From assembly GCF_000217815.1 (NCBI RefSeq), contig NC_015707.1:1166014-1230013 (forward strand): a DNA stretch of 64,000 nucleotides. The letters run 5' to 3'. This document shows, in pieces, positions 1 to 64,000 of the stretch (position 1 is the stretch's first letter; each line of letters starts with the position of its first letter). This DNA is from Pseudothermotoga thermarum DSM 5069 (GTDB taxonomy: Bacteria; Thermotogota; Thermotogae; Thermotogales; DSM-5069). The translations under genes were made by a program, and so were the position numbers. Under the pieces are notes generated by a model. The model did not search any database. It was not told the DNA's origin and was given only the letters and a program-made list of their open reading frames with translations.

Positions 1-967
1 AGTTTTGCGGTGATTGCGTTTGGACACTACCTATGAGGAATGGAAACGAGGCTTTTTCGGCTCAACTGGCAACGTCGGTTCAAGTTTGGACACTACCTAT
101 GAGGAATGGAAACAATGGGAGGAACTGTATACTACTGCGACACAGATTCGTTTGGACACTACCTATGAGGAATGGAAACTTGTGAATTCTTATAACATCA
201 CCTTCGATCCACTCTAGTTTGGACACTACCTATGAGGAATGGAAACTGGGTATGTGGGCGCAAGTTTTGAATCAAAAGACTTAGTTTGGACACTACCTAT
301 GAGGAATGGAAACATTTCCGTTTGCGTGTGTTCGCCTGTCACTGTTACGAGTTTGGACACTACCTATGAGGAATGGAAACACTACGTAACATCTACACGT
401 GTGTTCACGTTCACCTCGTTTGGACACTACCTATGAGGAATGGAAACGCTTTTTGACTTATTGCACTGACGTTTGTGTTGATTGTTTGGACACTACCTAT
501 GAGGAATGGAAACCTTTCAACATAATTGGTTGTGATGTATCAGCACCAAGTTTGGACACTACCTATGAGGAATGGAAACCAGCGTTTATTCGATGAAAAC
601 TAAGAAGTATTCTATACGGTTTGGACACTACCTATGAGGAATGGAAACACGCTTGCCTCTCTGTGTCTGAGGCCAACTGCAATCAAGTTTGGACACTACC
701 TATGAGGAATGGAAACTTTCCAAGTTTAGATTTAGCGAGTCTGAACAAATGTGTTTGGACACTACCTATGAGGAATGGAAACGTTGCTTTGCAGGGCAGA
801 CATATGTCTGCCCATTCCTGTTTGAACCCTACCTATGAGGAATGGAAACGCCTACAACAGCAACTTTCACTCCACTCACCTCCCGTTTGGACACTACCTA
901 TGAGGAATGGAAACCCTATCCAGACTCTGTAGTGCGTTTTTGAACCTTACCTATGAGGAATAGAAAC
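1..967 (+). CRISPR. CRISPR array 1, right-hand part (15 repeats in window)
   Basis: Thirty-base repeats begin GTTTGGACACTACC and end GAGGAATGGAAAC. They start at 18, 84, 150, 217, 284, 351, 418, 484, 550, 619, 687, 753, 820 and 885, separated by unrelated spacers of 35-39 bases. Bases 1-17 look like the end of a spacer, so the array continues to the left of the window. The repeat at 820 is a variant (GTTTGAACCC at its start). The last copy, about 938-967, is degenerate, with extra T and an AATAGAAAC end. This marks the leader-distal end, so the leader should lie outside the window on the left. The csm operon follows in the same orientation. The repeat length and GGAAAC end resemble Thermotoga repeats as I remember them. 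Confidence 0.97.
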
Positions 968-1055
968 AAGCCTTAGGGGCTTGGGAGGCTGTTTCTGCGT
1001 TTTGAATTTACACTGTTGGGAAGACAGACAAGTCACTGAAAGCAATGTGGTGAAG

Positions 1056-1085
1056 TTGTTAATCGAAGGCGAATTTTTGTATAAT
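1056..1085 (+). promoter_or_regulatory. Putative promoter of the csm operon
   Basis: TTGTTA (1056-1061), an 18-base spacer and a consensus TATAAT (1080-1085) lie 104 bases upstream of csm1, after the last degenerate repeat of array 1. The rest of 968-1188 shows no gene. Expression from here would make the Cas operon independent of array transcription. The call rests on sequence match only. Confidence 0.55.
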
Positions 1086-1188
1086 CTGAATTAGACGATC
1101 TTTTCATCGCGTCTTGATATCTTGTTTTCGTGGGGGTTATTTGTGTTTTTCAGAGTGAATTATCTGAGCCGTAAGGGGTGATGGAAAG

Positions 1189-3624
1189 ATGGTTGTCTTT
1201 AAACAAACTTCCGAAAATGATCTTTTTATCCTCCTTGGAGCACTCTTGCATGATATCGGCAAGTTCTACATGAGAACAGAAGATCAAACCACAAAATCCC
1301 GTGTGAGCGAAAAATACAGTTATTTCATTCAACAAGAAGGCTCGTACGCACCTATGCATCAACATTGGGGGGCTTATTTTGTTGAGCAGGTTCTTCCAAG
1401 CTCACTTAAAGGAGTGCAATCGATCGTTTTGAATCACCATAAACCATCTTCTTACGAAGAACTACTTGTCGCTGTGGCGGACAAACTCTCTGCGTCTGTT
1501 GATAGAGAATCATACGACCAAAACCAGTTTGAAGAAAGAATCGCGCAAATGACCTCCGTGTTCTCAAGCATCAAGCTTACGGATTCAAATACCACTCCTG
1601 TTCATTTCAAGGAACTTGTTGCAAAGTACGACGTAAGATTTCCCAGCCCCTCTGCTGCGAATAATCTGGCTGACGCTTACAAGAAACTTTGGAAGTCTTT
1701 CGAATCGCAAATGAGAAAGTTGAAAGATTCATACGAACGAAGTTTTATCGACCTGAACGACTATGTAACCGCTGTTTACAACTTAATTCAGGTTTACACC
1801 TACAACATACCTTCAGCGTATTATTACAGCAAACCGGATATCTCTCTTTGGGCTCACAGCAAATCAACCGCAGCAATCGCTTTCTGTTTGGATCGACAGC
1901 TGAAAATGGTCTTTGGTGGCAACAAAGATCTTATGAAACGCAAACTCGAACAAATGGTAGAAAAGCTGAACAACAGAGCACCTCTTTCCGATGAAAATAT
2001 TCAGTTTCTACTTGTCAAAGGTGATGCGTCGGGTATTCAAGATTTCGTCTTTGATACCTCAACTGAAGGTGCACTTAAAGCCTTGAAAGGCAAATCTTTC
2101 TATATCTCTTATCTCTTAGACACGATTGCAAAGTATATTCTCAAAGAAATCAACTTGCCAATTTGCAACATGCTTTACAACGGCGGCGGTCATTTTTATC
2201 TTTTATTGCCGAAGTATTCTGAAGAATCTCTGAATGACTTTCAATCCAAAATCGATGAAGTACTTTTCAAAGCCCACAACGGATCTCTAAACGTGTTCAT
2301 CGAAGGTATTGAGGTTTCTTTGAACGATTTTCAGCAAAACATGGGAACCAAGTTTGATTCGATCACAAGAAAACTACAGATAAAGAAGGTTAAGAAACTC
2401 AACCAACTTATGAAGCGTGAGGACTTTTTTGAACCTTTTATCGATCCGGAGAATGCGTGTCCTTACTGCGGAAATCCGATGACCACGAATACAGCCAGTG
2501 AAGGAAATTGTAGATACTGCGAAAGCTTTGTAGAACTCGGAGATCTGTTGATAAAATCGCAGTTTATCAAAGAAGAGTGGCAAATGGAAAAGGTCAGTCA
2601 AAAACCAAAGAACGTTTTAGAGGTTTTCGCCGAGTTTGGTAGAAAGGTGCAATTGGTGGAAGAGGAAGATAAGATCTCAAATACCACAGTAATAGATATG
2701 GCAAAAATCCAAGAAAAATACGGTCAACCTGCCGAAGAATTCTACATTTATGAAGCTCTGGACCTTTCAACCCATGCCCCACTAACGGCACCATTTGCAG
2801 GTGGAGGTCAAATACTTTCCCTTGATGACATAGTCAAGTATGCCAAGGGTGTTGAAACCTGGGGGATGCTCAGAGGAGACGTAGACAGTCTTGGGAAAAT
2901 CTTCAAGGAAGGTCTCGGGGAAAGAAACTCTCTTTCAAGAATCATGACGCTCTCTCAGGAGTTTTCACTTTTCTTTGGTTATCATTTCAACAAGCTTGTG
3001 AAGGAAGAAAGCTATTATTCCATAGTCGTCTACGCCGGTGGGGACGATTTTTGTGTCATAGGTCCTTGGTCGGATTTGCCTTATCTTGCAAGGTTGATTC
3101 GTGAAGACTTTTCCAAATACGTTTGCAGCAACCCAGATATAACGGTTTCAATGGGCTTTGAGATCTCTGAAAGCAGAAAATTCCCAATATACAGAGTAGC
3201 CGTAGCATGCGGTGAAAGTCTTGAAAAAGCGAAAGCCTATGTGCGACAGAACGGTAAAAAGAAGGACTGCATTTGCTTTGGTGGAAATCAAGTTGGTTGG
3301 GAAGAATTCGATAAGATGAAAGACCTTAAGGAAAAACTTGTTGAGCTTCTCGAAGTCAAGGGTGTAGCAAGATCTCTTATAAACTCCATCTACAAGACCT
3401 GCATGCTCGAGGAAGAAGCCAAAAGGGAAAAAGAGGTTTTCAAATCTTGGAGGTTGGTTTACTACATAGCCAGGATGATGGACCGTTACAAGGACTTGAA
3501 AAAGGAACTTGAGGAGCTTTTGTACAAATGGTTGATTGAAAAACAAACAAACACTTTGTATAAACACGCCTACCTTTCAACACGGTGGGCTGAACTTGAA
3601 ACCAGATCGAAAGGAGGGGAATAA
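1189..3624 (+). CDS. csm1: Type III-A CRISPR effector subunit Cas10/Csm1
   Basis: This is the large subunit of the Csm complex, 811 aa. It carries an N-terminal HD nuclease motif (LLHDIGKF, H21-D22), which in this family cuts single-stranded DNA. A zinc knuckle with two CxxC pairs sits at C424/C427 and C441/C444. The second Palm domain has the GGDD cyclase motif (residues 617-620, in YAGGDDF), which in this family makes cyclic oligoadenylate when target RNA is bound. All key residues are present, so both activities should work. The start follows a GGGGTG ribosome site with 8 bases spacing. The gene is first in the csm operon, 3 bases before csm2, and it pairs with the CARF-HEPN effector at 7652, the expected receiver of the second messenger. 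Confidence 0.96.
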   Translation: MVVFKQTSENDLFILLGALLHDIGKFYMRTEDQTTKSRVSEKYSYFIQQEGSYAPMHQHWGAYFVEQVLPSSLKGVQSIVLNHHKPSSYEELLVAVADKLSASVDRESYDQNQFEERIAQMTSVFSSIKLTDSNTTPVHFKELVAKYDVRFPSPSAANNLADAYKKLWKSFESQMRKLKDSYERSFIDLNDYVTAVYNLIQVYTYNIPSAYYYSKPDISLWAHSKSTAAIAFCLDRQLKMVFGGNKDLMKRKLEQMVEKLNNRAPLSDENIQFLLVKGDASGIQDFVFDTSTEGALKALKGKSFYISYLLDTIAKYILKEINLPICNMLYNGGGHFYLLLPKYSEESLNDFQSKIDEVLFKAHNGSLNVFIEGIEVSLNDFQQNMGTKFDSITRKLQIKKVKKLNQLMKREDFFEPFIDPENACPYCGNPMTTNTASEGNCRYCESFVELGDLLIKSQFIKEEWQMEKVSQKPKNVLEVFAEFGRKVQLVEEEDKISNTTVIDMAKIQEKYGQPAEEFYIYEALDLSTHAPLTAPFAGGGQILSLDDIVKYAKGVETWGMLRGDVDSLGKIFKEGLGERNSLSRIMTLSQEFSLFFGYHFNKLVKEESYYSIVVYAGGDDFCVIGPWSDLPYLARLIREDFSKYVCSNPDITVSMGFEISESRKFPIYRVAVACGESLEKAKAYVRQNGKKKDCICFGGNQVGWEEFDKMKDLKEKLVELLEVKGVARSLINSIYKTCMLEEEAKREKEVFKSWRLVYYIARMMDRYKDLKKELEELLYKWLIEKQTNTLYKHAYLSTRWAELETRSKGGE

Positions 3625-3627
3625 AGC

Positions 3628-4065
3628 ATGCCTCAGTTTGATCCAAGGGCTAATCAGCAAACAAGGGGGCGGGAAGGCAGAGGACCAACTCAGGAATTAC
3701 TTTCGACGATTTTGCAGAATCTTGACACTGCCCTCGATCCACAGAAAGATCCAGATGGAAATGTGTTTTCTGAAGTAGCGGAAGGAACAGGGAGGTTCAT
3801 ATCGAATGTGAATCCAACGCAGCTCAGGAGGATTTTCACCGAGGTCAAAAGACTCTCGGCAAATGATCCTGCGTACAAGTACAAGATGAAACTTGTACGA
3901 GCAAGGGTTGCATATGCTGCTGGAAGGTTCTCAGAACTAAAAGAATTCGCCGAAATTGTCAAGAAAGCGATTACGGTCGCAGAGAAAAATGCAGAGAATT
4001 TTAAAAGGTTTTTAGACTTCTTTGAGGCAATCGTGGCTTATCACAAGTATTTTTCAGTGAAGTGA
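3628..4065 (+). CDS. csm2: Type III-A CRISPR small subunit Csm2
   Basis: A 145-aa, mostly helical protein lying between csm1 and csm3. The central NPTQLRRIFTEVKRL and KLVRARVAYAAGR stretches match the usual Csm2 pattern. Csm2 stacks along the crRNA-target duplex in the filament and has no catalysis of its own. The N-terminal 30 residues are polar and Gln/Arg-rich, probably disordered. A strong GGAGGGG ribosome site precedes the ATG. Position and length support the call as much as sequence, because this family is poorly conserved. Confidence 0.9.
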   Translation: MPQFDPRANQQTRGREGRGPTQELLSTILQNLDTALDPQKDPDGNVFSEVAEGTGRFISNVNPTQLRRIFTEVKRLSANDPAYKYKMKLVRARVAYAAGRFSELKEFAEIVKKAITVAEKNAENFKRFLDFFEAIVAYHKYFSVK

Positions 4066-4075
4066 GGTGAGCACG

Positions 4076-4897
4076 ATGAACGTGATTTTGAAAGGTAAGT
4101 TTGTTGTCAGTTGTGAAATAGAAGCCGTAACAGGTCTTCACATAGGCACAGGCAGAAACAGCATGGAAATAGGGGGAAATGACAATCCCGTTATCAAGGA
4201 TGCTGAAGGGAAACCATATATACCAGGATCATCTTTAAAAGGTAAGATGAGGTCGCTTATGGAATTTGCCGAGGAAAAGGTCAAGGAAAATCTTTTGATT
4301 GAGGGCAAAAAAGGAGAAATATACATGCACATGTGCGACGATCCAGATTGTGTAGTGTGTGGGTTGTTTGGTCGAAACCATGGTGATCACACATTTAAGA
4401 ACGGTCAAAAGCGTGATTTCACAAAATCTGTACTTCCAACACGATTACTTGTTAGGGACGCAAAACTCGTAGAAGACTCGATCAGTGAAGAAATGAAAGA
4501 TTATTTGGATATGGAATGGACTGAGGTAAAGTGGGAGAACTCATTGGATAGAATTACATCAAAAGCAAACCCAAGGCAAACTGAAAGAATACCAGCCGGA
4601 GCTAAGTTTAGTGCAGAATTTGTGGTCAACAGATTGGTTGTAGATAATCAAGATGATGGAACAAAGTTCATCGAGAAGCTCATTCAAGCTATGAAGTTGC
4701 TCGAAGACGATTATCTTGGAGGGCATGGATCAAGAGGATCAGGTAAGGTTAGGTTCGTGAATATAAAGCTTTCTTATAGAAGTAAGGAGTACTACGAAGG
4801 TTCTAAAAAAGAGGAAGAAATACTGCAGGCTGATAATCTCCAACAATTGACTGAAAAGCTGGCTGATTTTGCTCAAAAGATTTCCTCCAAGGAATGA
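4076..4897 (+). CDS. csm3: Type III-A CRISPR backbone RNase Csm3
   Basis: RAMP-fold backbone subunit of the Csm complex, 273 aa from the ATG at 4076, which follows GAGGTGA. An in-frame GTG at 4067 lies inside the ribosome site and is less likely. The protein shows GLHIGTGRN near the N-terminus, a DNPVIKD loop holding the Asp that cuts target RNA at 6-nt intervals in this family, the GSSLKGKMR glycine loop, a Cys/His cluster (CDDPDCVVCGLFG) that fits zinc binding, and GGHGSRGSGKV near the C-terminus. It begins 10 bases after csm2 and should be translated with it. Confidence 0.95.
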   Translation: MNVILKGKFVVSCEIEAVTGLHIGTGRNSMEIGGNDNPVIKDAEGKPYIPGSSLKGKMRSLMEFAEEKVKENLLIEGKKGEIYMHMCDDPDCVVCGLFGRNHGDHTFKNGQKRDFTKSVLPTRLLVRDAKLVEDSISEEMKDYLDMEWTEVKWENSLDRITSKANPRQTERIPAGAKFSAEFVVNRLVVDNQDDGTKFIEKLIQAMKLLEDDYLGGHGSRGSGKVRFVNIKLSYRSKEYYEGSKKEEEILQADNLQQLTEKLADFAQKISSKE

Positions 4898-4903
4898 TCG
4901 TCT

Positions 4904-5902
4904 ATGAAAAGGGGAAAAGTCTATAAGATCAAGCTAAAACTTAATTCGCCATTTCATCTTGGAAGAAAGGAGAAAACCCACGGTTCCGTTGATACCATAT
5001 CCCATTCCGACACACTCTTCAGCGGAATAATGAACTGTCATTCTTTGTTATACGGAGATGAAAGAACAACCAAACTAGTTCAAGCTTTCTTAGAAGGTCA
5101 ACCTCCGTTCAGAATCTCGTCCACGATGCCTTACATAAATGATATCTTCTTTGTATTCAAGCCGCTTGGGATGAATTTGAAAATCTATGCACCAGACGAA
5201 GAAGAAAAGAAACTGAAAAAGGCCAAGTATATCCCTGAAGAGAATCTTTTAAATGGTTTCAAAGGTTCATTCACGACGGTTGGAGAATTGTTTGTCAAAA
5301 AGGAAGATGCTGACAAACTCACACCGTTTGCAATTCCCCAGGAAAGAGTTAGAGTGAGTCTTGATAGAACCAGCTCAGCCTCAAATGTTTACTATTTTCC
5401 AACTTACTCCTACCACAAAAACTCCGGTTTGTGGTTCTACATTGAAATACTGGATGAATCCGTGGAAAAGGAAATTTTTGCAGCAATTAAACTACTCGGA
5501 GATGAAGGTTTAGGTGGAGATAGGTCAATTGGATTGGGGTTCTTCGAGCTTGCAACGGCTCCGGTTCCGATGGATTTGCCATTCGCTCAGCACGATGAAA
5601 CACAACTTTACACAACTTTGTCGCTGGTAAATCCTCGCAAAGGAGAGGCAGAAAAATTCAGGTACTACGATATTGTTAACAGGTCTGGTTATCTGTACTC
5701 CAAGGGAGATCAAGGCATCAAGCGAAAAGCTGTGAGGATGTTTATCGAGGGAAGTGTTTTTGAAGGGGAAGCTTTTGGTCGTGCCGTTGATGTAACTCCA
5801 CCAAGCTTTAAGGAACATCCAGCATTGAGGTACGGTTTGACGTTTCCTGTACCCCTCCCCAAGGAGGTGAGTTTCATTGATAACTCACTCGAAAACTTAT
5901 GA
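4904..5902 (+). CDS. csm4: Type III-A CRISPR subunit Csm4
   Basis: RAMP protein of 332 aa that caps the 5-prime handle of the crRNA and contacts Csm1 in the Csm complex. The N-terminus (KLKLNSPFHLGRKE) and the SHSDTLFSGIMN helix are typical of Csm4. A glycine-rich segment GDEGLGGDRSIGLGFF lies near residue 205. It starts 6 bases after csm3 and its end overlaps the start of csm5 by 26 bases. The ribosome site of csm5 (AAGGAGGTGAG) lies inside its coding sequence. Confidence 0.93.
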   Translation: MKRGKVYKIKLKLNSPFHLGRKEKTHGSVDTISHSDTLFSGIMNCHSLLYGDERTTKLVQAFLEGQPPFRISSTMPYINDIFFVFKPLGMNLKIYAPDEEEKKLKKAKYIPEENLLNGFKGSFTTVGELFVKKEDADKLTPFAIPQERVRVSLDRTSSASNVYYFPTYSYHKNSGLWFYIEILDESVEKEIFAAIKLLGDEGLGGDRSIGLGFFELATAPVPMDLPFAQHDETQLYTTLSLVNPRKGEAEKFRYYDIVNRSGYLYSKGDQGIKRKAVRMFIEGSVFEGEAFGRAVDVTPPSFKEHPALRYGLTFPVPLPKEVSFIDNSLENL

Positions 5903-7001
5903 GATAACAGTTCTCACACCACTTTTCATATGTTCAGACCTTAGAGACAAGCTGACAGAGATAGATTTTTTCCTTGAAAACGGCAAAATCGTTGTCATCG
6001 ATTTTGACAAACTGCTTTCTTTGACAAAGAACAACGAAAGGTTGCTCGATGAGATTTTGTTAGGTCTTGAAGGCTCTGTGGCGTCGTTCGATCTTAAAAG
6101 AATTCTTCAAAAGTATCAAATAAAAGTCGAACAATGCAAAAGATACGCGATGAACTTTCGGGGTACTTTTCCCTCAGGAACAAGGAAAGAGATTGCGTGC
6201 TTTGTCAAAACCGCTGGGAAGGTTTACATACCCGGTTCATCTTTGAAAGGAGCCATAAGATCTTTCATAACTAAGGCACTTCAAAAGAAATTTATCGCAC
6301 TTTACGATAACGAAATAGCCAGAGTTAAAACTAATGATAAAATCAGCGATGCTGGTGTTGAAAGGCAAGTATTCGGAGATCCGTATGCTTCCGTTTTCAA
6401 GTATCTTCAAATCAGCGATTCGAATCCTATTTCGCCTGAAAATTTGGAAGTTTTCGAAGTCAAGATATTGAACATATGCAATGGAAGAGCAAAATGGTAT
6501 GCAAAGCCTCAAAACGTTGAGAATCCCAAAGATGCTCTCTCGAACTTTGTTGAAGGACTACCTTCAAAAATGAGCGTAACTGGTTCCATAAAAATCGATC
6601 CGCAGTTTGTTGAAAAATTGAAAGAAAAGGTAGAAGTTCAGGTAGATGATCCTGTCAAATTCCTGGCAAAGTTGATCAACCATGCTGCAAAGCATTATAT
6701 AGAAAATGAGATGAATTTCTACAAGAAATACGGCATCTATGAGATTGCCGATCTTTATCAAAAGATTCTCGACAACATGCCAAAACTTAGAGAAAACGAG
6801 TTCATTTTGCAGGTTGGTTTTTCAACTGGCTATCTTTCAAAGACCGTTGGAATGTTGCTAAAACCAGATTCTCTCAAAAGAGTTGCTGAAATTGCTTACA
6901 GAAATGCCAAACCTGAGCTATTCCCAAAAACAAGACGCATAGTATTTAACAACGGGAAAATTTTAGCTATTCCAGGATGGATCAGGGTAAAGATAATGTG
7001 A
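5877..7001 (+). CDS. csm5: Type III-A CRISPR subunit Csm5
   Basis: RAMP protein of 374 aa that binds the 3-prime end of the crRNA in the Csm filament and helps recruit nucleases for crRNA maturation. The YEITVLTPLFICS start and the IPGSSLKGAIRSFI loop near residue 120 identify it. The TTG start at 5877 is chosen because a near-perfect AAGGAGGTGAG sits just upstream inside csm4. The start of the next gene overlaps its stop codon. Confidence 0.92.
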   Translation: MITHSKTYEITVLTPLFICSDLRDKLTEIDFFLENGKIVVIDFDKLLSLTKNNERLLDEILLGLEGSVASFDLKRILQKYQIKVEQCKRYAMNFRGTFPSGTRKEIACFVKTAGKVYIPGSSLKGAIRSFITKALQKKFIALYDNEIARVKTNDKISDAGVERQVFGDPYASVFKYLQISDSNPISPENLEVFEVKILNICNGRAKWYAKPQNVENPKDALSNFVEGLPSKMSVTGSIKIDPQFVEKLKEKVEVQVDDPVKFLAKLINHAAKHYIENEMNFYKKYGIYEIADLYQKILDNMPKLRENEFILQVGFSTGYLSKTVGMLLKPDSLKRVAEIAYRNAKPELFPKTRRIVFNNGKILAIPGWIRVKIM

Positions 7002-7630
7002 TATCCAAAATCACCGAAACAAAGCTAATCTATTACTATGCGATCCTCCACTTTGTGGCAAGGGAGGATGGGATTTTTCTCCCCTTCTCATACTATGCTG
7101 ACTTTTTTGAAATCGTCCGAAACATCATGAAAACGGACATCTTCTCAATCAGTCCTATTATCACGAAAAACAAAAAAGAGGTTCAGGATGGGCTGTGGGT
7201 TTTCAAGGATTTTCGAGTATATTTGGTAAGTCCATTCATAGAGTCAGTCGGGAGAAACTTTGTTGACTTTCACGAAATCCTTAATGCCTACCACGAGGGA
7301 ATTGAATTGAGCCAGGTGGTTCTCAGAAGCGCACCGGTTAGAAAAACTGGAAAACTTCTCAGCGGTGTTTTTGCAAATCTCGATGGAAGATGCATAGACT
7401 ATGAACAATCTCCGGAATTGTTTTCCGAGTGTTTGAGGCAGTATTTACTTCAAATCCACAAGCTGAAATATGGCACAATTCCCGACGATGTACGATTCTT
7501 CATTAGATTGAAAGGTGAGATAAGAAAGCAAAAACTTTTGGCAGATAGATTGGAGTTTTTCGGAGACGTACAGATTTTTTCGTCCGATGAACTTGCCAAA
7601 ACCTTTTGTGAAATGTTTAGCTTAAGATGA
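6998..7630 (+). CDS. Putative divergent Cas6-like protein of the csm operon
   Basis: A 210-aa protein between csm5 and the CARF-HEPN gene. The GTG at 6998 overlaps the csm5 stop (GTGA) and has CAGGGTAA upstream; an ATG at 6977 is the alternative. The layout recalls Cas6: an N-terminal FLPFSYYADFFEIVRNI helix, a WVFKDFRVYLVSPF strand pair, a LRSAPVRK segment and a PELFSECLRQYLLQIHKL helix like the second ferredoxin-like domain. The C-terminus lacks the glycine-rich GxGxxxxxGxG loop seen in nearly all Cas6 proteins, and no catalytic His can be named. If it is Cas6 it would cut the repeat to make the 8-nt ATGGAAAC handle. It may equally be an unknown type III accessory protein. Confidence 0.45.
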   Translation: MISKITETKLIYYYAILHFVAREDGIFLPFSYYADFFEIVRNIMKTDIFSISPIITKNKKEVQDGLWVFKDFRVYLVSPFIESVGRNFVDFHEILNAYHEGIELSQVVLRSAPVRKTGKLLSGVFANLDGRCIDYEQSPELFSECLRQYLLQIHKLKYGTIPDDVRFFIRLKGEIRKQKLLADRLEFFGDVQIFSSDELAKTFCEMFSLR

Positions 7631-7651
7631 ATTCAAAGCAAGGTGATGGGT

Positions 7652-8887
7652 ATGAAAGCGCTGTGCTTTTTAGGCACCGGCAAATACCAAGCCGTGACAT
7701 ACACATGGGTGGATACCGATGGCAATGCAAAAAGCTATTCAACAGAGCTTTTTCCAGAGGCTGTTTACCACATTTTTGAACCTTCCATGGTTTATGTATT
7801 CGTCACCAAAGAAGCCAAAGAGCGTTACCTACCGAAGCTTCAAGAACGGCTCAAAGACAAACTGTACCCAGTGGATATACCAGATGGCAAATCGGAAGGG
7901 CAGCTCTGGGAAATATTCGAAAAGTGCGCAGACATTGTCAAGGACGGAGATGAAATCATTCTTGATATAACACATGCCTTTAGAAGTCTTCCGCTGATTG
8001 TCTTTACGGTTGCGATGTACTTAAGACAGACCAAAAATGTGACAGTCAAGCACATTGTGTATGGAGCCTTCGAAGCAAGGGATGAGAATAACTGTGCCCC
8101 GATTTTTGACCTTACAGCTATGGTTGATCTTTTGGATTGGATCAACGGTGTGAACGCCTTTGTAAATTATGCAGCAGCAGAGATTTTTGCAGAAAAGCTT
8201 GTTCATACTCAGAAAAAACTACGAATGGGTGGTGGAACAATCTCCTCTGAATTGCCAACGCATTTACAAGAAATAGGTAAAAAGCTCCGGACTTTATCTT
8301 TAAACCTTCATATGAATCGCCCGATTGAAGTGATGAAAGATGCCAACGATCTTTTGTCAATGTTGGGCAGGGCTCAGGCTGAATTGCAAACTTGGGCAAA
8401 ACCGTTTGCTGCAATTGCCAAAACTCTCAGTAAGGAAATCTCTGAGCTTGCGTACGCGGAAGCAGAAAAATTAACCAAACAGAACCTGGAAAAACAACTC
8501 GCCATAATTGCCTACTGCATTAGGAAAAATCTGATAATTCAAGCCTTAACGCTGGCGAGAGAGCTTGCCATCAACTGCTTGTTTTTTTCGTGTGGTATGA
8601 AGGATCGATGGTTAAAACAACGTGAAAGGGAAGAGATAGAAAAATTGATTAACTCATATGCACAAGAACAGAGGGAAGAATCGCAAAAAGATGGTAGGAT
8701 AGAACCAAGCTGCCCAGATGAATTGAAAGCGTCCTTGGGGCGAATTTGGAAGGATATATCAACTGTCAGAAACGACATAGCCCATTGTGGAATGCGCGAA
8801 TCACCTATCCGTGCAGATACAGCTGTCGAAAAAGCTAAGGGAATCTATGACGAACTTAGGAGATTGCTTGATCACATCAGCGAATAG
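7652..8887 (+). CDS. csx1: Csx1/TM1812-family CARF-HEPN ribonuclease
   Basis: A 411-aa CRISPR ancillary effector of the TM1812 (Csx1/Csx2) family. The N-terminal CARF domain opens with KALCFLGTGKYQ and holds the family motif DITHAFRSLP near residue 104, where cyclic oligoadenylate binds. The C-terminal HEPN domain has the catalytic R-x4-H motif RNDIAH (R373, H378). In the known scheme Csm1 makes cyclic oligoadenylate on target binding and this protein then degrades RNA non-specifically. The ATG at 7652 is chosen over the GTG at 7643, which lies in the AAGGTG ribosome site. The gene ends the csm operon, and a relic CRISPR leader begins 50 bases after its stop. Confidence 0.93.
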   Translation: MKALCFLGTGKYQAVTYTWVDTDGNAKSYSTELFPEAVYHIFEPSMVYVFVTKEAKERYLPKLQERLKDKLYPVDIPDGKSEGQLWEIFEKCADIVKDGDEIILDITHAFRSLPLIVFTVAMYLRQTKNVTVKHIVYGAFEARDENNCAPIFDLTAMVDLLDWINGVNAFVNYAAAEIFAEKLVHTQKKLRMGGGTISSELPTHLQEIGKKLRTLSLNLHMNRPIEVMKDANDLLSMLGRAQAELQTWAKPFAAIAKTLSKEISELAYAEAEKLTKQNLEKQLAIIAYCIRKNLIIQALTLARELAINCLFFSCGMKDRWLKQREREEIEKLINSYAQEQREESQKDGRIEPSCPDELKASLGRIWKDISTVRNDIAHCGMRESPIRADTAVEKAKGIYDELRRLLDHISE

Positions 8888-8936
8888 GTAAAATCCCGAA
8901 CCTTTTGGATACATTTTCAAAAAGACATCGCAACAG

Positions 8937-9060
8937 AATTTATTCGCTATGCTGAGTTATTGTCGACTCATTTTACTATTTTGAGATCAACCCAAAATCA
9001 TTCGTAAAAAATCTTACAAAAGCTGACTTGATGAGAGCAAAAAACAATATAATCAGCTTA
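8937..9060 (+). promoter_or_regulatory. Relic CRISPR leader, now the promoter region of the HEAT gene
   Basis: AATTTATTCGCTATGC (8937-8952) is identical to 16470-16485 in the leader of array 3. It is followed by a decayed TTATTGTCGACTC in place of the leader palindrome. Around 9018-9055 the string AAAAGCTGACTTGATGAGAGC, ending in CAATATAATC, lines up with the leader promoter AAAAGTTGACTTGACAAAAGC ... GATATAATT of array 2. The right arm of the palindrome and the loop are lost. The remaining CTGACT / TATAAT pair (19-base spacing) probably drives the HEAT gene at 9084. Confidence 0.7.
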
Positions 9061-9083
9061 TCATATTAAAGGGGAATTTTGAG

Positions 9084-9511
9084 ATGTTTGAAAATCAACA
9101 AACCAATCAATTTAGCGAAATAGCCAGTTCAAAAGGAATTGAAAAGCTAATTCAAGCACTAGAGGATGGTGATTGGCGTATTCGCAGGTTAGCAGCTGAA
9201 ACACTTGGAAAAACAGGTGATCCAAAAGCCGTTGAACCTTTGATTCAAGCACTGGAAGATAATGATTCAATTCTTAGAAAATTAGCGCTGAAGCTCTTGG
9301 TAGAATAGGTGATCCTAAGGCTGTTGAGCCGTTGATTGAACGATTGAAGGATAGTGACCCATACGTTCGCAAATCAACAGCCGAAGCTCTTGGCAAAATA
9401 GGTGATTCAAGGGCTGTTGAACCTTTGATACAAGCGTTAAAGGATGATGATGAAAATGTTCGCAGTTCGGCATCAAAAGCGCTCGAGAAAATAACTGGTC
9501 AAAAGTACTGA
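9084..9511 (+). pseudogene. HEAT-repeat (PBS-lyase-like) protein with a frameshift
   Basis: Four HEAT units of 31 residues can be read (for example [22 protein letters not shown] and [19 protein letters not shown], each ended by a LGK(T/I)GD turn), but in two frames. The first frame starts at 9084 after AAAGGGG and stops at 9308 after 74 aa. From about 9285 the next frame carries the rest to a TGA at 9509-9511. One missing base in TTAGCGCTGAAG, where TTAGCAGCTGAAG is expected, explains it. An intact protein would be about 142 aa. Proteins of this type are protein-protein scaffolds; the name PBS lyase comes from the repeat family and does not imply a phycobilin role. A sequencing error or slippage at the site cannot be excluded. 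Confidence 0.8.
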
Positions 9512-9830
9512 ACAAATGGATGCAAATCAGCTGGCAAGTATTTTTCGAAATGATTTAAGACTAATTGTGTCAATTCGATTGTTTTCTTCAATGACAAGCA
9601 ATAGCAAAATCACTCTTTTTGCTTGATAACCGATGATAACGTAGAAACTACTGCTATGACAATGGTGTCAAACTTATAAACTACACTTGATTGCTACCTA
9701 TGAGAAAGAAGCGTTTGATATTTAGTAGAAACACGCATCCTTTCACTGCTTTCAACTTGTCCTGCTCTGCCATATAAACTTTTGCACGTTGTTTTTTTTC
9801 TAAGCTTTCATGCCAAAGGTTTTGGTACGC
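9512..9830. repeat. Non-coding stretch with two decayed CRISPR repeats
   Basis: No convincing gene is seen here. Two segments resemble worn CRISPR repeats: about 9641-9673 (GTAGAAACTACTGCTATGAC ... AATGGTG ... AAAC-like end) and about 9685-9712, with TTGCTACCTATGAGAAAGAAG close to the CACTACCTATGAGGAATGG core. Together with the relic leader at 8937 they suggest an old array whose front half was replaced by the HEAT gene. The copies are weak and the exact ends are uncertain. Confidence 0.45.
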
Positions 9831-10097
9831 AGTAATTTTGTTCGTAAGTCGAACTTGTCGTCGACCTACGATAATGCAAAAACTACTGGAGGTCGACGAC
9901 AAACAGTTTTTATACACTACAACTGACAAAACTCAAGTTAGATATTTTTAACTCTGAATCGCAAGACCTCCTTCACCCCCAAGGTCGACGACAAATTAGT
10001 TATGCAAACATTCCAAAAGTTGACTTGACAAAAGCAAAAGTGATATAATTTGACTGGAATCCAAAAATGCTGGTATAATCACATATAGAGAAAACGG
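9831..10097 (+). promoter_or_regulatory. Leader of CRISPR array 2
   Basis: The leader runs up to the first repeat at 10098 and is closely matched by 16470-16732 before array 3. It contains a palindromic hairpin (9855-9902), a third copy of the right arm AGGTCGACGACAA (9982-9994), and two head-to-tail promoters: TTGACT 10020-10025 / TATAAT 10044-10049 and TTGACT 10050-10055 / TATAAT 10074-10079. Both have 18-base spacers, and the second is extended by TGG. The second would start transcripts just before the first repeat. New spacers should enter at this end. Confidence 0.85.
9855..9902. repeat. Leader palindrome (13-bp inverted repeat, 22-base loop)
   Basis: TTGTCGTCGACCT (9855-9867) and AGGTCGACGACAA (9890-9902) are perfect complements. 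The loop ACGATAATGCAAAAACTACTGG is almost unchanged at 16503-16524 and 20624-20645. Conservation of the loop argues for more than a simple terminator stem. A T-run (CAGTTTTTAT) follows 4-5 bases later, so it could also end transcription of the gene upstream. Confidence 0.85.
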
Positions 10098-12061
10098 GTT
10101 TGAACCCTACCTATAAGGAATGGAAACAACTCTAACTTCGAATCTGTCGGGATATATTGCTGAGTTTGAACCCTACCTATAAGGAATGGAAACAGGATTG
10201 ATTCTTCCACCACCTTCAAATGTTAATGCAGTTTGAACCCTACCTATAAGGAATGGAAACACAAACTTTCCATCTTTGAACAACAGTGAAGCACTTAACG
10301 TTTGAACCCTACCTATAAGGAATGGAAACCTACATTCATTGTAATCATTCAACCACCTCCAATCGTTTGAACCCTACCTATAAGGAATGGAAACGTACGT
10401 ATAGTCTCCGATGATAATTTCCGCCATTGGTTTGAACCCTACCTATAAGGAATGGAAACTTGTTTTTTTGCAAAATTGATTCGATACACGAAATGAGTTT
10501 GAACCCTACCTATAAGGAATGGAAACATGTTTTCCACCAATGCGTCCAATCGATCCCGTTCAGTTTGAACCCTACCTATAAGGAATGGAAACACCATATG
10601 ATGTGTTCGTTCGTACTATGGACCAGGTGTTTGAACCCTACCTATAAGGAATGGAAACTACGTATACACAAACGTCTGATAAATTTGAATCACAGTTTGA
10701 ACCCTACCTATAAGGAATGGAAACTTGTTCCTGATGTTTAGCGCCTTAAGCACGGAATCCTCAACGTTTGAACCCTACCTATAAGGAATGGAAATTTTTC
10801 GAGTATACCAGTAAGTTCGGAACTGTGCAAAGTTTGAACCCTACCTATAAGGAATGGAAACTTTGATTCGGTAACTTTTATTTTTTGCTTTATAAAGGTT
10901 TGAACCCTACCTATAAGGAATGGAAACGCGTTAGACAAATTTGTTAATTCAACAGGCTTCTCTGGGTTTGAACCCTACCTATAAGGAATGGAAACTGATA
11001 TATACGCGTGAAATCCGTAATCACTCGGAAAATGTTTGAACCCTACCTATAAGGAATGGAAACTGTATCTGAGTGTAAGAGATAGTGCCTTGAAAGATTG
11101 TTTGAACCCTACCTATAAGGAATGGAAACAGTACTAGTACATGCCGGCAATCTATCCAACCGCTGTGTTTGAACCCTACCTATAAGGAATGGAAACTTTT
11201 CTTCGCCGTTCCTACGCTTAGTCTATATTCTTGTTTGAACCCTACCTATAAGGAATGGAAACGGATCTGTTACTGCATCTGGTCTTTCGTTAAGCATCGT
11301 TTGAACCCTACCTATAAGGAATGGAAACAGCTTGTCTGCACTTGGCGCAGATTGTATGCTAAGGTTTGAACCCTACCTATAAGGAATGGAAACTATTGTG
11401 ATAGACTGTGACCACATTTTTATCTCTGACGTTTGAACCCTACCTATAAGGAATGGAAACGTATTCAGAACACGGTGTCACGTACAATTTGAAATCCGTT
11501 TGAACCCTACCTATAAGGAATGGAAACTTTGGTTTTAGCGGGCGCTGCGAAGGCGGGCGAGCGTTTGAACCCTACCTATAAGGAATGGAAACTACGTATA
11601 CACAAACGTCTGATAAATTTGAATCACAGTTTGAACCCTACCTATAAGGAATGGAAACTTGTTCCTGATGTTTAGCGCCTTAAGCACGGAATCCTCAACG
11701 TTTGAACCCTACCTATAAGGAATGGAAATTTTTCGAGTATACCAGTAAGTTCGGAACTGTGCAAAGTTTGAACCCTACCTATAAGGAATGGAAACCACGT
11801 CCGTTCATAATCACCCCTAATAAGACCTACCGTGTTTGAACCCTACCTATAAGGAATGGAAACTCGTCGTGCGAGCCGTGCGAGCTTGCTTCTGTCGTGT
11901 TTGAACCCTACCTATAAGGAATGGAAACGGTCTTCCGTTACCAATTGATTGCCTTACGCTTTTGTTTGGACCCTACCTATGAAGAATGGAAACGGTATTA
12001 CAGGCACAAAAGTGTAATGTCCGCAACAAACGTGTGTGCGTCACCTAAAAGGAATGAAAAC
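10098..12061 (+). CRISPR. CRISPR array 2 (about 30 repeats)
   Basis: Repeats of 30 bases begin GTTTGAACCCTACC and end TATAAGGAATGGAAAC, spaced by 35-41 bases. The first starts at 10098 and the last intact one at 11899. The copy at 11964-11993 is altered (GTTTGGACCC..., GAAGAATGG) and one near 12032-12061 is badly degenerate, giving the distal end. Two copies (10766, 11700) end in GAAAT instead of GAAAC. A block with three spacers (10629-10861) is repeated exactly at 11563-11795. The leader is at 9831-10097. Expected use is crRNA for the Csm complex. Confidence 0.97.
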
Positions 12062-12417
12062 ACCACCATCCTGATACCTAATAGATCTTGTGGATAACAG
12101 CAATGCGCATGTCATTTATTGAAACTGCTTAAAATAAAGCAAAAAGCACACCTTGAAGTTGAACGGTTATTGGTAATAATTTGCTACTAAAAATTGTTCA
12201 AAAGCTACTATTTTAGAATCCCAAGATACGGTGTAAATTCTCTATACGGTGTGACGTTCAGTCTTCTTTGAAAGTCGAAGAAATCATTTCGAACCTGCCA
12301 GATTTTGCTCTTGCCTTCTCGCTTGCTTTGTTCCTCATTGCAAACATACGCATCTTTGGGATGACTCTCGACTAACTGAGAGCAAATTGTTTGTTGTGCG
12401 AGGAAAAAGGAGGTGAG
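12062..12417. other. Intergenic region between array 2 and the accessory cassette
   Basis: No supported gene or clear promoter is seen. The minus strand holds an 84-codon open frame (12208-12462) whose left part (residues such as KREGKSKIWQVRNDFFDF) looks protein-like. It overlaps the better supported plus-strand gene at 12418 and lacks a ribosome site, so it is at best a fragment. A strong AAGGAGGTGAG lies at the right edge. Confidence 0.4.
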
Positions 12418-13059
12418 ATGGTGGTCAAACCCATCTATGCTCTGAGCGATGAGGAATACCAAAGGTTAAAGGATTTATCTGGAATGGACAACGAAGGACG
12501 CCTACCAATGATGCTCGAACCATTGGATTTTGAGTCAGATGTTGAAGCATACTTCAAAATCTTCGGTGTGCTGGCACAGACTCAGCAAGAAGTCTTGGTC
12601 ATAGGTACGGCTATTATCAAGAACAAGAAAAAGCAGAAAACAATCAAAATGCTTACGCGTGCGCTGATAAAACCAGGTTGTATCGTGTACAAGACACCGA
12701 TCGTGATTAACGAAGTGGACTCGATTATGAAAACTATGTCGGAAAACACCGACTTGGAAGTCTACAGTAACGAGGACAATTATCTTGGGTTGATGAAAGG
12801 AGGTAGTTCGGTCGTGTCGGATTTTCTGAAGGCTTTGAGTAAATTCAGTGAGGTTACGGAGGACGCGTTGAATGTACTTCATCTGTCTGTCCAAGAACTT
12901 GAGAGTTTAGCAAATTTGCTACCGACTGAACGAGGTTATACAATAGAAGTACAGAACCTGAGAGACGAGGCACAGGAGGCGTTCAAGAAAATTTACGGTT
13001 TAATTGTAAAGGCAACAGAGTTATACGTAAGGATGAGCAAATCCATGGTGGAAGAGTGA
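12418..13059 (+). CDS. Hypothetical protein, 213 aa
   Basis: I do not recognise this protein. The ATG at 12418 follows a near-perfect AAGGAGGTGAG, which decides the start. It is soluble, acidic at the C-terminus and largely helical after residue 120. The middle has a strand pair around EVLVIGTAIIKNKKKQK and PGCIVYKTPIVINEVDS. The C-terminal part (residues about 125-210) reads as two long helices with possible coiled-coil character. No membrane segment or signal peptide is present. It is the first gene of a cassette between arrays 2 and 3, followed by two small membrane-associated proteins in the same direction. Confidence 0.75.
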   Translation: MVVKPIYALSDEEYQRLKDLSGMDNEGRLPMMLEPLDFESDVEAYFKIFGVLAQTQQEVLVIGTAIIKNKKKQKTIKMLTRALIKPGCIVYKTPIVINEVDSIMKTMSENTDLEVYSNEDNYLGLMKGGSSVVSDFLKALSKFSEVTEDALNVLHLSVQELESLANLLPTERGYTIEVQNLRDEAQEAFKKIYGLIVKATELYVRMSKSMVEE

Positions 13060-13087
13060 TTTTCTCTAAACCAAGGGGGTGTGTACT

Positions 13088-13273
13088 TTGAAGAATTTTC
13101 TTCATGCACTTCGATCCATAGGTTTGATAAGTATCGCCGTTATCCTGTTGATTGCCTTACCCGTGATTATCATCGTAACAACATACATTTTTGGAATATT
13201 CGTGGTGTGCCTTGCGGTCTTTTTCATCGTCAAAGGTATACTGGGTTTGAAAGAGCTTAAACAGAGGAAATAA
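13088..13273 (+). CDS. Small membrane protein, 61 aa
   Basis: Residues about 11-50 are almost entirely hydrophobic (IGLISIAVILLIALPVIII, then IFGIFVVCLAVFFIVKGIL) and form two membrane helices with a very short turn. The C-terminus KELKQRK is basic and should face the cytoplasm. The TTG start at 13088 is chosen because AAGGGGG ends 8 bases upstream. No family is recognised. Its position directly before the DUF1232 gene suggests that the two act together at the membrane. Confidence 0.65.
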   Translation: MKNFLHALRSIGLISIAVILLIALPVIIIVTTYIFGIFVVCLAVFFIVKGILGLKELKQRK

Positions 13274-13294
13274 ACACTTTGGGGGGTGCTTAAG

Positions 13295-13714
13295 ATGGCA
13301 AGCTTGGGTGATTTCTTCAATCGTCTGAAAAATCTCGTTTCGAACAAAAGACTTGATGAACTTTTCAACGAGGTTTTGAGATATTTGAGAAGGTATCACG
13401 TACCAGAAATTGTCTATATAGTACGTCGTTTTATGGTTTTCCTTAGATTAATTGGCAAGCCAAAGGCTTTGCTCATCGCTTCGTTGGTGCTTGGTTATGT
13501 GCTATTGCCTCTTGATCTTTGCCCAGATTTCATTCCGTTTTTCGGCTTGCTTGACGATGTTTTACTCATAATAACAGCCATGGAAATGATCGCCGCTGGA
13601 GTGTACAATTTTCAAACGATTTTCAGAAGGATGATAAAGCGTTTCCAACAACAGCGCATAAAGCAAAAACCAAGCAGAGAGATTTACAGAAAACTTATCC
13701 AACTTGGTTGCTGA
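13295..13714 (+). CDS. DUF1232 (YkvA-like) membrane protein
   Basis: A 139-aa protein with the DUF1232 signature at about residues 65-95: YVLLPLDLCPDFIPFFGLLDD, recalling the YxLsPiDLiPDfipvlGylDD consensus, followed by a hydrophobic helix. The N-terminal 45 residues are helical and basic, and the C-terminus is strongly basic (KRFQQQRIKQKPSREIYRK). The family is widespread, small and membrane-associated, with no settled function. The ATG at 13295 follows a GGGGGG-rich ribosome site, 21 bases after the small membrane protein. Confidence 0.82.
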   Translation: MASLGDFFNRLKNLVSNKRLDELFNEVLRYLRRYHVPEIVYIVRRFMVFLRLIGKPKALLIASLVLGYVLLPLDLCPDFIPFFGLLDDVLLIITAMEMIAAGVYNFQTIFRRMIKRFQQQRIKQKPSREIYRKLIQLGC

Positions 13715-13772
13715 GTGCAAATCGTACGTTGGCAGCTTACAAAGTGAAAGGATTGGCTGAGGCGGTGATGCG

Positions 13773-14029
13773 ATGGGGGGAGAAATGCTTGAGATTGCGG
13801 CTGAATTAAAGAAGCATTATTTGGGTTTTGTTTTATCGAGATTAAAGGCTGCAGGTTTGAGTGAGGAGAATAGTTGAAGATATGAGATTCTTCAAAGACT
13901 CTGGGAGCATTACAGACACAAGCTGAGGTGTTTTAACAGGAACCGGTTATGGTACAACAGAAGTGATGAGGAGCTGGTGAAGTGGTTATTTCAATTTCTT
14001 TTATTGGTGCAGTTTTCCTTCTTAAGTTG
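13773..14029 (+). pseudogene. Possible decayed ORF with internal stop
   Basis: From ATG 13773 a protein-like frame (MGGEMLEIAAELKKHYLG ... AAGLSEENS) meets a TGA at 13875. The same frame continues as RYEILQRLWEHYRHKLRCF and then DEELVKWLFQF until about 14029, running into the start of the next gene. Both parts are charged, helical and use codons like the neighbours. I read it as an interrupted small gene. It matches no family I know, and chance reading frames remain possible. Confidence 0.35.
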
Positions 14030-15199
14030 ACAGGTCCTAGACCATATATGAGTTTAGATAGCGAATCTTCATATGTTTATACCAAATTGCCTAAAAGTAT
14101 TTTGAAAATGATTTTCTTAATGTTCTCTTTAATCAGTTATTATCACGTGCTAGTTAACAGAACTCTTTTAACCTATAAATTCATCCATTACAAAATCGAA
14201 GAAAGCGATGTGCCAAGAAAAAGGAAAAAATACATCTATGACAGGTACGTTGAAGTCAAATGTTCCTCTTTCGACGTACAGGAAGATTCAAACGAAAAAA
14301 GCCCAATGAAGTTTTGGTTGGCAAAAAAATGCAGAATAAGGTACATAAACAATGGCAGGGAATGTGGAAAACGCATTGCAGGTAAATCAAATTACAACGT
14401 CATACCTTTCGAAGTTAAAACTGAGGATGGTAACCTCACGGGAGCAATAGGTTGTGAGATCGCAAGAGATTGCTTAGTTATTAGATTTGATAAGCGATTT
14501 TTCAACTACACAATGGTGATTAACCTTTGCTCGGCAGTCTGCAAGGCAATTGAGAAACTTTTCAACTACGGTGAAAACGAGCTCTTTTTCCTTGTGGATG
14601 AGAAAATGAACCTCAACGATTCAGACCACATTTTCGCTTTATTCTACGATAGAACAGGAAACGAAGAGATCGAGTTTGAGACCATCGCAGAAAATTTTAT
14701 GGACATTCTTAAAGTTGCGTACGATTCTCTTAACACGTGCAACTGCGTTAAAGGTTGCACGAATTGTATGGCGATCCGCAGGGTTGACTATGAGTATATA
14801 TTCGATAAACAAAAAGCTATCAAAGCTTTGAAGCTATCCATATTTGAAAGGGATGAAACAACGAAATACTGTGATGAAGAATCTGCCGTTGTTGAAGAGG
14901 TTACTGTAATCTCCGAGCCAAATACGGGCAAGTTCCGTGTGCAATCTTCTTTGATTAATCGGGAATTCGAATATTACGAGAGCACTTTGGATAAGCAGAA
15001 GAAAGTCAACTTGGAATACAAAAATCTTGCAAAAATTCTCAAGCTATATTGTGGAAGAGCTGATGAAATTGTTATAAAATCAAAACAGCAATGGGTTGTT
15101 GAAAAGATCAACTTTCTGACGTCCTCTGACGACACTTACATTGATGAATTTTGTTTTTACCGACTTGCCTATAAAAACGTTGTTGGAATAAAGATATAA
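13982..15199 (+). CDS. DUF1998/MZB-like zinc-binding protein, helicase domains absent
   Basis: A 405-aa protein. Residues about 165-265 resemble the DUF1998 (MrfA/DrmB-type) domain that follows superfamily 2 helicase cores. A helix IAENFMDILKVAYDSL leads into a four-cysteine cluster C253-N-C255 and C259-T-N-C262, preceded by the FALFYDRTGNEE segment equivalent to the family's LFDxxPGG turn. No Walker A, DEAD box or other helicase motif is present in it or next to it. The N-terminal 60 residues are hydrophobic and may be mis-started or derived from other sequence. It may be a helicase remnant, or a stand-alone DNA-binding subunit like DISARM DrmB. It lies 21 bases before the TPR/cold-shock-like gene. 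Confidence 0.6.
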   Translation: MVISISFIGAVFLLKLTGPRPYMSLDSESSYVYTKLPKSILKMIFLMFSLISYYHVLVNRTLLTYKFIHYKIEESDVPRKRKKYIYDRYVEVKCSSFDVQEDSNEKSPMKFWLAKKCRIRYINNGRECGKRIAGKSNYNVIPFEVKTEDGNLTGAIGCEIARDCLVIRFDKRFFNYTMVINLCSAVCKAIEKLFNYGENELFFLVDEKMNLNDSDHIFALFYDRTGNEEIEFETIAENFMDILKVAYDSLNTCNCVKGCTNCMAIRRVDYEYIFDKQKAIKALKLSIFERDETTKYCDEESAVVEEVTVISEPNTGKFRVQSSLINREFEYYESTLDKQKKVNLEYKNLAKILKLYCGRADEIVIKSKQQWVVEKINFLTSSDDTYIDEFCFYRLAYKNVVGIKI

Positions 15200-15220
15200 T
15201 GATTCTTGGAGGTGGGGCGT

Positions 15221-16465
15221 TTGAATCAACAACCAAAAAGAAGCAATCAAATGCTCAGAGAGATGTATAATTCGTTGAAGACCCATCTTAATGCTAAGGA
15301 TTTTCAAAAAGCTTATGAGATTGCGACTGCGATCTTGAATGAGAATGACCCATTTTGGACGAAGCAAGTCAACAGATACCTTCCTTGGATTTTGTTCAAC
15401 CTCAAGCTGAAATCCCAACGAATATCCTTAGAAGAATTGCACCAAACCGTTGAAACGATAGTAACGCTGAGCGAGAGAAAGAACGGTTTTGTTTTGCGCT
15501 CAGTTTCTATTCTTGCCTCGGAAACCCTTAAAAAGGCTGATCGTAAAAAGGGATTGCAAATCTTGCAATCGGCGAATGAACTGTTGGACAAGATAAATGT
15601 TGATGAACTCAGCGACAAACCGTTGGAAAGTTCAAAGTATAAAGATAAAGCAGGTAAAAACAAGGTGCTTCCATCTGAAAGAGAAAAATGGTATCAATTG
15701 AAAACCAAGATTCTGCTTGTCCTTAAAAAGTACGACGAATGTATTCAACAGTGTAGAAATGCTTTAAAAGTATCAAATTTAATTGATCCGGTATGGTTTT
15801 ATTATAGAATCGCCTGTGCAAGTTCTTACATTGGAAAATACGAAGAAGGTCTCGAAGCCTTGGAAAAAGTGTTACTTTACAAAGATGACTGGTATGTTCA
15901 AAAACTTTTCTTTGAAATATACGCTAAGATGAAAGACTTTGACAATGCGCTGAAATATGGATGCAGAACCGCCCTTAACAGTGCAAGTGACTCGCAAAAG
16001 TTGACGTTCTACCTGAATTTCGCGGATTTTCTCAAGGCACATAACTACAAACGTGAAGCGGACTTGCACTATTATCTCTATCTAAAAACCTTGGAAAAGA
16101 TGAAGGATGGTCAGAAAAACGACACAAATGTCAAGAGAGTCTATGGCAGTTTGACCGACAAGAACGTCGTAAAAATGAGAGAACAAGATGTCAGATCAGA
16201 ACTGGCGAAGTTTTGGAAAGATAACAAATTCAGAAACGAAAAGCAACTTGAAGGTACGGTCGCAAAAGTTATCAACAACGGTGCTGGATTCATAAAATCT
16301 TCTGACTCTCAAAGCTACTATTTCAAGTTAGAGGATGTGGAAAATGCCCCAAAAAGCGCTCACGAGTTGCGAAACAAAAAAGTCAAATTCTATCCCACCA
16401 AAAGCTATGACAAAAAGAAGGGCATGGAAAGCTGGGCTGCTGTGGGAATAGTGGTTGTTGAGTAG
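15221..16465 (+). CDS. TPR-like protein with C-terminal cold-shock-type OB domain
   Basis: A 414-aa protein. Residues about 10-330 are repeated helix pairs of TPR type (for example KDFQKAYEIATAIL, KYDECIQQCRNALKVS, KYEEGLEALEKVLLYKDD and DFDNALKYGCRTAL). The last 75 residues read as a cold-shock-like beta barrel: LEGTVAKVINNGAGFIKSSD, then YYFKLEDV, and VKFYPTKSYDKKKGMESWAAVGIVVVE, matching the GxVxxxxxxxGFI...G..A.nV plan. A nucleic-acid-binding adaptor is likely. The TTG at 15221 is chosen because GGAGGTGGGG lies just upstream. Its stop is 4 bases before the leader module of array 3, so it sits tightly inside the CRISPR island. Confidence 0.68.
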   Translation: MNQQPKRSNQMLREMYNSLKTHLNAKDFQKAYEIATAILNENDPFWTKQVNRYLPWILFNLKLKSQRISLEELHQTVETIVTLSERKNGFVLRSVSILASETLKKADRKKGLQILQSANELLDKINVDELSDKPLESSKYKDKAGKNKVLPSEREKWYQLKTKILLVLKKYDECIQQCRNALKVSNLIDPVWFYYRIACASSYIGKYEEGLEALEKVLLYKDDWYVQKLFFEIYAKMKDFDNALKYGCRTALNSASDSQKLTFYLNFADFLKAHNYKREADLHYYLYLKTLEKMKDGQKNDTNVKRVYGSLTDKNVVKMREQDVRSELAKFWKDNKFRNEKQLEGTVAKVINNGAGFIKSSDSQSYYFKLEDVENAPKSAHELRNKKVKFYPTKSYDKKKGMESWAAVGIVVVE

Positions 16466-16469
16466 GCAA

Positions 16470-16732
16470 AATTTATTCGCTATGCGAACTTGTCGTCGAC
16501 CTATGATAATGCAAAAACTACTGGAGGTCGACGACAAACAGTTTTTATTCTCTACGACTGACAAAACTCAAGTTAGATATTTTTAACTCTCACTCACAAG
16601 TCCACCTTCACCCCCCAGGTCGACGACAAATTAGCTATACGAATTTCCAAAAAGTTGACTTGGCAAAAGCAAAAGTGATATAATTTGACCAGAATCCAAA
16701 AATGCTGGTATAATCACATATAGAAAAAACGG
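16470..16732 (+). promoter_or_regulatory. Leader of CRISPR array 3
   Basis: The leader is almost the same as that of array 2. It has AATTTATTCGCTATGC (16470-16485), the palindrome arms TTGTCGTCGACCT (16490-16502) and AGGTCGACGACAA (16525-16537), and the extra right arm at 16617-16629. Tandem promoters are TTGACT 16655-16660 / TATAAT 16679-16684 and TTGACC 16685-16690 / TATAAT 16709-16714. The first repeat begins at 16733. It starts directly after the stop codon of the TPR/cold-shock-like gene. Confidence 0.88.
16490..16537. repeat. Leader palindrome of array 3
   Basis: The 13-bp inverted repeat and its 22-base loop match the copy at 9855-9902 with only a C/T change at the loop start (TATGATAATGC for TACGATAATGC). 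The conserved loop and arms are followed by CAGTTTTTAT. Confidence 0.87.
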
Positions 16733-18900
16733 GTTTGGACACTACCTATGAGGAATGGAAACAGTTCTTCTTCCAATGCCAATGCCGGAAGACTGTCCGT
16801 TTGGACACTACCTATGAGGAATGGAAACCAGCATACAGCATTGCACCAACAACATCGGAATCTGGTTTGGACACTACCTATGAGGAATGGAAACGCATAC
16901 CAATTCACAAAACTTTGGTACTTTTCCAATTGTTTGGACACTACCTATGAGGAATGGAAACGGGAATGTGGTACAATTATTTATGAGCGCATAATTAGTT
17001 TGGACACTACCTATGAGGAATGGAAACTGCCGTATTCGTTCATACCAACTATAATCCAGTCAAGGTTTGGACACTACCTATGAGGAATGGAAACAATCCT
17101 GCCGGGACATATTCGCTTTTAACACCTACGTTTGGACACTACCTATGAGGAATGGAAACTTGTTTTAGCGCCCTGATTTTGGGCGCAGATTTAGTGTTTG
17201 GACACTACCTATGAGGAATGGAAACTTTTTTAGCATAAACATCACTTTCTAATAAAGAAAGTTTGGACACTACCTATGAGGAATGGAAACCTTTTCTTGA
17301 TTGCATATAGTGCTACGTTTGCAAGAGTTTGAACCCTACCTATGAGGAATGGAAACCCAGAAAAGCAGGAAGGCGTTTACTATATTGTATCGCGTTTGAA
17401 CCCTACCTATGAGGAATGGAAACTCGAAATCTGCAGAAAGGTTGTTTCTCGAGTAAGTGGTTTGAACCCTACCTATGAGGAATGGAAACTTTAAACATCC
17501 AATCGAGAAAAAACTTATCTTCCCAGTCGGGTTTGAACCCTACCTATGAGGAATGGAAACTTGAGTTCCTCGTCGTTTACAGAACCACTCACATCTAGTT
17601 TGAACCCTACCTATGAGGAATGGAAACTTGAGCGACCACGACGGAATGTGGAAATCTGTATAGGTTTGAACCCTACCTATGAGGAATGGAAACCTCTATA
17701 AACAATTCAAAAACGAAATCCATCAATACCGTTTGAACCCTACCTATGAGGAATGGAAACTATTAGAAAGTTGGTCGTGGTGTGATATAAGATATAGTTT
17801 GAACCCTACCTATGAGGAATGGAAACTTTTCAACCAACCAGACCGCAACCCGCTCGTTAATGCGTTTGAACCCTACCTATAAGGAATGGAAACGTTTCAT
17901 ACCTTTGACCTTTCCCGGAACACCATCGAGTTTGAACCCTACCTATAAGGAATGGAAACTTCGTTTCCAGTACGAACCTGAACATCCTGAACCCCTGGTT
18001 TGAACCCTACCTATAAGGAATGGAAACCTTCTGAGATTTTGCGCCCGCCATGGGTATGGGGGGGTTTGAACCCTACCTATAAGGAATGGAAACGGGAATT
18101 TCTCCCTGGTATCTGTGACAAGTAAAAAGTTTGAACCCTACCTATGAGGAATGGAAACTAAGCCTCCTGCGGCTATTTCATCACCAATATTTTCACGTTT
18201 GAACCCTACCTATGAGGAATGGAAACATACGCACTAACATTTTCCGCAATCCAATTTGTAATGTTTGAACCCTACCTATGAGGAATGGAAACAGTGATGA
18301 TCGTATTGGTCCATACCACGGACAATTCAAGTTTGAACCCTACCTATGAGGAATGGAAACAGTAACGGATTGACAGATCCCAGCAGGGATCCACCCTGGT
18401 TTGAACCCTACCTATGAGGAATGGAAACCGTGTGTCTGTATGCAGTAGATAGTACTTGGAAAGTTGTTTGAACCCTACCTATGAGGAATGGAAACGTTTC
18501 TACCAAATGGACCACAACCTGCTCGTTGAAGCAGGTTTGAACCCTACCTATGAGGAATGGAAACTACCGAAATAAGGTTCTCGGCGGCTTTGGCCGCGAT
18601 TACCCGTTTGAACCCTACCTATGAGGAATGGAAACCCCAATTTAAACGTTGAAACCGTGCTGAATAAAGGGTTTGAACCCTACCCATGAGGAGTGGAAAC
18701 AATATATTCAGGTCGCATGGCAGGTAGAGAGGTCGGTTGTTTGAGCATAACGATGAGAAACTGAAACGCTAACATCGCATCTGCGTGTACCCTCTTTTTA
18801 GCTGTCTGAATACTACCTATGAGTAATGGGAAACTGTTAATTCATCTATGAGCATGTTAATCATTCATTCGTTCGAACAGCACCTAAGGAGTTTAGAGAC
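16733..18900 (+). CRISPR. CRISPR array 3 (about 33 repeats, three repeat variants in blocks)
   Basis: The first nine repeats (16733-17290) are the GTTTGGACAC...TATGAGG form of array 1. The next eight (17327-17826) are GTTTGAACCC...TATGAGG. Four (17864-18093) are GTTTGAACCC...TATAAGG, the form of array 2. From 18129 the TATGAGG form returns to the end. Repeats at 18671, 18739, 18804 and 18871 are increasingly degenerate, so decay rises toward the distal end. Spacers are 35-41 bases. The leader lies at 16470-16732. Two spacer pairs appear to target homologous genes (see findings). Confidence 0.97.
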
Positions 18901-19236
18901 TCGTCAGCGCCTTATCTAACGGATGTTAATACGCTTATTTGTACACCGCAAAAAGAAAATGGATAAAGGCTGCTTAGATAGCCCACCTTGCCGGAGTCCT
19001 GGAATTGAACTTCAACGTTTTGAAAATCCAAACCTTAATCGGGTGGTTAGCAAGGGGGAACTCAAAAGACTTTCGAGAACTTAACAATAGCAGTAATATC
19101 ACAAGCCAAGCTTGAGAAACGAAATCTGAATCAGAATAAGATGCATTTTTTGGAAAAAGTATAAATTCCAATTTATTAAATGCAAATTTGGTAAATCTTG
19201 ATTCTGCAAAGTGTATAATATCAACGGGGTGAGGAG
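18901..19236. other. Intergenic region between array 3 and the ATPase gene
   Basis: No gene is supported. The region after the last degenerate repeat shows no further repeat I can align. A consensus TATAAT (19214-19219) lies 17 bases before the ATPase start and is the likely -10 of its promoter, but no good -35 is seen at normal spacing; TTGATT at 19198 is too close. Confidence 0.45.
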
Positions 19237-20589
19237 ATGCTCATAAACAGGGAAAAGGAATGTGAATTTTTGAGGAAAAAAGTAGCGAGCAACAAAGCCG
19301 AGCTTTTGGTCATATACGGTAGAAGGCGAGTTGGAAAAACCTTTTTGCTCCAGAATTGTTTGCAGAATGCTTTGTTCTTCACCGCTGATCTTTCGAACAA
19401 TCTGCAGTTGATGAACCGATTTCTCGATGAAATAAAAGACATTTTGAAGCTACCACCAACCTTGAGAATATCCTCTTGGGACGAATTTTTTGCTCTTCTT
19501 AAGAATGTTTTTGAATCAAGAAATAATTTAAAGACCATCGTATTTGATGAATTTCAATACATTCCCATGCGTGATGAAAGCTTTATGAGTATCTTTCAAA
19601 GATGGTGGGACGAAGTCTTTTCAAAGATGAAAGTGAAAATCATCTTATGTGGTTCATACGTTGGAATAATTGAGAAAATTGCTCTTTCTCAAAACAGCCC
19701 ACTGTATGGAAGAAGAACTGGGCAATATGAAATTCTCCCGCTTGATTTTTTTGATTCGATCAAATTTCTAAGTTTCGAAAGCAAAGAAGATTATGTGAAA
19801 GCCTACAGTATCACAGACGGCATACCGATTTATCTTCTTGAATTTGCAGAATACAAAGACTTTGAAACCGCTTTGATGGAAAAAATCCTTTCTCCTGGAG
19901 AATTTTTAGTCGACGAAGGAAAATTCATCACCTTGGAGGAATTCAACGATCCTTCGAACTATTTTTCCATCCTCGTTTCAATAGCCAACGGTAAGACTAC
20001 GCCAAATGAAATAGCCGCAGATTCCGGTGTTGATTACAAAAGCATAAACGTTTATCTTTCAAAATTGGTTGATCTGAAGTTTGTGGAAAAGGAATTCCCA
20101 TTTTCAATTAGCAAAAAACCAAAGCAAAAGCCGCATTACCGCATTTCGGATGAGTATTTGAGGTTTTATTTCAGATACCTCCATGTTTATAAGGATCTAA
20201 TACACCGAGGGAAGAAAGAAGAAGTAAAAGAAAAAATACTTGCATCTTTTGACCAACATGTCTCTTTCACATTTGAAAAAATAGCTCGACAGCATCTTTT
20301 AAGAAAGTTTGGTGTAGAAAAGGTTGGAAGATGGTGGTCAAAGGATGTGGAAATAGATTTGGTTGCCATAAAGAATGATATTTTATACGTTGGAGAATGC
20401 AAATGGACCAACAAAAAGGTTGACAACAGAACTCTGAACAAACTTAAAGGTAAAGTTCCCTATCTTTTGAAAGAACTTCAGATGGATAACCTCAACGTTG
20501 TTTATTGTCTTTACTCAAAAAGCGGATTTGAAAACCTCAAAGAATCTGAGGAATTAAAACTGATTGATCTTGAGGAAATTTTCAAATAA
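19237..20589 (+). CDS. Archaeal-type ATPase with DUF234 nuclease-like domain
   Basis: A 450-aa STAND/AAA-class ATPase (ATPase_2 plus DUF234). Walker A is GRRRVGKT (residues 28-35) and Walker B is TIVFDEFQ near residue 107, with a LCGSYVG sensor segment. A winged-helix segment (TPNEIAADSGVDYKSINVYLS) follows. The C-terminal DUF234 part has the PD-(D/E)xK pattern E372-I-D374 ... E387-C-K389-W, so nuclease activity is possible. The family is abundant in thermophiles and of unknown role; links to mobile elements and defence are often proposed. GGGGTGAGGAG precedes the start. It sits between array 3 and a relic array, and a leader palindrome begins 22 bases after its stop. Confidence 0.88.
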   Translation: MLINREKECEFLRKKVASNKAELLVIYGRRRVGKTFLLQNCLQNALFFTADLSNNLQLMNRFLDEIKDILKLPPTLRISSWDEFFALLKNVFESRNNLKTIVFDEFQYIPMRDESFMSIFQRWWDEVFSKMKVKIILCGSYVGIIEKIALSQNSPLYGRRTGQYEILPLDFFDSIKFLSFESKEDYVKAYSITDGIPIYLLEFAEYKDFETALMEKILSPGEFLVDEGKFITLEEFNDPSNYFSILVSIANGKTTPNEIAADSGVDYKSINVYLSKLVDLKFVEKEFPFSISKKPKQKPHYRISDEYLRFYFRYLHVYKDLIHRGKKEEVKEKILASFDQHVSFTFEKIARQHLLRKFGVEKVGRWWSKDVEIDLVAIKNDILYVGECKWTNKKVDNRTLNKLKGKVPYLLKELQMDNLNVVYCLYSKSGFENLKESEELKLIDLEEIFK

Positions 20590-20658
20590 CAACTACTTCG
20601 CAAAGCTAACTTGTCGTCGACCTATGATAATGCAAAAACTACTGGAGGCCGACGACAA
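20590..20658. promoter_or_regulatory. Relic CRISPR leader module
   Basis: ACTACTTCGCAAAGCTAAC precedes TTGTCGTCGACCT (20611-20623), the conserved loop and AGGCCGACGACAA (20646-20658, one change). The roughly 195 bases that hold the third arm and the two promoters in the arrays 2 and 3 leaders are missing; the first degenerate repeat begins only about 22 bases later. The array after it should not be transcribed from its own leader. Confidence 0.8.
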
Positions 20659-20679
20659 GCAGACTTGCGTTCATCCACG

Positions 20680-20839
20680 ACTTGCAGACCACCTATGAGG
20701 GATGGAAACACTTCCTTTTCAAAATTTAATGTCTCAACGAATGTTCGTTTGGTCTACTTATAGGGAACAGAAACGAATAAACTGTGTAAAACGTACAAAA
20801 ACGCTGAAATTTTGGATACTATCTATGAAGAATGGAGCG
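20680..20839 (+). CRISPR. Relic CRISPR array with three degenerate repeats
   Basis: Worn repeats lie at about 20680-20709 (CCACCTATGAGGGATGGAAAC end), 20747-20774 (GTTTGGTCTACTTATAGGG ... AGAAAC) and 20810-20839 (TTTTGGATACTATCTATGAA, then GAATGGAGC). Spacer-sized gaps of 37 and 35 bases separate them. Spacing, orientation and the leader palindrome just upstream make this a decayed array and not chance matches. It is probably non-functional. It ends at the stop codon of the minus-strand HAD gene. Confidence 0.78.
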
Positions 20840-20851
20840 CCGCTACAAAAT

Positions 20852-21430
20852 TCAATGTCCAAGCAGCTGTTTCAACTTGCTTTCAAGCTCCTTAGGATCA
20901 GTGAAAACAAAGGCGTTGATTTTCAAGGCTAAGGCGCATTGAACGTTTTTTGGATCGTCATCAGTGAAAAACGTTTCTTCCGGAGCGGCATTTTCACTTT
21001 TAAGGATGTACATGAAAAAATTGGGATCTGGTTTGGTGTAATGTATCACGTGTGATGCATAAACTGCGTCGAATATATCATAATGACCTTTTTTCAGATG
21101 TATTTCATAATGTGATAAAATGGTGTTTGTTCCTGCCACCACTCTAAAATGCTTTCTTAGCTTTTTGATGAGCTCAATTGTTCCATCGATCGGCAATGGA
21201 TCGAAAAATTTTGCCCAAAGATCTTCTGAAATGCTTTTGCCAAAAAGTTTGGAAAAATTACTCCAAAAATCTTCCACGCTGATCAAACCTTTTTGAAGCA
21301 AATCAAGCCCGCTTGACTTTGCCAACTTTAGGAATTCTTCTAAGGTTATACCAAGATATTTTGCTATCTTAGGTGCCACAGAGGTGTTTGAATAAACAAC
21401 GTTGCCAACATCGAAGATGAAAAGTTTCAT
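20852..21430 (-). CDS. HAD-superfamily hydrolase
   Basis: A 192-aa haloacid-dehalogenase-like phosphatase. Motif I is FDVGNVVYS (residues 5-13), where the usual second Asp is Asn (DVGN), as in several members acting like epoxide-hydrolase or YihX-type phosphatases. Motif II is the AGTNT segment (Thr in place of the usual Ser), the motif III lysine is in YTKPDPNFF, and motif IV is FTDDDPKNV. A helical cap lies between motifs I and II. The substrate cannot be told from sequence. It stands alone on the minus strand, facing the CRISPR island, and marks the return to core genome. Confidence 0.85.
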   Translation of the reverse strand: MKLFIFDVGNVVYSNTSVAPKIAKYLGITLEEFLKLAKSSGLDLLQKGLISVEDFWSNFSKLFGKSISEDLWAKFFDPLPIDGTIELIKKLRKHFRVVAGTNTILSHYEIHLKKGHYDIFDAVYASHVIHYTKPDPNFFMYILKSENAAPEETFFTDDDPKNVQCALALKINAFVFTDPKELESKLKQLLGH

Positions 21431-21497
21431 CCCATCTCTCCTTTAGTTTTATCTGCCAGTTATTCTATCAATAAAATAGTATTTGGAGGTGATAGAT

Positions 21498-23183
21498 TTG
21501 AAGTTTTCAGAATTTGTTTATCAAAGGCCGAACGTTGATCAACTGGAGGAAAAGCTTAGAAATTTGATCGAAAGCTTCAAAAAAGCAAACAGCTTTGAAC
21601 AAGCGCGGGATATTTTAAACCAGATCAACCAGCTTAGGAACGATTTTTCAACGGCTTCAGCTATTGCAACCATAAGGTACTGCATGAACACTTTGGATGA
21701 TTTTTACAAAAAGGAGAAAGAATACTTCGATGAAGCGTCACCAAGAATGGAGGGTGTAATCGTCGAGCTTTACAAAGCGCTTGTGAGTTCACCGTTTAAA
21801 GATCAACTTCAAAAGGAATTTGGAAATCAGCTTTTCACCATAGCTCAGCTTCAAACAAAAACATTCAAACCAGAGGTGCTTGAGGATCTAATTCTTGAAA
21901 ACAAACTTGGAACTGAGTATTCAAACCTAGTTTCTTCGGCCAAGATACCTTTTGAAGGGCAAAACCTTACCTTGCCGCAGGTTGCGGCTTTCATGCAAGT
22001 TGCAGATCGACAGGTTCGAAAGAAGGCAGCTGAGGCTTACTTTTCGTTTTTTGAGAGAAATGAAGAGAAAACAGATAAGATTTACGATCAGCTTGTTGAG
22101 GTTAGAACAAAGATAGCACACAAATTGGGGTATGAAAATTTCGTTCAACTTGCTTACGATAGATTGGGTAGATCCGATTACAATCCAAAAATGGTTGCAA
22201 AATTCAGAGAAGCGATAAAAAAGTACATTGTACCGGTTGTTTCAGAACTTAGGGAAGAGCAAAGAAAACGATTGGAAGTGGATGTTCTTAAGTACTACGA
22301 TTTCAGCGTTGTGTTGAAAGAGGGAAATCCAAAGCCAAAGGGAGAACCAGATGAAATAATTCAAAAGGCAAGGCAGATGTACGAAGAAATGTCGCCGGAA
22401 ACCGGTGAGTTTTTCAACTTCATGCTCGAAGACGAGCTGATGGATTTGAAAAGCAGGGAAGGTAAATATCCAGGAGGATTTTGCCATTTCATACCCAACT
22501 ACAAATCGCCTTTCATATTTGCCAACTTCAACGGTACGCAGGACGATGTGGAAGTATTAACACACGAGGCAGGGCATGCTTTCCAAGTTTATCGAAGCAG
22601 AAATTTCACGGTTCCAGAATATTATTGGCCAACGACCGAATCTTGCGAGATTCATTCCATGAGCATGGAATTTTTTGCATGGCCATGGCTTGAGCTGTTC
22701 TACGGTCAAGATGCCGAAAAAGCCAAGTTTGTACATCTTTCGTCTGCGCTTTTCTTCATACCTTATGGAACCCTTGTGGATGAATTTCAGCATTTGGTCT
22801 ACGAAAATCCATCGATGACGCCGCAGCAAAGGAAAAAACTTTGGAGAAGTCTTGAGAAGATATACATGCCAGAACTCGATTACGATGGAAATAAATTTTT
22901 GGAAAACGGTGGAAGGTGGCACAGACAGACTCACATTTTTGAAAGCCCATTTTACTACATCGACTATGTTCTTGCACAAATATGTGCCTTCCAATTTTGG
23001 ATCAAATGGGAAGAAAATAGGAAAAAAGCCTTCGAAGATTACCTTAAGCTTTGCGATGCAGGTGGAAGCAAATCCTTCATGGAACTCGTTAAACTTGCAA
23101 ATTTAAGTTCACCGTTCGAGGAAGAGACGATTAAAAAGGTCGCAGAGAAGGTTGTCTTGTGGCTCGAAAAACAAAAAATATAA
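21498..23183 (+). CDS. M3 family oligoendopeptidase (PepF-like)
   Basis: A cytoplasmic zinc metallopeptidase of 561 aa in the M3 family, cutting short peptides. The active-site motif HEAGHAFQVY (residues about 355-364) gives two His ligands and the catalytic Glu; the third ligand is the Glu in the ESCEIHSMSMEFF segment about 28 residues later. The N-terminal half is helical as in PepF. The start is the TTG at 21498, since GGAGGTGAT sits just before it. It is a single gene, divergent from the HAD gene. Confidence 0.93.
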   Translation: MKFSEFVYQRPNVDQLEEKLRNLIESFKKANSFEQARDILNQINQLRNDFSTASAIATIRYCMNTLDDFYKKEKEYFDEASPRMEGVIVELYKALVSSPFKDQLQKEFGNQLFTIAQLQTKTFKPEVLEDLILENKLGTEYSNLVSSAKIPFEGQNLTLPQVAAFMQVADRQVRKKAAEAYFSFFERNEEKTDKIYDQLVEVRTKIAHKLGYENFVQLAYDRLGRSDYNPKMVAKFREAIKKYIVPVVSELREEQRKRLEVDVLKYYDFSVVLKEGNPKPKGEPDEIIQKARQMYEEMSPETGEFFNFMLEDELMDLKSREGKYPGGFCHFIPNYKSPFIFANFNGTQDDVEVLTHEAGHAFQVYRSRNFTVPEYYWPTTESCEIHSMSMEFFAWPWLELFYGQDAEKAKFVHLSSALFFIPYGTLVDEFQHLVYENPSMTPQQRKKLWRSLEKIYMPELDYDGNKFLENGGRWHRQTHIFESPFYYIDYVLAQICAFQFWIKWEENRKKAFEDYLKLCDAGGSKSFMELVKLANLSSPFEEETIKKVAEKVVLWLEKQKI

Positions 23184-23206
23184 AACCCCGCCTTTTTGGC
23201 GGGGTT
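23184..23206 (-). terminator. Terminator of the tRNA-Leu genes
   Basis: AACCCCGCC (23184-23192), TTTTT loop and GGCGGGGTT (23198-23206) form a 9-bp stem. Read on the minus strand it is followed by TTTTA, giving a rho-independent terminator that overlaps the CCA end of the tRNA at 23206. It may also slow plus-strand readthrough from the peptidase gene. Confidence 0.8.
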
Positions 23207-23292
23207 GGTGCCGAGGGCGGGACTTGAACCCGCACGGGCTAGAACCCACATGGACCTCAACCATGCGCGTCTGCCAATTCCGCCACCTCGGC
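23206..23292 (-). tRNA. tRNA-Leu (anticodon GAG)
   Basis: An 87-nt class II tRNA with the CCA encoded. The acceptor stem is GCCGAGG with CCTCGGC followed by ACCA. The D-arm region reads GCGGAATTGGCAGACGC, the anticodon loop is TTGAGGT between CATGG and CCATG, a long variable arm follows, and the T-arm is GGGTTCAAGTCCC. It reads CUC/CUU codons. It has its own promoter in the gap from the second tRNA-Leu. Confidence 0.96.
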
Positions 23293-23303
23293 ACTACAAC
23301 ACT

Positions 23304-23332
23304 ATTTTAACATTTGAAATGTTAAAAGTCAA
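23304..23332 (-). promoter_or_regulatory. Promoter of tRNA-Leu(GAG), with palindromic spacer
   Basis: On the minus strand TTGACT (23327-23332) and TAAAAT (23304-23309) are 17 bases apart. The spacer is part of a perfect 11-bp inverted repeat, TTTTAACATTT (23305-23315), one base, AAATGTTAAAA (23317-23327). This could be a regulator site or a weak terminator for the upstream tRNA. Confidence 0.7.
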
Positions 23333-23344
23333 TTTGTCTATAGC

Positions 23345-23435
23345 TGGTGCCGAGGGCGGGAGTCGAACCCGCACGAGGGGGTCAACCCTCAACTGATTTT
23401 GAGTCAGTCGCGTCTGCCAGTTCCGCCACCTCGGC
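23345..23435 (-). tRNA. tRNA-Leu (anticodon CAA)
   Basis: A 91-nt class II tRNA with encoded CCA. It shares the acceptor stem GCCGAGG/CCTCGGC with its neighbour. The anticodon loop CTCAAAA lies between ACTGA and TCAGT, giving CAA for UUG codons. The variable arm is long and pairs GGGTTGACCCC. The near-identical ends suggest duplication within the tRNA-Leu family. Confidence 0.96.
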
Positions 23436-23446
23436 ACTCGTTGATA

Positions 23447-23475
23447 ATTCTACCACACGATCTTTTTTAGTTCAA
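23447..23475 (-). promoter_or_regulatory. Promoter of tRNA-Leu(CAA)
   Basis: On the minus strand TTGAAC (23470-23475), a 17-base spacer and TAGAAT (23447-23452) lie 11 bases before the tRNA 5-prime end. Confidence 0.75.
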
Positions 23476-23553
23476 GGGGGCAAATCTAAATACAAATGCG
23501 CGGCAAAAGCTGTAAAATTGAAATGAAAAACTTTCATGTTGGAGGTAGGAAAA

Positions 23554-24375
23554 ATGAATTGTGCAATCGTTGTTGATAGCACCATAGATATACCTGAAGA
23601 TTACGTTTGCCCGATTCCGTTGTACATCTTGCCACTTAGAATATTCATCGATAACAAAGAATACAAAGATCGAGTGGATATCTCTTGTGAGGAAATTTAT
23701 GAAGAACTCGAGAAAGGAAAGAAAATCACCACGTCCTTACCGAGTCCTTCTGACGCTTTGAGTTTGCTGCAAAAGTTGAGCAAACAGTTTGAGCAAATAG
23801 TTGTTTTAACTGTTTCCAGTAAGCTGAGCGGAACCTTCAACATGATAAAAATGTTGGTCGAACAAATGAGCTTGAAGAAAGTCAACGTTTTTGATACTAA
23901 AGCTGTGAGTGGGAAAATTTTTCATATAGTTCAACGCGTTGCCGCAGATTTGCTTAAAGGCGAGAAAATCACCCAAGAAAAGATACTTGAATACAACAAA
24001 AGTTCCTTGATGCTGTTCGTTTTAAATTCCCTTGAATACCTCAAAAAAGGAGGAAGGATAGGAAAGCTGAGCGCTTTTATGGGAAAGCTTTTCAACCTCA
24101 AGCCCATTCTTTCTATAGACGAAGAAGGCGAAGTTTACAAAGTCACAACTGCCAAAAGTGAAGAGCAAATGATCGACAAGATAGTTGAGCTTGTTGAACG
24201 TTTCGCACCAGACAGACGAACCGTTTACGCTGGATATGGAAAAAAGACCATGGAAAGGCTTGTTTTCAAGCTTCAGGAAAAACTTGGGAAGATAGCTGGA
24301 CTTGCTCGGATAGGACCAGCGGTGGCTGCGCACGCAGGACCTGAAACCTTTGGTGTTTTGGTGGTTAAAGAATGA
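23554..24375 (+). CDS. DegV family fatty-acid-binding protein
   Basis: A 273-aa DegV protein (FakB-like), which binds a fatty acid and in Gram-positives presents it to the kinase FakA. The N-terminus IVVDSTIDIPEDY, the TSLPSPSDAL segment with its Thr/Ser acid-binding loop, VSSKLSGTFN, and the C-terminal ARIGPAVAAHAGPETFGVLV are all family hallmarks. The ATG at 23554 is used because TTGGAGG lies just upstream, ruling out the TTG at 23536. It is monocistronic or leads the next gene, 52 bases on. Confidence 0.93.
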   Translation: MNCAIVVDSTIDIPEDYVCPIPLYILPLRIFIDNKEYKDRVDISCEEIYEELEKGKKITTSLPSPSDALSLLQKLSKQFEQIVVLTVSSKLSGTFNMIKMLVEQMSLKKVNVFDTKAVSGKIFHIVQRVAADLLKGEKITQEKILEYNKSSLMLFVLNSLEYLKKGGRIGKLSAFMGKLFNLKPILSIDEEGEVYKVTTAKSEEQMIDKIVELVERFAPDRRTVYAGYGKKTMERLVFKLQEKLGKIAGLARIGPAVAAHAGPETFGVLVVKE

Positions 24376-24427
24376 GGCTTTAATCGTTTTTTAAGCACTT
24401 TTTGGTAAACAAAAAAGGGTGAAGCTT

Positions 24428-24928
24428 GTGAGAAAAATTTTTGTGCTTATTTTGGTGTGCATTTCCCTGGTCAATTTTTCGCAAGATTTTCTTGCTAGGA
24501 TAAAAGAAATTCAAGCTTTTTACGATGCTCTTGACTTGAGTTTGGTAAAAGTATCGATTTTGGATGCAGTAAGGATAAGCGGTATTAAGGATCCAATGGT
24601 TTGTTACCTTGATCTTTCAAAAGATGAATACGTTTGGGTTGTTCTAAGCGTTGTGGAAAGAGTTGAAATTTCTGCAATTGATGGAAGAATGCTTGCGAGG
24701 TCTACTTTAAAGATGGACAATTACAGTTATTCCATTAACCTTCAAAATGCGATTTCTTTGGCTATTCTTTCGATCGGAAAGAATGTTTTGTTTGCATATC
24801 CAACTCACGAAGGCTGGATAGTTGGAACTAAAGAAAAAGTAGCAGCCGTCAGTATGAAAACGACTGCGGTGATTTGGATAAAGGATAGACGTGAATACTT
24901 TGAAAGTTTGAAGGTGCAAGGTGGTTGA
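24428..24928 (+). CDS. Secreted or anchored hypothetical protein, 166 aa
   Basis: I do not recognise this protein. The GTG at 24428 follows AAAAGGGTG. Residues 1-19 (RKIFVLILVCISLVNFSQ) form a signal peptide or anchor with no clear lipobox. The rest alternates strands and short helices, with a hydrophobic patch near INLQNAISLAILSIG. It lies directly before the response regulator (1 base between stop and ATG), so it may be an extracytoplasmic partner of the sensor kinase. Confidence 0.75.
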   Translation: MRKIFVLILVCISLVNFSQDFLARIKEIQAFYDALDLSLVKVSILDAVRISGIKDPMVCYLDLSKDEYVWVVLSVVERVEISAIDGRMLARSTLKMDNYSYSINLQNAISLAILSIGKNVLFAYPTHEGWIVGTKEKVAAVSMKTTAVIWIKDRREYFESLKVQGG

Positions 24929-24929
24929 C

Positions 24930-25610
24930 ATGCGAATTCTAATCGTCGAGGACAACGAAGATTTGCTCAAAACCGTTAAAAAGTTTCTTGAAAAAGAAGG
25001 TTATGTGGTTGATACGGCAACCGATGGCGATGAAGGGTTGGATAAAGCCTTTGAAAATCGTTACGATTGCATAGTTTTGGACATAATGCTCCCAGGGATC
25101 GATGGCTTTGAGTTCGTCAAGGCGTTGAGGGAAAGTGGCATAGAAGTTCCTGTTCTGATGCTTACCGCTTTGGATGCTGTGGAAGACAAGGTAAAAGGGC
25201 TTTCTCTTGGCGCGGACGATTATTTGACGAAACCTTTCGATTTGAGAGAGCTTTCGGCAAGAATAGCGAGCTTGATTCGAAGATCTCAAATGGTTAAAGG
25301 CGAAGAGTTGAAGTTCAAAGATCTTAAAATCAACACGAAGGCTAAAAGCGTTCGAATAAAAGATGTTGAACTTAAGCTTAGCAAAAGAGAATACGAACTT
25401 TTGGAGTTTTTCCTTAGAAATCCAAACGTGGTTTTCACTAGGGAAGAAATTCTTGAAAAAGTTTGGCAGAATGAAAGGTACATCAGAAGCAACGTGGTGG
25501 ACGTGTATATTTCGTACCTTAGAAATAAGTTGAGAGATTTTGGGTACGATAAGTATATAGAAACTGTGCCAACCCTTGGGTATAGATTCCGATGGGAAGA
25601 AAGGTTATGA
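24930..25610 (+). CDS. OmpR-family response regulator
   Basis: A 226-aa transcription regulator. The receiver domain has the acidic pair ED (VEDNEDLL), the phospho-acceptor D51 in VLDIMLPG, Thr in MLTA and Lys in LTKPF. The winged-helix DNA-binding domain (residues about 128-222) carries KLSKREYELLEFFLRNP and the recognition helix RSNVVDVYISYLRNKLR. The ATG at 24930 follows AAGGTGG. Its stop overlaps the kinase start (ATGA), a classic two-component pair. The signal is unknown. Confidence 0.96.
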   Translation: MRILIVEDNEDLLKTVKKFLEKEGYVVDTATDGDEGLDKAFENRYDCIVLDIMLPGIDGFEFVKALRESGIEVPVLMLTALDAVEDKVKGLSLGADDYLTKPFDLRELSARIASLIRRSQMVKGEELKFKDLKINTKAKSVRIKDVELKLSKREYELLEFFLRNPNVVFTREEILEKVWQNERYIRSNVVDVYISYLRNKLRDFGYDKYIETVPTLGYRFRWEERL

Positions 25611-26875
25611 AATCTCTTCGAAAGAGTATAGAGAAGTTCTACCTGTCGATTCTCATCATCAGCCTTTGTTCGATAGCCTTGGTTTTGTTTTTCGTGGTGG
25701 AAAGACTTTCAATAAATCAAATCGACAGAGAACTTGAATATTTCATGGCGGATTTGATCAGATATCTTGAAGAACCGACGAAAGAACCTGTGGCGTTGTT
25801 TGGCAAAAGGGACGTTGGATTTTTGGTTGTTGAAGACGGTAAAACCATTGCAAGTTTTCAAATCCCAAGCGACTTGATTTTTCAGCTTGTTTCTTTTCAA
25901 GAAGGTTTTCGCTTCTTTTCAGGCTACAAGGTTTTTGTAAAACCTTTCGAGGTTTACAAAGTGATAATAGTAAAAAGCACAAAGCAAAGGAATACAATGC
26001 TTTTAACGCTTGCGTTCAGTTTGATTTCAACCTTGGTTGGAGTCATTCTGCTTGCAATGTACTTTGGAAGCAAGCTTGTTGAAAAGCTTGTTAAACCAAT
26101 TGAAGATATCGGGCTACAGATGGACGAAGTTTCAAAAGGTTTAAGGGAAAAAATAGAGGTTCAAGCCACCAGCAAGGAGGTTTTTAAACTTCAAACTCAG
26201 ATCAACGAAGCTTTGGATCGGTTGAAGAAAACCATGGAAGAACTCAGAAGTTTTGCTTCGTATTTGTCTCACCAGCTTAGAAATCCCCTTGCAAGTGCAA
26301 AAGCGCAGGTTGAATTTTTGCTTTCATACCAAGAACATTCCCAGGAACTGGAATCTGTCTTGAAAAATCTGAACAAAATGGTTCGAATCATTGAAGGATT
26401 GCTTTTGCTGGCTAGGATTCAACATCAAAAGGAAGGGAACTTCGTGCAGGAGGATTTGTCTTCAATTTTGATGGAATCTTTGGAACAGCTCATGCAGAAG
26501 TTTCCACATATAGAATTCGAGCTTGACATACAACCGAAGGTGACTTTCTCGTGCATAAAAGATTTGATGGAACATGTTTTTACAAACTTAGTGGAAAACG
26601 CTTGCAAGTACTGTGAAGGTTCAAACCAAGTTTTTGTAAGACTTTATAAAGACGACAGCACGGTGATTTTCAAAGTTGAAAACTTTGGAAGAGCGATACC
26701 AGAAGAAGAAAGAAACAAAATCTTTGAAAGATTTTTCAGAGGTTCAAAAACAAAAGGAGAAGGGCTTGGCTTGGGTTTGCCAATAGCAAAAGCCATCGTT
26801 GAACTTCATAAAGGACAGATAAGGTATTACCACGATCAAGGAAAGAATGTCTTTGAAGTTTTGTTCAATGATTAG
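25607..26875 (+). CDS. Sensor histidine kinase
   Basis: A 422-aa membrane kinase. Two membrane helices (about residues 11-35 and 130-155) flank a roughly 95-residue sensor region. A HAMP-like linker follows, then HisKA with the phospho-accepting H222 in YLSHQLRNPLASA. The ATPase domain has N box NLVENACKYC, F box IFERFF and G box GEGLGLGLPIAKA. It partners the regulator encoded just upstream, whose gene it overlaps by 4 bases. The ligand is unknown. Confidence 0.95.
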   Translation: MKSLRKSIEKFYLSILIISLCSIALVLFFVVERLSINQIDRELEYFMADLIRYLEEPTKEPVALFGKRDVGFLVVEDGKTIASFQIPSDLIFQLVSFQEGFRFFSGYKVFVKPFEVYKVIIVKSTKQRNTMLLTLAFSLISTLVGVILLAMYFGSKLVEKLVKPIEDIGLQMDEVSKGLREKIEVQATSKEVFKLQTQINEALDRLKKTMEELRSFASYLSHQLRNPLASAKAQVEFLLSYQEHSQELESVLKNLNKMVRIIEGLLLLARIQHQKEGNFVQEDLSSILMESLEQLMQKFPHIEFELDIQPKVTFSCIKDLMEHVFTNLVENACKYCEGSNQVFVRLYKDDSTVIFKVENFGRAIPEEERNKIFERFFRGSKTKGEGLGLGLPIAKAIVELHKGQIRYYHDQGKNVFEVLFND

Positions 26876-27816
26876 AAATAATTTTCCGCTGCGTGGATGG
26901 CAGCTATAGCTCCATCGGCCACAGCGGTTATTATCTGCCTAACGTTTTTCTTTCTGACATCACCTATGGCGTAAATCCCTTTAACTGATGTTTCCATCCA
27001 CTCGTTGGTGATTATATAGCCTTGTTCGTCGAGTTGAACTATGTCTTTGACTAGCCCAGAGTTTGGTGTTAATCCTATGGCTATAAAGACTCCATCGACT
27101 TCTAACTTGCTTGTTTCTCCAGTTTTGACGTTTTTCACAACAACGGCTCTAAGGTATTGATCGCCTTCGAATTTTTCAACCACCGTATCCCACATGAACT
27201 TGATTTTTGGAGTTGCAAAAGCTTTTTCTTGAAGGCTTTTCACAGCTCTAAGTTTGTCGCGCCTGTGGATGACTGTAACGCTTTCAGCAATTCTTGCAAG
27301 ATAGAGCGCATCGCTTATGGCCGTATCTCCTCCTCCCACAACCGCGACCTTTTTGTCTTTGAAAAAATAACCATCGCAGGTTGCGCAGTAAGAAACTCCT
27401 TTTCCCGCAAGTTCTTTTTCACCTTCAACGGAAAGCTTTTTTGGTTCAGCCCCAGTTGCGATCATCAAAACTTTGCCGCTCACAATTCTCTCAGAATCAG
27501 TTCTAATGGCTTTCAAGTCTCCATTCAAGATTACCTCTTCAACAGTCTCGTTAAGAAATTCTGTGCCAAGGTATTCGGCGTGTTCTTTCATCTTCGAAGC
27601 CAACTCTTTTCCTTCGATGTTTGGAAAGCCAAGGTAGTTGTCTATAGTTGTTGTGAAGTTCAATTGCCCTCCCTCAAGAACTTTTTCCACAACAAGCACG
27701 CTCAAGCCTGCTCGACGAGCGTAGACCGCTGCGCCAAGCGCAGCAGGTCCACCACCAACGATCACAACGTCGTAATAGTCTTTGATTTGCTTTGCAAACT
27801 GAAAATCAAAGAACAT
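26872..27816 (-). CDS. trxB: Thioredoxin-disulfide reductase
   Basis: A 314-aa FAD and NAD(P)H-dependent flavoenzyme that reduces thioredoxin-like proteins. The FAD Rossmann motif is VVIVGGGPAALGAA, the redox-active CATC lies at C144-C147, the pyridine-nucleotide Rossmann motif is VAVVGGGDTAISDA, and the C-terminal FAD motif is GIYAIGDVR. Its gene follows that of a PDO 3 bases away, so PDO is the likely substrate, a pairing known in hyperthermophiles. It converges on the kinase gene with a 4-base overlap. Confidence 0.95.
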   Translation of the reverse strand: MFFDFQFAKQIKDYYDVVIVGGGPAALGAAVYARRAGLSVLVVEKVLEGGQLNFTTTIDNYLGFPNIEGKELASKMKEHAEYLGTEFLNETVEEVILNGDLKAIRTDSERIVSGKVLMIATGAEPKKLSVEGEKELAGKGVSYCATCDGYFFKDKKVAVVGGGDTAISDALYLARIAESVTVIHRRDKLRAVKSLQEKAFATPKIKFMWDTVVEKFEGDQYLRAVVVKNVKTGETSKLEVDGVFIAIGLTPNSGLVKDIVQLDEQGYIITNEWMETSVKGIYAIGDVRKKNVRQIITAVADGAIAAIHAAENYF

Positions 27817-27819
27817 TTT

Positions 27820-28482
27820 TTATGCGCCTCCTACAGCCCTCAAAAGCTCTCTGATGAACGCACCTTCAGGATAGGCTCCGATGAAGTCAACTTTGTCGTT
27901 GATGAAAGTATGAGGTACCGACGCGATGCCATATCGGATACTTAACTCTGGAAACTCGTTTGCTTCGATCATTTCTCCAACTATGTTTGGATTCACCAAG
28001 GCAGCCATGTGAGCTAGCAAGACCGCTTTTGGACAGTACGGACAAGTCGGTGTGACAAAGACTTTGATGTTCACAGGTTTGTTTATCGATTTAATTTCTT
28101 CTATCTGCTTTTGGTTGAATAAAACGGGTTTTCCAGTTGAAACAGCGACTATATCTTGAAGTAAGGTTGAAAATTCATGTCCAGAGGGTATACCGAAAAA
28201 CCTTATCCTTGTGTCGTTACCGTTTTTGTCGAGCATAACAATGGCAGGCGTTTTGTCAATGTTGTATCTTTGTGCAACTTCTTTGTCCCTTTTAATGTGG
28301 TACGTTGTCACCTCAATTCTGTTGTCTATGCTTGCAAGCTCGTTTAAAACTTGGTTTGTCAGATCGCAGTATTCACATTCAGTTGCATCGTCTACGAACA
28401 ACAAAATCTTCACTTTGTCTTTCAACTGTTCTTCAAAAGCTCTTTTCAAGTACTGTACGTCTTTTTCGCTCAACAATGCCAT
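27820..28482 (-). CDS. Protein disulfide oxidoreductase (PDO, double glutaredoxin fold)
   Basis: A 220-aa protein of two thioredoxin-fold halves, each with a redox pair: CEYC (C36, C39) and CPYC (C147, C150). The family is typical of thermophiles, where it makes and reshuffles disulfides in the cytoplasm. The second, glutaredoxin-like site is normally the main one. It is encoded directly before the reductase at 26872, which should recycle it. Confidence 0.94.
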   Translation of the reverse strand: MALLSEKDVQYLKRAFEEQLKDKVKILLFVDDATECEYCDLTNQVLNELASIDNRIEVTTYHIKRDKEVAQRYNIDKTPAIVMLDKNGNDTRIRFFGIPSGHEFSTLLQDIVAVSTGKPVLFNQKQIEEIKSINKPVNIKVFVTPTCPYCPKAVLLAHMAALVNPNIVGEMIEANEFPELSIRYGIASVPHTFINDKVDFIGAYPEGAFIRELLRAVGGA

Positions 28483-28546
28483 GTTCTTGCACCTCCGAAA
28501 GTTTTGCCTTCGTTTTCCATAAAAATTCTACCATATTAGTCGGAAT

Positions 28547-29053
28547 TTATTCTTTTCTGTCCAGTAAAGCCGATGTAAATCCTAGGATAATCAACAATCC
28601 TCCTAAGATCAACTTACCCGACGCGTTGGCGTAAAAGTCTGACAAAACTAGGCCTGTAGTTAAAAGTCCCCAGCACGAAAGAAGCGACGAAAGGTTTCTG
28701 TGTGTTGATTTTCTAAACAGGTACATCCCAACGTATTCCTTTTTGGTATATCCAAAGGAAAGGAAAAGAATTCGGAATCGTTTGTCTTCTTTTTCCAGAT
28801 ATTCTGTTATCCTTCCTATGTGGTAAAGAAAGGCTATGATGCAGTATATAACAACGCTTCCTATGCTGTTTTTGCTGAATGAAGAATTGTACATGATCAA
28901 AAGCCCTGTCACCACAAGGAAGTTGATCGATGAAAACGGTGACAGGGAAAAAATCACAGTTTCTGTGAACTGAAGCCAAGCAAGTAAAAGCGCTCCTACT
29001 ATTCCAATGGACGAACAAATAAGACCGAGGATTAAATCAGTTACAATTTCCAT
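28547..29053 (-). CDS. Hypothetical membrane protein, 168 aa
   Basis: I do not recognise this protein. At least three membrane segments are clear: residues about 4-28, 42-56 and 66-80. A charged stretch follows (EYLEKEDKRFRILF), then two more hydrophobic segments near the C-terminus (SCWGLLTTGLVL and LILGGLLIILGFTSALL). The ATG at 29053 overlaps the stop of the SPFH gene (TGATG), so translation is coupled to the NfeD/SPFH pair. Role unknown, perhaps a partner of the membrane microdomain proteins. Confidence 0.72.
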   Translation of the reverse strand: MEIVTDLILGLICSSIGIVGALLLAWLQFTETVIFSLSPFSSINFLVVTGLLIMYNSSFSKNSIGSVVIYCIIAFLYHIGRITEYLEKEDKRFRILFLSFGYTKKEYVGMYLFRKSTHRNLSSLLSCWGLLTTGLVLSDFYANASGKLILGGLLIILGFTSALLDRKE

Positions 29054-29976
29054 CACTGTTTTTGGCTTTCCTCCTCTTTTTCATTTTTTCTCAAAATTTC
29101 GGCAATTCCAGCTATGCTTGAAAGTATACCAGATGCCTCAAACGGCAGGAAGATTTTCGTTGCTTTTCCATTAGCTATTTCTTTCAAAGCCTCAAGGTAT
29201 CTGATTGCTATCAAGTCGTTGGTTGGGTTGCCTTCGTGAATGGCTTTGAAGATTTTCAAAATTGCCTCGGCTTGTCCTTCGGCCTCCGCGATGAGTTTGT
29301 ACCTGTTTGCCTCAGCCACCTTTTTGATCGCTTCCGCTTCTCCTTCTGCCCTCAATATCGCGGCGTTCCTTTCACCTTCGGCTTTCAATATTTCGGCTTG
29401 TTTTATACCTTCTGCCTCAAGTATGGCAGCGCGTTTTGTTCTTTCAGCTTTCATTTGCTTGCTCATCGCGTCGGTTATGTCTTTTGGAGGATCGATCTTT
29501 TTGATTTCAACTCTTGTGATTCTAACTCCCCATTTGTCCGTTGCATCGTCGAGAACTGTTCTAAGCTTTGCGTTGATCTTTTCCCTACTTGTAAGCGTTT
29601 GATCCAGTTCTAGCTCACCTATGACGTTTCTCAGGTTCGTTTGGGCGAGCTTTAAAGTGGCAAATTGGAAGTTGTTTACGTTGTAAACAACTTTGTATGC
29701 ATCCGTGACTTCGTAGTATATGACGGCGTCGACTGTTACGACGACGTTGTCTTTGGTTATGACTTCTTGTGGTGGAACGTCGATGACCATTTCTCTCATG
29801 TCCACTTTTGTCATTCTGTCAAAAAATGGGATGATGAAATGTAAACCTGGGCCGACTTCTCTGTGGAATTTTCCAAGCCTTTCTACAAGTCCTCTTTGGT
29901 AAGGTCTAACGATTTTGATACCAGTTGCGGCTATTATGAGAATCAATAAAACAAGCACACCCAACGCTATTATCAT
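29053..29976 (-). CDS. SPFH/band 7 (stomatin-like) membrane protein
   Basis: A 307-aa protein with one N-terminal membrane anchor ([18 protein letters not shown]), then the band 7 domain opening [16 protein letters not shown], with [21 protein letters not shown], as in QmcA and stomatin. The coiled C-terminal region is rich in Glu/Ala ([18 protein letters not shown]...). Such proteins form oligomeric rings that order the membrane and tune proteases. It overlaps nfeD by 4 bases, the standard partner. Confidence 0.94.
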
Positions 29977-30416
29977 CCCTGTTCACCTCCTTCTACCTTT
30001 CTAACAACAACATGGGCACCTTCAACTTTGAGCACTTGAACTTTTTTGCCTTCTTCGATTACAGTGTCGTCTTCAGAGTAGGCTCTCCAAATATCACCTT
30101 GGATTTTCACAAGGCCTTTGCCAGCTTTGTTGTCAATGGTTTCCACAACTGTTGCTATTTTACCAATGATTTCGTCGATATGGATTTTTCTTGGTTCTTG
30201 CTTAACCAACTTTTTCGCAAGTGGTCTTGTAAGAATGACAAGGATTGCACTTACAGCTATGAAGGTTAAAAGTTGTACAAGTGTTCCAAACATCGTGCTG
30301 ACGGCCGACGTGACAAAGGCTGCTATTGCAAACCAAAGCAGAAAGAAAGTCGGGGTTAGTATTTCTCCAATTACAAGCAGCACGCCAAGTATCAGCCAAA
30401 CGACAAAAGGTTCCAT
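29973..30416 (-). CDS. NfeD-like membrane protein
   Basis: A 147-aa short-form NfeD. Two or three membrane helices (residues about 5-65) come first, then an OB-fold soluble domain (about 85-145: [34 protein letters not shown]). NfeD OB domains interact with the SPFH protein encoded next to them. It is the first gene of the nfeD-SPFH-membrane protein set. Confidence 0.92.
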
Positions 30417-30434
30417 TTATTTTTCACCCCCTCT

Positions 30435-31274
30435 TCAATAGGTGAAAAGACTTTCCGGATCGACGTACATCAGCTGAAAGTTTCCATCGAATTTGATATT
30501 CTTGAGGTACCTTTCTATTTTACCACTGTAGCGCGTGGATATGTGGTAAAGAATTAACTTTTCAACGTTGGCTTGTTTGGCTATTTCTATGACTTCTTCT
30601 ATGGATGCATGGGCGTTCATCTTCCTGTCTGATACTTTCAAAAAGGTACAATCGTGTACCAAAATTTCACTGTCCTTTGCATCTTGTGGATCTATACCGT
30701 AGGTATCGCCAGATATTGTTAGCAACTTTTTTTCGTAAATTTCGGTGATTGCATCTGAACCAAGTGTTCTTGCAAGTTTTGCGATCTCGCTTTCTGGAAG
30801 ATTTTTGTATTCGTCTTTGAGCTTTTTTCTGGTTTCTATCACGCTGTATCCAAAACATGGATCTGAACCTGTGTGACGAACTTTGAATGGAACAACGTAC
30901 CTTGAAAAACCCCCTGCTTGTCTTAAGAAAATTCTCTCGCCGGCTGAAACAGGTTGATCGATCAACTCAAACCTCAAATCATCACTCGTTTTTCGAATGA
31001 ACTGAAGCCATTCTTCTATGGCTTTGTTTCCTTTTGGATAAAAAACATAAAGTGGCTTTTCCCTATCTCCCATCGAGTTGTTCCTGGTGTTGACAATTGA
31101 CCAAAGACCTGCGATGTGGTCGATGTGCCCATGCGTTAAAAAGACGTACTTCACCGCGTAAATTCTGTTTGACATCGTTAAAGAAACGCCTTCACCAGCG
31201 TCAAAAAGAATTCTTTCAGGTGCGTAATAAACCCATGTGGAATACAAAGCTTTGGAGTATATTTGCAGTATCAA
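30435..31274 (-). CDS. rnz: Ribonuclease Z (tRNase Z)
   Basis: A 279-aa metallo-beta-lactamase-fold endonuclease that trims the 3-prime trailer of pre-tRNA. The zinc motif is FLTHGHIDH, with further His/Asp ligands in TISGDTYG, HDCTF and LYHIS. Overall it resembles the T. maritima enzyme closely as I remember it, including YSTWVYYAPERILFDAGEG and RNNSMGDREKPL. That enzyme is unusual in cutting after the encoded CCA, which fits the CCA-containing tRNA genes in this window. It follows rplI by 6 bases. Confidence 0.93.
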   Translation of the reverse strand: MILQIYSKALYSTWVYYAPERILFDAGEGVSLTMSNRIYAVKYVFLTHGHIDHIAGLWSIVNTRNNSMGDREKPLYVFYPKGNKAIEEWLQFIRKTSDDLRFELIDQPVSAGERIFLRQAGGFSRYVVPFKVRHTGSDPCFGYSVIETRKKLKDEYKNLPESEIAKLARTLGSDAITEIYEKKLLTISGDTYGIDPQDAKDSEILVHDCTFLKVSDRKMNAHASIEEVIEIAKQANVEKLILYHISTRYSGKIERYLKNIKFDGNFQLMYVDPESLFTY

Positions 31275-31280
31275 TCAATT

Positions 31281-31736
31281 TCACCCTTTCTCTTCGGCGA
31301 CAATTTCAACTTTTACAATTCCCTTCACACCACCGGGCAGTCGAAACTCCACATCGTACAGTCCGACTTCCTTTATGGGCTTTTCCAAGTTGATCCACTT
31401 TTTATCGATCTCCAAACCTGTTTGCTGGGAAAGTATTTCTGCTAAATTGGCGCCGGTTATAGCCCCAAAGAGTTTACCACCTCCACCGGCTTTTGCAGAA
31501 ATCTTATGAACCGATTTTTGCAGTGTTCTAAGAAGTTCTTCGCTTTTTCTTTTAATTGCTTCTTCCTTTTGAGCTTTCATTGCTTTTTCATGTTCTAATT
31601 TTTTTATCTCCGAATCGGTTGCAATTTTCGCCAATCCGTTTGGAATCAAGTAATTTCTGGCGTATCCATCTTTTACTTCCTTAAGTTCACCCGCTTTTCC
31701 CAAATTTGGAACATCTTTTAGAAGAATCACTTTCAT
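31281..31736 (-). CDS. rplI: 50S ribosomal protein L9
   Basis: A 151-aa protein. The N-terminal rRNA-binding domain is [19 protein letters not shown] ... [15 protein letters not shown], followed by the long connecting helix and the C-terminal domain ([15 protein letters not shown]). The ATG at 31736 is set by AAGGAGGG upstream; the longer reading from 31769 is not needed. It leads an operon with rnz. Confidence 0.96.
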
Positions 31737-31764
31737 ATTTTTCACCCTCCTTGGTTGATACTTC

Positions 31765-31794
31765 ATCATAAAATAATGTCTTGAAATCTCTCAA
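31765..31794 (-). promoter_or_regulatory. Putative promoter of rplI-rnz
   Basis: On the minus strand TTGAGA (31789-31794) and TATGAT (31765-31770) are spaced by 18 bases, 28 bases before the rplI ATG. Confidence 0.5.
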
Positions 31795-31955
31795 AAATAT
31801 TGTACTTTATAAAACACGATTTTGCCACCAATTGATATAATCCATTTTGCCATTTTTTGCTATTGCAAGTGGATGTTTTTCGACAAGGAAACTTAGATGG
31901 TTGTTTCTTTTTCTCAAAATTTTCAAAAACCGTGTCAACCATTCAAAATATAACT

Positions 31956-31961
31956 TATAAT
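31956..31961 (+). promoter_or_regulatory. Putative -10 element before the 31986 operon
   Basis: A consensus TATAAT 24 bases before the GTG start, with a weak TGTCAA 17 bases upstream as a possible -35. The gap 31770-31985 otherwise shows nothing. Confidence 0.45.
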
Positions 31962-31985
31962 GTTTTTTGGAAGGAGTGGTTGTTT

Positions 31986-32213
31986 GTGGAATACGACATC
32001 TATGTGAAGATGGCAAGAGAAGATGTTCACACCCTTGGATACATAGTTGAAGCTGAGGACAATTTAGTCAACATTCGAAAGTACGAAAATGGGCTTTTGA
32101 GAATATTGACGACCGAGGGATTGAAGGATGAGGTTCTTGATTTTCTCAACGAGTTGAAAAACTTTATTCCGCTTGAAGTGGTGGATGTGAGGGTGAACAA
32201 CGGTGATATTTAA
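31986..32213 (+). CDS. Small conserved-looking protein, 75 aa (DUF4911-like)
   Basis: A short protein starting at GTG 31986 after GGAAGGAG. The alternation of strands and helices (YDIYVKMAREDVHTLGYIVEA, then NIRKYENGLLRILTTEG and LDFLNELKNF) suggests a small alpha/beta fold. It resembles the DUF4911 group from memory, with modest certainty. Its end overlaps the YqeG-like gene by 11 bases, so it is co-translated with it. Confidence 0.6.
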   Translation: MEYDIYVKMAREDVHTLGYIVEAEDNLVNIRKYENGLLRILTTEGLKDEVLDFLNELKNFIPLEVVDVRVNNGDI

Positions 32214-32676
32214 ACCCGACATGATCGTTGAAAAAGTTGACGATATAGACTTTGAAAAACTTATCAAACAAGGGAAAACCTTTTTCATATTCGATTTTGA
32301 CAACACGCTTGGTTATTGGAGATCTTCAAAGATACTCGATGGATTTGAAAAGATTCTTCAAAAAATCAAGGAAGCAGGAGGAGAGGTTTTAATAGCTTCA
32401 AACGGAAAACCAAGAAAGCTTTGTCTAGATGGTGTTGAGGTTTTTTGGAGATCTGGAAAACCTTTTGCCTTCAAGTTAAGAAAAGTTTTGAAGGAAAAAG
32501 GAGTTAAAAACGATCAAATTGTGATGATTGGCGATCAAATTTTCACCGATGTTTTGGTGGGAAAGTTTTTGAAGGCTTACACGATAAAAGTCGAACCGCT
32601 TAGCAAAAAGGAATTTTTCGGCACGAAGTTCTTTCGATTTTTGGAATTGATAACAAAACCACTTTGGAAAAGGTGA
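32203..32676 (+). CDS. yqeG: YqeG-family HAD phosphatase
   Basis: A 157-aa HAD protein of subfamily IIIA. Motif I is FDFDNTLGYW, motif II VLIASNGKP and motif IV MIGDQIFTDVLVG, as in YqeG. It lies 4 bases before the YqeH GTPase gene, the same pairing as in Firmicutes, where these genes are linked to ribosome assembly. The GTG at 32203 is the only start with a nearby ribosome site. Confidence 0.93.
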   Translation: MIFKPDMIVEKVDDIDFEKLIKQGKTFFIFDFDNTLGYWRSSKILDGFEKILQKIKEAGGEVLIASNGKPRKLCLDGVEVFWRSGKPFAFKLRKVLKEKGVKNDQIVMIGDQIFTDVLVGKFLKAYTIKVEPLSKKEFFGTKFFRFLELITKPLWKR

Positions 32677-32680
32677 TAAT

Positions 32681-33799
32681 ATGAAGTGTCCTGGATGTGG
32701 AGTAGAACTGCAGCACGACGATGAATACAAACCTGGTTACATTCCGCTTGAAGCTTTCAAAAAAAGAAAGGCGGAAGGAAAGGAAATCCTGTGTCAAAGG
32801 TGTTTTTGGCTAAAACATTATCGTAAGGTAAAACCTGTGAGAATCGATCAAAACGTTTTGGAAAGTCTTGAGAAGGTTGTAAAAGAAAGCGAATTAGTAG
32901 TTTGGATAATAGATATTTCGGATTTCGAAGGAAGTTACGATGAAAGAATCAAAAAACTTTTGGCTAGAAAAAAAGTTGCGCTTGTTGTGAACAAAATCGA
33001 TTTGATTCCAAAAGCCGTTAAAATTGACGAAATAAGAAGCTGGCTTAAAACATGCGTCAACGTTGATGATTTTGAAAAAATATTCCTTTTGAGTGCTGAG
33101 AAAAACTACGGAATAAATTCCTTGTATAGATTCCTTGAAAAGTTCAACAAAGTGTGTTTTGTTGGTGTGACAAACGTTGGAAAATCTTCGATATTCAACA
33201 AACTGTCGGGGAAAAAGGCTACCGTGACATCTCTTCCTGGCACAACGCTTGATATAATAAGCGCTAAACTTAAAGATTCTCAAACCAAAATCTTCGACAC
33301 ACCCGGTTTGATAACCTCCCAGCGGCTGATGGACTTTCTTCCTGTGGAATGCCAAGCTGAAATTTGGGCCGTGAAAAAATTGAGCAGAATGACTTTTAAA
33401 CCGGACAAAGATAACGTTCTTTTCGTTGGAGGAATGTGTGTTTTTGAATTTGATTTCGAAGGACCATTTAGACCCATTTTCCAATTCTTTGCAAGCGAAA
33501 AGGTGAAGTTTCATCTTACAAACATAACAAAGAAAGATCAAATTTGGGAAAAACATTATGGAAAAATGCTTGTTCCACCCTGCAAATCTTCGCAGCCTTC
33601 GAAAGAAAAAGTCAAATGGGTTGAACGATTCTTTGACTTGGATATTGGCCAAGAGCTTTCAATCGCTGGCTTGGGTTGGTTGAGCGTTCGACGAGGACCT
33701 TTCAAGGTTAAGGTGACTCTTCCCGAAACGGTTTTGGTCAAGAAAAGAAATGCACTTGTTAATCCATACAGAAATCTTCGAAAGGAGGAGCAAATATGA
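32681..33799 (+). CDS. yqeH: Circularly permuted ribosome-assembly GTPase YqeH
   Basis: A 372-aa GTPase needed for small-subunit assembly in Bacillus. The zinc finger comes first (CPGCG ... CQRC, residues 3-47). The G motifs are permuted: G4 NKID (about residue 105) and G5 LLSAE come before G1 GVTNVGKSS (about 165) and G3 DTPG. The C-terminal domain is the YqeH type. GG-rich ribosome site (AAAGGTG) upstream. Confidence 0.95.
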   Translation: MKCPGCGVELQHDDEYKPGYIPLEAFKKRKAEGKEILCQRCFWLKHYRKVKPVRIDQNVLESLEKVVKESELVVWIIDISDFEGSYDERIKKLLARKKVALVVNKIDLIPKAVKIDEIRSWLKTCVNVDDFEKIFLLSAEKNYGINSLYRFLEKFNKVCFVGVTNVGKSSIFNKLSGKKATVTSLPGTTLDIISAKLKDSQTKIFDTPGLITSQRLMDFLPVECQAEIWAVKKLSRMTFKPDKDNVLFVGGMCVFEFDFEGPFRPIFQFFASEKVKFHLTNITKKDQIWEKHYGKMLVPPCKSSQPSKEKVKWVERFFDLDIGQELSIAGLGWLSVRRGPFKVKVTLPETVLVKKRNALVNPYRNLRKEEQI

Positions 33800-34383
33800 T
33801 CAAAAAAGAACCTGGTATCAACGTTGGAGTGAGCAACAGGCACGTTCATCTTTCTCAAAAAGATCTCGAGGCACTTTTTGGTGTTGGCTATCAGCTTACC
33901 GAGCTAAAGCCATTAAGTCAACCAGGACAATTCGCTTGTAAGGAAACTGTTACCATCGTTGGCCCAAAAGGAGCTATTGAAAACGTAAGAATTCTTGGAC
34001 CAGTCAGAAAAGAAACGCAGGTTGAAATTTCAAGAACTGATGCGTTCAAACTTGGTATAAACGCACCCGTCAGGGAATCTGGTGATATCGAAGGTACGCC
34101 TGGTATTGTTATAATAGGTCTAAAGGGTGTGGTTGTCGTTGAAAAAGGTGTTATCATAGCAAAAAGACACATTCACATGCATCCAAAGGATGCTGAACAT
34201 TATGGAGTAAAGGACAAGCAAATAGTCAAAGTCCTTGCCGAAAAGCCAGAACGAAGGATCATATTCGACGATGTGGTCGTCAGAGTGAGCGACAAGTTTG
34301 CTTTGGATTTTCACATCGACACCGATGAGGCAAATGCTGCCATGCTGAACAACGGTGATTTGGTATGGATAGTAGAATTTTAG
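33796..34383 (+). CDS. pduL: PduL-type phosphate acyltransferase
   Basis: A 195-aa zinc phosphotransacylase that swaps CoA and phosphate on acetyl or propionyl groups. The SNRHVHLS motif near residue 14 and AKRHIHM near residue 121 supply metal-binding His residues. The two halves repeat a beta-barrel fold. There are no microcompartment genes nearby and no N-terminal encapsulation peptide, so it probably acts as the housekeeping phosphotransacetylase. The ATG overlaps yqeH by 4 bases. Confidence 0.93.
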   Translation: MIKKEPGINVGVSNRHVHLSQKDLEALFGVGYQLTELKPLSQPGQFACKETVTIVGPKGAIENVRILGPVRKETQVEISRTDAFKLGINAPVRESGDIEGTPGIVIIGLKGVVVVEKGVIIAKRHIHMHPKDAEHYGVKDKQIVKVLAEKPERRIIFDDVVVRVSDKFALDFHIDTDEANAAMLNNGDLVWIVEF

Positions 34384-34565
34384 TTGAGTACAAAGGAAAG
34401 GTTTACGAATACGAAAAACCGAAAAGAGTTATAGACATATTGAAAGATCTGAACCTCAACCCGTTGGAACATGTTGTCATAGTCAACGACGAAATTTACA
34501 CCGAAGACAGAGTTGTGAAAAGCGGTTCAAAGGTTGTTATAAAAAAGGTCACCTCGGCCGGCTAA
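34365..34565 (+). CDS. ThiS/MoaD-like small beta-grasp protein
   Basis: A 66-aa ubiquitin-fold protein: ILVEYKGKVYEYEKPKRVI strands, a helix DILKDLNLNP, then VVIVNDEIYTED and SGSKVVIKKVTSAG. The sulfur-carrier families end in GG; this one ends SAG, so thiocarboxylate formation is doubtful unless processed. It overlaps the end of pduL by 19 bases and is followed by a terminator. It could serve thiouridine or thiamine sulfur transfer. Confidence 0.75.
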   Translation: MDSRILVEYKGKVYEYEKPKRVIDILKDLNLNPLEHVVIVNDEIYTEDRVVKSGSKVVIKKVTSAG

Positions 34566-34590
34566 CCTTCAAAGGGTTTGCCGGTTTTTT
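34558..34590 (+). terminator. Rho-independent terminator after the ThiS-like gene
   Basis: CCGGC (34558-34562) pairs with GCCGG (34580-34584), with inner AACC/GGTT pairing, followed by TTTTTT. It overlaps the stop codon of the ThiS-like gene and ends the 31986-34565 operon. Confidence 0.8.
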
Positions 34591-34607
34591 ATAGGGGGTG
34601 TTATAGA

Positions 34608-35786
34608 ATGTTGAGCAATGAAACTTTAGCTTTGAAAGACGAAGTTGTTGAACTTCGTAGACATTTTCACATGTATCCAGAAATTGGTTTTGATCTTTAC
34701 AAAACCTCGCAGTTTGTGGCCGATTATCTTGAAAAATTGGGATTGGAGGTCAAAAGAAACGTTGCCAAAACAGGTGTTGTAGCTGTGTTGAGAGGTGCAA
34801 AAAAGGGAAAAACGGTACTTTTAAGAGCCGACATGGATGCGCTTCCATTGCAAGAACTTAACGAGGTTCCTTATAGATCAAAGATCGATGGAGCAATGCA
34901 CGCATGTGGTCACGATGCTCACACCGCCATTTTACTTGTTGCGGCAAAAATTTTGAAAGATCACGCGAGTGAAATACAAGGTAATGTGGTTTTTGTTTTT
35001 CAACCTTCCGAAGAAAAATTTCCTCCCGGTGGAGCTTTGCCGATGATTGAAGAAGGAGTTTTGGATGATCCGAAAGTGGATTATGCCTTTGGAATACACG
35101 TTTGGAATGCTTTGGAATGTGGAAAGATCGGTGTTAGACCTGGTCCAATGATGGCTTGTGCCGACGAATTTAAAATAGTTCTTGTGGGAAAGGGGGGACA
35201 TGGAGCCACTCCTCATGTTTGCAACGATCCAATAGTTGGAGCCTGCAACTTGGTTATGGCTTTACAAACAATTGTGAGCAGAAGAGTAGATCCACTTGAC
35301 AGCGCGGTTGTAACCGTTGGAAAAGTCGAATCTGGAACGGCTTTCAACATAATTCCAGAACATGCCGTAATGGAAGGAACGGTACGAGCTTTAAAAGAAG
35401 AAACGAGATTGTTGGTCAAAAAAGAGATTCAACACTTAGTCAAAAAGATTGCCGATGCACACCACTTGAAAGCTGAAATAGATTACAAAGACGGCACACC
35501 ACCGCTTGTGAACGACGAAAAAATGACGCAGTTTGTCGCAAAGGTGGCTGAAAAGGTCGTGGGTAAGAAAAACGTGGTTTTAGTTCCACCAACTATGGGT
35601 GGGGAAGATTTTTCGTTCTTTTTGCAAAAAGTTCCTGGTTGTTTTTATCTACTTGGCTCTGCCAACAAAAAGAAGGGATTGGATAAGCCCCATCATTCAC
35701 CGTATTTCGACATAGACGAAGACTGCTTACCCATAGGTGTAGAAATGCACGTTCAAGTAGTGAAAAATTTACTTTGCAAAGTATGA
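34608..35786 (+). CDS. M20-family amidohydrolase/carboxypeptidase
   Basis: A 392-aa enzyme of the M20D type (HipO, aminoacylase, IAA-amino-acid hydrolase group). Binuclear metal ligands are visible: LRADMDALPLQE, ACGHDAHTAILL, PSEEKFPPGGA and GGEDFSFF, plus His in GIHVW. The lid domain (about residues 180-290) includes KGGHGATPH. It cuts acyl groups from amino acids or dipeptides; the substrate is unknown. The ATG at 34608 follows AGGGGGTG. Confidence 0.92.
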   Translation: MLSNETLALKDEVVELRRHFHMYPEIGFDLYKTSQFVADYLEKLGLEVKRNVAKTGVVAVLRGAKKGKTVLLRADMDALPLQELNEVPYRSKIDGAMHACGHDAHTAILLVAAKILKDHASEIQGNVVFVFQPSEEKFPPGGALPMIEEGVLDDPKVDYAFGIHVWNALECGKIGVRPGPMMACADEFKIVLVGKGGHGATPHVCNDPIVGACNLVMALQTIVSRRVDPLDSAVVTVGKVESGTAFNIIPEHAVMEGTVRALKEETRLLVKKEIQHLVKKIADAHHLKAEIDYKDGTPPLVNDEKMTQFVAKVAEKVVGKKNVVLVPPTMGGEDFSFFLQKVPGCFYLLGSANKKKGLDKPHHSPYFDIDEDCLPIGVEMHVQVVKNLLCKV

Positions 35787-36520
35787 TTGCAATAGTTAAA
35801 GTTTTAGAAGCTTTTGTTCTTCCACCAGGCTTGTTTGTAACCATAATGGTTGCATTAGGCTTTAAGGTTTACAAGCTGAAGAAATCTTTGGCAATGGTTT
35901 TGTTTTTCACAGGCGTTTTGTTTTATGTATTGAGCAGTGCCGTGGGGATTTTGATTTTTGTTCAGCCGCTTGAGAAAGAATTCAGCTGGGTTGAACCTTT
36001 TGAACCAGACGCGGTGGTGGTTTTTGGAGGAGGAGTTATAAAAACTCCAAGCGGTTATCAACTTGGTCCAAACAGCGTTTTTAGAATGCTTACAGGTATA
36101 AATCTTGCAACAAAATACCAAGTTCCTTTGATAGTTTCAGGGGGATACATACCTGGAACGAAAAAGATTCCAGAAGCTGTTGTTATGAAAGATTTTGCAA
36201 AAAATTATATGCCCGAACAAATGATCGTTGTAGAACCTGCCGCGCAGAATACAAGACAAAATGCAAAGTACACCGAACAAATAGCAGAAAAATACGGTTT
36301 CAAGCGATTGTATTTGGTCACATCCGCCGTTCATCTGAAAAGATCAATTTTATCTTTCAAGAAAACCACGCTTGAGATAGCACCGTATCCTGCAAACTAT
36401 CTTTACGATTACAGCATAGGTTGGATTGACTTGCTACCGAATAAAGATGCTTTGAATGCCAACCTTTCTGCAATTCACGAACTTGTTGGAATGATTTATT
36501 ACAAGCTTCTTGAGCTTTAA
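35783..36520 (+). CDS. YdcF/DUF218 membrane protein
   Basis: A 245-aa protein with two N-terminal membrane helices (residues about 7-30 and 38-62) and a DUF218 domain: AVVVFGGGV, ATKYQVPLIVSGGY, VEPAAQNTRQNAKY and LVTSAVHLKRS. Family members such as SanA, YdcF and ElyC act in envelope functions; the exact reaction is unknown. The ATG at 35783 overlaps the preceding stop (ATGA). Confidence 0.9.
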   Translation: MIAIVKVLEAFVLPPGLFVTIMVALGFKVYKLKKSLAMVLFFTGVLFYVLSSAVGILIFVQPLEKEFSWVEPFEPDAVVVFGGGVIKTPSGYQLGPNSVFRMLTGINLATKYQVPLIVSGGYIPGTKKIPEAVVMKDFAKNYMPEQMIVVEPAAQNTRQNAKYTEQIAEKYGFKRLYLVTSAVHLKRSILSFKKTTLEIAPYPANYLYDYSIGWIDLLPNKDALNANLSAIHELVGMIYYKLLEL

Positions 36521-36888
36521 AAGCTTGTTTCAACCATTATGCATCTTCCCATTGCATACTGAATATTCCGGCTTTTTAGAAAATTTTCTATTTCCTTGGA
36601 ACCAGCTCCTGGTTGGAACCAAAATCTTCTAAAACCAAGTTCAACTGCTTTTTGGACTTCTTGAAATCCCTGATCTGGGGGTATGACGAAAACCAAAAGT
36701 TCAACTTCTTTTGGAAGCTCTTCCAAAGATTTGAAACACTTCATACCTTCTATTTCGTCGGCGTATGCGTTGACTGGATAAACTTCGAAACCTTTTGAGG
36801 CAAGGTCTCTAACTATTTTGTTGCCGTATTTTTCTCTGTTTCTACTGGCTCCTATGACTGCTATTTTTTTAAACTCTTTTGGGTTCAT
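36517..36888 (-). CDS. CoA-binding domain protein (YccU-like)
   Basis: A 123-aa Rossmann-fold protein of the CoA_binding_2 family. Motifs are IAVIGASRNREKYGN, VYPVNAYADEIEGMKCF, ELLVFVIPPDQ and FWFQPGA. The family binds CoA but its role is unsettled. Single gene on the minus strand, converging on the YdcF-like gene with a 4-base overlap of coding ends. Confidence 0.9.
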   Translation of the reverse strand: MNPKEFKKIAVIGASRNREKYGNKIVRDLASKGFEVYPVNAYADEIEGMKCFKSLEELPKEVELLVFVIPPDQGFQEVQKAVELGFRRFWFQPGAGSKEIENFLKSRNIQYAMGRCIMVETSF

Positions 36889-37049
36889 GCAAACACCTCC
36901 TTTCTCAAGTTATTATAATATTGCAACCGCACAATTCTTTTTCCTTGTGTTGTGTTTGAAAAATTAACTTTTATTAAACGCTCACAGGCAAAAAAGATGT
37001 GGTACAATGACATTTGGAATATAAAAGCATTTAGTAGATTTATTTTGAA

Positions 37050-37055
37050 TATAAT
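37050..37055 (+). promoter_or_regulatory. Putative -10 element of the chemoreceptor gene
   Basis: A TATAAT lies 31 bases before the ATG, in very AT-rich DNA between the CoA-binding gene and the chemoreceptor. No convincing -35 and no sigma-28 site is seen. Confidence 0.4.
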
Positions 37056-37086
37056 ACAAAATTTAACAAAGAAGGAGGTTTGAAAA

Positions 37087-39063
37087 ATGGGAATTAGGTT
37101 CAAAGTAGTCGGGATATTGCTGGTCTTAGTTGTTTTAACAGCGGTTGTGCTGACAACTATAAATATTCTTCAATCTCGAAAGCAACTGTTAAATTTTGCA
37201 ATAGATGCTCTAAAACAAAAAGCTGAAAAAGAGGCTGTCGTGTTGGGAAATTGGATTGAATCGAAAATTTCCCTTTTGAATACTATTGCTCCAGATTTTC
37301 AAGCATATGTAGTTATAGATACTTTGTTCCAACGTCTTATGATGGTTTCACTTTTGAGCGGAAAACGCAAAAATTTTGAGGTGGCAGATTTCACAGATTG
37401 GTTTGTGGTTAATTCTCAAGGAAAAGCCTTTTCATCAAGTGACTTAGAACTTGATTTGTCGCAAAAAGATTTCTTCAAGGCTATTTTTGAAAGAGGAGCG
37501 ACTCACTATGTGGCTCCAATCGATTGGCAAGGTGAAAGATCTATAGTGTTTGCAGTGATGATTCCTTCCGATGAAGGAGGAGCGGCTGGTATCCTTGGAG
37601 CAGTTCTTCCACAGAAAGCTTTACAAGATGTAATTTCCCCCATCAAATATGGAAAAACAGGATATGCATATGTATGTGATCTTTCAGGTAGAATAATCGC
37701 CCATCCGAATGAGAAATATGTTTCAAAAAAGCTGAGTGAAATAGATTCAGCTCTAAAAGGTCTTGAAGAAGAAGTTTCAAAGGCAAAAGTTTCACATTAT
37801 TCGTATACCCTTGATAAAGCTAAAAGAATGGTTGCCATGGCGCCGATTAAGAACGCAGACTGGATGCTGAATATTGCGGTTTTGGAATCAGAATTGAACG
37901 AGCCGTTTATCGAATCTCTCAGAAATAGCTTTCTTGCAACTGCAGCGGCAATCGTCGTAAGCGTTTTGATAGGTTTTATCTTTGGAAGAAGGTTGACAAA
38001 GCCAATAGTAAATCTTGCAGAGTTTTCAAGGGGAATAGCTTCAGGTGATCTAACCAAAACGATTTCCGTTCAAAGCAAAGACGAGGTTGGTCAGCTATCA
38101 AAAGCTTTTGAAAGTTTGGTTCACGATTTGAAAGACAGCGTTTCAAAAATACTTGGGCTTGGAAAGACTGCGAACGAATTTGCTGGAAAATTGAAAGACA
38201 ACATAGAAAAAAGCACAGAACTTTCAGATAAGATAAACAACTTGGCCAGCGATGCTCGCAGAATGCTTGAAGAAATTTCAGAATCTGCAGGCGAAGTCAA
38301 CAGTGGTATTGAGGAAATATCTTCCGGTGCTGAAAACGTTGCCAAGAATGCCGCAAAACTTTCGGAAAAGGCTGAGGAACTTAGAACTAAAGGTCAAAAA
38401 ACCTCTTCTTCAATACAAAAGCTTGCGGAAAATATAAACGCTATGTCAAAAACAACTGAAGAAACCGTGACAACGATGGAAAAACTCGTTCAAATGTCGC
38501 AAAGAATCGAAACTATCACAAACACCATATCCAATATAGCCGAGCAGACCAACTTGCTTGCTCTCAACGCCGCCATAGAAGCTGCAAGGGCTGGTGAAGC
38601 CGGAAGAGGATTTGCCGTTGTTGCCGACGAAATAAGAAAGCTTGCAGAAGAAAGCAGAAGGTCAACCCAAAGCATTTCCGAGACCTTAAAAGAAATAAGG
38701 GATTTAACAGCTGTTGTTGCCAAAGGCGGAGAATACGTAGCAGGAGAGCTTAAGAATGTGATTAAAATCATGAACGAAGCCGTTCAAAATATCATCGAAA
38801 TGGTTGAAGAAGTTAGCAAATTCTCTTCGCTTACAAATGATTTGGCCGCCACAAGTGAAGAGCAAAGTGGGGCTGTTCAAGAAATATCAGCCGCTATGGA
38901 CAAAATAGTGCGCAACATGGAGGTTTTAAAACAATCGTTTGTCGAGGTTTCAACGGCTATAGAACAACAAGTGAATGAGACGAAAGGTCTAACAAATGCG
39001 GTGGATGAGCTCAACCAAATTGTTAAAGATTTGCAGCAGTTAGCTTCGAAGTACAAGCTTTGA
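37087..39063 (+). CDS. Methyl-accepting chemotaxis protein with Cache sensor
   Basis: A 658-aa chemoreceptor. The first membrane helix is at about residues 8-28, an extracytoplasmic dCache-like sensor covers 35-280 (with [20 protein letters not shown]), the second helix is at 283-303, then HAMP and a long helical hairpin. The conserved tip [20 protein letters not shown] continues into [17 protein letters not shown], which contacts CheA and CheW. GAAGGAGG precedes the ATG. The ligand cannot be named, although the nucleoside operon next door is suggestive. Confidence 0.95.
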
Positions 39064-39103
39064 TGGTTGAAATAGCTTTTCAACTTTAAAAGTCACACTT
39101 CAG

Positions 39104-39142
39104 GCCATCCAGCTCTCTTCAATGAGTAGTTGGATGGCTTTA
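39104..39142 (+). terminator. Possible terminator after the chemoreceptor
   Basis: GCCATCCA (39104-39111) pairs with TGGATGGC (39131-39138), followed by TTTAATTTT. The loop is long (19 bases). It overlaps the -35 of the next promoter. Confidence 0.45.
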
Positions 39143-39185
39143 ATTTTGATATTATGATAGAATCAATTGTGACAACTGTGACAAC
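39130..39185 (+). promoter_or_regulatory. Promoter and tandem operator of the nucleoside operon
   Basis: TTGGAT (39130-39135) and TATGAT (39153-39158) are 17 bases apart. Two tandem copies of TGTGACAAC follow at 39168-39176 and 39177-39185, placed over the expected transcription start, a usual spot for a repressor site. The nucleoside hydrolase starts at 39208. Confidence 0.6.
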
Positions 39186-39207
39186 ACGGCAAAAAGGAGG
39201 AAAAAAC

Positions 39208-40128
39208 GTGAGAATAATACTCGATTGCGATCCGGGGCACGATGATGCTTTTGCAATATTGCTTGCAGCGTCGAGCAAAGAGATAGAACTTCTTGGTGTA
39301 ACTACAGTTGCTGGCAATTCGACACTTTTTAACACTTCTCGTAACGCAAGGATAGTTCTTGATATGTTCGATATCGATGTTCCGGTTTATCCAGGTTGTG
39401 CAAAACCTATTTTGCGTGAGCTTGTAACTGCCCCGGAGATTCATGGTAGCACCGGACTTGATGGAGCCCAGCTTCCCCAACCAAAAAGGAGTATAGAGAG
39501 TCTTCATGCAGTTGACTTTATCGCTCAAATGTTGGAAAAATACGATGATGTTGTATTGGTTCCAACTGGTCCACTCACAAATGTTGCGCTTTTTATGTTG
39601 AAATACCCTCATCTTGTCAAAAAAATATCCTCTATTGTGCTCATGGGCGGGGGAATAGCGTTTGGAAACATTACTCCAGTTGCTGAATTTAACATTTTTG
39701 TTGACCCCGAGGCAGCCAAGATCGTTTTCAACTCTGGTGTACCGATTGTTATGGCTCCGCTAGATTTGACACATCAGATAATTGCGACAGACAGAGAAGT
39801 TGAACGTTTAAGAAAAATGGGTGATAAATTCAACATCTTGGCTGACCTGTTGACATTTTTCAAATCAACTTATAGAAATATTTTTGGAATAGAAGGAGTA
39901 CCGTTGCACGACCCTGCTACGATCATGTACCTTGTAAGACCGGATATCTTTGAGTTTGATGATTATTATGTGGATGTGGAAACCAAAGGTGAACTCACGT
40001 GTGGACAAACTGTTGTTGATATTTGGAAAAGAAGCGGTAAAAGACCGAACGCAAGGGTTTTAACAAAAGTTAATCGAGGAAAATTTTTTGAGATCTTCTT
40101 TGAAAAAATCTCTCAGCTGAGGGGGTAA
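39208..40128 (+). CDS. Ribonucleoside hydrolase (IUNH family)
   Basis: A 306-aa enzyme that splits nucleosides into base and ribose. The calcium-binding DCDPGHDDAFAIL motif is at the N-terminus, followed by TTVAGN, and VLVPTGPLTNVA and VLMGGGIAFGNITPVAEFNI in the middle, with the active-site LHDPATIMYL His late in the chain. The GTG at 39208 is fixed by AAGGAGG; the longer reading from 39130 would run through the promoter. It leads the salvage and uptake operon. Confidence 0.93.
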   Translation: MRIILDCDPGHDDAFAILLAASSKEIELLGVTTVAGNSTLFNTSRNARIVLDMFDIDVPVYPGCAKPILRELVTAPEIHGSTGLDGAQLPQPKRSIESLHAVDFIAQMLEKYDDVVLVPTGPLTNVALFMLKYPHLVKKISSIVLMGGGIAFGNITPVAEFNIFVDPEAAKIVFNSGVPIVMAPLDLTHQIIATDREVERLRKMGDKFNILADLLTFFKSTYRNIFGIEGVPLHDPATIMYLVRPDIFEFDDYYVDVETKGELTCGQTVVDIWKRSGKRPNARVLTKVNRGKFFEIFFEKISQLRG

Positions 40129-40133
40129 TTGCT

Positions 40134-40883
40134 GTGGAAGATCCAAGATATCACATAAGAGTAGAACCAGATGCGATAGGAAAATATGTAATAGTCGTTG
40201 GAGACCGAGGCAGAGTTGAAAGGGTCGCAAAATATTTGGAGAATCCAACAAAAGTGGGAGAAAACAGAGAGTATTTAACTTACACAGGATATTTACTTGG
40301 GGAAAAAGTTAGTGTTATGTCAACTGGAATGGGTGCACCAGCAATGGCAATAGGCATTGAAGAACTTGCCACAACCAATGCCAAAGTTATCATAAGGGTT
40401 GGGACAACCGGTGCGATTCAAAAGCATTTAAAACTGGGGGACAGTGTTATCGCGACTGCTGCTGTGAGAATGGATGGAACAACCGCACAATATATAATGC
40501 CTGAGTTTCCTGCTGTTGCAGATTTTCGCGTAGTTAAGGCATTAATTGAGGCAGCTAAAGTTGTTGGAAACCCATATCATGTTGGAATTGTGTTGTCCAC
40601 CGATTCATATTACGGAAGAAAATTCGACCCCGAAAGGCATTCTTACATTGGAAAACAACTTGAAAAAGCGGGTGTTCTTGCTGTTGAAATGGAGTTGGGA
40701 GCTTTGTACGTGATAGGTGCACTGAAAGGGCTTCTCACAGGATCGGTGTTAACTGTAAGAGAAGAGTTATCAGAGGAAGGTTATATCCAAGCGGGGCCAA
40801 AATTCGAACAAGGTTTGGAAAATTCCATAAAGATAGCCATTAAAGCCATTGAAATTCTTATAAAAGGAGGTTTGATGGTATGA
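40134..40883 (+). CDS. Uridine/purine nucleoside phosphorylase
   Basis: A 249-aa NP-I family phosphorylase. Features are the phosphate site VGDRGRVERV, STGMGAPAMAIGIEEL, IRVGTTGAIQ and the nucleoside-binding VEMELGALYVIGAL. The sequence is nearer to uridine phosphorylase than to PNP, but specificity is not certain. GTG start 5 bases after the hydrolase, with GAGGGGG upstream; it overlaps the binding-protein gene by 4 bases, so import and breakdown are co-expressed. Confidence 0.9.
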   Translation: MEDPRYHIRVEPDAIGKYVIVVGDRGRVERVAKYLENPTKVGENREYLTYTGYLLGEKVSVMSTGMGAPAMAIGIEELATTNAKVIIRVGTTGAIQKHLKLGDSVIATAAVRMDGTTAQYIMPEFPAVADFRVVKALIEAAKVVGNPYHVGIVLSTDSYYGRKFDPERHSYIGKQLEKAGVLAVEMELGALYVIGALKGLLTGSVLTVREELSEEGYIQAGPKFEQGLENSIKIAIKAIEILIKGGLMV

Positions 40884-41944
40884 AGAAGTTGCTGGTTGTA
40901 TTGCTTTTGGTTTTAACATTGGCTACTTTCGCAAAACCATTGAAAGTAGCATTGTTAGTCAACGGAAACCTTGGAGATAAGTCTTTCTTTGATTCTGCTG
41001 CAAGAGGAGTTTACATGGCTAGAGACATGCTTGGTGTTCAAATAAGAATAGTCGAAGCAGGCTATAATCCAGCGAACTGGAGACCGTACCTTGAAGATCT
41101 CTCAGACCAAGACTTTGACATAATCATTGTTGGAACATGGCAGATGGTTGAGATACTTGAAGAGATTGCCCCACGCTATCCAAAGAAAAGATACATAATT
41201 TTCGACACGTCTGTTGATTATTCGAAAAAAGGTTTAAACAACGTCTATTCAATACTTTACAAGCAAAACGAAGGTTCGTTCTTGGTAGGAGCTCTTGCCG
41301 CTTTAATAACAACATCCGGTATGCCCAAGACAAATCCTGAACCGATCATCGGATTTCTTGGCGGAATGGACATACCAGTCATAAACGACTTTCTTGTTGG
41401 ATACATCGAAGGAGCAAGGTACATAAATCCAAACATCAAAGTTTTGATCTCATACGTTGGAAGCTTCAACGACCCAGCGAAAGGTAAGGAGCTCAGCTTG
41501 GCAATGTACAGGCAGGGTGCGGATATAATCTTCAACGTTGCTGGCAACACTGGTATAGGACTTTTGGAAGCAGCAAAAGAAGCCGACAGGTGGGCAATAG
41601 GTGTTGATTCTGATCAGGCTTTGATCTACGAGGACACGGATATAGAGATCGCAAAAAGGATCGTGACTTCGATGATGAAGAATGTTGATCTTTCGCTGTT
41701 TAGAGCCATAAAACTTCACTTGGAAGGAAGACTAATTTATGGGCAGGCTGAGGCACTGGGAATTCTTGAGGGTGGAGTCGGTGTAGCCGACAACAAATAC
41801 TATAGAGAAATCGTACCAGAAGAGTTCAGAAACAAGATCAAAGAGATAGAGGAAAAGATTCTAAAAGGTGAAATCAAAGTAAGCTCTGCTTACGGCATGT
41901 CACCAGATGAACTCAATAAGCTTAGAATGAGCGTTAGACCGTGA
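40880..41944 (+). CDS. BMP-family nucleoside-binding protein 1
   Basis: A 354-aa substrate-binding protein of the BmpA/PnrA family. A signal peptide (MKKLLVVLLLVLTLATFA) is present but no lipobox cysteine follows, unlike the lipoproteins usual for this family. The mature part opens KVALLVNGNLGDKSFFDSAARG and has the GFLGGMDIPVINDF and VGVDSDQA segments. It captures nucleosides for the permease encoded downstream and is followed by a hairpin before the ATPase gene. Confidence 0.93.
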   Translation: MKKLLVVLLLVLTLATFAKPLKVALLVNGNLGDKSFFDSAARGVYMARDMLGVQIRIVEAGYNPANWRPYLEDLSDQDFDIIIVGTWQMVEILEEIAPRYPKKRYIIFDTSVDYSKKGLNNVYSILYKQNEGSFLVGALAALITTSGMPKTNPEPIIGFLGGMDIPVINDFLVGYIEGARYINPNIKVLISYVGSFNDPAKGKELSLAMYRQGADIIFNVAGNTGIGLLEAAKEADRWAIGVDSDQALIYEDTDIEIAKRIVTSMMKNVDLSLFRAIKLHLEGRLIYGQAEALGILEGGVGVADNKYYREIVPEEFRNKIKEIEEKILKGEIKVSSAYGMSPDELNKLRMSVRP

Positions 41945-41973
41945 GGAAGCGCCCGCTTCCTCGCGGTTTTTTT
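41943..41973 (+). terminator. Intra-operon hairpin after binding protein 1
   Basis: GAGGAAGC (41943-41950), loop GCCC, GCTTCCTC (41955-41962), then GCGG and seven T. It overlaps the stop codon and lies 12 bases before the ATPase start, so it probably terminates part of the transcripts. Confidence 0.85.
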
Positions 41974-41984
41974 GAGGTGATAAG

Positions 41985-43529
41985 GTGGTTGCGATTGAGG
42001 CCGTTAACATCACAAAGATATATCCAAACGGTGTTGTTGCGAATCGAAACGTAAATGTTCAAATAAACGTTGGAGAAATACACGCCATAGTTGGTGAAAA
42101 CGGGGCAGGAAAGACTACTTTGATGAAGATTTTCTTTGGGATGGAAAAGCCAACCAGTGGCGAAATAAAAGTTTTTGGAAAAACAGTGCACTTTTCATCT
42201 CCAAAGGATGCGATAAAACATGGTATAGGTATGGTTCACCAGCATTTCATGCTTGTACCATCTTTCACGGTGGCCGAAAACGTCATGCTCGGTATTGCAC
42301 CGAAAAAAGGACCATTTGCTGTTGATTTTAAGAAAATGGAAGAGATAGTTTTAGACTATGCAAAAAAGCTGAATTTCGATGTACCTGTTTGTGAAAAGGT
42401 AATGGATTTACCGGTTGGAGTAAAACAGCGTGTTGAAATATTGAAAGCTTTGGTTAGAGGGGCAAAGATACTGATATTGGATGAACCTTCTTCTGTTCTC
42501 ACACCACAGGAAGTTGAAGAACTCTTTCAACTTTTGCGAAAGCTTTCCAAAGAAGGAATAACTGTAATTTTCATCACCCATAAATTAAACGAGGTTAAAC
42601 AGATATCCGATAGGATCACAATTATGAGGAATGGACATGTAGTTGGTACCTACAAAAACCAGGATGTCAGCGAAACGGATATCGTTGAGCTTATGATAGG
42701 AAGGAAAGTTGAATACCAGATAGAACGCACGCCTGCCAAACCTGGAAAAATTGTATTGGAAGTAAAAAATCTGAACTACTACCGAGAAGATGGTGCTCAT
42801 ATTTTGAAAAACGTGAATTTTTATGTTCGTGGTGGAGAAATCTTTGCTATAGCTGGTTTGGAAGGAAATGGTCAAAAAGAACTTGTTGAGATAATCACGG
42901 GTTTGAGAGAAAAAGCAACCGGTCGAATATTGTTGAACGGCGTTGATATATTGAACAAGCATCCAGGTGAAATAAGACGTCTTGGTCTTGCGCACATACC
43001 GGAAGATAGGGTTGAAGTTGGAAGCGCTTTGGATTTGTCGGTGGCTGAGAATTTGATCAGCGATAGGTACTATCAACAGCCGTTCAGCGGGAAAGTCATC
43101 TACAGACCTTCAAAAGTTTTAGCCTTTGCCGAGCGAATGATAAAAATGTTCAACATAAAGGCCAAGTCTCCAAGTACTTCTGTAAGATTTCTTTCCGGTG
43201 GTAATATACAAAAAACCATAGTTGCACGAGAAACCACCAGCAATTGTAAGATCGTAATAGCAAGTCAACCGACCCATGGAATCGATGTTGCTTCAAGTGA
43301 GTTTATAAGAAAAAGATTGCTTCAAATGAGAGATGAGGGAAAGGCGGTATTGTTGATCTCAACAGATCTTCAAGAAGTTCTTCAAATATCTGATAGAGTA
43401 GCAGTTTTGTATAAAGGCGAAATTGTTGCACATTTTGCAAACCAAAATTTATCGGAAACTGAGCTTGCACACTACATGCTTGGTGTAAAAAGACAAAGTT
43501 GGGATTATTTAAAGGAGCATCTGACATGA
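41985..43529 (+). CDS. Nucleoside ABC transporter ATPase 1
   Basis: A 514-aa double ATPase of the sugar/nucleoside importer class (YufO/NupA-like). The first domain is complete: Walker A GENGAGKTT and Walker B ILILDEPSSVL, although the signature region is degenerate (LPVGVKQRVEI). The second domain has GLEGNGQKE as a degenerate Walker A and FLSGGNIQK as signature. The GTG at 41985 follows TTGAGGTGATAAG. It overlaps the first permease by 4 bases. Confidence 0.95.
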   Translation: MVAIEAVNITKIYPNGVVANRNVNVQINVGEIHAIVGENGAGKTTLMKIFFGMEKPTSGEIKVFGKTVHFSSPKDAIKHGIGMVHQHFMLVPSFTVAENVMLGIAPKKGPFAVDFKKMEEIVLDYAKKLNFDVPVCEKVMDLPVGVKQRVEILKALVRGAKILILDEPSSVLTPQEVEELFQLLRKLSKEGITVIFITHKLNEVKQISDRITIMRNGHVVGTYKNQDVSETDIVELMIGRKVEYQIERTPAKPGKIVLEVKNLNYYREDGAHILKNVNFYVRGGEIFAIAGLEGNGQKELVEIITGLREKATGRILLNGVDILNKHPGEIRRLGLAHIPEDRVEVGSALDLSVAENLISDRYYQQPFSGKVIYRPSKVLAFAERMIKMFNIKAKSPSTSVRFLSGGNIQKTIVARETTSNCKIVIASQPTHGIDVASSEFIRKRLLQMRDEGKAVLLISTDLQEVLQISDRVAVLYKGEIVAHFANQNLSETELAHYMLGVKRQSWDYLKEHLT

Positions 43530-44575
43530 AGGGAAAACTTGCGTTTTTGGAACTAGCAAGGTTTGCAATTACGATCTTGATCGCTTTGCTGGTTGGGTAC
43601 ATTTTTCTGTCTTTCACGACGGATAATCCAAACGAAGCTTTTAGGTTTTTCATATCTGGTCCATTGTCAACGCAGCGAAGATTTTTTGAGTTTCTCAACA
43701 ACGCAACTCCTTTGATTGCAACTGGGCTTGCAAATGCATTGGTTTTCCAAGCGAAAATTTTCAACATAGGCGCAGAAGGTCAATTTTTCTTCGGGGCTTT
43801 TGGCGCTATGCTTTGTGCACTGACTTTTCCACGCATAAGTTATATTCACCTTTTGCTTACTTTGCTGACTGGTGCGGCATTTGGTGCTATTTGGGCAACT
43901 GTTCCAGCAATGTTTAAAGCAAAGTGGAAGGCAAGCGAACTTGTTTCTTCTTTGATGATGAATTACATTTCCTACTACCTTGTCCTTTTCTTGGTGAACA
44001 ACTATTTTCGGGACAAAGCGGCTGGTGCACTTGTTTCTTACAGATTTCCAGAAACCGCTTGGCTTGCAACCTTAACTTGGTATAGGTTGAACAGCGGTTT
44101 GTTCATCAATTTGGCGCTTGCCTTTTTGATTGGTTTTATCGTGTACAGGAGCAAATTTGGTTATCAAATAAGAATCGTTGGTGCAAACAAAAAGTTTGCC
44201 TTTTTCAGCGGTATAGAGACATCAAGTGTGGTTTTTTGGGTTCAAATTCTATCTGGAGCCATAGCTGGTTTCGGTGGGGCAATAGAAATATCTGCAATGT
44301 ATCGAAGGTTCGTCTGGCAATCTTTACCAGGATATGGATTCGATGGAATAATAGTTGCTATACTTGCAAGAAACAACCCGCTGCTTGTTCCTTTGAGCGC
44401 TTTGTTCATAGCTTATCTTAGAACCGGAGCAAACGTGATGGCTAGAACCACCGGTATTGCACCGGAAATAGTCATAGTTCTGCAGGCGATAATGATATTC
44501 TTGATAACCGCCGAAGCGTTGCTGGAAAAATTCAAAACAAAGGTTATTGAGAAAGAGGCGATGAAAGGTGAATAG
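43526..44575 (+). CDS. Nucleoside ABC transporter permease 1a
   Basis: A 349-aa BPD_transp_2 family permease (YufP/NupB-like) with about 8-10 membrane helices. FNIGAEGQFFFGAFGAML and GAIAGFGGAIEI are family landmarks. The ATG overlaps the ATPase stop (ATGA), and its end overlaps the next permease by 8 bases. With 44568 it makes the membrane channel. Confidence 0.94.
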   Translation: MKGKLAFLELARFAITILIALLVGYIFLSFTTDNPNEAFRFFISGPLSTQRRFFEFLNNATPLIATGLANALVFQAKIFNIGAEGQFFFGAFGAMLCALTFPRISYIHLLLTLLTGAAFGAIWATVPAMFKAKWKASELVSSLMMNYISYYLVLFLVNNYFRDKAAGALVSYRFPETAWLATLTWYRLNSGLFINLALAFLIGFIVYRSKFGYQIRIVGANKKFAFFSGIETSSVVFWVQILSGAIAGFGGAIEISAMYRRFVWQSLPGYGFDGIIVAILARNNPLLVPLSALFIAYLRTGANVMARTTGIAPEIVIVLQAIMIFLITAEALLEKFKTKVIEKEAMKGE

Positions 44576-45494
44576 TGTTCTTCAGCAGTTCTTCGATCCT
44601 GCTTTTTGGTACAGTGTTGTAAGGGTTTCTACACCGCTTCTTTTTGGAACCATGGCGGCTTTGATTTGTTCCATCGCAGGAACGGTGAACATTGGGATAG
44701 AAGGTATGATGTTAATGTCTGCTTTCACGGGGACAATCGTGGCTTCTTTTTCGAAAAACCCTTGGGTTGGTTTACTTTCGGCAGTTGCATCAGCCGTTGT
44801 TGTTGCGGCTTTGCTTGCTTACTTTCATCTCAATTTGAAAACAGATGTTGTCATAGCTGGGGTTGCAACCAACCTCCTTTCTTCTGGTTTGACTGTCTTT
44901 TTACTCTTTACAATAACCGGTGAAAAAGGAACATCCGCTGCGCTGAGAAGCTACGTTATACCAAGGATTGAGATACCCATTTTGAGAGAAATTCCGTTTG
45001 TTGGAAAGGTTCTAAGTGGTCACAACGTTTTGACTTATTTGGCGATCATTTGTGTCTTTTTGATTCACTATTTGATAACCAAAACAGCTTTTGGTATGAA
45101 CATGAGAGCTGTTGGTGAAAATCCCCAAGCAGCCCTTTCGGTTGGTATTTCGGTAAAAAGGATGAGATACTACGCGTTTCTTTTGAGTGGTTTACTTTCC
45201 GGATTTGGCGGGGCTTTTCTTTCAATGGGATACGTTTCTTGGTTTGCAAGGGACATGACCGCCGGAAGAGGTTTTATATCTCTTGCAGCTCAGGCGCTTG
45301 GTGGCAAATCGGCGCTTTTAAGTGCCGCGGGTGCATTGCTTTTTGGTATTGCAGAAAGTGTTGGAATAACCCTTCAATCTTTGCGAATTCCTTCGGAGAT
45401 CACCAACATGCTCCCGTTCATACTTACACTTGGTGTTTTGCTTTTGTACGCCAGAGTTAGAGTGAAAACTCATTCAAGGATTCAAGAGCAATAA
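44568..45494 (+). CDS. Nucleoside ABC transporter permease 1b
   Basis: A 308-aa permease (YufQ/NupC-like). VNIGIEGMMLMSAFTGT, MRAVGENPQAALSVGI and LLSGFGGAFLSMG are conserved in this half of the channel. GTG start overlapping permease 1a. It is the last gene of the first nucleoside operon and converges with the pseudouridine synthase gene, overlapping it by 21 bases. Confidence 0.94.
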   Translation: MNSVLQQFFDPAFWYSVVRVSTPLLFGTMAALICSIAGTVNIGIEGMMLMSAFTGTIVASFSKNPWVGLLSAVASAVVVAALLAYFHLNLKTDVVIAGVATNLLSSGLTVFLLFTITGEKGTSAALRSYVIPRIEIPILREIPFVGKVLSGHNVLTYLAIICVFLIHYLITKTAFGMNMRAVGENPQAALSVGISVKRMRYYAFLLSGLLSGFGGAFLSMGYVSWFARDMTAGRGFISLAAQALGGKSALLSAAGALLFGIAESVGITLQSLRIPSEITNMLPFILTLGVLLLYARVRVKTHSRIQEQ

Positions 45495-46163
45495 TTGTTT
45501 CTCTTCTTCGCTCAATTCTTTGAAAGTTCCAGGTTCAAGGTTTTGAAGGGAAAGTTTTCCTATCCTTACCCTTTTGATCTTTTCGTATTCAACGCCAAGA
45601 TATTTAAGGATTTTCTTAACTTCGTGATGTTTTCCTTCCGTAAGAACGATGCAAAGCAGATTGTCAGAAATAACCTCTATCTTCTTTGGGGTAAACTTTT
45701 CACCGTCGATGTACACACCCTGGTGAGCTTTTGACAGCTTTTCTTGATCAATTTTTCCACGGAAGATCACGTGGTATTCTTTTTCGATTTTGTATTTTGG
45801 ACTTATCAACTTGTGGGTGAATTGGCCATCGTTCGTGAGTATCATCATACCTTCGACGTCTTTATCAAGCCTTCCAGCAACGTGAAGTTCATCGATGTAT
45901 GGATGATCGATCAAGTCAAATATGGAAGCCTCATAATCTGTTCTATCGCTGACGTATCCAGCGGGTTTGTTAAATACCAAGTACACCAATCTGTGAGGTG
46001 CTACAGGATTTCCTTCGAGAAATACCTTGTCTTCGGGTTTAACCTCAAAAGAAGGATCTGTCACAACAACGTTGTTGACCTTCACCAAGCCTTCTCTTAT
46101 CAACTTCTTGACATAACTTCTGCTACCGACTTTTGCGTTTGAAAGGTATCTATCAAGTCTCAT
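45474..46163 (-). CDS. RsuA/RluB-family pseudouridine synthase
   Basis: A 229-aa rRNA-modifying enzyme. The N-terminal S4 RNA-binding domain is MRLDRYLSNAKVGSRSYVKKLIREGLVKVN. The catalytic domain has GRLDKDVEGMMILTNDG, whose Asp attacks uridine, and GKHHEVKKIL. RsuA modifies 16S and RluB/E 23S rRNA; I cannot choose between them. Single minus-strand gene between the two transporter operons. Confidence 0.92.
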   Translation of the reverse strand: MRLDRYLSNAKVGSRSYVKKLIREGLVKVNNVVVTDPSFEVKPEDKVFLEGNPVAPHRLVYLVFNKPAGYVSDRTDYEASIFDLIDHPYIDELHVAGRLDKDVEGMMILTNDGQFTHKLISPKYKIEKEYHVIFRGKIDQEKLSKAHQGVYIDGEKFTPKKIEVISDNLLCIVLTEGKHHEVKKILKYLGVEYEKIKRVRIGKLSLQNLEPGTFKELSEEEKQLLLLNP

Positions 46164-46223
46164 GATTTTTCTCTCCTCAATTTGTTACCTCAAAAAATAG
46201 TTTACCATCAAACTGTGCATCAA

Positions 46224-46235
46224 AGTTGGTATAAT
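46224..46235 (+). promoter_or_regulatory. Extended -10 promoter of the second BMP operon
   Basis: TTGGTATAAT holds a TGG-TATAAT extended -10 (TATAAT at 46230-46235), 32 bases before the GTG at 46268. GTTG and CAAC flank the hexamer symmetrically, which may be an operator. Confidence 0.55.
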
Positions 46236-46267
46236 CAACCTTGGATTTTGTTAAGGAGGTTTGGCAT

Positions 46268-48193
46268 GTGAAGAAAGTTTTGACCACTTTTTTGTTGATT
46301 TTGGTATGTCTAACTTTTTCAATTGATTTGCAGAAAGCTTTGACAATTTACAAGGAATTTCTAGAGATGTACAGAAGAAAAGATTTCTCATATCCATTCC
46401 TAGAGTTTTTGAATGGCGAATTGCAAAACCTTTCTTTGTACAGGTATTACAAAGCACTTTTGGACAAAAGCGTGGATCGCAGGGAGGCTACACCAGATCT
46501 TGGCTCGTACCTTGCCAGAATTTACGATGCTTTTTCGTTTGAAAGTGAAGATGAACAGCTTGCGGCGGCTTTGTTTATGTCCTATCTCACCTCAAGATTG
46601 ACCAGAGCAAATTTTTCCGTTGAAATCGTTCTAAAGAATGATGCTTTCATAAAGTTCTTCACCACTTACCGTGATGTAGTGACAAGAGAGGCTAGAACAT
46701 TTTTTGCATGGGTGATAAGTTACCAACTTGGGCTGTGTGAGGAAAAACCCCCAGTCGATGTGGAAGTTGTTGAAGTTTTGCAAGAGGTTTCCTACAGGTT
46801 CACACCTCCAACTCAACTTGTTCACATCAAAGACTTGGTGCTTTTTTATTCAGATCCATCCGTACAAGAAGTTTTAACCCAAGCCGTTTCAAGGGCAAGA
46901 CAAAATATCCTTTCAGATCCAACCAGGGCTATGGCTCACATAAACAGGGAAGCGAACTTCGTTGCAAGGGATATTTACAAACCTATTACAACCTTCCAAG
47001 TTCAAGTAGCAAAAGAAGCCTTAAAGGTTACGCCAACTGAAAGAAACTTTTCTTGGATTAGATTTATCGTGTACATCCCCCTTCTTTATCTTTTCAGGAA
47101 AAAATTGGGGTTTTTCAAAATCCTCGTAACTGCTTTGCTTGCGTTGGAAATCTTGCTATTTCTTGTTTATTTTGATCCTTTCTCGACTTACCAAGGACTA
47201 GCATACGGTTTAATCGCCATTTTCAGCTTTGGTTTTTGTGTTGTTCTGACGATCAGAAAGTTTGTAGAAAAACGAAACCTTTTAGATCTTTTGTTTGTGG
47301 TGGCAACGATTGCGGTTGTATTCATGCCGTTTGTTTATAGCTGCAAACAATTGACGATGGATAAATATCCTGAAATAAAAGATTCCGTTTACTATCCTGT
47401 TTTGAAAAGAGAATTGTTTGAAGATGAACTTTCAAAAGTCTTTCAACTCACCAGGTCTTTAGCCACAACTTTGTACATGAGTGTTGATGAAACTAAAAAG
47501 GTGTTCAACGAGTTACTCAACACGTTTGTGGATGCATCGAAATCAGGTGCATTCAACGAGCTCAATTTTTCACCTTATCCTTTCATATCCTTCAACGATA
47601 GTTCGGGTTTTTACTCAGCTCAAAACTTTAAAGAACGATTGACGCTTTTTAAGAATGCAAACACGATACTTGAGAACTTTCTATTGGATGAATCATCTAG
47701 GAAGAGAAATTTCGAAAAAAATCTCAGAAAATTGAAAAGCCATCTGCACGGAATGTTTGTTTATTCAGCAGATTTTCTGCGCTTGGATTTGATTGGACAT
47801 ATCGAAAAACTTTTCACACACAACTATCCCGTTTTATCTGATGTTTTACCCTTGGTCGGAATTTCTTCGTGGTTGAGTGAACCTGTGAAAAGTCCTAATG
47901 TACCTATTTTTAAAGAGATTACGGGAATTAAAGTTTTTGTGGCGTTGTTGCTTGTTTTCTCTATTTTGACACTGCTAGGACCTTTCTATGCTCTTCCATC
48001 AGCTTTTGTTGCAGCTGTTTTTGCGGTTGTTCAATGGATAGGGCTAGGCCAACTTAAAATATTCGTCGAGCAGGAATTACCAGTAATAGAAGTTCACCAC
48101 GTTCAAAGTGTCAACCCAGCTATTTTTGTGCTTATAATAGGATTGCTGATGATTAACATCCTAAAACTTTTCGGGAAGGGGGAGAGAGTATGA
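46268..48193 (+). CDS. Large membrane protein of unknown function, 641 aa
   Basis: I do not recognise this protein. GTG 46268 follows AAGGAGG. A signal peptide or first helix (VLTTFLLILVCLTFS) is followed by a long helical extracytoplasmic region (about residues 25-260), a cluster of four or five membrane helices (about 262-375), a second helical soluble part (about 380-555), and three helices at the C-terminus. No transporter or enzyme motif is seen. Its stop overlaps the start of binding protein 2 by 4 bases, so it belongs to the second nucleoside operon and may assist or regulate that importer. Confidence 0.8.
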   Translation: MKKVLTTFLLILVCLTFSIDLQKALTIYKEFLEMYRRKDFSYPFLEFLNGELQNLSLYRYYKALLDKSVDRREATPDLGSYLARIYDAFSFESEDEQLAAALFMSYLTSRLTRANFSVEIVLKNDAFIKFFTTYRDVVTREARTFFAWVISYQLGLCEEKPPVDVEVVEVLQEVSYRFTPPTQLVHIKDLVLFYSDPSVQEVLTQAVSRARQNILSDPTRAMAHINREANFVARDIYKPITTFQVQVAKEALKVTPTERNFSWIRFIVYIPLLYLFRKKLGFFKILVTALLALEILLFLVYFDPFSTYQGLAYGLIAIFSFGFCVVLTIRKFVEKRNLLDLLFVVATIAVVFMPFVYSCKQLTMDKYPEIKDSVYYPVLKRELFEDELSKVFQLTRSLATTLYMSVDETKKVFNELLNTFVDASKSGAFNELNFSPYPFISFNDSSGFYSAQNFKERLTLFKNANTILENFLLDESSRKRNFEKNLRKLKSHLHGMFVYSADFLRLDLIGHIEKLFTHNYPVLSDVLPLVGISSWLSEPVKSPNVPIFKEITGIKVFVALLLVFSILTLLGPFYALPSAFVAAVFAVVQWIGLGQLKIFVEQELPVIEVHHVQSVNPAIFVLIIGLLMINILKLFGKGERV

Positions 48194-49272
48194 AGAAGTT
48201 AGCTGTGGTGTGCCTGTTGATAGGGCTTGTAGTCATGGCAATGGGTTTTAGGGTTATCATGGTCACGGACGTTGGCGGACTTGGCGACAAATCCTTCAAC
48301 GACGGAACATGGGAAGGAATATTGATTGCCGCAAAGGAAATAGGAGCAGAAGCACAGGTTATACAATCCTATGAGCAAGCCGATTACATTCCAAACTTGA
48401 CGAAAGCTGCTCAGCAGGCTGACGTTGTTTACGCAGTGGGATTCATGATGACAGACGCGTTGTTTAAGGTTGCAAGACAGTTCCCGAACACGTATTTCGT
48501 TGGAATTGACATCGTTCCACCTGAAGGAGTCAACCTACCAAACGTTTTGTGCTTTGTCTTTAGAGAAGAACAAGCTGGTTTCTACGCGGGTTACATTGCA
48601 GCAGCGATGACTGCAACAGGAAAGATAGGTTTTGTCGGTGGAATACCGATACCACCTGTGGAAAGATTCAGATACGGATTTGAAGCTGGAGCAAGGATTT
48701 ATTCAGAACTTCACAAGAAGAGAATTGAAATTCTAAGAGGTTACACAAATGACTTTGAAGATCCGAAGAAAGGTAAAGACTTGACGCTTGCTCAATATGC
48801 TCAAGGGGCTGACATTGTGTTCTTGGCAGCCGGTGCATGCGGTAACGGAGGAATAGAGGCTGCAAGGGAAAAGATGGTTTCATTGGTCGGATCCGACAAG
48901 CTTGTGGACATCATCGACTATGTTACGAAGAACAAGAAAGGTTACTTTGCCATAGGTGTTGACGTCGATCAAGATTACATGGCACCAGGAGTTGTTCTTT
49001 GCAGTGCAACAAAAGGGATTTCCGCAGCAGGTTATTACGGTGTGAAATGGGCTTGGGAAGGAACCTTCGAAGGAGGATTGAAGGTACTTGGAGTTAAAGA
49101 AGGCGGAGCTGGCGTCAGCCCGATGAAATACACAAAGGGTATGATACCAAACCACGTCATTGCAGAACTTGAATACCTCACAAAACTCATAAAGGAAGGT
49201 AAACTTGTCATACCAGACACAGAAGATGCCCTTAAAGCTTTCAAGGTACCTCCAATAAGCTTCCCATTCTAA
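48190..49272 (+). CDS. BMP-family nucleoside-binding protein 2
   Basis: A 360-aa BmpA/PnrA-type binding protein, paralogous to that at 40880 but distinct. Signal peptide MKKLAVVCLLIGLVVMAMG has no proper lipobox. The mature part has VTDVGGLGDKSFNDGTWEG, where the Asp/Asn ring-binding residues of PnrA lie, and IGVDVDQDYMAPG. It resembles PnrA more than binding protein 1 does, so this is the likelier purine nucleoside receptor. Confidence 0.94.
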   Translation: MKKLAVVCLLIGLVVMAMGFRVIMVTDVGGLGDKSFNDGTWEGILIAAKEIGAEAQVIQSYEQADYIPNLTKAAQQADVVYAVGFMMTDALFKVARQFPNTYFVGIDIVPPEGVNLPNVLCFVFREEQAGFYAGYIAAAMTATGKIGFVGGIPIPPVERFRYGFEAGARIYSELHKKRIEILRGYTNDFEDPKKGKDLTLAQYAQGADIVFLAAGACGNGGIEAAREKMVSLVGSDKLVDIIDYVTKNKKGYFAIGVDVDQDYMAPGVVLCSATKGISAAGYYGVKWAWEGTFEGGLKVLGVKEGGAGVSPMKYTKGMIPNHVIAELEYLTKLIKEGKLVIPDTEDALKAFKVPPISFPF

Positions 49273-49282
49273 ACTTTACTCT

Positions 49283-49325
49283 AGGGGACCCCAAAGAGGG
49301 TCCCCTTTAACCTTGGGGGTTTTTT
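49283..49325 (+). terminator. Intra-operon hairpin after binding protein 2
   Basis: AGGGGACCC (49283-49291) pairs perfectly with GGGTCCCCT (49298-49306). A competing pairing of ACCCC...AAG with CTT...GGGGGT would end directly at TTTTTT (49320-49325). The two exclude each other, as in an attenuator. The ATPase starts at 49329. Confidence 0.75.
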
Positions 49326-49328
49326 GAA

Positions 49329-50861
49329 GTGGAAAAAGCCGTTGAAATGATCAACATTGTGAAGAAATTTCCTGGGGTAGTTGCAAATGACGATGTGAAT
49401 TTGACGGTTTTCAAAGGTGAAATACACGCCATAGTTGGAGAAAATGGAGCAGGTAAAACGACTTTGATGAATCAGCTTTACGGTTTGCTGCAACCAGATT
49501 CAGGTGAAATAAGGATTTTTGGCCAACCTGTTAAATTCAAAGGACCAAGGGATGCGATAGCAAAAGGTATTGGCATGGTTCACCAACATTTCATGCTTGT
49601 GAACAACTTGACTGTTGCCGAAAACGTTGTGCTTGGAGCGGAAACGACAAAGGGTTTCATCTTTGATCTTAAAACCGCAAGAAAAAAGGTTGAAGAGTTG
49701 TCCAAAAGCTATGGACTTTTGGTTGATCCAATTGCTAAGATAGAAGATCTTCCCGTTGGAATGCAGCAAAGGGTTGAAATCATAAAGACTTTGTACAGGG
49801 GAGCCGAGATACTGATCCTTGACGAACCAACGGCGGTTTTAACGCCACAGGAAACCAAAGAGTTGTTTGGGATTTTAAGAAAGCTGAAAGAATCTGGGAA
49901 GACAATTATATTCATTTCACATAAATTGGAAGAAGTCATGGAGATAAGCGATCGCATAACTGTTATGCGTCAAGGAAAAGTGGTTGGCGTTTTGAACAAA
50001 CACGAGACGAATCCAAAAGAAATAGCGCGCTTGATGGTCGGTAGGGATGTGGTTTTCACCGTCGAAAAGCTCCCTGCAAACCCAAAAGAAGTAGTTTTAA
50101 GGGTGGAAGATTTGTGGGTAAAAGACTACAGGCACCTTGATGCGGTGAAAGGAGTCAGCTTCGAGGTAAGGGCAGGAGAAATATACGGTATAGCTGGCGT
50201 GGCTGGAAACGGTCAAACAGAACTTGTGGAAGCTTTGACAGGTTTAAGAAAAATCGAGAAAGGTAAAGTTATATTCCTAGGGCAAGATGTTACGAACAAA
50301 TCCGTTAGAGAATTAAGACAACTTGGTCTAGCACACATACCTGAGGATAGGCACAAATATGGTTTGGTTTTGCAGTTTCCAGCTTACTACAACGTTATTT
50401 TGGGAAGGCATAATCGTCAGCCTTTTGCGAAATCAGGTTTTTTGGTTCATCGTGAAATCTACTCCTTCGCTGAAAAACTTCTTGAAGAATTCGACGTCAG
50501 ACCAAGGAACATAAAAATGCTTGGTGGTAACTTTTCTGGAGGTAACCAGCAAAAACTCGTTGTTGCCCGTGAGATGAGCGCGATGCCGAAACTCATCGTC
50601 GTTTCTCAACCAACAAGAGGACTTGATGTGGGTGCAACCGAATTTATACACAGAATTTTGATAAAGCTTAGAGATAGTGGTGTGGCTATTCTTTTGGTCT
50701 CGATGGAATTAGATGAGATACTTTCGTTGAGCGATAGATTGGCTGTTATGTATCGTGGAGAATTCATGGGAGAAGTCGATCCAAAGAAAGTGAGCATAGG
50801 GGAAATAGGTTTGATGATGACCGGGCACAGAGTTGAAACTGTTGGAGGGACAGAGAAATGA
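49329..50861 (+). CDS. Nucleoside ABC transporter ATPase 2
   Basis: A 510-aa double ATPase of the same class as that at 41985. Domain 1: Walker A GENGAGKTT, Q-loop region, Walker B ILILDEPTAVL. Domain 2: GVAGNGQTE and NFSGGNQQKLVVAREM. The first half is very similar between the two ATPases (IHAIVGENGAGKTTLM), pointing to duplication of the transporter. GTG start just after the attenuator; 4-base overlap with the next gene. Confidence 0.95.
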   Translation: MEKAVEMINIVKKFPGVVANDDVNLTVFKGEIHAIVGENGAGKTTLMNQLYGLLQPDSGEIRIFGQPVKFKGPRDAIAKGIGMVHQHFMLVNNLTVAENVVLGAETTKGFIFDLKTARKKVEELSKSYGLLVDPIAKIEDLPVGMQQRVEIIKTLYRGAEILILDEPTAVLTPQETKELFGILRKLKESGKTIIFISHKLEEVMEISDRITVMRQGKVVGVLNKHETNPKEIARLMVGRDVVFTVEKLPANPKEVVLRVEDLWVKDYRHLDAVKGVSFEVRAGEIYGIAGVAGNGQTELVEALTGLRKIEKGKVIFLGQDVTNKSVRELRQLGLAHIPEDRHKYGLVLQFPAYYNVILGRHNRQPFAKSGFLVHREIYSFAEKLLEEFDVRPRNIKMLGGNFSGGNQQKLVVAREMSAMPKLIVVSQPTRGLDVGATEFIHRILIKLRDSGVAILLVSMELDEILSLSDRLAVMYRGEFMGEVDPKKVSIGEIGLMMTGHRVETVGGTEK

Positions 50862-51895
50862 CCAGTAGGTTGTGGTCTTTTGTTGTTCCAATTGCTTCGG
50901 TTATAATAGCTCTTTTGATTTCGTCGGTGGTCATACTTTTGATAGGCCAAAATCCAATTGTGGCTTACAAGGCTTTGCTAAGAGGAGCTTTTGGTTCAAG
51001 ACTAGAAATAGCTTCAACAATTGTTAAAACCACACCTTTGATTTTAACTGGCCTTGCCGTCGGGTTTGGTTTTAGGGCAGGTTTGTTCAACATCGGTGCC
51101 GAAGGGCAAATGATAATGGGAGCTTTGGCTGCAACAGCTTTTGCTATGAACGTCAGATGGATGCCGGCAGTTTTTGCCATCCCGCTGACGATGTTGATTG
51201 GAATGCTTGGTGGAGCAGCTTATGCGAGTATCATTGGAATTTTGAAGGCAAAAACTGGAGCACACGAAGTTGTTTCCAGCATAATGCTCAACTGGATTGC
51301 AGAATATTTGTCCAGCTTCATGGTAACCGTGCCAATGGGTGTTGGATACGGAACACCGAAAAGTCCTGAAATAGCCGATAGTACAAAGTTACCACCTTTG
51401 ATGACCGTTCAAGCCACCGAGTTGACCTCTGGAATAATCGTTGCAATTCTTGCGGCCATAGTGGTTTACACAATACTTGAAAAAACCAGTAAGGGATATG
51501 AATTCAAAGCCGCAGGTTTCAACCCATATGCGGCAGAGTACGGTGGAATAAGTCTGTCTCAAAACATAGTCTTAGCCATGGCGATAAGTGGAGCTTTGGC
51601 TGGATTGGCTGGAACACTTGAACTTATGGGCGTTCACCACAGGTTTTTGGGAACTTTATCTGGCGGAAAAGGATTTGACGGTATATCGATAGCTTTAATA
51701 GGCCAGAACCATCCGATAGGGATTGTGTTTGCGGCTTTCTTAATTGGTGCGCTCAGGACTGGATCAAACGAGATGCAATTTGTAGGCGTTCCAAAACACA
51801 TAATAATCATCATCCAAGCGATAGTAATCTTTCTGGTCGCCGCAGATAGGATTGTGAAAACCATCTTGATCAGAAAAAAGAAGGTGGTAGCTTGA
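50858..51895 (+). CDS. Nucleoside ABC transporter permease 2a
   Basis: A 345-aa permease with about 9 membrane helices, homologous to that at 43526. FNIGAEGQMIMGALAATA, ISGALAGLAGTLELMG and GFDGISIALIGQNHPIG are family landmarks. The ATG overlaps the ATPase stop, and its own stop overlaps the next start. Confidence 0.94.
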   Translation: MTSRLWSFVVPIASVIIALLISSVVILLIGQNPIVAYKALLRGAFGSRLEIASTIVKTTPLILTGLAVGFGFRAGLFNIGAEGQMIMGALAATAFAMNVRWMPAVFAIPLTMLIGMLGGAAYASIIGILKAKTGAHEVVSSIMLNWIAEYLSSFMVTVPMGVGYGTPKSPEIADSTKLPPLMTVQATELTSGIIVAILAAIVVYTILEKTSKGYEFKAAGFNPYAAEYGGISLSQNIVLAMAISGALAGLAGTLELMGVHHRFLGTLSGGKGFDGISIALIGQNHPIGIVFAAFLIGALRTGSNEMQFVGVPKHIIIIIQAIVIFLVAADRIVKTILIRKKKVVA

Positions 51896-52848
51896 TACGT
51901 GTTCTGATAGCCCTTTGGCAGATATTCACAAATCCGGCTTTTTACAAGTTGACTTTGACTGCCGCAACACCTTTGATTTTTGCATCACTTGGAGGAGTTT
52001 TCAGTGAAACAACAGGGGTTGTCAACATAGCACTTGAGGGAATAATGCTGATGGCTGCCTTTTGGTCAGTTGTGTTTACCGCGTGGACTGGTAATCCTTG
52101 GTTAGGAGTTCTTTTTGCCGTCTTGGTTGGAGTTGGAATGGCTTGGCTTCATGCCTGGGCAAGTATAAAGTGGAGGGGTAATCAAATCGTCTCTGGAACG
52201 GCTTTGATACTCCTTGCCCAAGGTGTAACAGGTTTTTTGATGGAACCAATTTTTGGAAGGCCTGGGCAAACGGATATAGTTGGCAGGATACCTGAGGTCA
52301 GAATTCCCTTCTTGATGAAAAACAGATTTTTGGCTCAGTCCATAGGTGAGCTGAGTCCGATGATATACATGGCCTTTGCTTCGGTTTTCATAGCTTGGTT
52401 TATCATCTACAAAACAAAACTTGGACTTAGAATGAGAGCAGTCGGTGAAAATCCAGAAGCCGCGGATACCTTGGGAGTAAACGTCTATGCGGTACGTTAC
52501 TTCGGTGTGTTGATGAGCGGAGTGATGGCAGCACTCGGCGGAGCGTTTTTGAGCATTGGAGAGGTTGGAAACTTCAGAGAATTTATGACTGGTGGAAGGG
52601 GATTCATCGCCTTGGCAGCGATGATAGTTGGAAACTGGAATCCAATTGGAGCTATGTGGGCAAGCCTCATGTTCGGTTTTTCGGAAGCGTTGGCAAATCA
52701 ACTTCAAAGCAGTCCAATACTGAAGGTTGCTTCAACCACCAAACCTTTGTTCAACATGTTCCCATTCATCGTCACGCTCGTTGTGATTGCTGGATTCATT
52801 GGAAAAACAAGGCCACCAGCTGCCGATGGAATACCTTACGAAAAATGA
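51892..52848 (+). CDS. Nucleoside ABC transporter permease 2b
   Basis: A 318-aa permease paired with 2a. VVNIALEGIMLMAAFWS, MRAVGENPEAADTLGV and ALGGAFLSIGEVGNF match the YufQ/NupC half. TTG or nearby start with AAGGTGG upstream. It ends the second transporter operon and converges on the FtsA-like gene 6 bases away. Confidence 0.93.
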   Translation: MIRVLIALWQIFTNPAFYKLTLTAATPLIFASLGGVFSETTGVVNIALEGIMLMAAFWSVVFTAWTGNPWLGVLFAVLVGVGMAWLHAWASIKWRGNQIVSGTALILLAQGVTGFLMEPIFGRPGQTDIVGRIPEVRIPFLMKNRFLAQSIGELSPMIYMAFASVFIAWFIIYKTKLGLRMRAVGENPEAADTLGVNVYAVRYFGVLMSGVMAALGGAFLSIGEVGNFREFMTGGRGFIALAAMIVGNWNPIGAMWASLMFGFSEALANQLQSSPILKVASTTKPLFNMFPFIVTLVVIAGFIGKTRPPAADGIPYEK

Positions 52849-52854
52849 AATCAG

Positions 52855-54915
52855 TTAATCTTCAGTTTTTTCTTCGAACTGAAAAGTCACCTCGTCTCCT
52901 TCCTTTAGTTCTTGAACAAAACTGGCTTTTTGGCCGTTGACCAAAAGTGTATAATTTTTGATCCTTCTTGGGTTGATGTTCAACATTGTCAAAACATCGG
53001 CAACTATTGGCTTGTAGGGTTCAAAAAGAATTTCCATACCTTCTTCCAGTGGAGTTTCCACTGGAACATAGTTGCCGTTAACTACGACAAGGTTGTTTTT
53101 TCTATTCAGAATAATTTCTTCACCGTTTAGTTTTATCTTGATCGGTTTTGAATCTTCTATCACATCTTGAATTTTCACTGGTTCGGTTTGAAAGATCACC
53201 TTGATTTGAGATTCGTCTTCTTTGACTTCAACCAATCTCAACTTGTGTTTCTTAACCTGCTTTTTTTCACCGTTGAGGTAGAATTGAACGACTTGCAAGT
53301 TTTCTTCAAATCTTTTCATCAGTTCGGTGGCATCCATTTTTTCAACTTCCACAATGTCTCCTTCTTGAATTTGATAGTTCAAATCTTCCAAAACCTGTCC
53401 GTTGACGTAAACTTTTGGCGTAACGATGGCAAATTCTTTTCCATCCACGATGGCTACATAGGGTTTTACATATCTTGAAAGCAAAACTTGTTCGTCATCT
53501 TCTGTATTGTTTTTCTCGGTAATTACCACATCTCCCGTTTTAAGCCTTCTATACAGCGGTGTTTCCACTCCGTTCACAAAAACTTTCAACCCTCCTAATT
53601 TTCTCTGCGGTATAGTTATGATTTCGCCGTTGAGCTTGAAAGTTATCGGAGGTTTAAAATCACCGAATATTTCAGATAAATTGAACCCATTTTGAAGCAG
53701 TGCATGCAAAACAGTTTGTCCTTGCCCAATTCTCAAAAGTTTTACTTTTTGTCCATTGATTTCCACCATGTCGTATATACTTCCAGAACCGCTGGCAGCC
53801 ATGTAGGCTATTCCTGAGACGGTAACGTACTCGCTGCCTACAAAACCTTGTTTGTGAGATTTAACCTTTTGAATTTGTTCAACGCTTTTCAGGGAAACTC
53901 GCTCTTCTGGTATTTGCAAACAATTTGCCAGTTCTTTTCTCAAAATGGAAAGTTTTGATCCTCCTCCTACAAGAAAAACAACGCTCGGAGATCCATTGTT
54001 CAACTTTACGATCTTTTCTGCTATTTGTTTTGCGATAACTTCAACGGTTGGCTTGATCACCTTGAAGGCTTCTTCTCTGTCTATTTTTACCTTTTTGTCC
54101 GTGACTGTAACTGTTTCCACACTTTCAAACGAGTCAAGATTCCTTTTGAGTTGTTCCGCAGCTTGGAAGTCCAAAAGGTAGTTTTGTGCAAGGGCTTCGG
54201 TTATCTCGTCACCTGCCATTGGAACCATTTCGTATCCTACGATAAAACCAGCTTTTGAGATTGCGATATCACTTGTACCTGCGCCGATGTCGACAAGCGC
54301 TATGTTCAGTATTCTCAAATCCTCGGGTACGGTTATCTCAAGCGCGGCAATCGGTTCGAGGGTCATAAAAGTTGGTTTCAAGCCAACTTTCTTCAAAGTG
54401 CTTATCATCGCATCCACAACTTGGTTAGGCAGTAAAGCCGCAACTACCTTGACGTAAGCTTTCTTTCCCCTATGACCTACTAAACTTTTCATCCAAAGCC
54501 CATCAAGTTTATATTCAACAGCAGAATATCCAACGCATTGTAGTTCCAAACCATCTTGATCGCTCAAAGGAATTTTTGACAAAGCGAGCAGTTCGAGTTG
54601 TTTAACAAAATCTGAATCGACGAAATCCATCGGAACGTCCATTTCTAACTCGCAGGTAACGGTTTTCAAAAACCTTCCAGCGACTGCGACGGCAACTTCT
54701 TCAAGCTTTACCTCGTTTCTTTCTTCAAGCCTTTTTTTGATCGTAGAAATAACTTTTGCAACACCTTCGATGTTGTGGATTTGTCCATCCAACATGTACC
54801 TATAGGGATGTTCAATTGTTTCAAAATCTAAAACATGGAGAATTTCATCTTCATCCATATAACCGATAATTCCCGTAACCTTTCTTGTACCTATGTCAAG
54901 TGCGAAAACCGTCAA
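52855..54915 (-). CDS. FtsA-like actin-fold protein with C-terminal beta-grasp repeats
   Basis: A 686-aa protein. Residues 1-370 have the actin/FtsA plan: phosphate 1 loop ALDIGTRKVTGIIG, SHS2-like insertion, phosphate 2 loop LVDIGAGTSDIA and adenosine motif VVFLVGGGSKLSIL. After that come several beta-grasp-like units of the type VxVNGxxxxL...L..GDxV; the last, IVADVLTMLNINPRR ... LLVNGQKAS ... LKEGDEVTFQFEE, reads like ThiS/TGS. It lacks the membrane-binding amphipathic helix of true FtsA. Last gene of the division operon, 3 bases after mutS2. It may form filaments in division or pilus assembly; a PilM-like role is also possible. Confidence 0.82.
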   Translation of the reverse strand: MTVFALDIGTRKVTGIIGYMDEDEILHVLDFETIEHPYRYMLDGQIHNIEGVAKVISTIKKRLEERNEVKLEEVAVAVAGRFLKTVTCELEMDVPMDFVDSDFVKQLELLALSKIPLSDQDGLELQCVGYSAVEYKLDGLWMKSLVGHRGKKAYVKVVAALLPNQVVDAMISTLKKVGLKPTFMTLEPIAALEITVPEDLRILNIALVDIGAGTSDIAISKAGFIVGYEMVPMAGDEITEALAQNYLLDFQAAEQLKRNLDSFESVETVTVTDKKVKIDREEAFKVIKPTVEVIAKQIAEKIVKLNNGSPSVVFLVGGGSKLSILRKELANCLQIPEERVSLKSVEQIQKVKSHKQGFVGSEYVTVSGIAYMAASGSGSIYDMVEINGQKVKLLRIGQGQTVLHALLQNGFNLSEIFGDFKPPITFKLNGEIITIPQRKLGGLKVFVNGVETPLYRRLKTGDVVITEKNNTEDDEQVLLSRYVKPYVAIVDGKEFAIVTPKVYVNGQVLEDLNYQIQEGDIVEVEKMDATELMKRFEENLQVVQFYLNGEKKQVKKHKLRLVEVKEDESQIKVIFQTEPVKIQDVIEDSKPIKIKLNGEEIILNRKNNLVVVNGNYVPVETPLEEGMEILFEPYKPIVADVLTMLNINPRRIKNYTLLVNGQKASFVQELKEGDEVTFQFEEKTED

Positions 54916-54918
54916 AAG

Positions 54919-57231
54919 TTACACCTCCACAATCGTGACTCCTGTACCACCTTCAGCCGGCGTTCCAAATCTGTACCTTTTCACCTTGCTGTTTCTTCTG
55001 AGCATATCCCAAATTCCAACTGCAAGTCTTCCGGTGCCTTTCCCGTGGATTATCACACCTGTCCTGAAGTTGGAACGAGCGAGTTTTTCTATGAAATCTT
55101 CAACGATAGGTTCAGCTTCTTCGACGGTTAAACCTCGAACGTCTATCTCGGGCTTGATTATCTCAAAAAGAGCTGGTTGCACTTGTTCAACCTTTTGTTC
55201 TTCTTCTTTTTTGACAACTTTCTCAACGCTTTTAGGATAAGTTTCAAGCTTTATACCCTGAAAATCAATTATCAACTTTTCTCCTCTGATGTCAACAACT
55301 TTTCCAGTTGCTTCACTGTTTTTCAACTTCACATGATCGCCCACAGAAATTTCTTGGTCTTTGTTGGAAAAACTCTCTGTGTGGACTTCAAGATCTTTCA
55401 AAATCCTTGTTTGCTGTTCCAACGTTTTGGAAGCAGTTCTCAAAGTCTCGATATTTTCACTCTTTTGCTTCAAATTGCTTATGGCTTCGTCGATTTGCTT
55501 TTTAAGCTGCCTTATGTACTCATAGGTTTGTCTCAGTTCGTTGTCTATTTCCTCTATCCTTTTTATCTTCAGTTGGTGGTATTTTCTTTCGTATTCCTCT
55601 TTCATTTTTTCCAGTCTCTCTTTTTCCACTTCTACTTCCTCCATTTTCTTTTTCAAAAGCGTTGATTGTTCCTGATAATCCTTCAAGATTTTTTCCATAT
55701 CCATGTAGTCTTTACCCAAAAGCTCCTGGGCCCTTTTTATAATTGATTCATCAAGTCCAAGTTTTCTAGCTATTTCAAAAGCATGCGATGCTCCAGGAAC
55801 GCCAAGTAGTATTCTGTAAGTTGGCGACAACGTTTCGGGATCAAATTCAACGGAAGCACTCACCAATTCTGGATCGTTCGCCGCAAAAACTTTTATTGGT
55901 GTTAGATGCGTTGTGACGATGAATTTTGCCTTCAACTGTTTCAACCTTTCGATCAGCGCAAGTCCCAACGCAGCTCCTTCAAGCGGATCGGTCCCAGAAC
56001 CAAGTTCATCCAAAAGTACCAACGTATTTTCATCTGCGATTTGTAAAGCCAAGACGATGTTTTTTAGATGGGAGGAAAATGTGCTTAAATTTTGTTCGAT
56101 ACTTTGTTCATCTCCGATATCGACGATTATTTTTGAAAAACCGTAAAGCTGAGAATCAGGGCTGCACGGAATGGGAAAACCAGCCATCATCATTGCGCAG
56201 AAAAGCCCAATGGTTTTGAGCGTAACAGTCTTTCCACCCATGTTTGGACCTGTTAAAATCAAGCCACTTTTGTTTTCAGGAAGAACGATATCCACCGGGA
56301 CTACTTTTTCTAGATTTAAAAGCGGATGACGAGCTTTTAAAAGTTTTATCTCCCTGCTTGTGGAAGGATAGATCACAGCTGCTTTGTATTTGTTTGCAAA
56401 CAAAGCCCTCGCATGAATGGAGTCAATTATTCCCACTGTTTCTAAGCTTTTTCTGATAGAATCGATTTTCTGTACCAAAAGGTACGTGAGATTTTTGAGG
56501 ATTCTTTTTATTTCCTGTTCTTCCTGTTCTCGAAGGATTTTCAACTGGTTGTTAAGGGGTACGAATTCCTCAGGCTCAACAAAGTACGTGGCTGCGGATC
56601 CAGACGAATAATGCACTATACCTTTTACCTGACCTTTATAACTTGCTTTAACGGGAAAAACGTATCTCCCATCTCTGATGGCAAAGATGGTATCCTGCAA
56701 GATTGATTTGTTTGAAACCACAAAGTTTTCGGCTTTTCTTTTGATCAAATGAGTTAATTGTTTTATATCTCTTCTGATCTTACTAAGAAGTTCGCTGGCT
56801 TCGTCTTTAACAAATCCGTCTTCGAATATACAGCTTCTGATACTTGTCACAATGTCTTCAAAGGAATCGATTTTAAAAGCCAGTTTTTTTATCAGATCTG
56901 CTTCCTTTATTTGCGAAATTTTTGATTTCAAATTCATCATTGCCACTAAAGCATCGCTACACTTCAGAAGTTCTTTTGCCTCAAGAATTAAGTTTTCCGC
57001 AGCTTTATCAAACAATTGATAAACATCTACCGCTGAAATATCTGTGGGCAATACTTCGTATCCAGCCGTAAGGATCCTTACCATTTCATCAACCAATGCG
57101 AGTTCTTCTTGGCAGTTTTGTTTTGGCTTTAAACTGTCAAGAACTTTTCGACCTATTTGTGTTACAGCGAACGATTTCACAAGCTCTACGACTTTTCCAA
57201 ATTCTATTTTTTCAAGCGTATAAACTTCTAT
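54919..57231 (-). CDS. mutS2: MutS2 endonuclease/ATPase
   Basis: About 770 aa if it begins at the ATA codon at 57231-57229. MutS2 proteins start with a LExIEFGKVVELVxSFAV segment; here that segment is encoded upstream of the first standard start (GTG 57180), it follows GGAGGTGA with 9 bases spacing, and an in-frame TGA closes the frame 5' of it. Walker A is GPNMGGKTVTLK, Walker B LVLLDELGSGTDP, then a coiled coil, a KOW-like segment and the C-terminal Smr nuclease domain (IDVRGLTVEEAE, HGKGTGRL). MutS2 suppresses recombination and can split stalled ribosomes. The mismatch-binding domain of MutS is absent, as expected. Confidence 0.92.
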   Translation of the reverse strand: MEVYTLEKIEFGKVVELVKSFAVTQIGRKVLDSLKPKQNCQEELALVDEMVRILTAGYEVLPTDISAVDVYQLFDKAAENLILEAKELLKCSDALVAMMNLKSKISQIKEADLIKKLAFKIDSFEDIVTSIRSCIFEDGFVKDEASELLSKIRRDIKQLTHLIKRKAENFVVSNKSILQDTIFAIRDGRYVFPVKASYKGQVKGIVHYSSGSAATYFVEPEEFVPLNNQLKILREQEEQEIKRILKNLTYLLVQKIDSIRKSLETVGIIDSIHARALFANKYKAAVIYPSTSREIKLLKARHPLLNLEKVVPVDIVLPENKSGLILTGPNMGGKTVTLKTIGLFCAMMMAGFPIPCSPDSQLYGFSKIIVDIGDEQSIEQNLSTFSSHLKNIVLALQIADENTLVLLDELGSGTDPLEGAALGLALIERLKQLKAKFIVTTHLTPIKVFAANDPELVSASVEFDPETLSPTYRILLGVPGASHAFEIARKLGLDESIIKRAQELLGKDYMDMEKILKDYQEQSTLLKKKMEEVEVEKERLEKMKEEYERKYHQLKIKRIEEIDNELRQTYEYIRQLKKQIDEAISNLKQKSENIETLRTASKTLEQQTRILKDLEVHTESFSNKDQEISVGDHVKLKNSEATGKVVDIRGEKLIIDFQGIKLETYPKSVEKVVKKEEEQKVEQVQPALFEIIKPEIDVRGLTVEEAEPIVEDFIEKLARSNFRTGVIIHGKGTGRLAVGIWDMLRRNSKVKRYRFGTPAEGGTGVTIVEV

Positions 57232-57265
57232 CTCGGGTCACCTCCATATATATTTTGACCAAACT

Positions 57266-58465
57266 TTATTGTAAAACACGGATAAAAGTTTCCAAAGTTT
57301 TTGTTTCCTGCCCAAGTCTTATTTGAGTTACAATTTTGTAAAACCCCGGTTGGTTAAACAGGTAGGCGTTCAATGGGGAGAATTTGAAAATCTCATAATT
57401 TTCGTAAGGTGATAGCCAAAGCCTGACTGATTGCAACCTTGCAAGCAAGGTAGATGGTTCCAAACGAATTACGATTTCATCGAGAGGCAAAAACACATCT
57501 TTATTTGTTTGATTTTGGACAAAAATCGAAAAATTGATCTGATCCTTTGCTGTGATTTCTCTTGGAGCATCGCTGTACAAGCCAACGTTTTTCAAATTTG
57601 TCTCCAAGGAAGAAACACAAAAAACAGGGACAGCTGTTGAAGATATGGATCCATTGACAAAACACTGAAAGTTGAGAAGATATTTTCCAGTTTCTGAAAG
57701 CTTTATTTGTTCTGAATCCAAAATCTTTACATCCCTTCCAATTTCAACTTTTTCAAACCTCAGATTCAGTGGGATTTCTCTCTCAAAAATGGTTATATCT
57801 CCTTTTTTCAAACTGTAGCGCACTTTTTCGACATTTATATCCGCTGTGCGCGCTGTGTTGTTCACTAAATGAGCACTAAAACTCACATCCTCAAAAGGAA
57901 GGTAAAAATCAAGAAGCCCATCCAAAAACACCTGATAATTTTCAATCACCGTAAAAGTTTTCTGAGCTTGGACAAGTTCATCATCTATCTGTACAGTCAC
58001 AACTACTTTGTATTCACCTGCTTCAAGCGCGGTTATTTCTACTTCCCTTTTCAGATCAAAGAGTAATCTGCTTGTAAAAGCTGTTAGTTCTGTCTTAACC
58101 GTGTGTGGATACGAAAAGCTATACACAAGTTTTTCGCCTTTGAAGATTTGGAAATTGAAGTTTTTCACCTCGACAGTTCTTTCTTTGTTGTGGTTGTTGT
58201 ACAAGCGCACTTTTACATCCAGCAAATCTCCGGGAACATACGGTTCCTCAATTTGTATCAAAATTTGGTTGATCGCGGAGTTTCCACTTGGAAGTTGTCC
58301 ATAGTAAAGCCTTAAACCAATGAAAAATATGAACAAAACAAAAAGATTCAACATAAGAAAATAAAGACCCTGCTTTCTTGAACGTCGGGTCTTTTCTTTT
58401 TCTTTATCCAAAAATTCTTTTTCATGCTTTCTCCACTCTTCAGGACTTTTCGAAAAATATCTCAT
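57266..58465 (-). CDS. Membrane-anchored beta-rich protein, unknown
   Basis: A 399-aa protein. A charged cytoplasmic N-terminus (residues 1-32, many Lys/Glu/Arg) precedes one membrane helix (YFLMLNLFVLFIFFIGL). The remaining 345 residues are beta-strand rich and look like three Ig-like or CARDB-like domains (for example LDVKVRLYNNHNKERTVEVKN and ISFSAHLVNN-type strands). It overlaps pilB by 4 bases, so a role in pilus or envelope assembly is likely but unproved. Confidence 0.75.
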   Translation of the reverse strand: MRYFSKSPEEWRKHEKEFLDKEKEKTRRSRKQGLYFLMLNLFVLFIFFIGLRLYYGQLPSGNSAINQILIQIEEPYVPGDLLDVKVRLYNNHNKERTVEVKNFNFQIFKGEKLVYSFSYPHTVKTELTAFTSRLLFDLKREVEITALEAGEYKVVVTVQIDDELVQAQKTFTVIENYQVFLDGLLDFYLPFEDVSFSAHLVNNTARTADINVEKVRYSLKKGDITIFEREIPLNLRFEKVEIGRDVKILDSEQIKLSETGKYLLNFQCFVNGSISSTAVPVFCVSSLETNLKNVGLYSDAPREITAKDQINFSIFVQNQTNKDVFLPLDEIVIRLEPSTLLARLQSVRLWLSPYENYEIFKFSPLNAYLFNQPGFYKIVTQIRLGQETKTLETFIRVLQ

Positions 58466-60156
58466 GGTGCAACGGTTACTCTCAACACCTCTTCAAAAGA
58501 AGTTATTCCTTTCAAAACTTTTTCAAATCCATCGATGAACATCGGTCTCATGCCCTTTCTCAAAGCAAGGTCGTATATCTCTCTTTCTCCTCCTCCTGCA
58601 ACGACAAGTTCCTTGATTTCCCGGTCCATCATCAAAACCTCGGCAACGGCGACTCTGCCTTTGTATCCTGTTCCGCCACATTCTGCGCATCCAGGCCCAG
58701 CAACGTACTCACAAGGTTCCAATTCTGGGAAAACTTGTTTCCACAGTTCAACATAATCTTCTCTCAAATCAACCTTTATCTTGCAACTGTCACAAAGCTT
58801 TCTAACAAGCCTTTGACTTATAACCCCAATGAGTGCCGTGCTTATCATGTGACGATCTATACCCATGTTGACCAGTCTATCGATCGCACCCGCTGCACTG
58901 TTTGTGTGTAAAGTGCTCAAAACAAGATGCCCTGTCAGCGAAGCTTCGATTGCAAGAGCTGCGGTTTCTTTGTCTCTCATCTCCCCAATCATTATTATGT
59001 CTGGATCTTGTCTTAAAAATGATCTCAAAAATCTGGCGAAGGTTAAACCAATTTCTGGATTGACTTGACATTGGGTTACACCATCAATTGTGTATTCTAC
59101 AGGATCCTCAACGGTCATTATGTTAACCGTTATATCCTTCAGCTTGTTTATCATGGCTACCAATGTGGTTGATTTACCACTTCCAGTTGGACCAGTCACC
59201 AAGATTATTCCATGAGGTCTTTCAAGTAGTTTTAAAATGAGATGATAGTTGTGCTCGCTGTAACCTAATTCCTCCAGTTGTCTATATGCACCCGAAACTT
59301 TCAATATTCTCATTGCGACTTTTTCTCCGTAAACAGATGGCATCGTCGATACACGGAAATCATATTGTTCACCCTTGATGTTTATGTAGAATTTTCCATC
59401 CTGCGGTAACCTTTTTTCCGAAATGTCCAAACCGGACATTATTTTTATTCTGGTCACAATCGCCGGGTGTTGATTTTTCGGTATGTCCGTTATCTTTCTC
59501 AAAAGCCCATCTATTCTGTACCTAACACGCACATAGGATCTAAAAGGTTCTATGTGAATGTCACTTGCTTCCATTTCAACTGCTTTTTGAATTATCGTGT
59601 TTACAAGCCTTACGATCGGCGCATCGGCTTCTGCCAAAACTTCTTCCTCGGCTGCTTCTGGCTCAACCTCTATAACCTCGGTAGGTACCTCCTGAGCCAA
59701 TGCCATGGGAGCACCTTGAATGTGCTGAGCGTAGAGGATCGAATATATCTGCGGGGTGACAAGATACACGATGGGATTTTTGCCTGTTACAAATTTTACT
59801 TCGCTCAATATCCTTGGATAGTTATACACGGTATCTGTGACAATTATTAAAGAATCATCCTGCTTGCCAATTGGAATTATCCTCAATTCATCGATCAGCG
59901 CTCTTGGAACAGCTTTTAAAACCTCTACAGGTACTGTTCTAGGTAGATCTTTCAAAACTGGGATACCATACTGTTCACTCAAAGCTTGAGTTATTTGATC
60001 CCAGGTTACGTATCCTTTTTCGACTAAAATTTCACCCAAAGGCTTTTTTGAAGTTTTCTGCTCTTCTAAAGCCTGTTGAAGTTCTTTTTGTGTTATCAAG
60101 CCCTTTTCAAGCAAGATTTCACCAAGACGCTTGAAACGAATTCTATCAGGTGCCAC
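58462..60156 (-). CDS. pilB: Type IV pilus assembly ATPase PilB (GspE family)
   Basis: A 564-aa hexameric motor that extends type IV pili. The N-terminal MshEN/GspE-N domain (RLGEILLEKGLITQKELQQAL) is followed by the Walker A GPTGSGKSTTLVAM, Asp box and Walker B region DPDIIMIGEMRDKETA, His box GHLVLSTLHTN and the tetracysteine zinc site (CDSCKI ... CAECGGTGY). The GTG at 60156 is chosen since GGAGGG lies upstream inside ftsZ; it overlaps the ftsZ stop by 11 bases. Confidence 0.94.
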   Translation of the reverse strand: MAPDRIRFKRLGEILLEKGLITQKELQQALEEQKTSKKPLGEILVEKGYVTWDQITQALSEQYGIPVLKDLPRTVPVEVLKAVPRALIDELRIIPIGKQDDSLIIVTDTVYNYPRILSEVKFVTGKNPIVYLVTPQIYSILYAQHIQGAPMALAQEVPTEVIEVEPEAAEEEVLAEADAPIVRLVNTIIQKAVEMEASDIHIEPFRSYVRVRYRIDGLLRKITDIPKNQHPAIVTRIKIMSGLDISEKRLPQDGKFYINIKGEQYDFRVSTMPSVYGEKVAMRILKVSGAYRQLEELGYSEHNYHLILKLLERPHGIILVTGPTGSGKSTTLVAMINKLKDITVNIMTVEDPVEYTIDGVTQCQVNPEIGLTFARFLRSFLRQDPDIIMIGEMRDKETAALAIEASLTGHLVLSTLHTNSAAGAIDRLVNMGIDRHMISTALIGVISQRLVRKLCDSCKIKVDLREDYVELWKQVFPELEPCEYVAGPGCAECGGTGYKGRVAVAEVLMMDREIKELVVAGGGEREIYDLALRKGMRPMFIDGFEKVLKGITSFEEVLRVTVAP

Positions 60157-61207
60157 CGATTCCCTCCATTCCAAGCCGATAAATTGCTGGAATTTCGCTT
60201 TCTGGGAAAAGTAGGCTTTCTTCTTCGTCAAACTTTGTTGCTATCAAAGTAACTCGCATTTCATCATCCGCAAGTTCTTTGTCGATTATCAGTCCAAACT
60301 TCACGTCGGCATCTTCACTGCAATTTTGACGTATTATAGCCGCCGCCATATGCATTTCTTTGAGTTGGATTGTTGGTGGTGCAGAGACGTTCAATATGAT
60401 TGCTCGGGCATTTTCAACCGGTTTATCCATCAACTTGCTTTCCATCGCTTTCTTTGCAGCCTCAACTGCTCTGTTGGCGCCTTTTCCCATGCCAACGCCC
60501 AACATCGCCGCGCCAGCGTTTCTCATAACTGATTCAACGTCTGCAAAATCCAAGTTTATGTACCCACGCTTTGTGATTAATTCCGATATACCTTTTACTC
60601 CTTGATGTAAAGTTTCATCAGCTTTTAAAAATGCGTTGACGACGGTTACATCGCTTGGAAGCTCCTCAAGTAATTTGTTGTTTGAAATCCTTATCAAAGT
60701 ATCCACAACTTTTCTCAACTTTCTTAAACCCTCGACTGCTACCTTCCAGCGCTCAGGACCTTCGAAATAAAAAGGAGTAGTTATTATCGCCACAGTTAGG
60801 ATTCCCATTTTTCTCGCTATTTCAGCTATTACGGGTGTAGCACCTGTACCGGTTCCCCCACCAAAGCCTGCGGTTATGAAGAGCATATCGGTGTCCTGGA
60901 GCACTTCCTCTATTTTTTGTGCGCTTTCCAAAGCCGCTTCTTCTCCAACTTTTGGATTTCCCCCGGCTCCCAATCCCCTTGTACGCTTTTCGCCTATTTG
61001 GATTACTATGTTGGCTTTGCTTTCTTCCAAGACCTGAACGTCGGTATTAACTGCAATGAAAGTCACATCTTTTATACCCATTTCAACCATTCGGTTTATG
61101 GCGTTGTTACCGGCTCCTCCAACGCCTATGACCTTTATCGTTGGAATTCTTTTTCTGGTAAATCTATCGCCTTCCTGTTGTTTTCCCTTTCCCAGTTCAA
61201 ACGGCAT
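60146..61207 (-). CDS. ftsZ: Cell division protein FtsZ
   Basis: A 353-aa tubulin-like GTPase that forms the division ring. IKVIGVGGAGNNAINRM opens the GTP-binding fold. The tubulin signature is FGGGTGTGATPVIAEIA and the T7 loop is in FGLIIDKELADDEMRV. The ATG at 61207 is preferred: AGGAGG lies 8 bases upstream, while the ATG at 61213 is too close. The C-terminal peptide SEIPAIYRLG fits the FtsA-binding tail. Confidence 0.97.
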   Translation of the reverse strand: MPFELGKGKQQEGDRFTRKRIPTIKVIGVGGAGNNAINRMVEMGIKDVTFIAVNTDVQVLEESKANIVIQIGEKRTRGLGAGGNPKVGEEAALESAQKIEEVLQDTDMLFITAGFGGGTGTGATPVIAEIARKMGILTVAIITTPFYFEGPERWKVAVEGLRKLRKVVDTLIRISNNKLLEELPSDVTVVNAFLKADETLHQGVKGISELITKRGYINLDFADVESVMRNAGAAMLGVGMGKGANRAVEAAKKAMESKLMDKPVENARAIILNVSAPPTIQLKEMHMAAAIIRQNCSEDADVKFGLIIDKELADDEMRVTLIATKFDEEESLLFPESEIPAIYRLGMEGIGGT

Positions 61208-61227
61208 ACACATACCTCCTAGAGGTA

Positions 61228-62490
61228 TTACCAAAGATTTTTAAGGATATCGCTCAACTTTTTAAAGAAACTTTCCGATGCAACTTTTTTCTTTGCCTGC
61301 GGTTTTATTTGATGTCTTGAAATTATCGAAACGAAATTGCCTAAAGCGGCGTTGTACAAAGGCTCATCGATTACCTCGTCAGCATTTTTTATTTGAACGT
61401 TGCTGGATGTGTTGTATGTTCCTATTCGAACTGGGTTTTTGAAAACGTCTATAGCCACGTCCAAAAGCCTTGGTACTTTGGCTCCTCCGCCGGATAGTAT
61501 TATGCCTCCTGGCAAACCTTTCAAGCCAATCTCGGAAAACTTTGAAGTCTCCTCTCTGTAGATTCTTCTAGCTTTTGTCAGAATTTCACGCAACCTAGCG
61601 TGTATTATTCTAGAAAGAAAGTCTTTTGTTGTGGTTTTGGCTGTCATACCATCCAATCCTTTGTACTCGATGGTTTGCTGAACGAAAGAAGTCTCACCAA
61701 AAACGGCACAGCCGTGGGTTTTCAAAAGCCTTTCAGCTTCATCAAGCGACGTGTTGAGAACAAACGAAATATCCTTGATAACATGTTTAATGCCAAGTGG
61801 GATGAATTCGAGTCGTATTGGTACGCCGTGTGAGTAAATCGTCACCGATGTGGAAGAGTATCCAAGGTCGATAACACAAGTTCCCGTTTCCTTTTCTATG
61901 TCAGTTAAGATTCCTTCACATGCACTTATAACTGAAACGGCAAAGTCTGTTTCTGGGGGAAATGTTTCTTCAAGAAAATCTAACACTGAACCGGAAGAAC
62001 GCTCTACAGTAACAAGGTTGAATTCTGCTGCCAAAGAGTTTGCCAACATATCCTGGGGGTTGAAGACGACCTTTGATTTGTCTATTATGTATCGTTTTGC
62101 AAAAATGTGAAGAGGTCTTTCTGTGGTTTGAAATTCATCGAGTATGGCTTCGCGCAATTGTTCAACAGTGGTTTCATCGATCGGCTTTTTTTCGTTTTCG
62201 GATAAAACTACCTCTTTTTCAACGCTTCTAAGATTAAACTTTCCGCAGCTTGTTGATACAACTATTTCGCTTGTTTCAAGTTTGGCGACTTCTTCCACCT
62301 CGGATATCACCTTTTCCAAAACTTCTCTGAAAGAAACAACGTCTTTGGTCTCCCCGTTTTCAATCCCCCTGGTTCTCGCTGTAAAGTTTTTGAGTAATTC
62401 ATATTCTCTTTGTGATGTTTCTCCAATCACCAAACATTTTACGTAGTGGTTACCAACATCGATCAGTACATACTTTTTACTTTTTCTCAC
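61228..62490 (-). CDS. ftsA: Cell division protein FtsA
   Basis: A 420-aa actin-like membrane tether of FtsZ. Motifs are VLIDVGNHYVKCLVIG, the SHS2/1C domain, TCVIDLGYSSTSVTIYS and GIILSGGGAKVP. The C-terminal SFFKKLSDILKNLW is the amphipathic membrane-binding helix. Start GTG 62490 is suggested by GAGGTG six bases upstream; ATG 62496 is the alternative. It precedes ftsZ by 20 bases in the usual order. Confidence 0.94.
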   Translation of the reverse strand: MRKSKKYVLIDVGNHYVKCLVIGETSQREYELLKNFTARTRGIENGETKDVVSFREVLEKVISEVEEVAKLETSEIVVSTSCGKFNLRSVEKEVVLSENEKKPIDETTVEQLREAILDEFQTTERPLHIFAKRYIIDKSKVVFNPQDMLANSLAAEFNLVTVERSSGSVLDFLEETFPPETDFAVSVISACEGILTDIEKETGTCVIDLGYSSTSVTIYSHGVPIRLEFIPLGIKHVIKDISFVLNTSLDEAERLLKTHGCAVFGETSFVQQTIEYKGLDGMTAKTTTKDFLSRIIHARLREILTKARRIYREETSKFSEIGLKGLPGGIILSGGGAKVPRLLDVAIDVFKNPVRIGTYNTSSNVQIKNADEVIDEPLYNAALGNFVSIISRHQIKPQAKKKVASESFFKKLSDILKNLW

Positions 62491-62992
62491 TCTCATCACC
62501 TCTGAGTTTATAAAAAAGCCCAACAGGACTTAAAAAATATTCCGACTTTGGTTCCATGAATCTTATCGCCGTTTCCAATTTTGAACAGTGTGTTATCAAG
62601 TCGTTCCATTCATTAAAATATAATACAACACCTTTTAGTAAAATTGCACATTTATCTTTAAGTCTAACTTCGGTAACGTATGGACTTTGTAAAACTATTT
62701 TGAGCCTTTTCATAGTTTCCAGGCTGACTTTATCCACCTTCAGATCTACAACATCTACTTGACTTACAAAAGCGTTGGTTGCTAGATCACTCAACTTTGC
62801 CACTCCTAGAATGTCTCCATTCTCACTCACAAGCCAGTATCTGTTTTTATAAGCGATCACGAAAGCTGGTTTTTCTTCGGGTTCCTTGCGATCAAAGCTA
62901 ACTCTGTAAGGCAATTTGTATAAAAACCAAGCAAACGTTATGAAATAAAAAGTTAAAACGAACACGAATGCTTTTTTAAAATTATACATCAT
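62477..62992 (-). CDS. Short FtsQ/DivIB-like division protein
   Basis: A 171-aa protein with one N-terminal membrane helix (AFVFVLTFYFITFAWFLY) and an extracytoplasmic part with strands like the beta domain of FtsQ (VIAYKNRYWLVSENGDILG ... VDVVDLKVD). It sits between gyrB and ftsA, where ftsQ is often found. The POTRA domain appears missing, so identity rests on position and topology. The ATG overlaps the gyrB stop (TAATG); its end overlaps ftsA. Confidence 0.6.
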   Translation of the reverse strand: MMYNFKKAFVFVLTFYFITFAWFLYKLPYRVSFDRKEPEEKPAFVIAYKNRYWLVSENGDILGVAKLSDLATNAFVSQVDVVDLKVDKVSLETMKRLKIVLQSPYVTEVRLKDKCAILLKGVVLYFNEWNDLITHCSKLETAIRFMEPKSEYFLSPVGLFYKLRGDESEKK

Positions 62993-64000
62993 TACACGTC
63001 CAAATAAGTCACCTTCAAGGCATGCCGTTCAATAAAGCTTCTTCTTTCTGCGGTGTTTTCACCCATCAATATGTTGAACAAAGTATCGGCTTCTTCGGCA
63101 TCCTCAATAGTTACCTTTATCATCTTCCTGGTTTGCGGGTTCATAGTCGTTTCCCAAAGTTGTTCTGGGTTCATTTCACCAAGTCCTTTGTACCTTTGTA
63201 CTTCGATTTTTGTTCCTTCTTTCAATTGACTTTTGAATTTTTCATATTCCTCTTCGCTGTACAGATAATAAATTTTTCCATTCACGGAAACCTTGTAGAG
63301 TGGAGGAACAGCTATGAAGACTCTTCCTTCTTCAATTAGAGGTCTCATGTATCTGAAGAAGAAAGTGAGCAGCAAAGTTCTTATGTGAGCACCGTCGATG
63401 TCCGCATCGGTCATTATTATTATTTTTCCATACCGCAACCTCGAGCGGTCGAATTTATCCCCTATACCTGTTCCGATTGCGACGATTATGTCCTTGATTT
63501 GCTCGTTGTTCAAAAGCTTATGAATTGAAGACTTTTCCACGTTGAGAATTTTTCCCCTTATGGGAAGAACAGCTTGAAATTCCCTGTCTCTGGCTTGCTT
63601 TGCCGAACCACCAGCCGAATCACCTTCTACGATGAAAAGCTCTGATTTTTCCAGATCGGTTGAAACACAATCTGCAAGTTTTCCGGGCAAAGCGGAATTT
63701 TCAAGGGCATTTTTACGTCGAACTAAATCTCTGGCTTTCTTTGCAGCTTCTCTAGCTCTCATCGCTTGCGCGATTCTTTCCAAAATGATTTTCAGTGTGG
63801 CTTTGTTTATTTCAAAGTATTCGGTCAATTTTTCTCTCACAACCTTTGACACTGCCACACCAGCTATTTCGCTTCCAAGTTTTGCTTTAGTTTGCCCTTC
63901 AAACTCTGGATTTTTCAGAAGAACGCTCACAACCGCGATTAAACCTTCTCGAACATCTTCTCCTTGAAAACTCTCGTCTTTTTTCAAAATCCCCAGGGAC
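62992..64000 (-). CDS. gyrB: DNA gyrase subunit B, C-terminal part (runs off window)
   Basis: About 336 C-terminal residues are present; the reading frame stays open to position 64000, so the 5-prime end lies outside. The segment begins [19 protein letters not shown]. The TOPRIM domain has [14 protein letters not shown] and [14 protein letters not shown], which hold the Glu and Asp residues for magnesium. The end has [18 protein letters not shown] and the usual C-terminus YLDV. Type IIA topoisomerase; gyrase rather than Topo IV is inferred from Thermotoga gene order. Confidence 0.94.

Follow-up and report, generated by a model that had tools for sequence, protein, structure and literature searches.

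Two genes between CRISPR arrays encode a DUF1998 protein and a TPR-cold-shock protein

We analyzed a 64,000-nucleotide stretch of Pseudothermotoga thermarum DSM 5069 (NC_015707.1, positions 1,166,014 to 1,230,013; here, the window). As noted in the original prediction, two adjacent genes, here referred to as P1 and P2, lie between two CRISPR arrays. The arrays span about 10098-12000 and 16733-18700 and belong to the same repeat family. P1 is an open frame of 405 aa (13982-15199) and P2 one of 419 aa (15206-16465), and both are without stops. The locus has the following features, all on the forward strand:

13918-14037 (+): fragment from the right end of an IS240/IS6-like insertion sequence (IS), comprising the transposase 3′ end (in another frame) and then the terminus ...TTAAGTTGACAGGTCC (from genomic copies)
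13982-15199 (+): P1, open frame with the canopy part of a YprA helicase of TALON-like type, from its C-terminus (TALON profile, 57-60 bits); codons 1-19 are IS derived
14225-15109 (+): stretch of P1 (residues 82-376) collinear with the C-terminus of TALON YprA helicases (profile alignment)
14528-14770 (+): MZB/DUF1998 zinc-binding domain (PF09369, 34.4 bits) with CxCxxxCxxC at 14738-14767 (cysteines from the sequence)
14834-15196 (+): C-terminal domain of P1, possibly an inactive RNase H-like domain as in TALON helicases (collinear with TALON; 0.2 bits alone)
15208-15214 (+): strong Shine-Dalgarno sequence GGAGGTG of P2 (duplex of -14.1 kcal/mol for TTG 15221)
15221-16465 (+): P2, TPR-cold-shock (TPR-CSD) protein (PDLC01170, E 5.2e-47)
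16469-16732 (+): leader of the second CRISPR array, given as context only (89% identity to the first-array leader)

In a Pfam search, MZB (the current Pfam name for DUF1998) was identified in P1 residues 183-263 with 34.4 bits versus a cut-off of 24.2, and no helicase domain was found. The four cysteines at residues 253, 255, 259, and 262 are all kept. P2 matches nearly the whole PADLOC model PDLC01170 (TPR repeats and a cold shock-like domain with an OB-fold; E 5.2e-47). These matches bear out the proposal that a four-cysteine DUF1998-like protein without a helicase core is followed by a TPR/cold-shock protein. The frames originally listed also hold, whereas the starts call for correction: the most likely start of P2 is TTG 15221, just 3′ of the GGAGGTG motif, where the ribosome-binding duplex is the best in the frame, and the first 19 codons of P1 derive from the IS. 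A Pfam match of the P1 C-terminus to PCNA_N was weak and under the cut-off and was rejected. The codon usage of the pair is low, yet inside the range of the window genes, and is compatible with decay or low expression.

P1 corresponds to the C-terminal canopy of a YprA helicase

TALON consists of a YprA helicase, a NERD nuclease, a TBP, and a TPR-CSD protein; it is largely confined to Chloroflexota, and its helicases terminate in an inactive RNase H fold (PMC12458937, a 2025 preprint). A TPR-CSD scan recovered a Chloroflexi contig (L035) with genes in a row for YprA (DEAD, Helicase_C, and MZB), NERD-UvrD, an RNase H protein, and TPR-CSD. Five further loci from 400 Chloroflexota genomes encode YprA, NERD, a small protein at the TBP position, and TPR-CSD. 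The small third-gene protein was unrecognized by Pfam and is TBP according to PMC12458937. Thus, five of the six loci have the order YprA-NERD-TBP-TPR-CSD, and an RNase H protein occupies the TBP slot in the sixth. The pairing of a DUF1998 helicase with a TPR-CSD protein is, therefore, the already published TALON pairing. The defense ancestry originally suggested for P1-P2 is in agreement with this combination, whereas the idea of an undescribed or CRISPR-linked module is not, as the pairing is published and was recovered here in six Chloroflexota genomes.

A profile built from six TALON helicases matched P1 with 57-60 bits (60.1 at best) and aligned its residues 81-377 to positions 1147-1441 of the 1472-position profile. 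P1 is, thus, collinear with the TALON C-terminus over about 295 residues, while shuffled P1 reached a maximum of 8.1 bits. A profile of the other Thermotogota DUF1998 helicases gave 17.8 bits and matched the MZB region alone; the TALON type of canopy, i.e., connector plus DUF1998, is accordingly present in P1 (60 versus 17.8 bits). When parts of P1 were compared separately with the TALON profile, residues 60-182 (14159-14527) gave 17.6 bits, a score that none of 200 shuffles reached, and residues 183-263 gave 29 bits, likewise above all 200 shuffles. Residues 1-64 and 285-405 alone did not score above shuffles (n=200), and the TALON affinity of P1, therefore, comes from the connector and DUF1998 regions. 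In full-length YprA helicases, the C-terminal canopy was the only part with which P1 aligned. At the level of sequence comparison, these data identify P1 as the end portion of a YprA helicase that forms the canopy, with connector, DUF1998, and C-terminal domain, and show that it is most similar to TALON helicases.

The full-length structure model of P1 is of low confidence (mean pLDDT of 43; only two alignable sequences). In Foldseek, this model matched RNase H1 (4e19) with a probability of 0.98 and the DUF1998 helicase MrfA (6znp) with a probability of 0.89, and nothing was found at an E value of 0.001 or better. A model of the isolated C-terminal domain (mean pLDDT of 52) has the order strand-strand-strand-helix-strand-helix-helix-strand and gave no RNase H match in a structure search. 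The domain may be equivalent to the inactive RNase H-like fold at the end of TALON helicases.

An IS end cuts the 5′ side of P1

The IS fragment at 13918-14037 (120 bases) has 29 other matches in the genome that are 79-95% identical, one of which is a weak 20-base match. Six inspected copies share with the window the terminus ...TTAAGTTGACAGGTCC, and all diverge directly past GGTCC; the transposase ORF of one copy matches DDE_Tnp_IS240. In the window, the P1 reading frame begins directly 3′ of the IS terminus. Because this terminus is shared by the copies and then followed by the P1 frame, codons 1-19 are IS derived. Specifically, the listed start codon, GTG 13982, and codons 1-19 lie inside the IS fragment, and so does the only good ribosome-binding site of P1, which is strong at GTG 13982; the in-frame starts downstream have weak sites. 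The left part of the IS element is also missing at the locus, which would fit a deletion that extended outward from the IS. We note that the genome contains many short fragments from the right end of a single IS240/IS6-like element, a large share of them matching over just 40-200 bases, in a MITE-like manner.

TALON partner genes and further copies of the pair were not found

The TALON feature of a YprA RecA core joined to DUF1998 is absent from the genome and the window, in which only the canopy is present. With the L035 helicase as the query, P1 was the only match in the 2.04-Mb genome, and no other YprA core was found; the same query also reaches YprA-family helicases outside TALON (E 4.6e-23 and 6.8e-42). 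A six-frame scan of the window gave no trace of a helicase core. A six-row NERD alignment, run without a positive control, detected no NERD nuclease in the genome or in the six reading frames of the window. Similarly, no TBP was found in the genome or the six-frame window scan, which is a weaker negative because the A6 profile had no positive control and PF22721 was silent in controls. Since the helicase core and the nuclease were both searched for and not found, the locus cannot be filed as a TALON member. It resembles TALON in that P1 has a YprA-family C-terminal canopy with DUF1998 and shares an operon with a TPR-CSD protein; it differs in having no helicase core, NERD nuclease, or TBP and in its host, which belongs to Thermotogota and not Chloroflexota.

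The four-cysteine DUF1998 region of P1 also resembles the canopy of MrfA and of DISARM DrmB, which is likewise separately encoded; separate canopies are known in DISARM and sporadically elsewhere (PMC12458937). Unlike in DISARM, the genome has no DrmA helicase or other YprA core, the YprA query returning only P1, and no nuclease or methylase partner is adjacent.

Neither P1 nor P2 had a match in any of the order's remaining 44 genomes, i.e., the pair occurs in 1 of 45. P1 alone had no match in the genome contigs searched, and tblastn with P1 and P2 gave none in plasmids. Among 103 Thermotogota genomes, nine have the MZB domain, and all MZB proteins except P1 are helicase frames of at least 815 aa, the shortest of which lies on a cut contig. 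No short intact DUF1998 protein was detected in the 400 Chloroflexota genomes, and every TALON helicase found was full-length.

P2 is related to TALON and TOTE TPR-CSD proteins

P2 matched the TPR-CSD proteins of the TALON locus L035 and of L032-L034 with 100-121 bits. Its best matches were TPR-CSD proteins from Methanovirga and from loci in which the partner is TBP-like or of the SF1 type (L032 and L034). Scans of viral contigs with our first TPR-CSD alignments returned nothing. L032-L036 were found using an alignment that included two made-up consensus rows, which served only to widen the search patterns, and each match was verified in a tblastn search using the actual protein from the window. 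The TPR-CSD protein of another TALON locus (L074) also matches PDLC01170. In a tree of 14 TPR-CSD sequences, including six TALON proteins, five of these six form a fully supported clade; that of L035 and P2 fall outside this main TALON clade, and P2 sits on a long branch among TOTE-type proteins, its exact place being unsure. Judging from these comparisons, the operon may not be a typical TALON but represent a TALON-like branch that has diverged.

TOTE conflict systems are named for TPR, OB, TBP, and Effector (Aravind et al. 2022, as cited in PMC12458937, the one source on TOTE that our literature search returned). High-scoring TPR-CSD proteins are present in three other Thermotogota genomes, either next to an SF1 helicase-TBP (a TOTE arrangement; Pfam TBP-TOTE) or next to or fused with RNase H. 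The best matches of P2 and the variability of effectors, e.g., the helicase-TBP with Pfam TBP-TOTE in L009, would fit P1-P2 being a TOTE-type system with the DUF1998 protein as the effector and never part of a full TALON. However, the locus shares with TOTE the TPR-CSD protein, i.e., the TPR-OB component, but the set is incomplete because no TBP was found in the genome and no active effector is recognizable. Moreover, the closest relatives of P1 are TALON helicases, and the IS junction cuts the 5′ side of its gene. We, therefore, regard a TOTE-type origin as very unlikely.

Several TPR-CSD loci have features of their own. In Thermotogota, L009:6740-10585 (G056:C17) encodes a single chain of 1281 aa with RNA polymerase beta and beta′ domains, which may be the RNA polymerase of a mobile element; it adjoins a TOTE operon, which comprises SF1 helicase-TBP and TPR-CSD, as well as a sigma-54-activator ATPase and genes that look by eye like cas genes. 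In related Thermotogota, TPR-CSD adjoins an RNase HI-like protein in L010 (G051) and is fused to it in L011 (G050), in both cases amid housekeeping genes, and may form a domesticated pair with it. On an IMG/VR contig (L032:10001-12633), the gene after TPR-CSD encodes a protein that weakly matches the RnlA toxin and that has, by eye, a methyltransferase-like C-terminus; a McrBC-like pair and other defense-type genes lie nearby.

P1-P2 is probably the remnant of a TALON-like operon

Because the pair is unique among 45 genomes, P1 matches the helicase C-terminus only, and an IS end cuts its 5′ side, we consider P1-P2 to be probably the IS-truncated, decayed remnant of a TALON-like defense operon and no new defense system. 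The original prediction had named decay of a larger helicase system as the main alternative, to be recognized by a pair confined to this genome and a first protein aligning with helicase C-termini alone, and this is what we observed.

In an intact TALON, the helicase would translocate on foreign DNA while its canopy holds the strand, the nuclease would cut this DNA, and TPR-CSD and TBP would help to recognize or assemble on nucleic acid. At this locus, the IS may have inserted in or beside the helicase gene, and a deletion outward from the IS may then have taken the motor part; alternatively, the operon could have arrived already truncated. NERD and TBP may have been lost or may never have been part of this divergent branch. 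Lacking both motor and nuclease, the remnant would not be expected to restrict phage.

As a counterpoint to decay, both frames (405 and 419 codons) are stop-free, the four cysteines are kept, and the ribosome-binding site of P2 is strong, which suggests that decay is recent or that something is still selected. P2 could still be translated and act as a nucleic-acid-binding protein, and there is a small chance that part of the remnant still works. The same open frames and cysteines, the strong ribosome-binding sites at GTG 13982 and TTG 15221, and the precedent of the separate canopies described above would also suit a working helicase-less module with an IS-given start, a DrmB-like canopy, a TPR-CSD sensor, and perhaps a host helicase. 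This is unlikely given that the genome has no partner YprA core, no other genome searched has the pair, and TALON helicases were invariably full-length, with no short intact DUF1998 counterpart in the Chloroflexota genomes. Quite improbable, too, is a functional helicase-less derivative of TALON, in which a lone DUF1998 canopy with an IS-supplied start and TPR-CSD would use a host motor in trans or act as a nucleic-acid sensor.

As a remnant, the locus extends TALON/TOTE-like parts to Thermotogota and exemplifies how IS elements can break large helicase defense operons into stubs that resemble new small modules. The variation seen here is loss, and the main value of recognizing it is that the stub is not misfiled as a new system.

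The pair and the neighboring type III-A CRISPR system

The leader of the second array begins 4 bases past the P2 stop codon. A 300-base repeat (9834-10133 and 16469-16768) contains both array leaders, which are 89% identical, and the window also includes a type III-A csm operon, Csx1, and Cas6. The position between two arrays of one family and the csm operon in the window are what an accessory module of the type III-A system would lead one to expect. However, related TALON operons carry a complete gene set that is not CRISPR related, no other genome searched in the order has the pair, and nothing ties P1-P2 to the nearby system, making such a role exceedingly improbable. One of the CRISPR arrays has an internal duplication, in which 233 bases of repeats and spacers at 10629-10861 recur at 11563-11795 with 100% identity.
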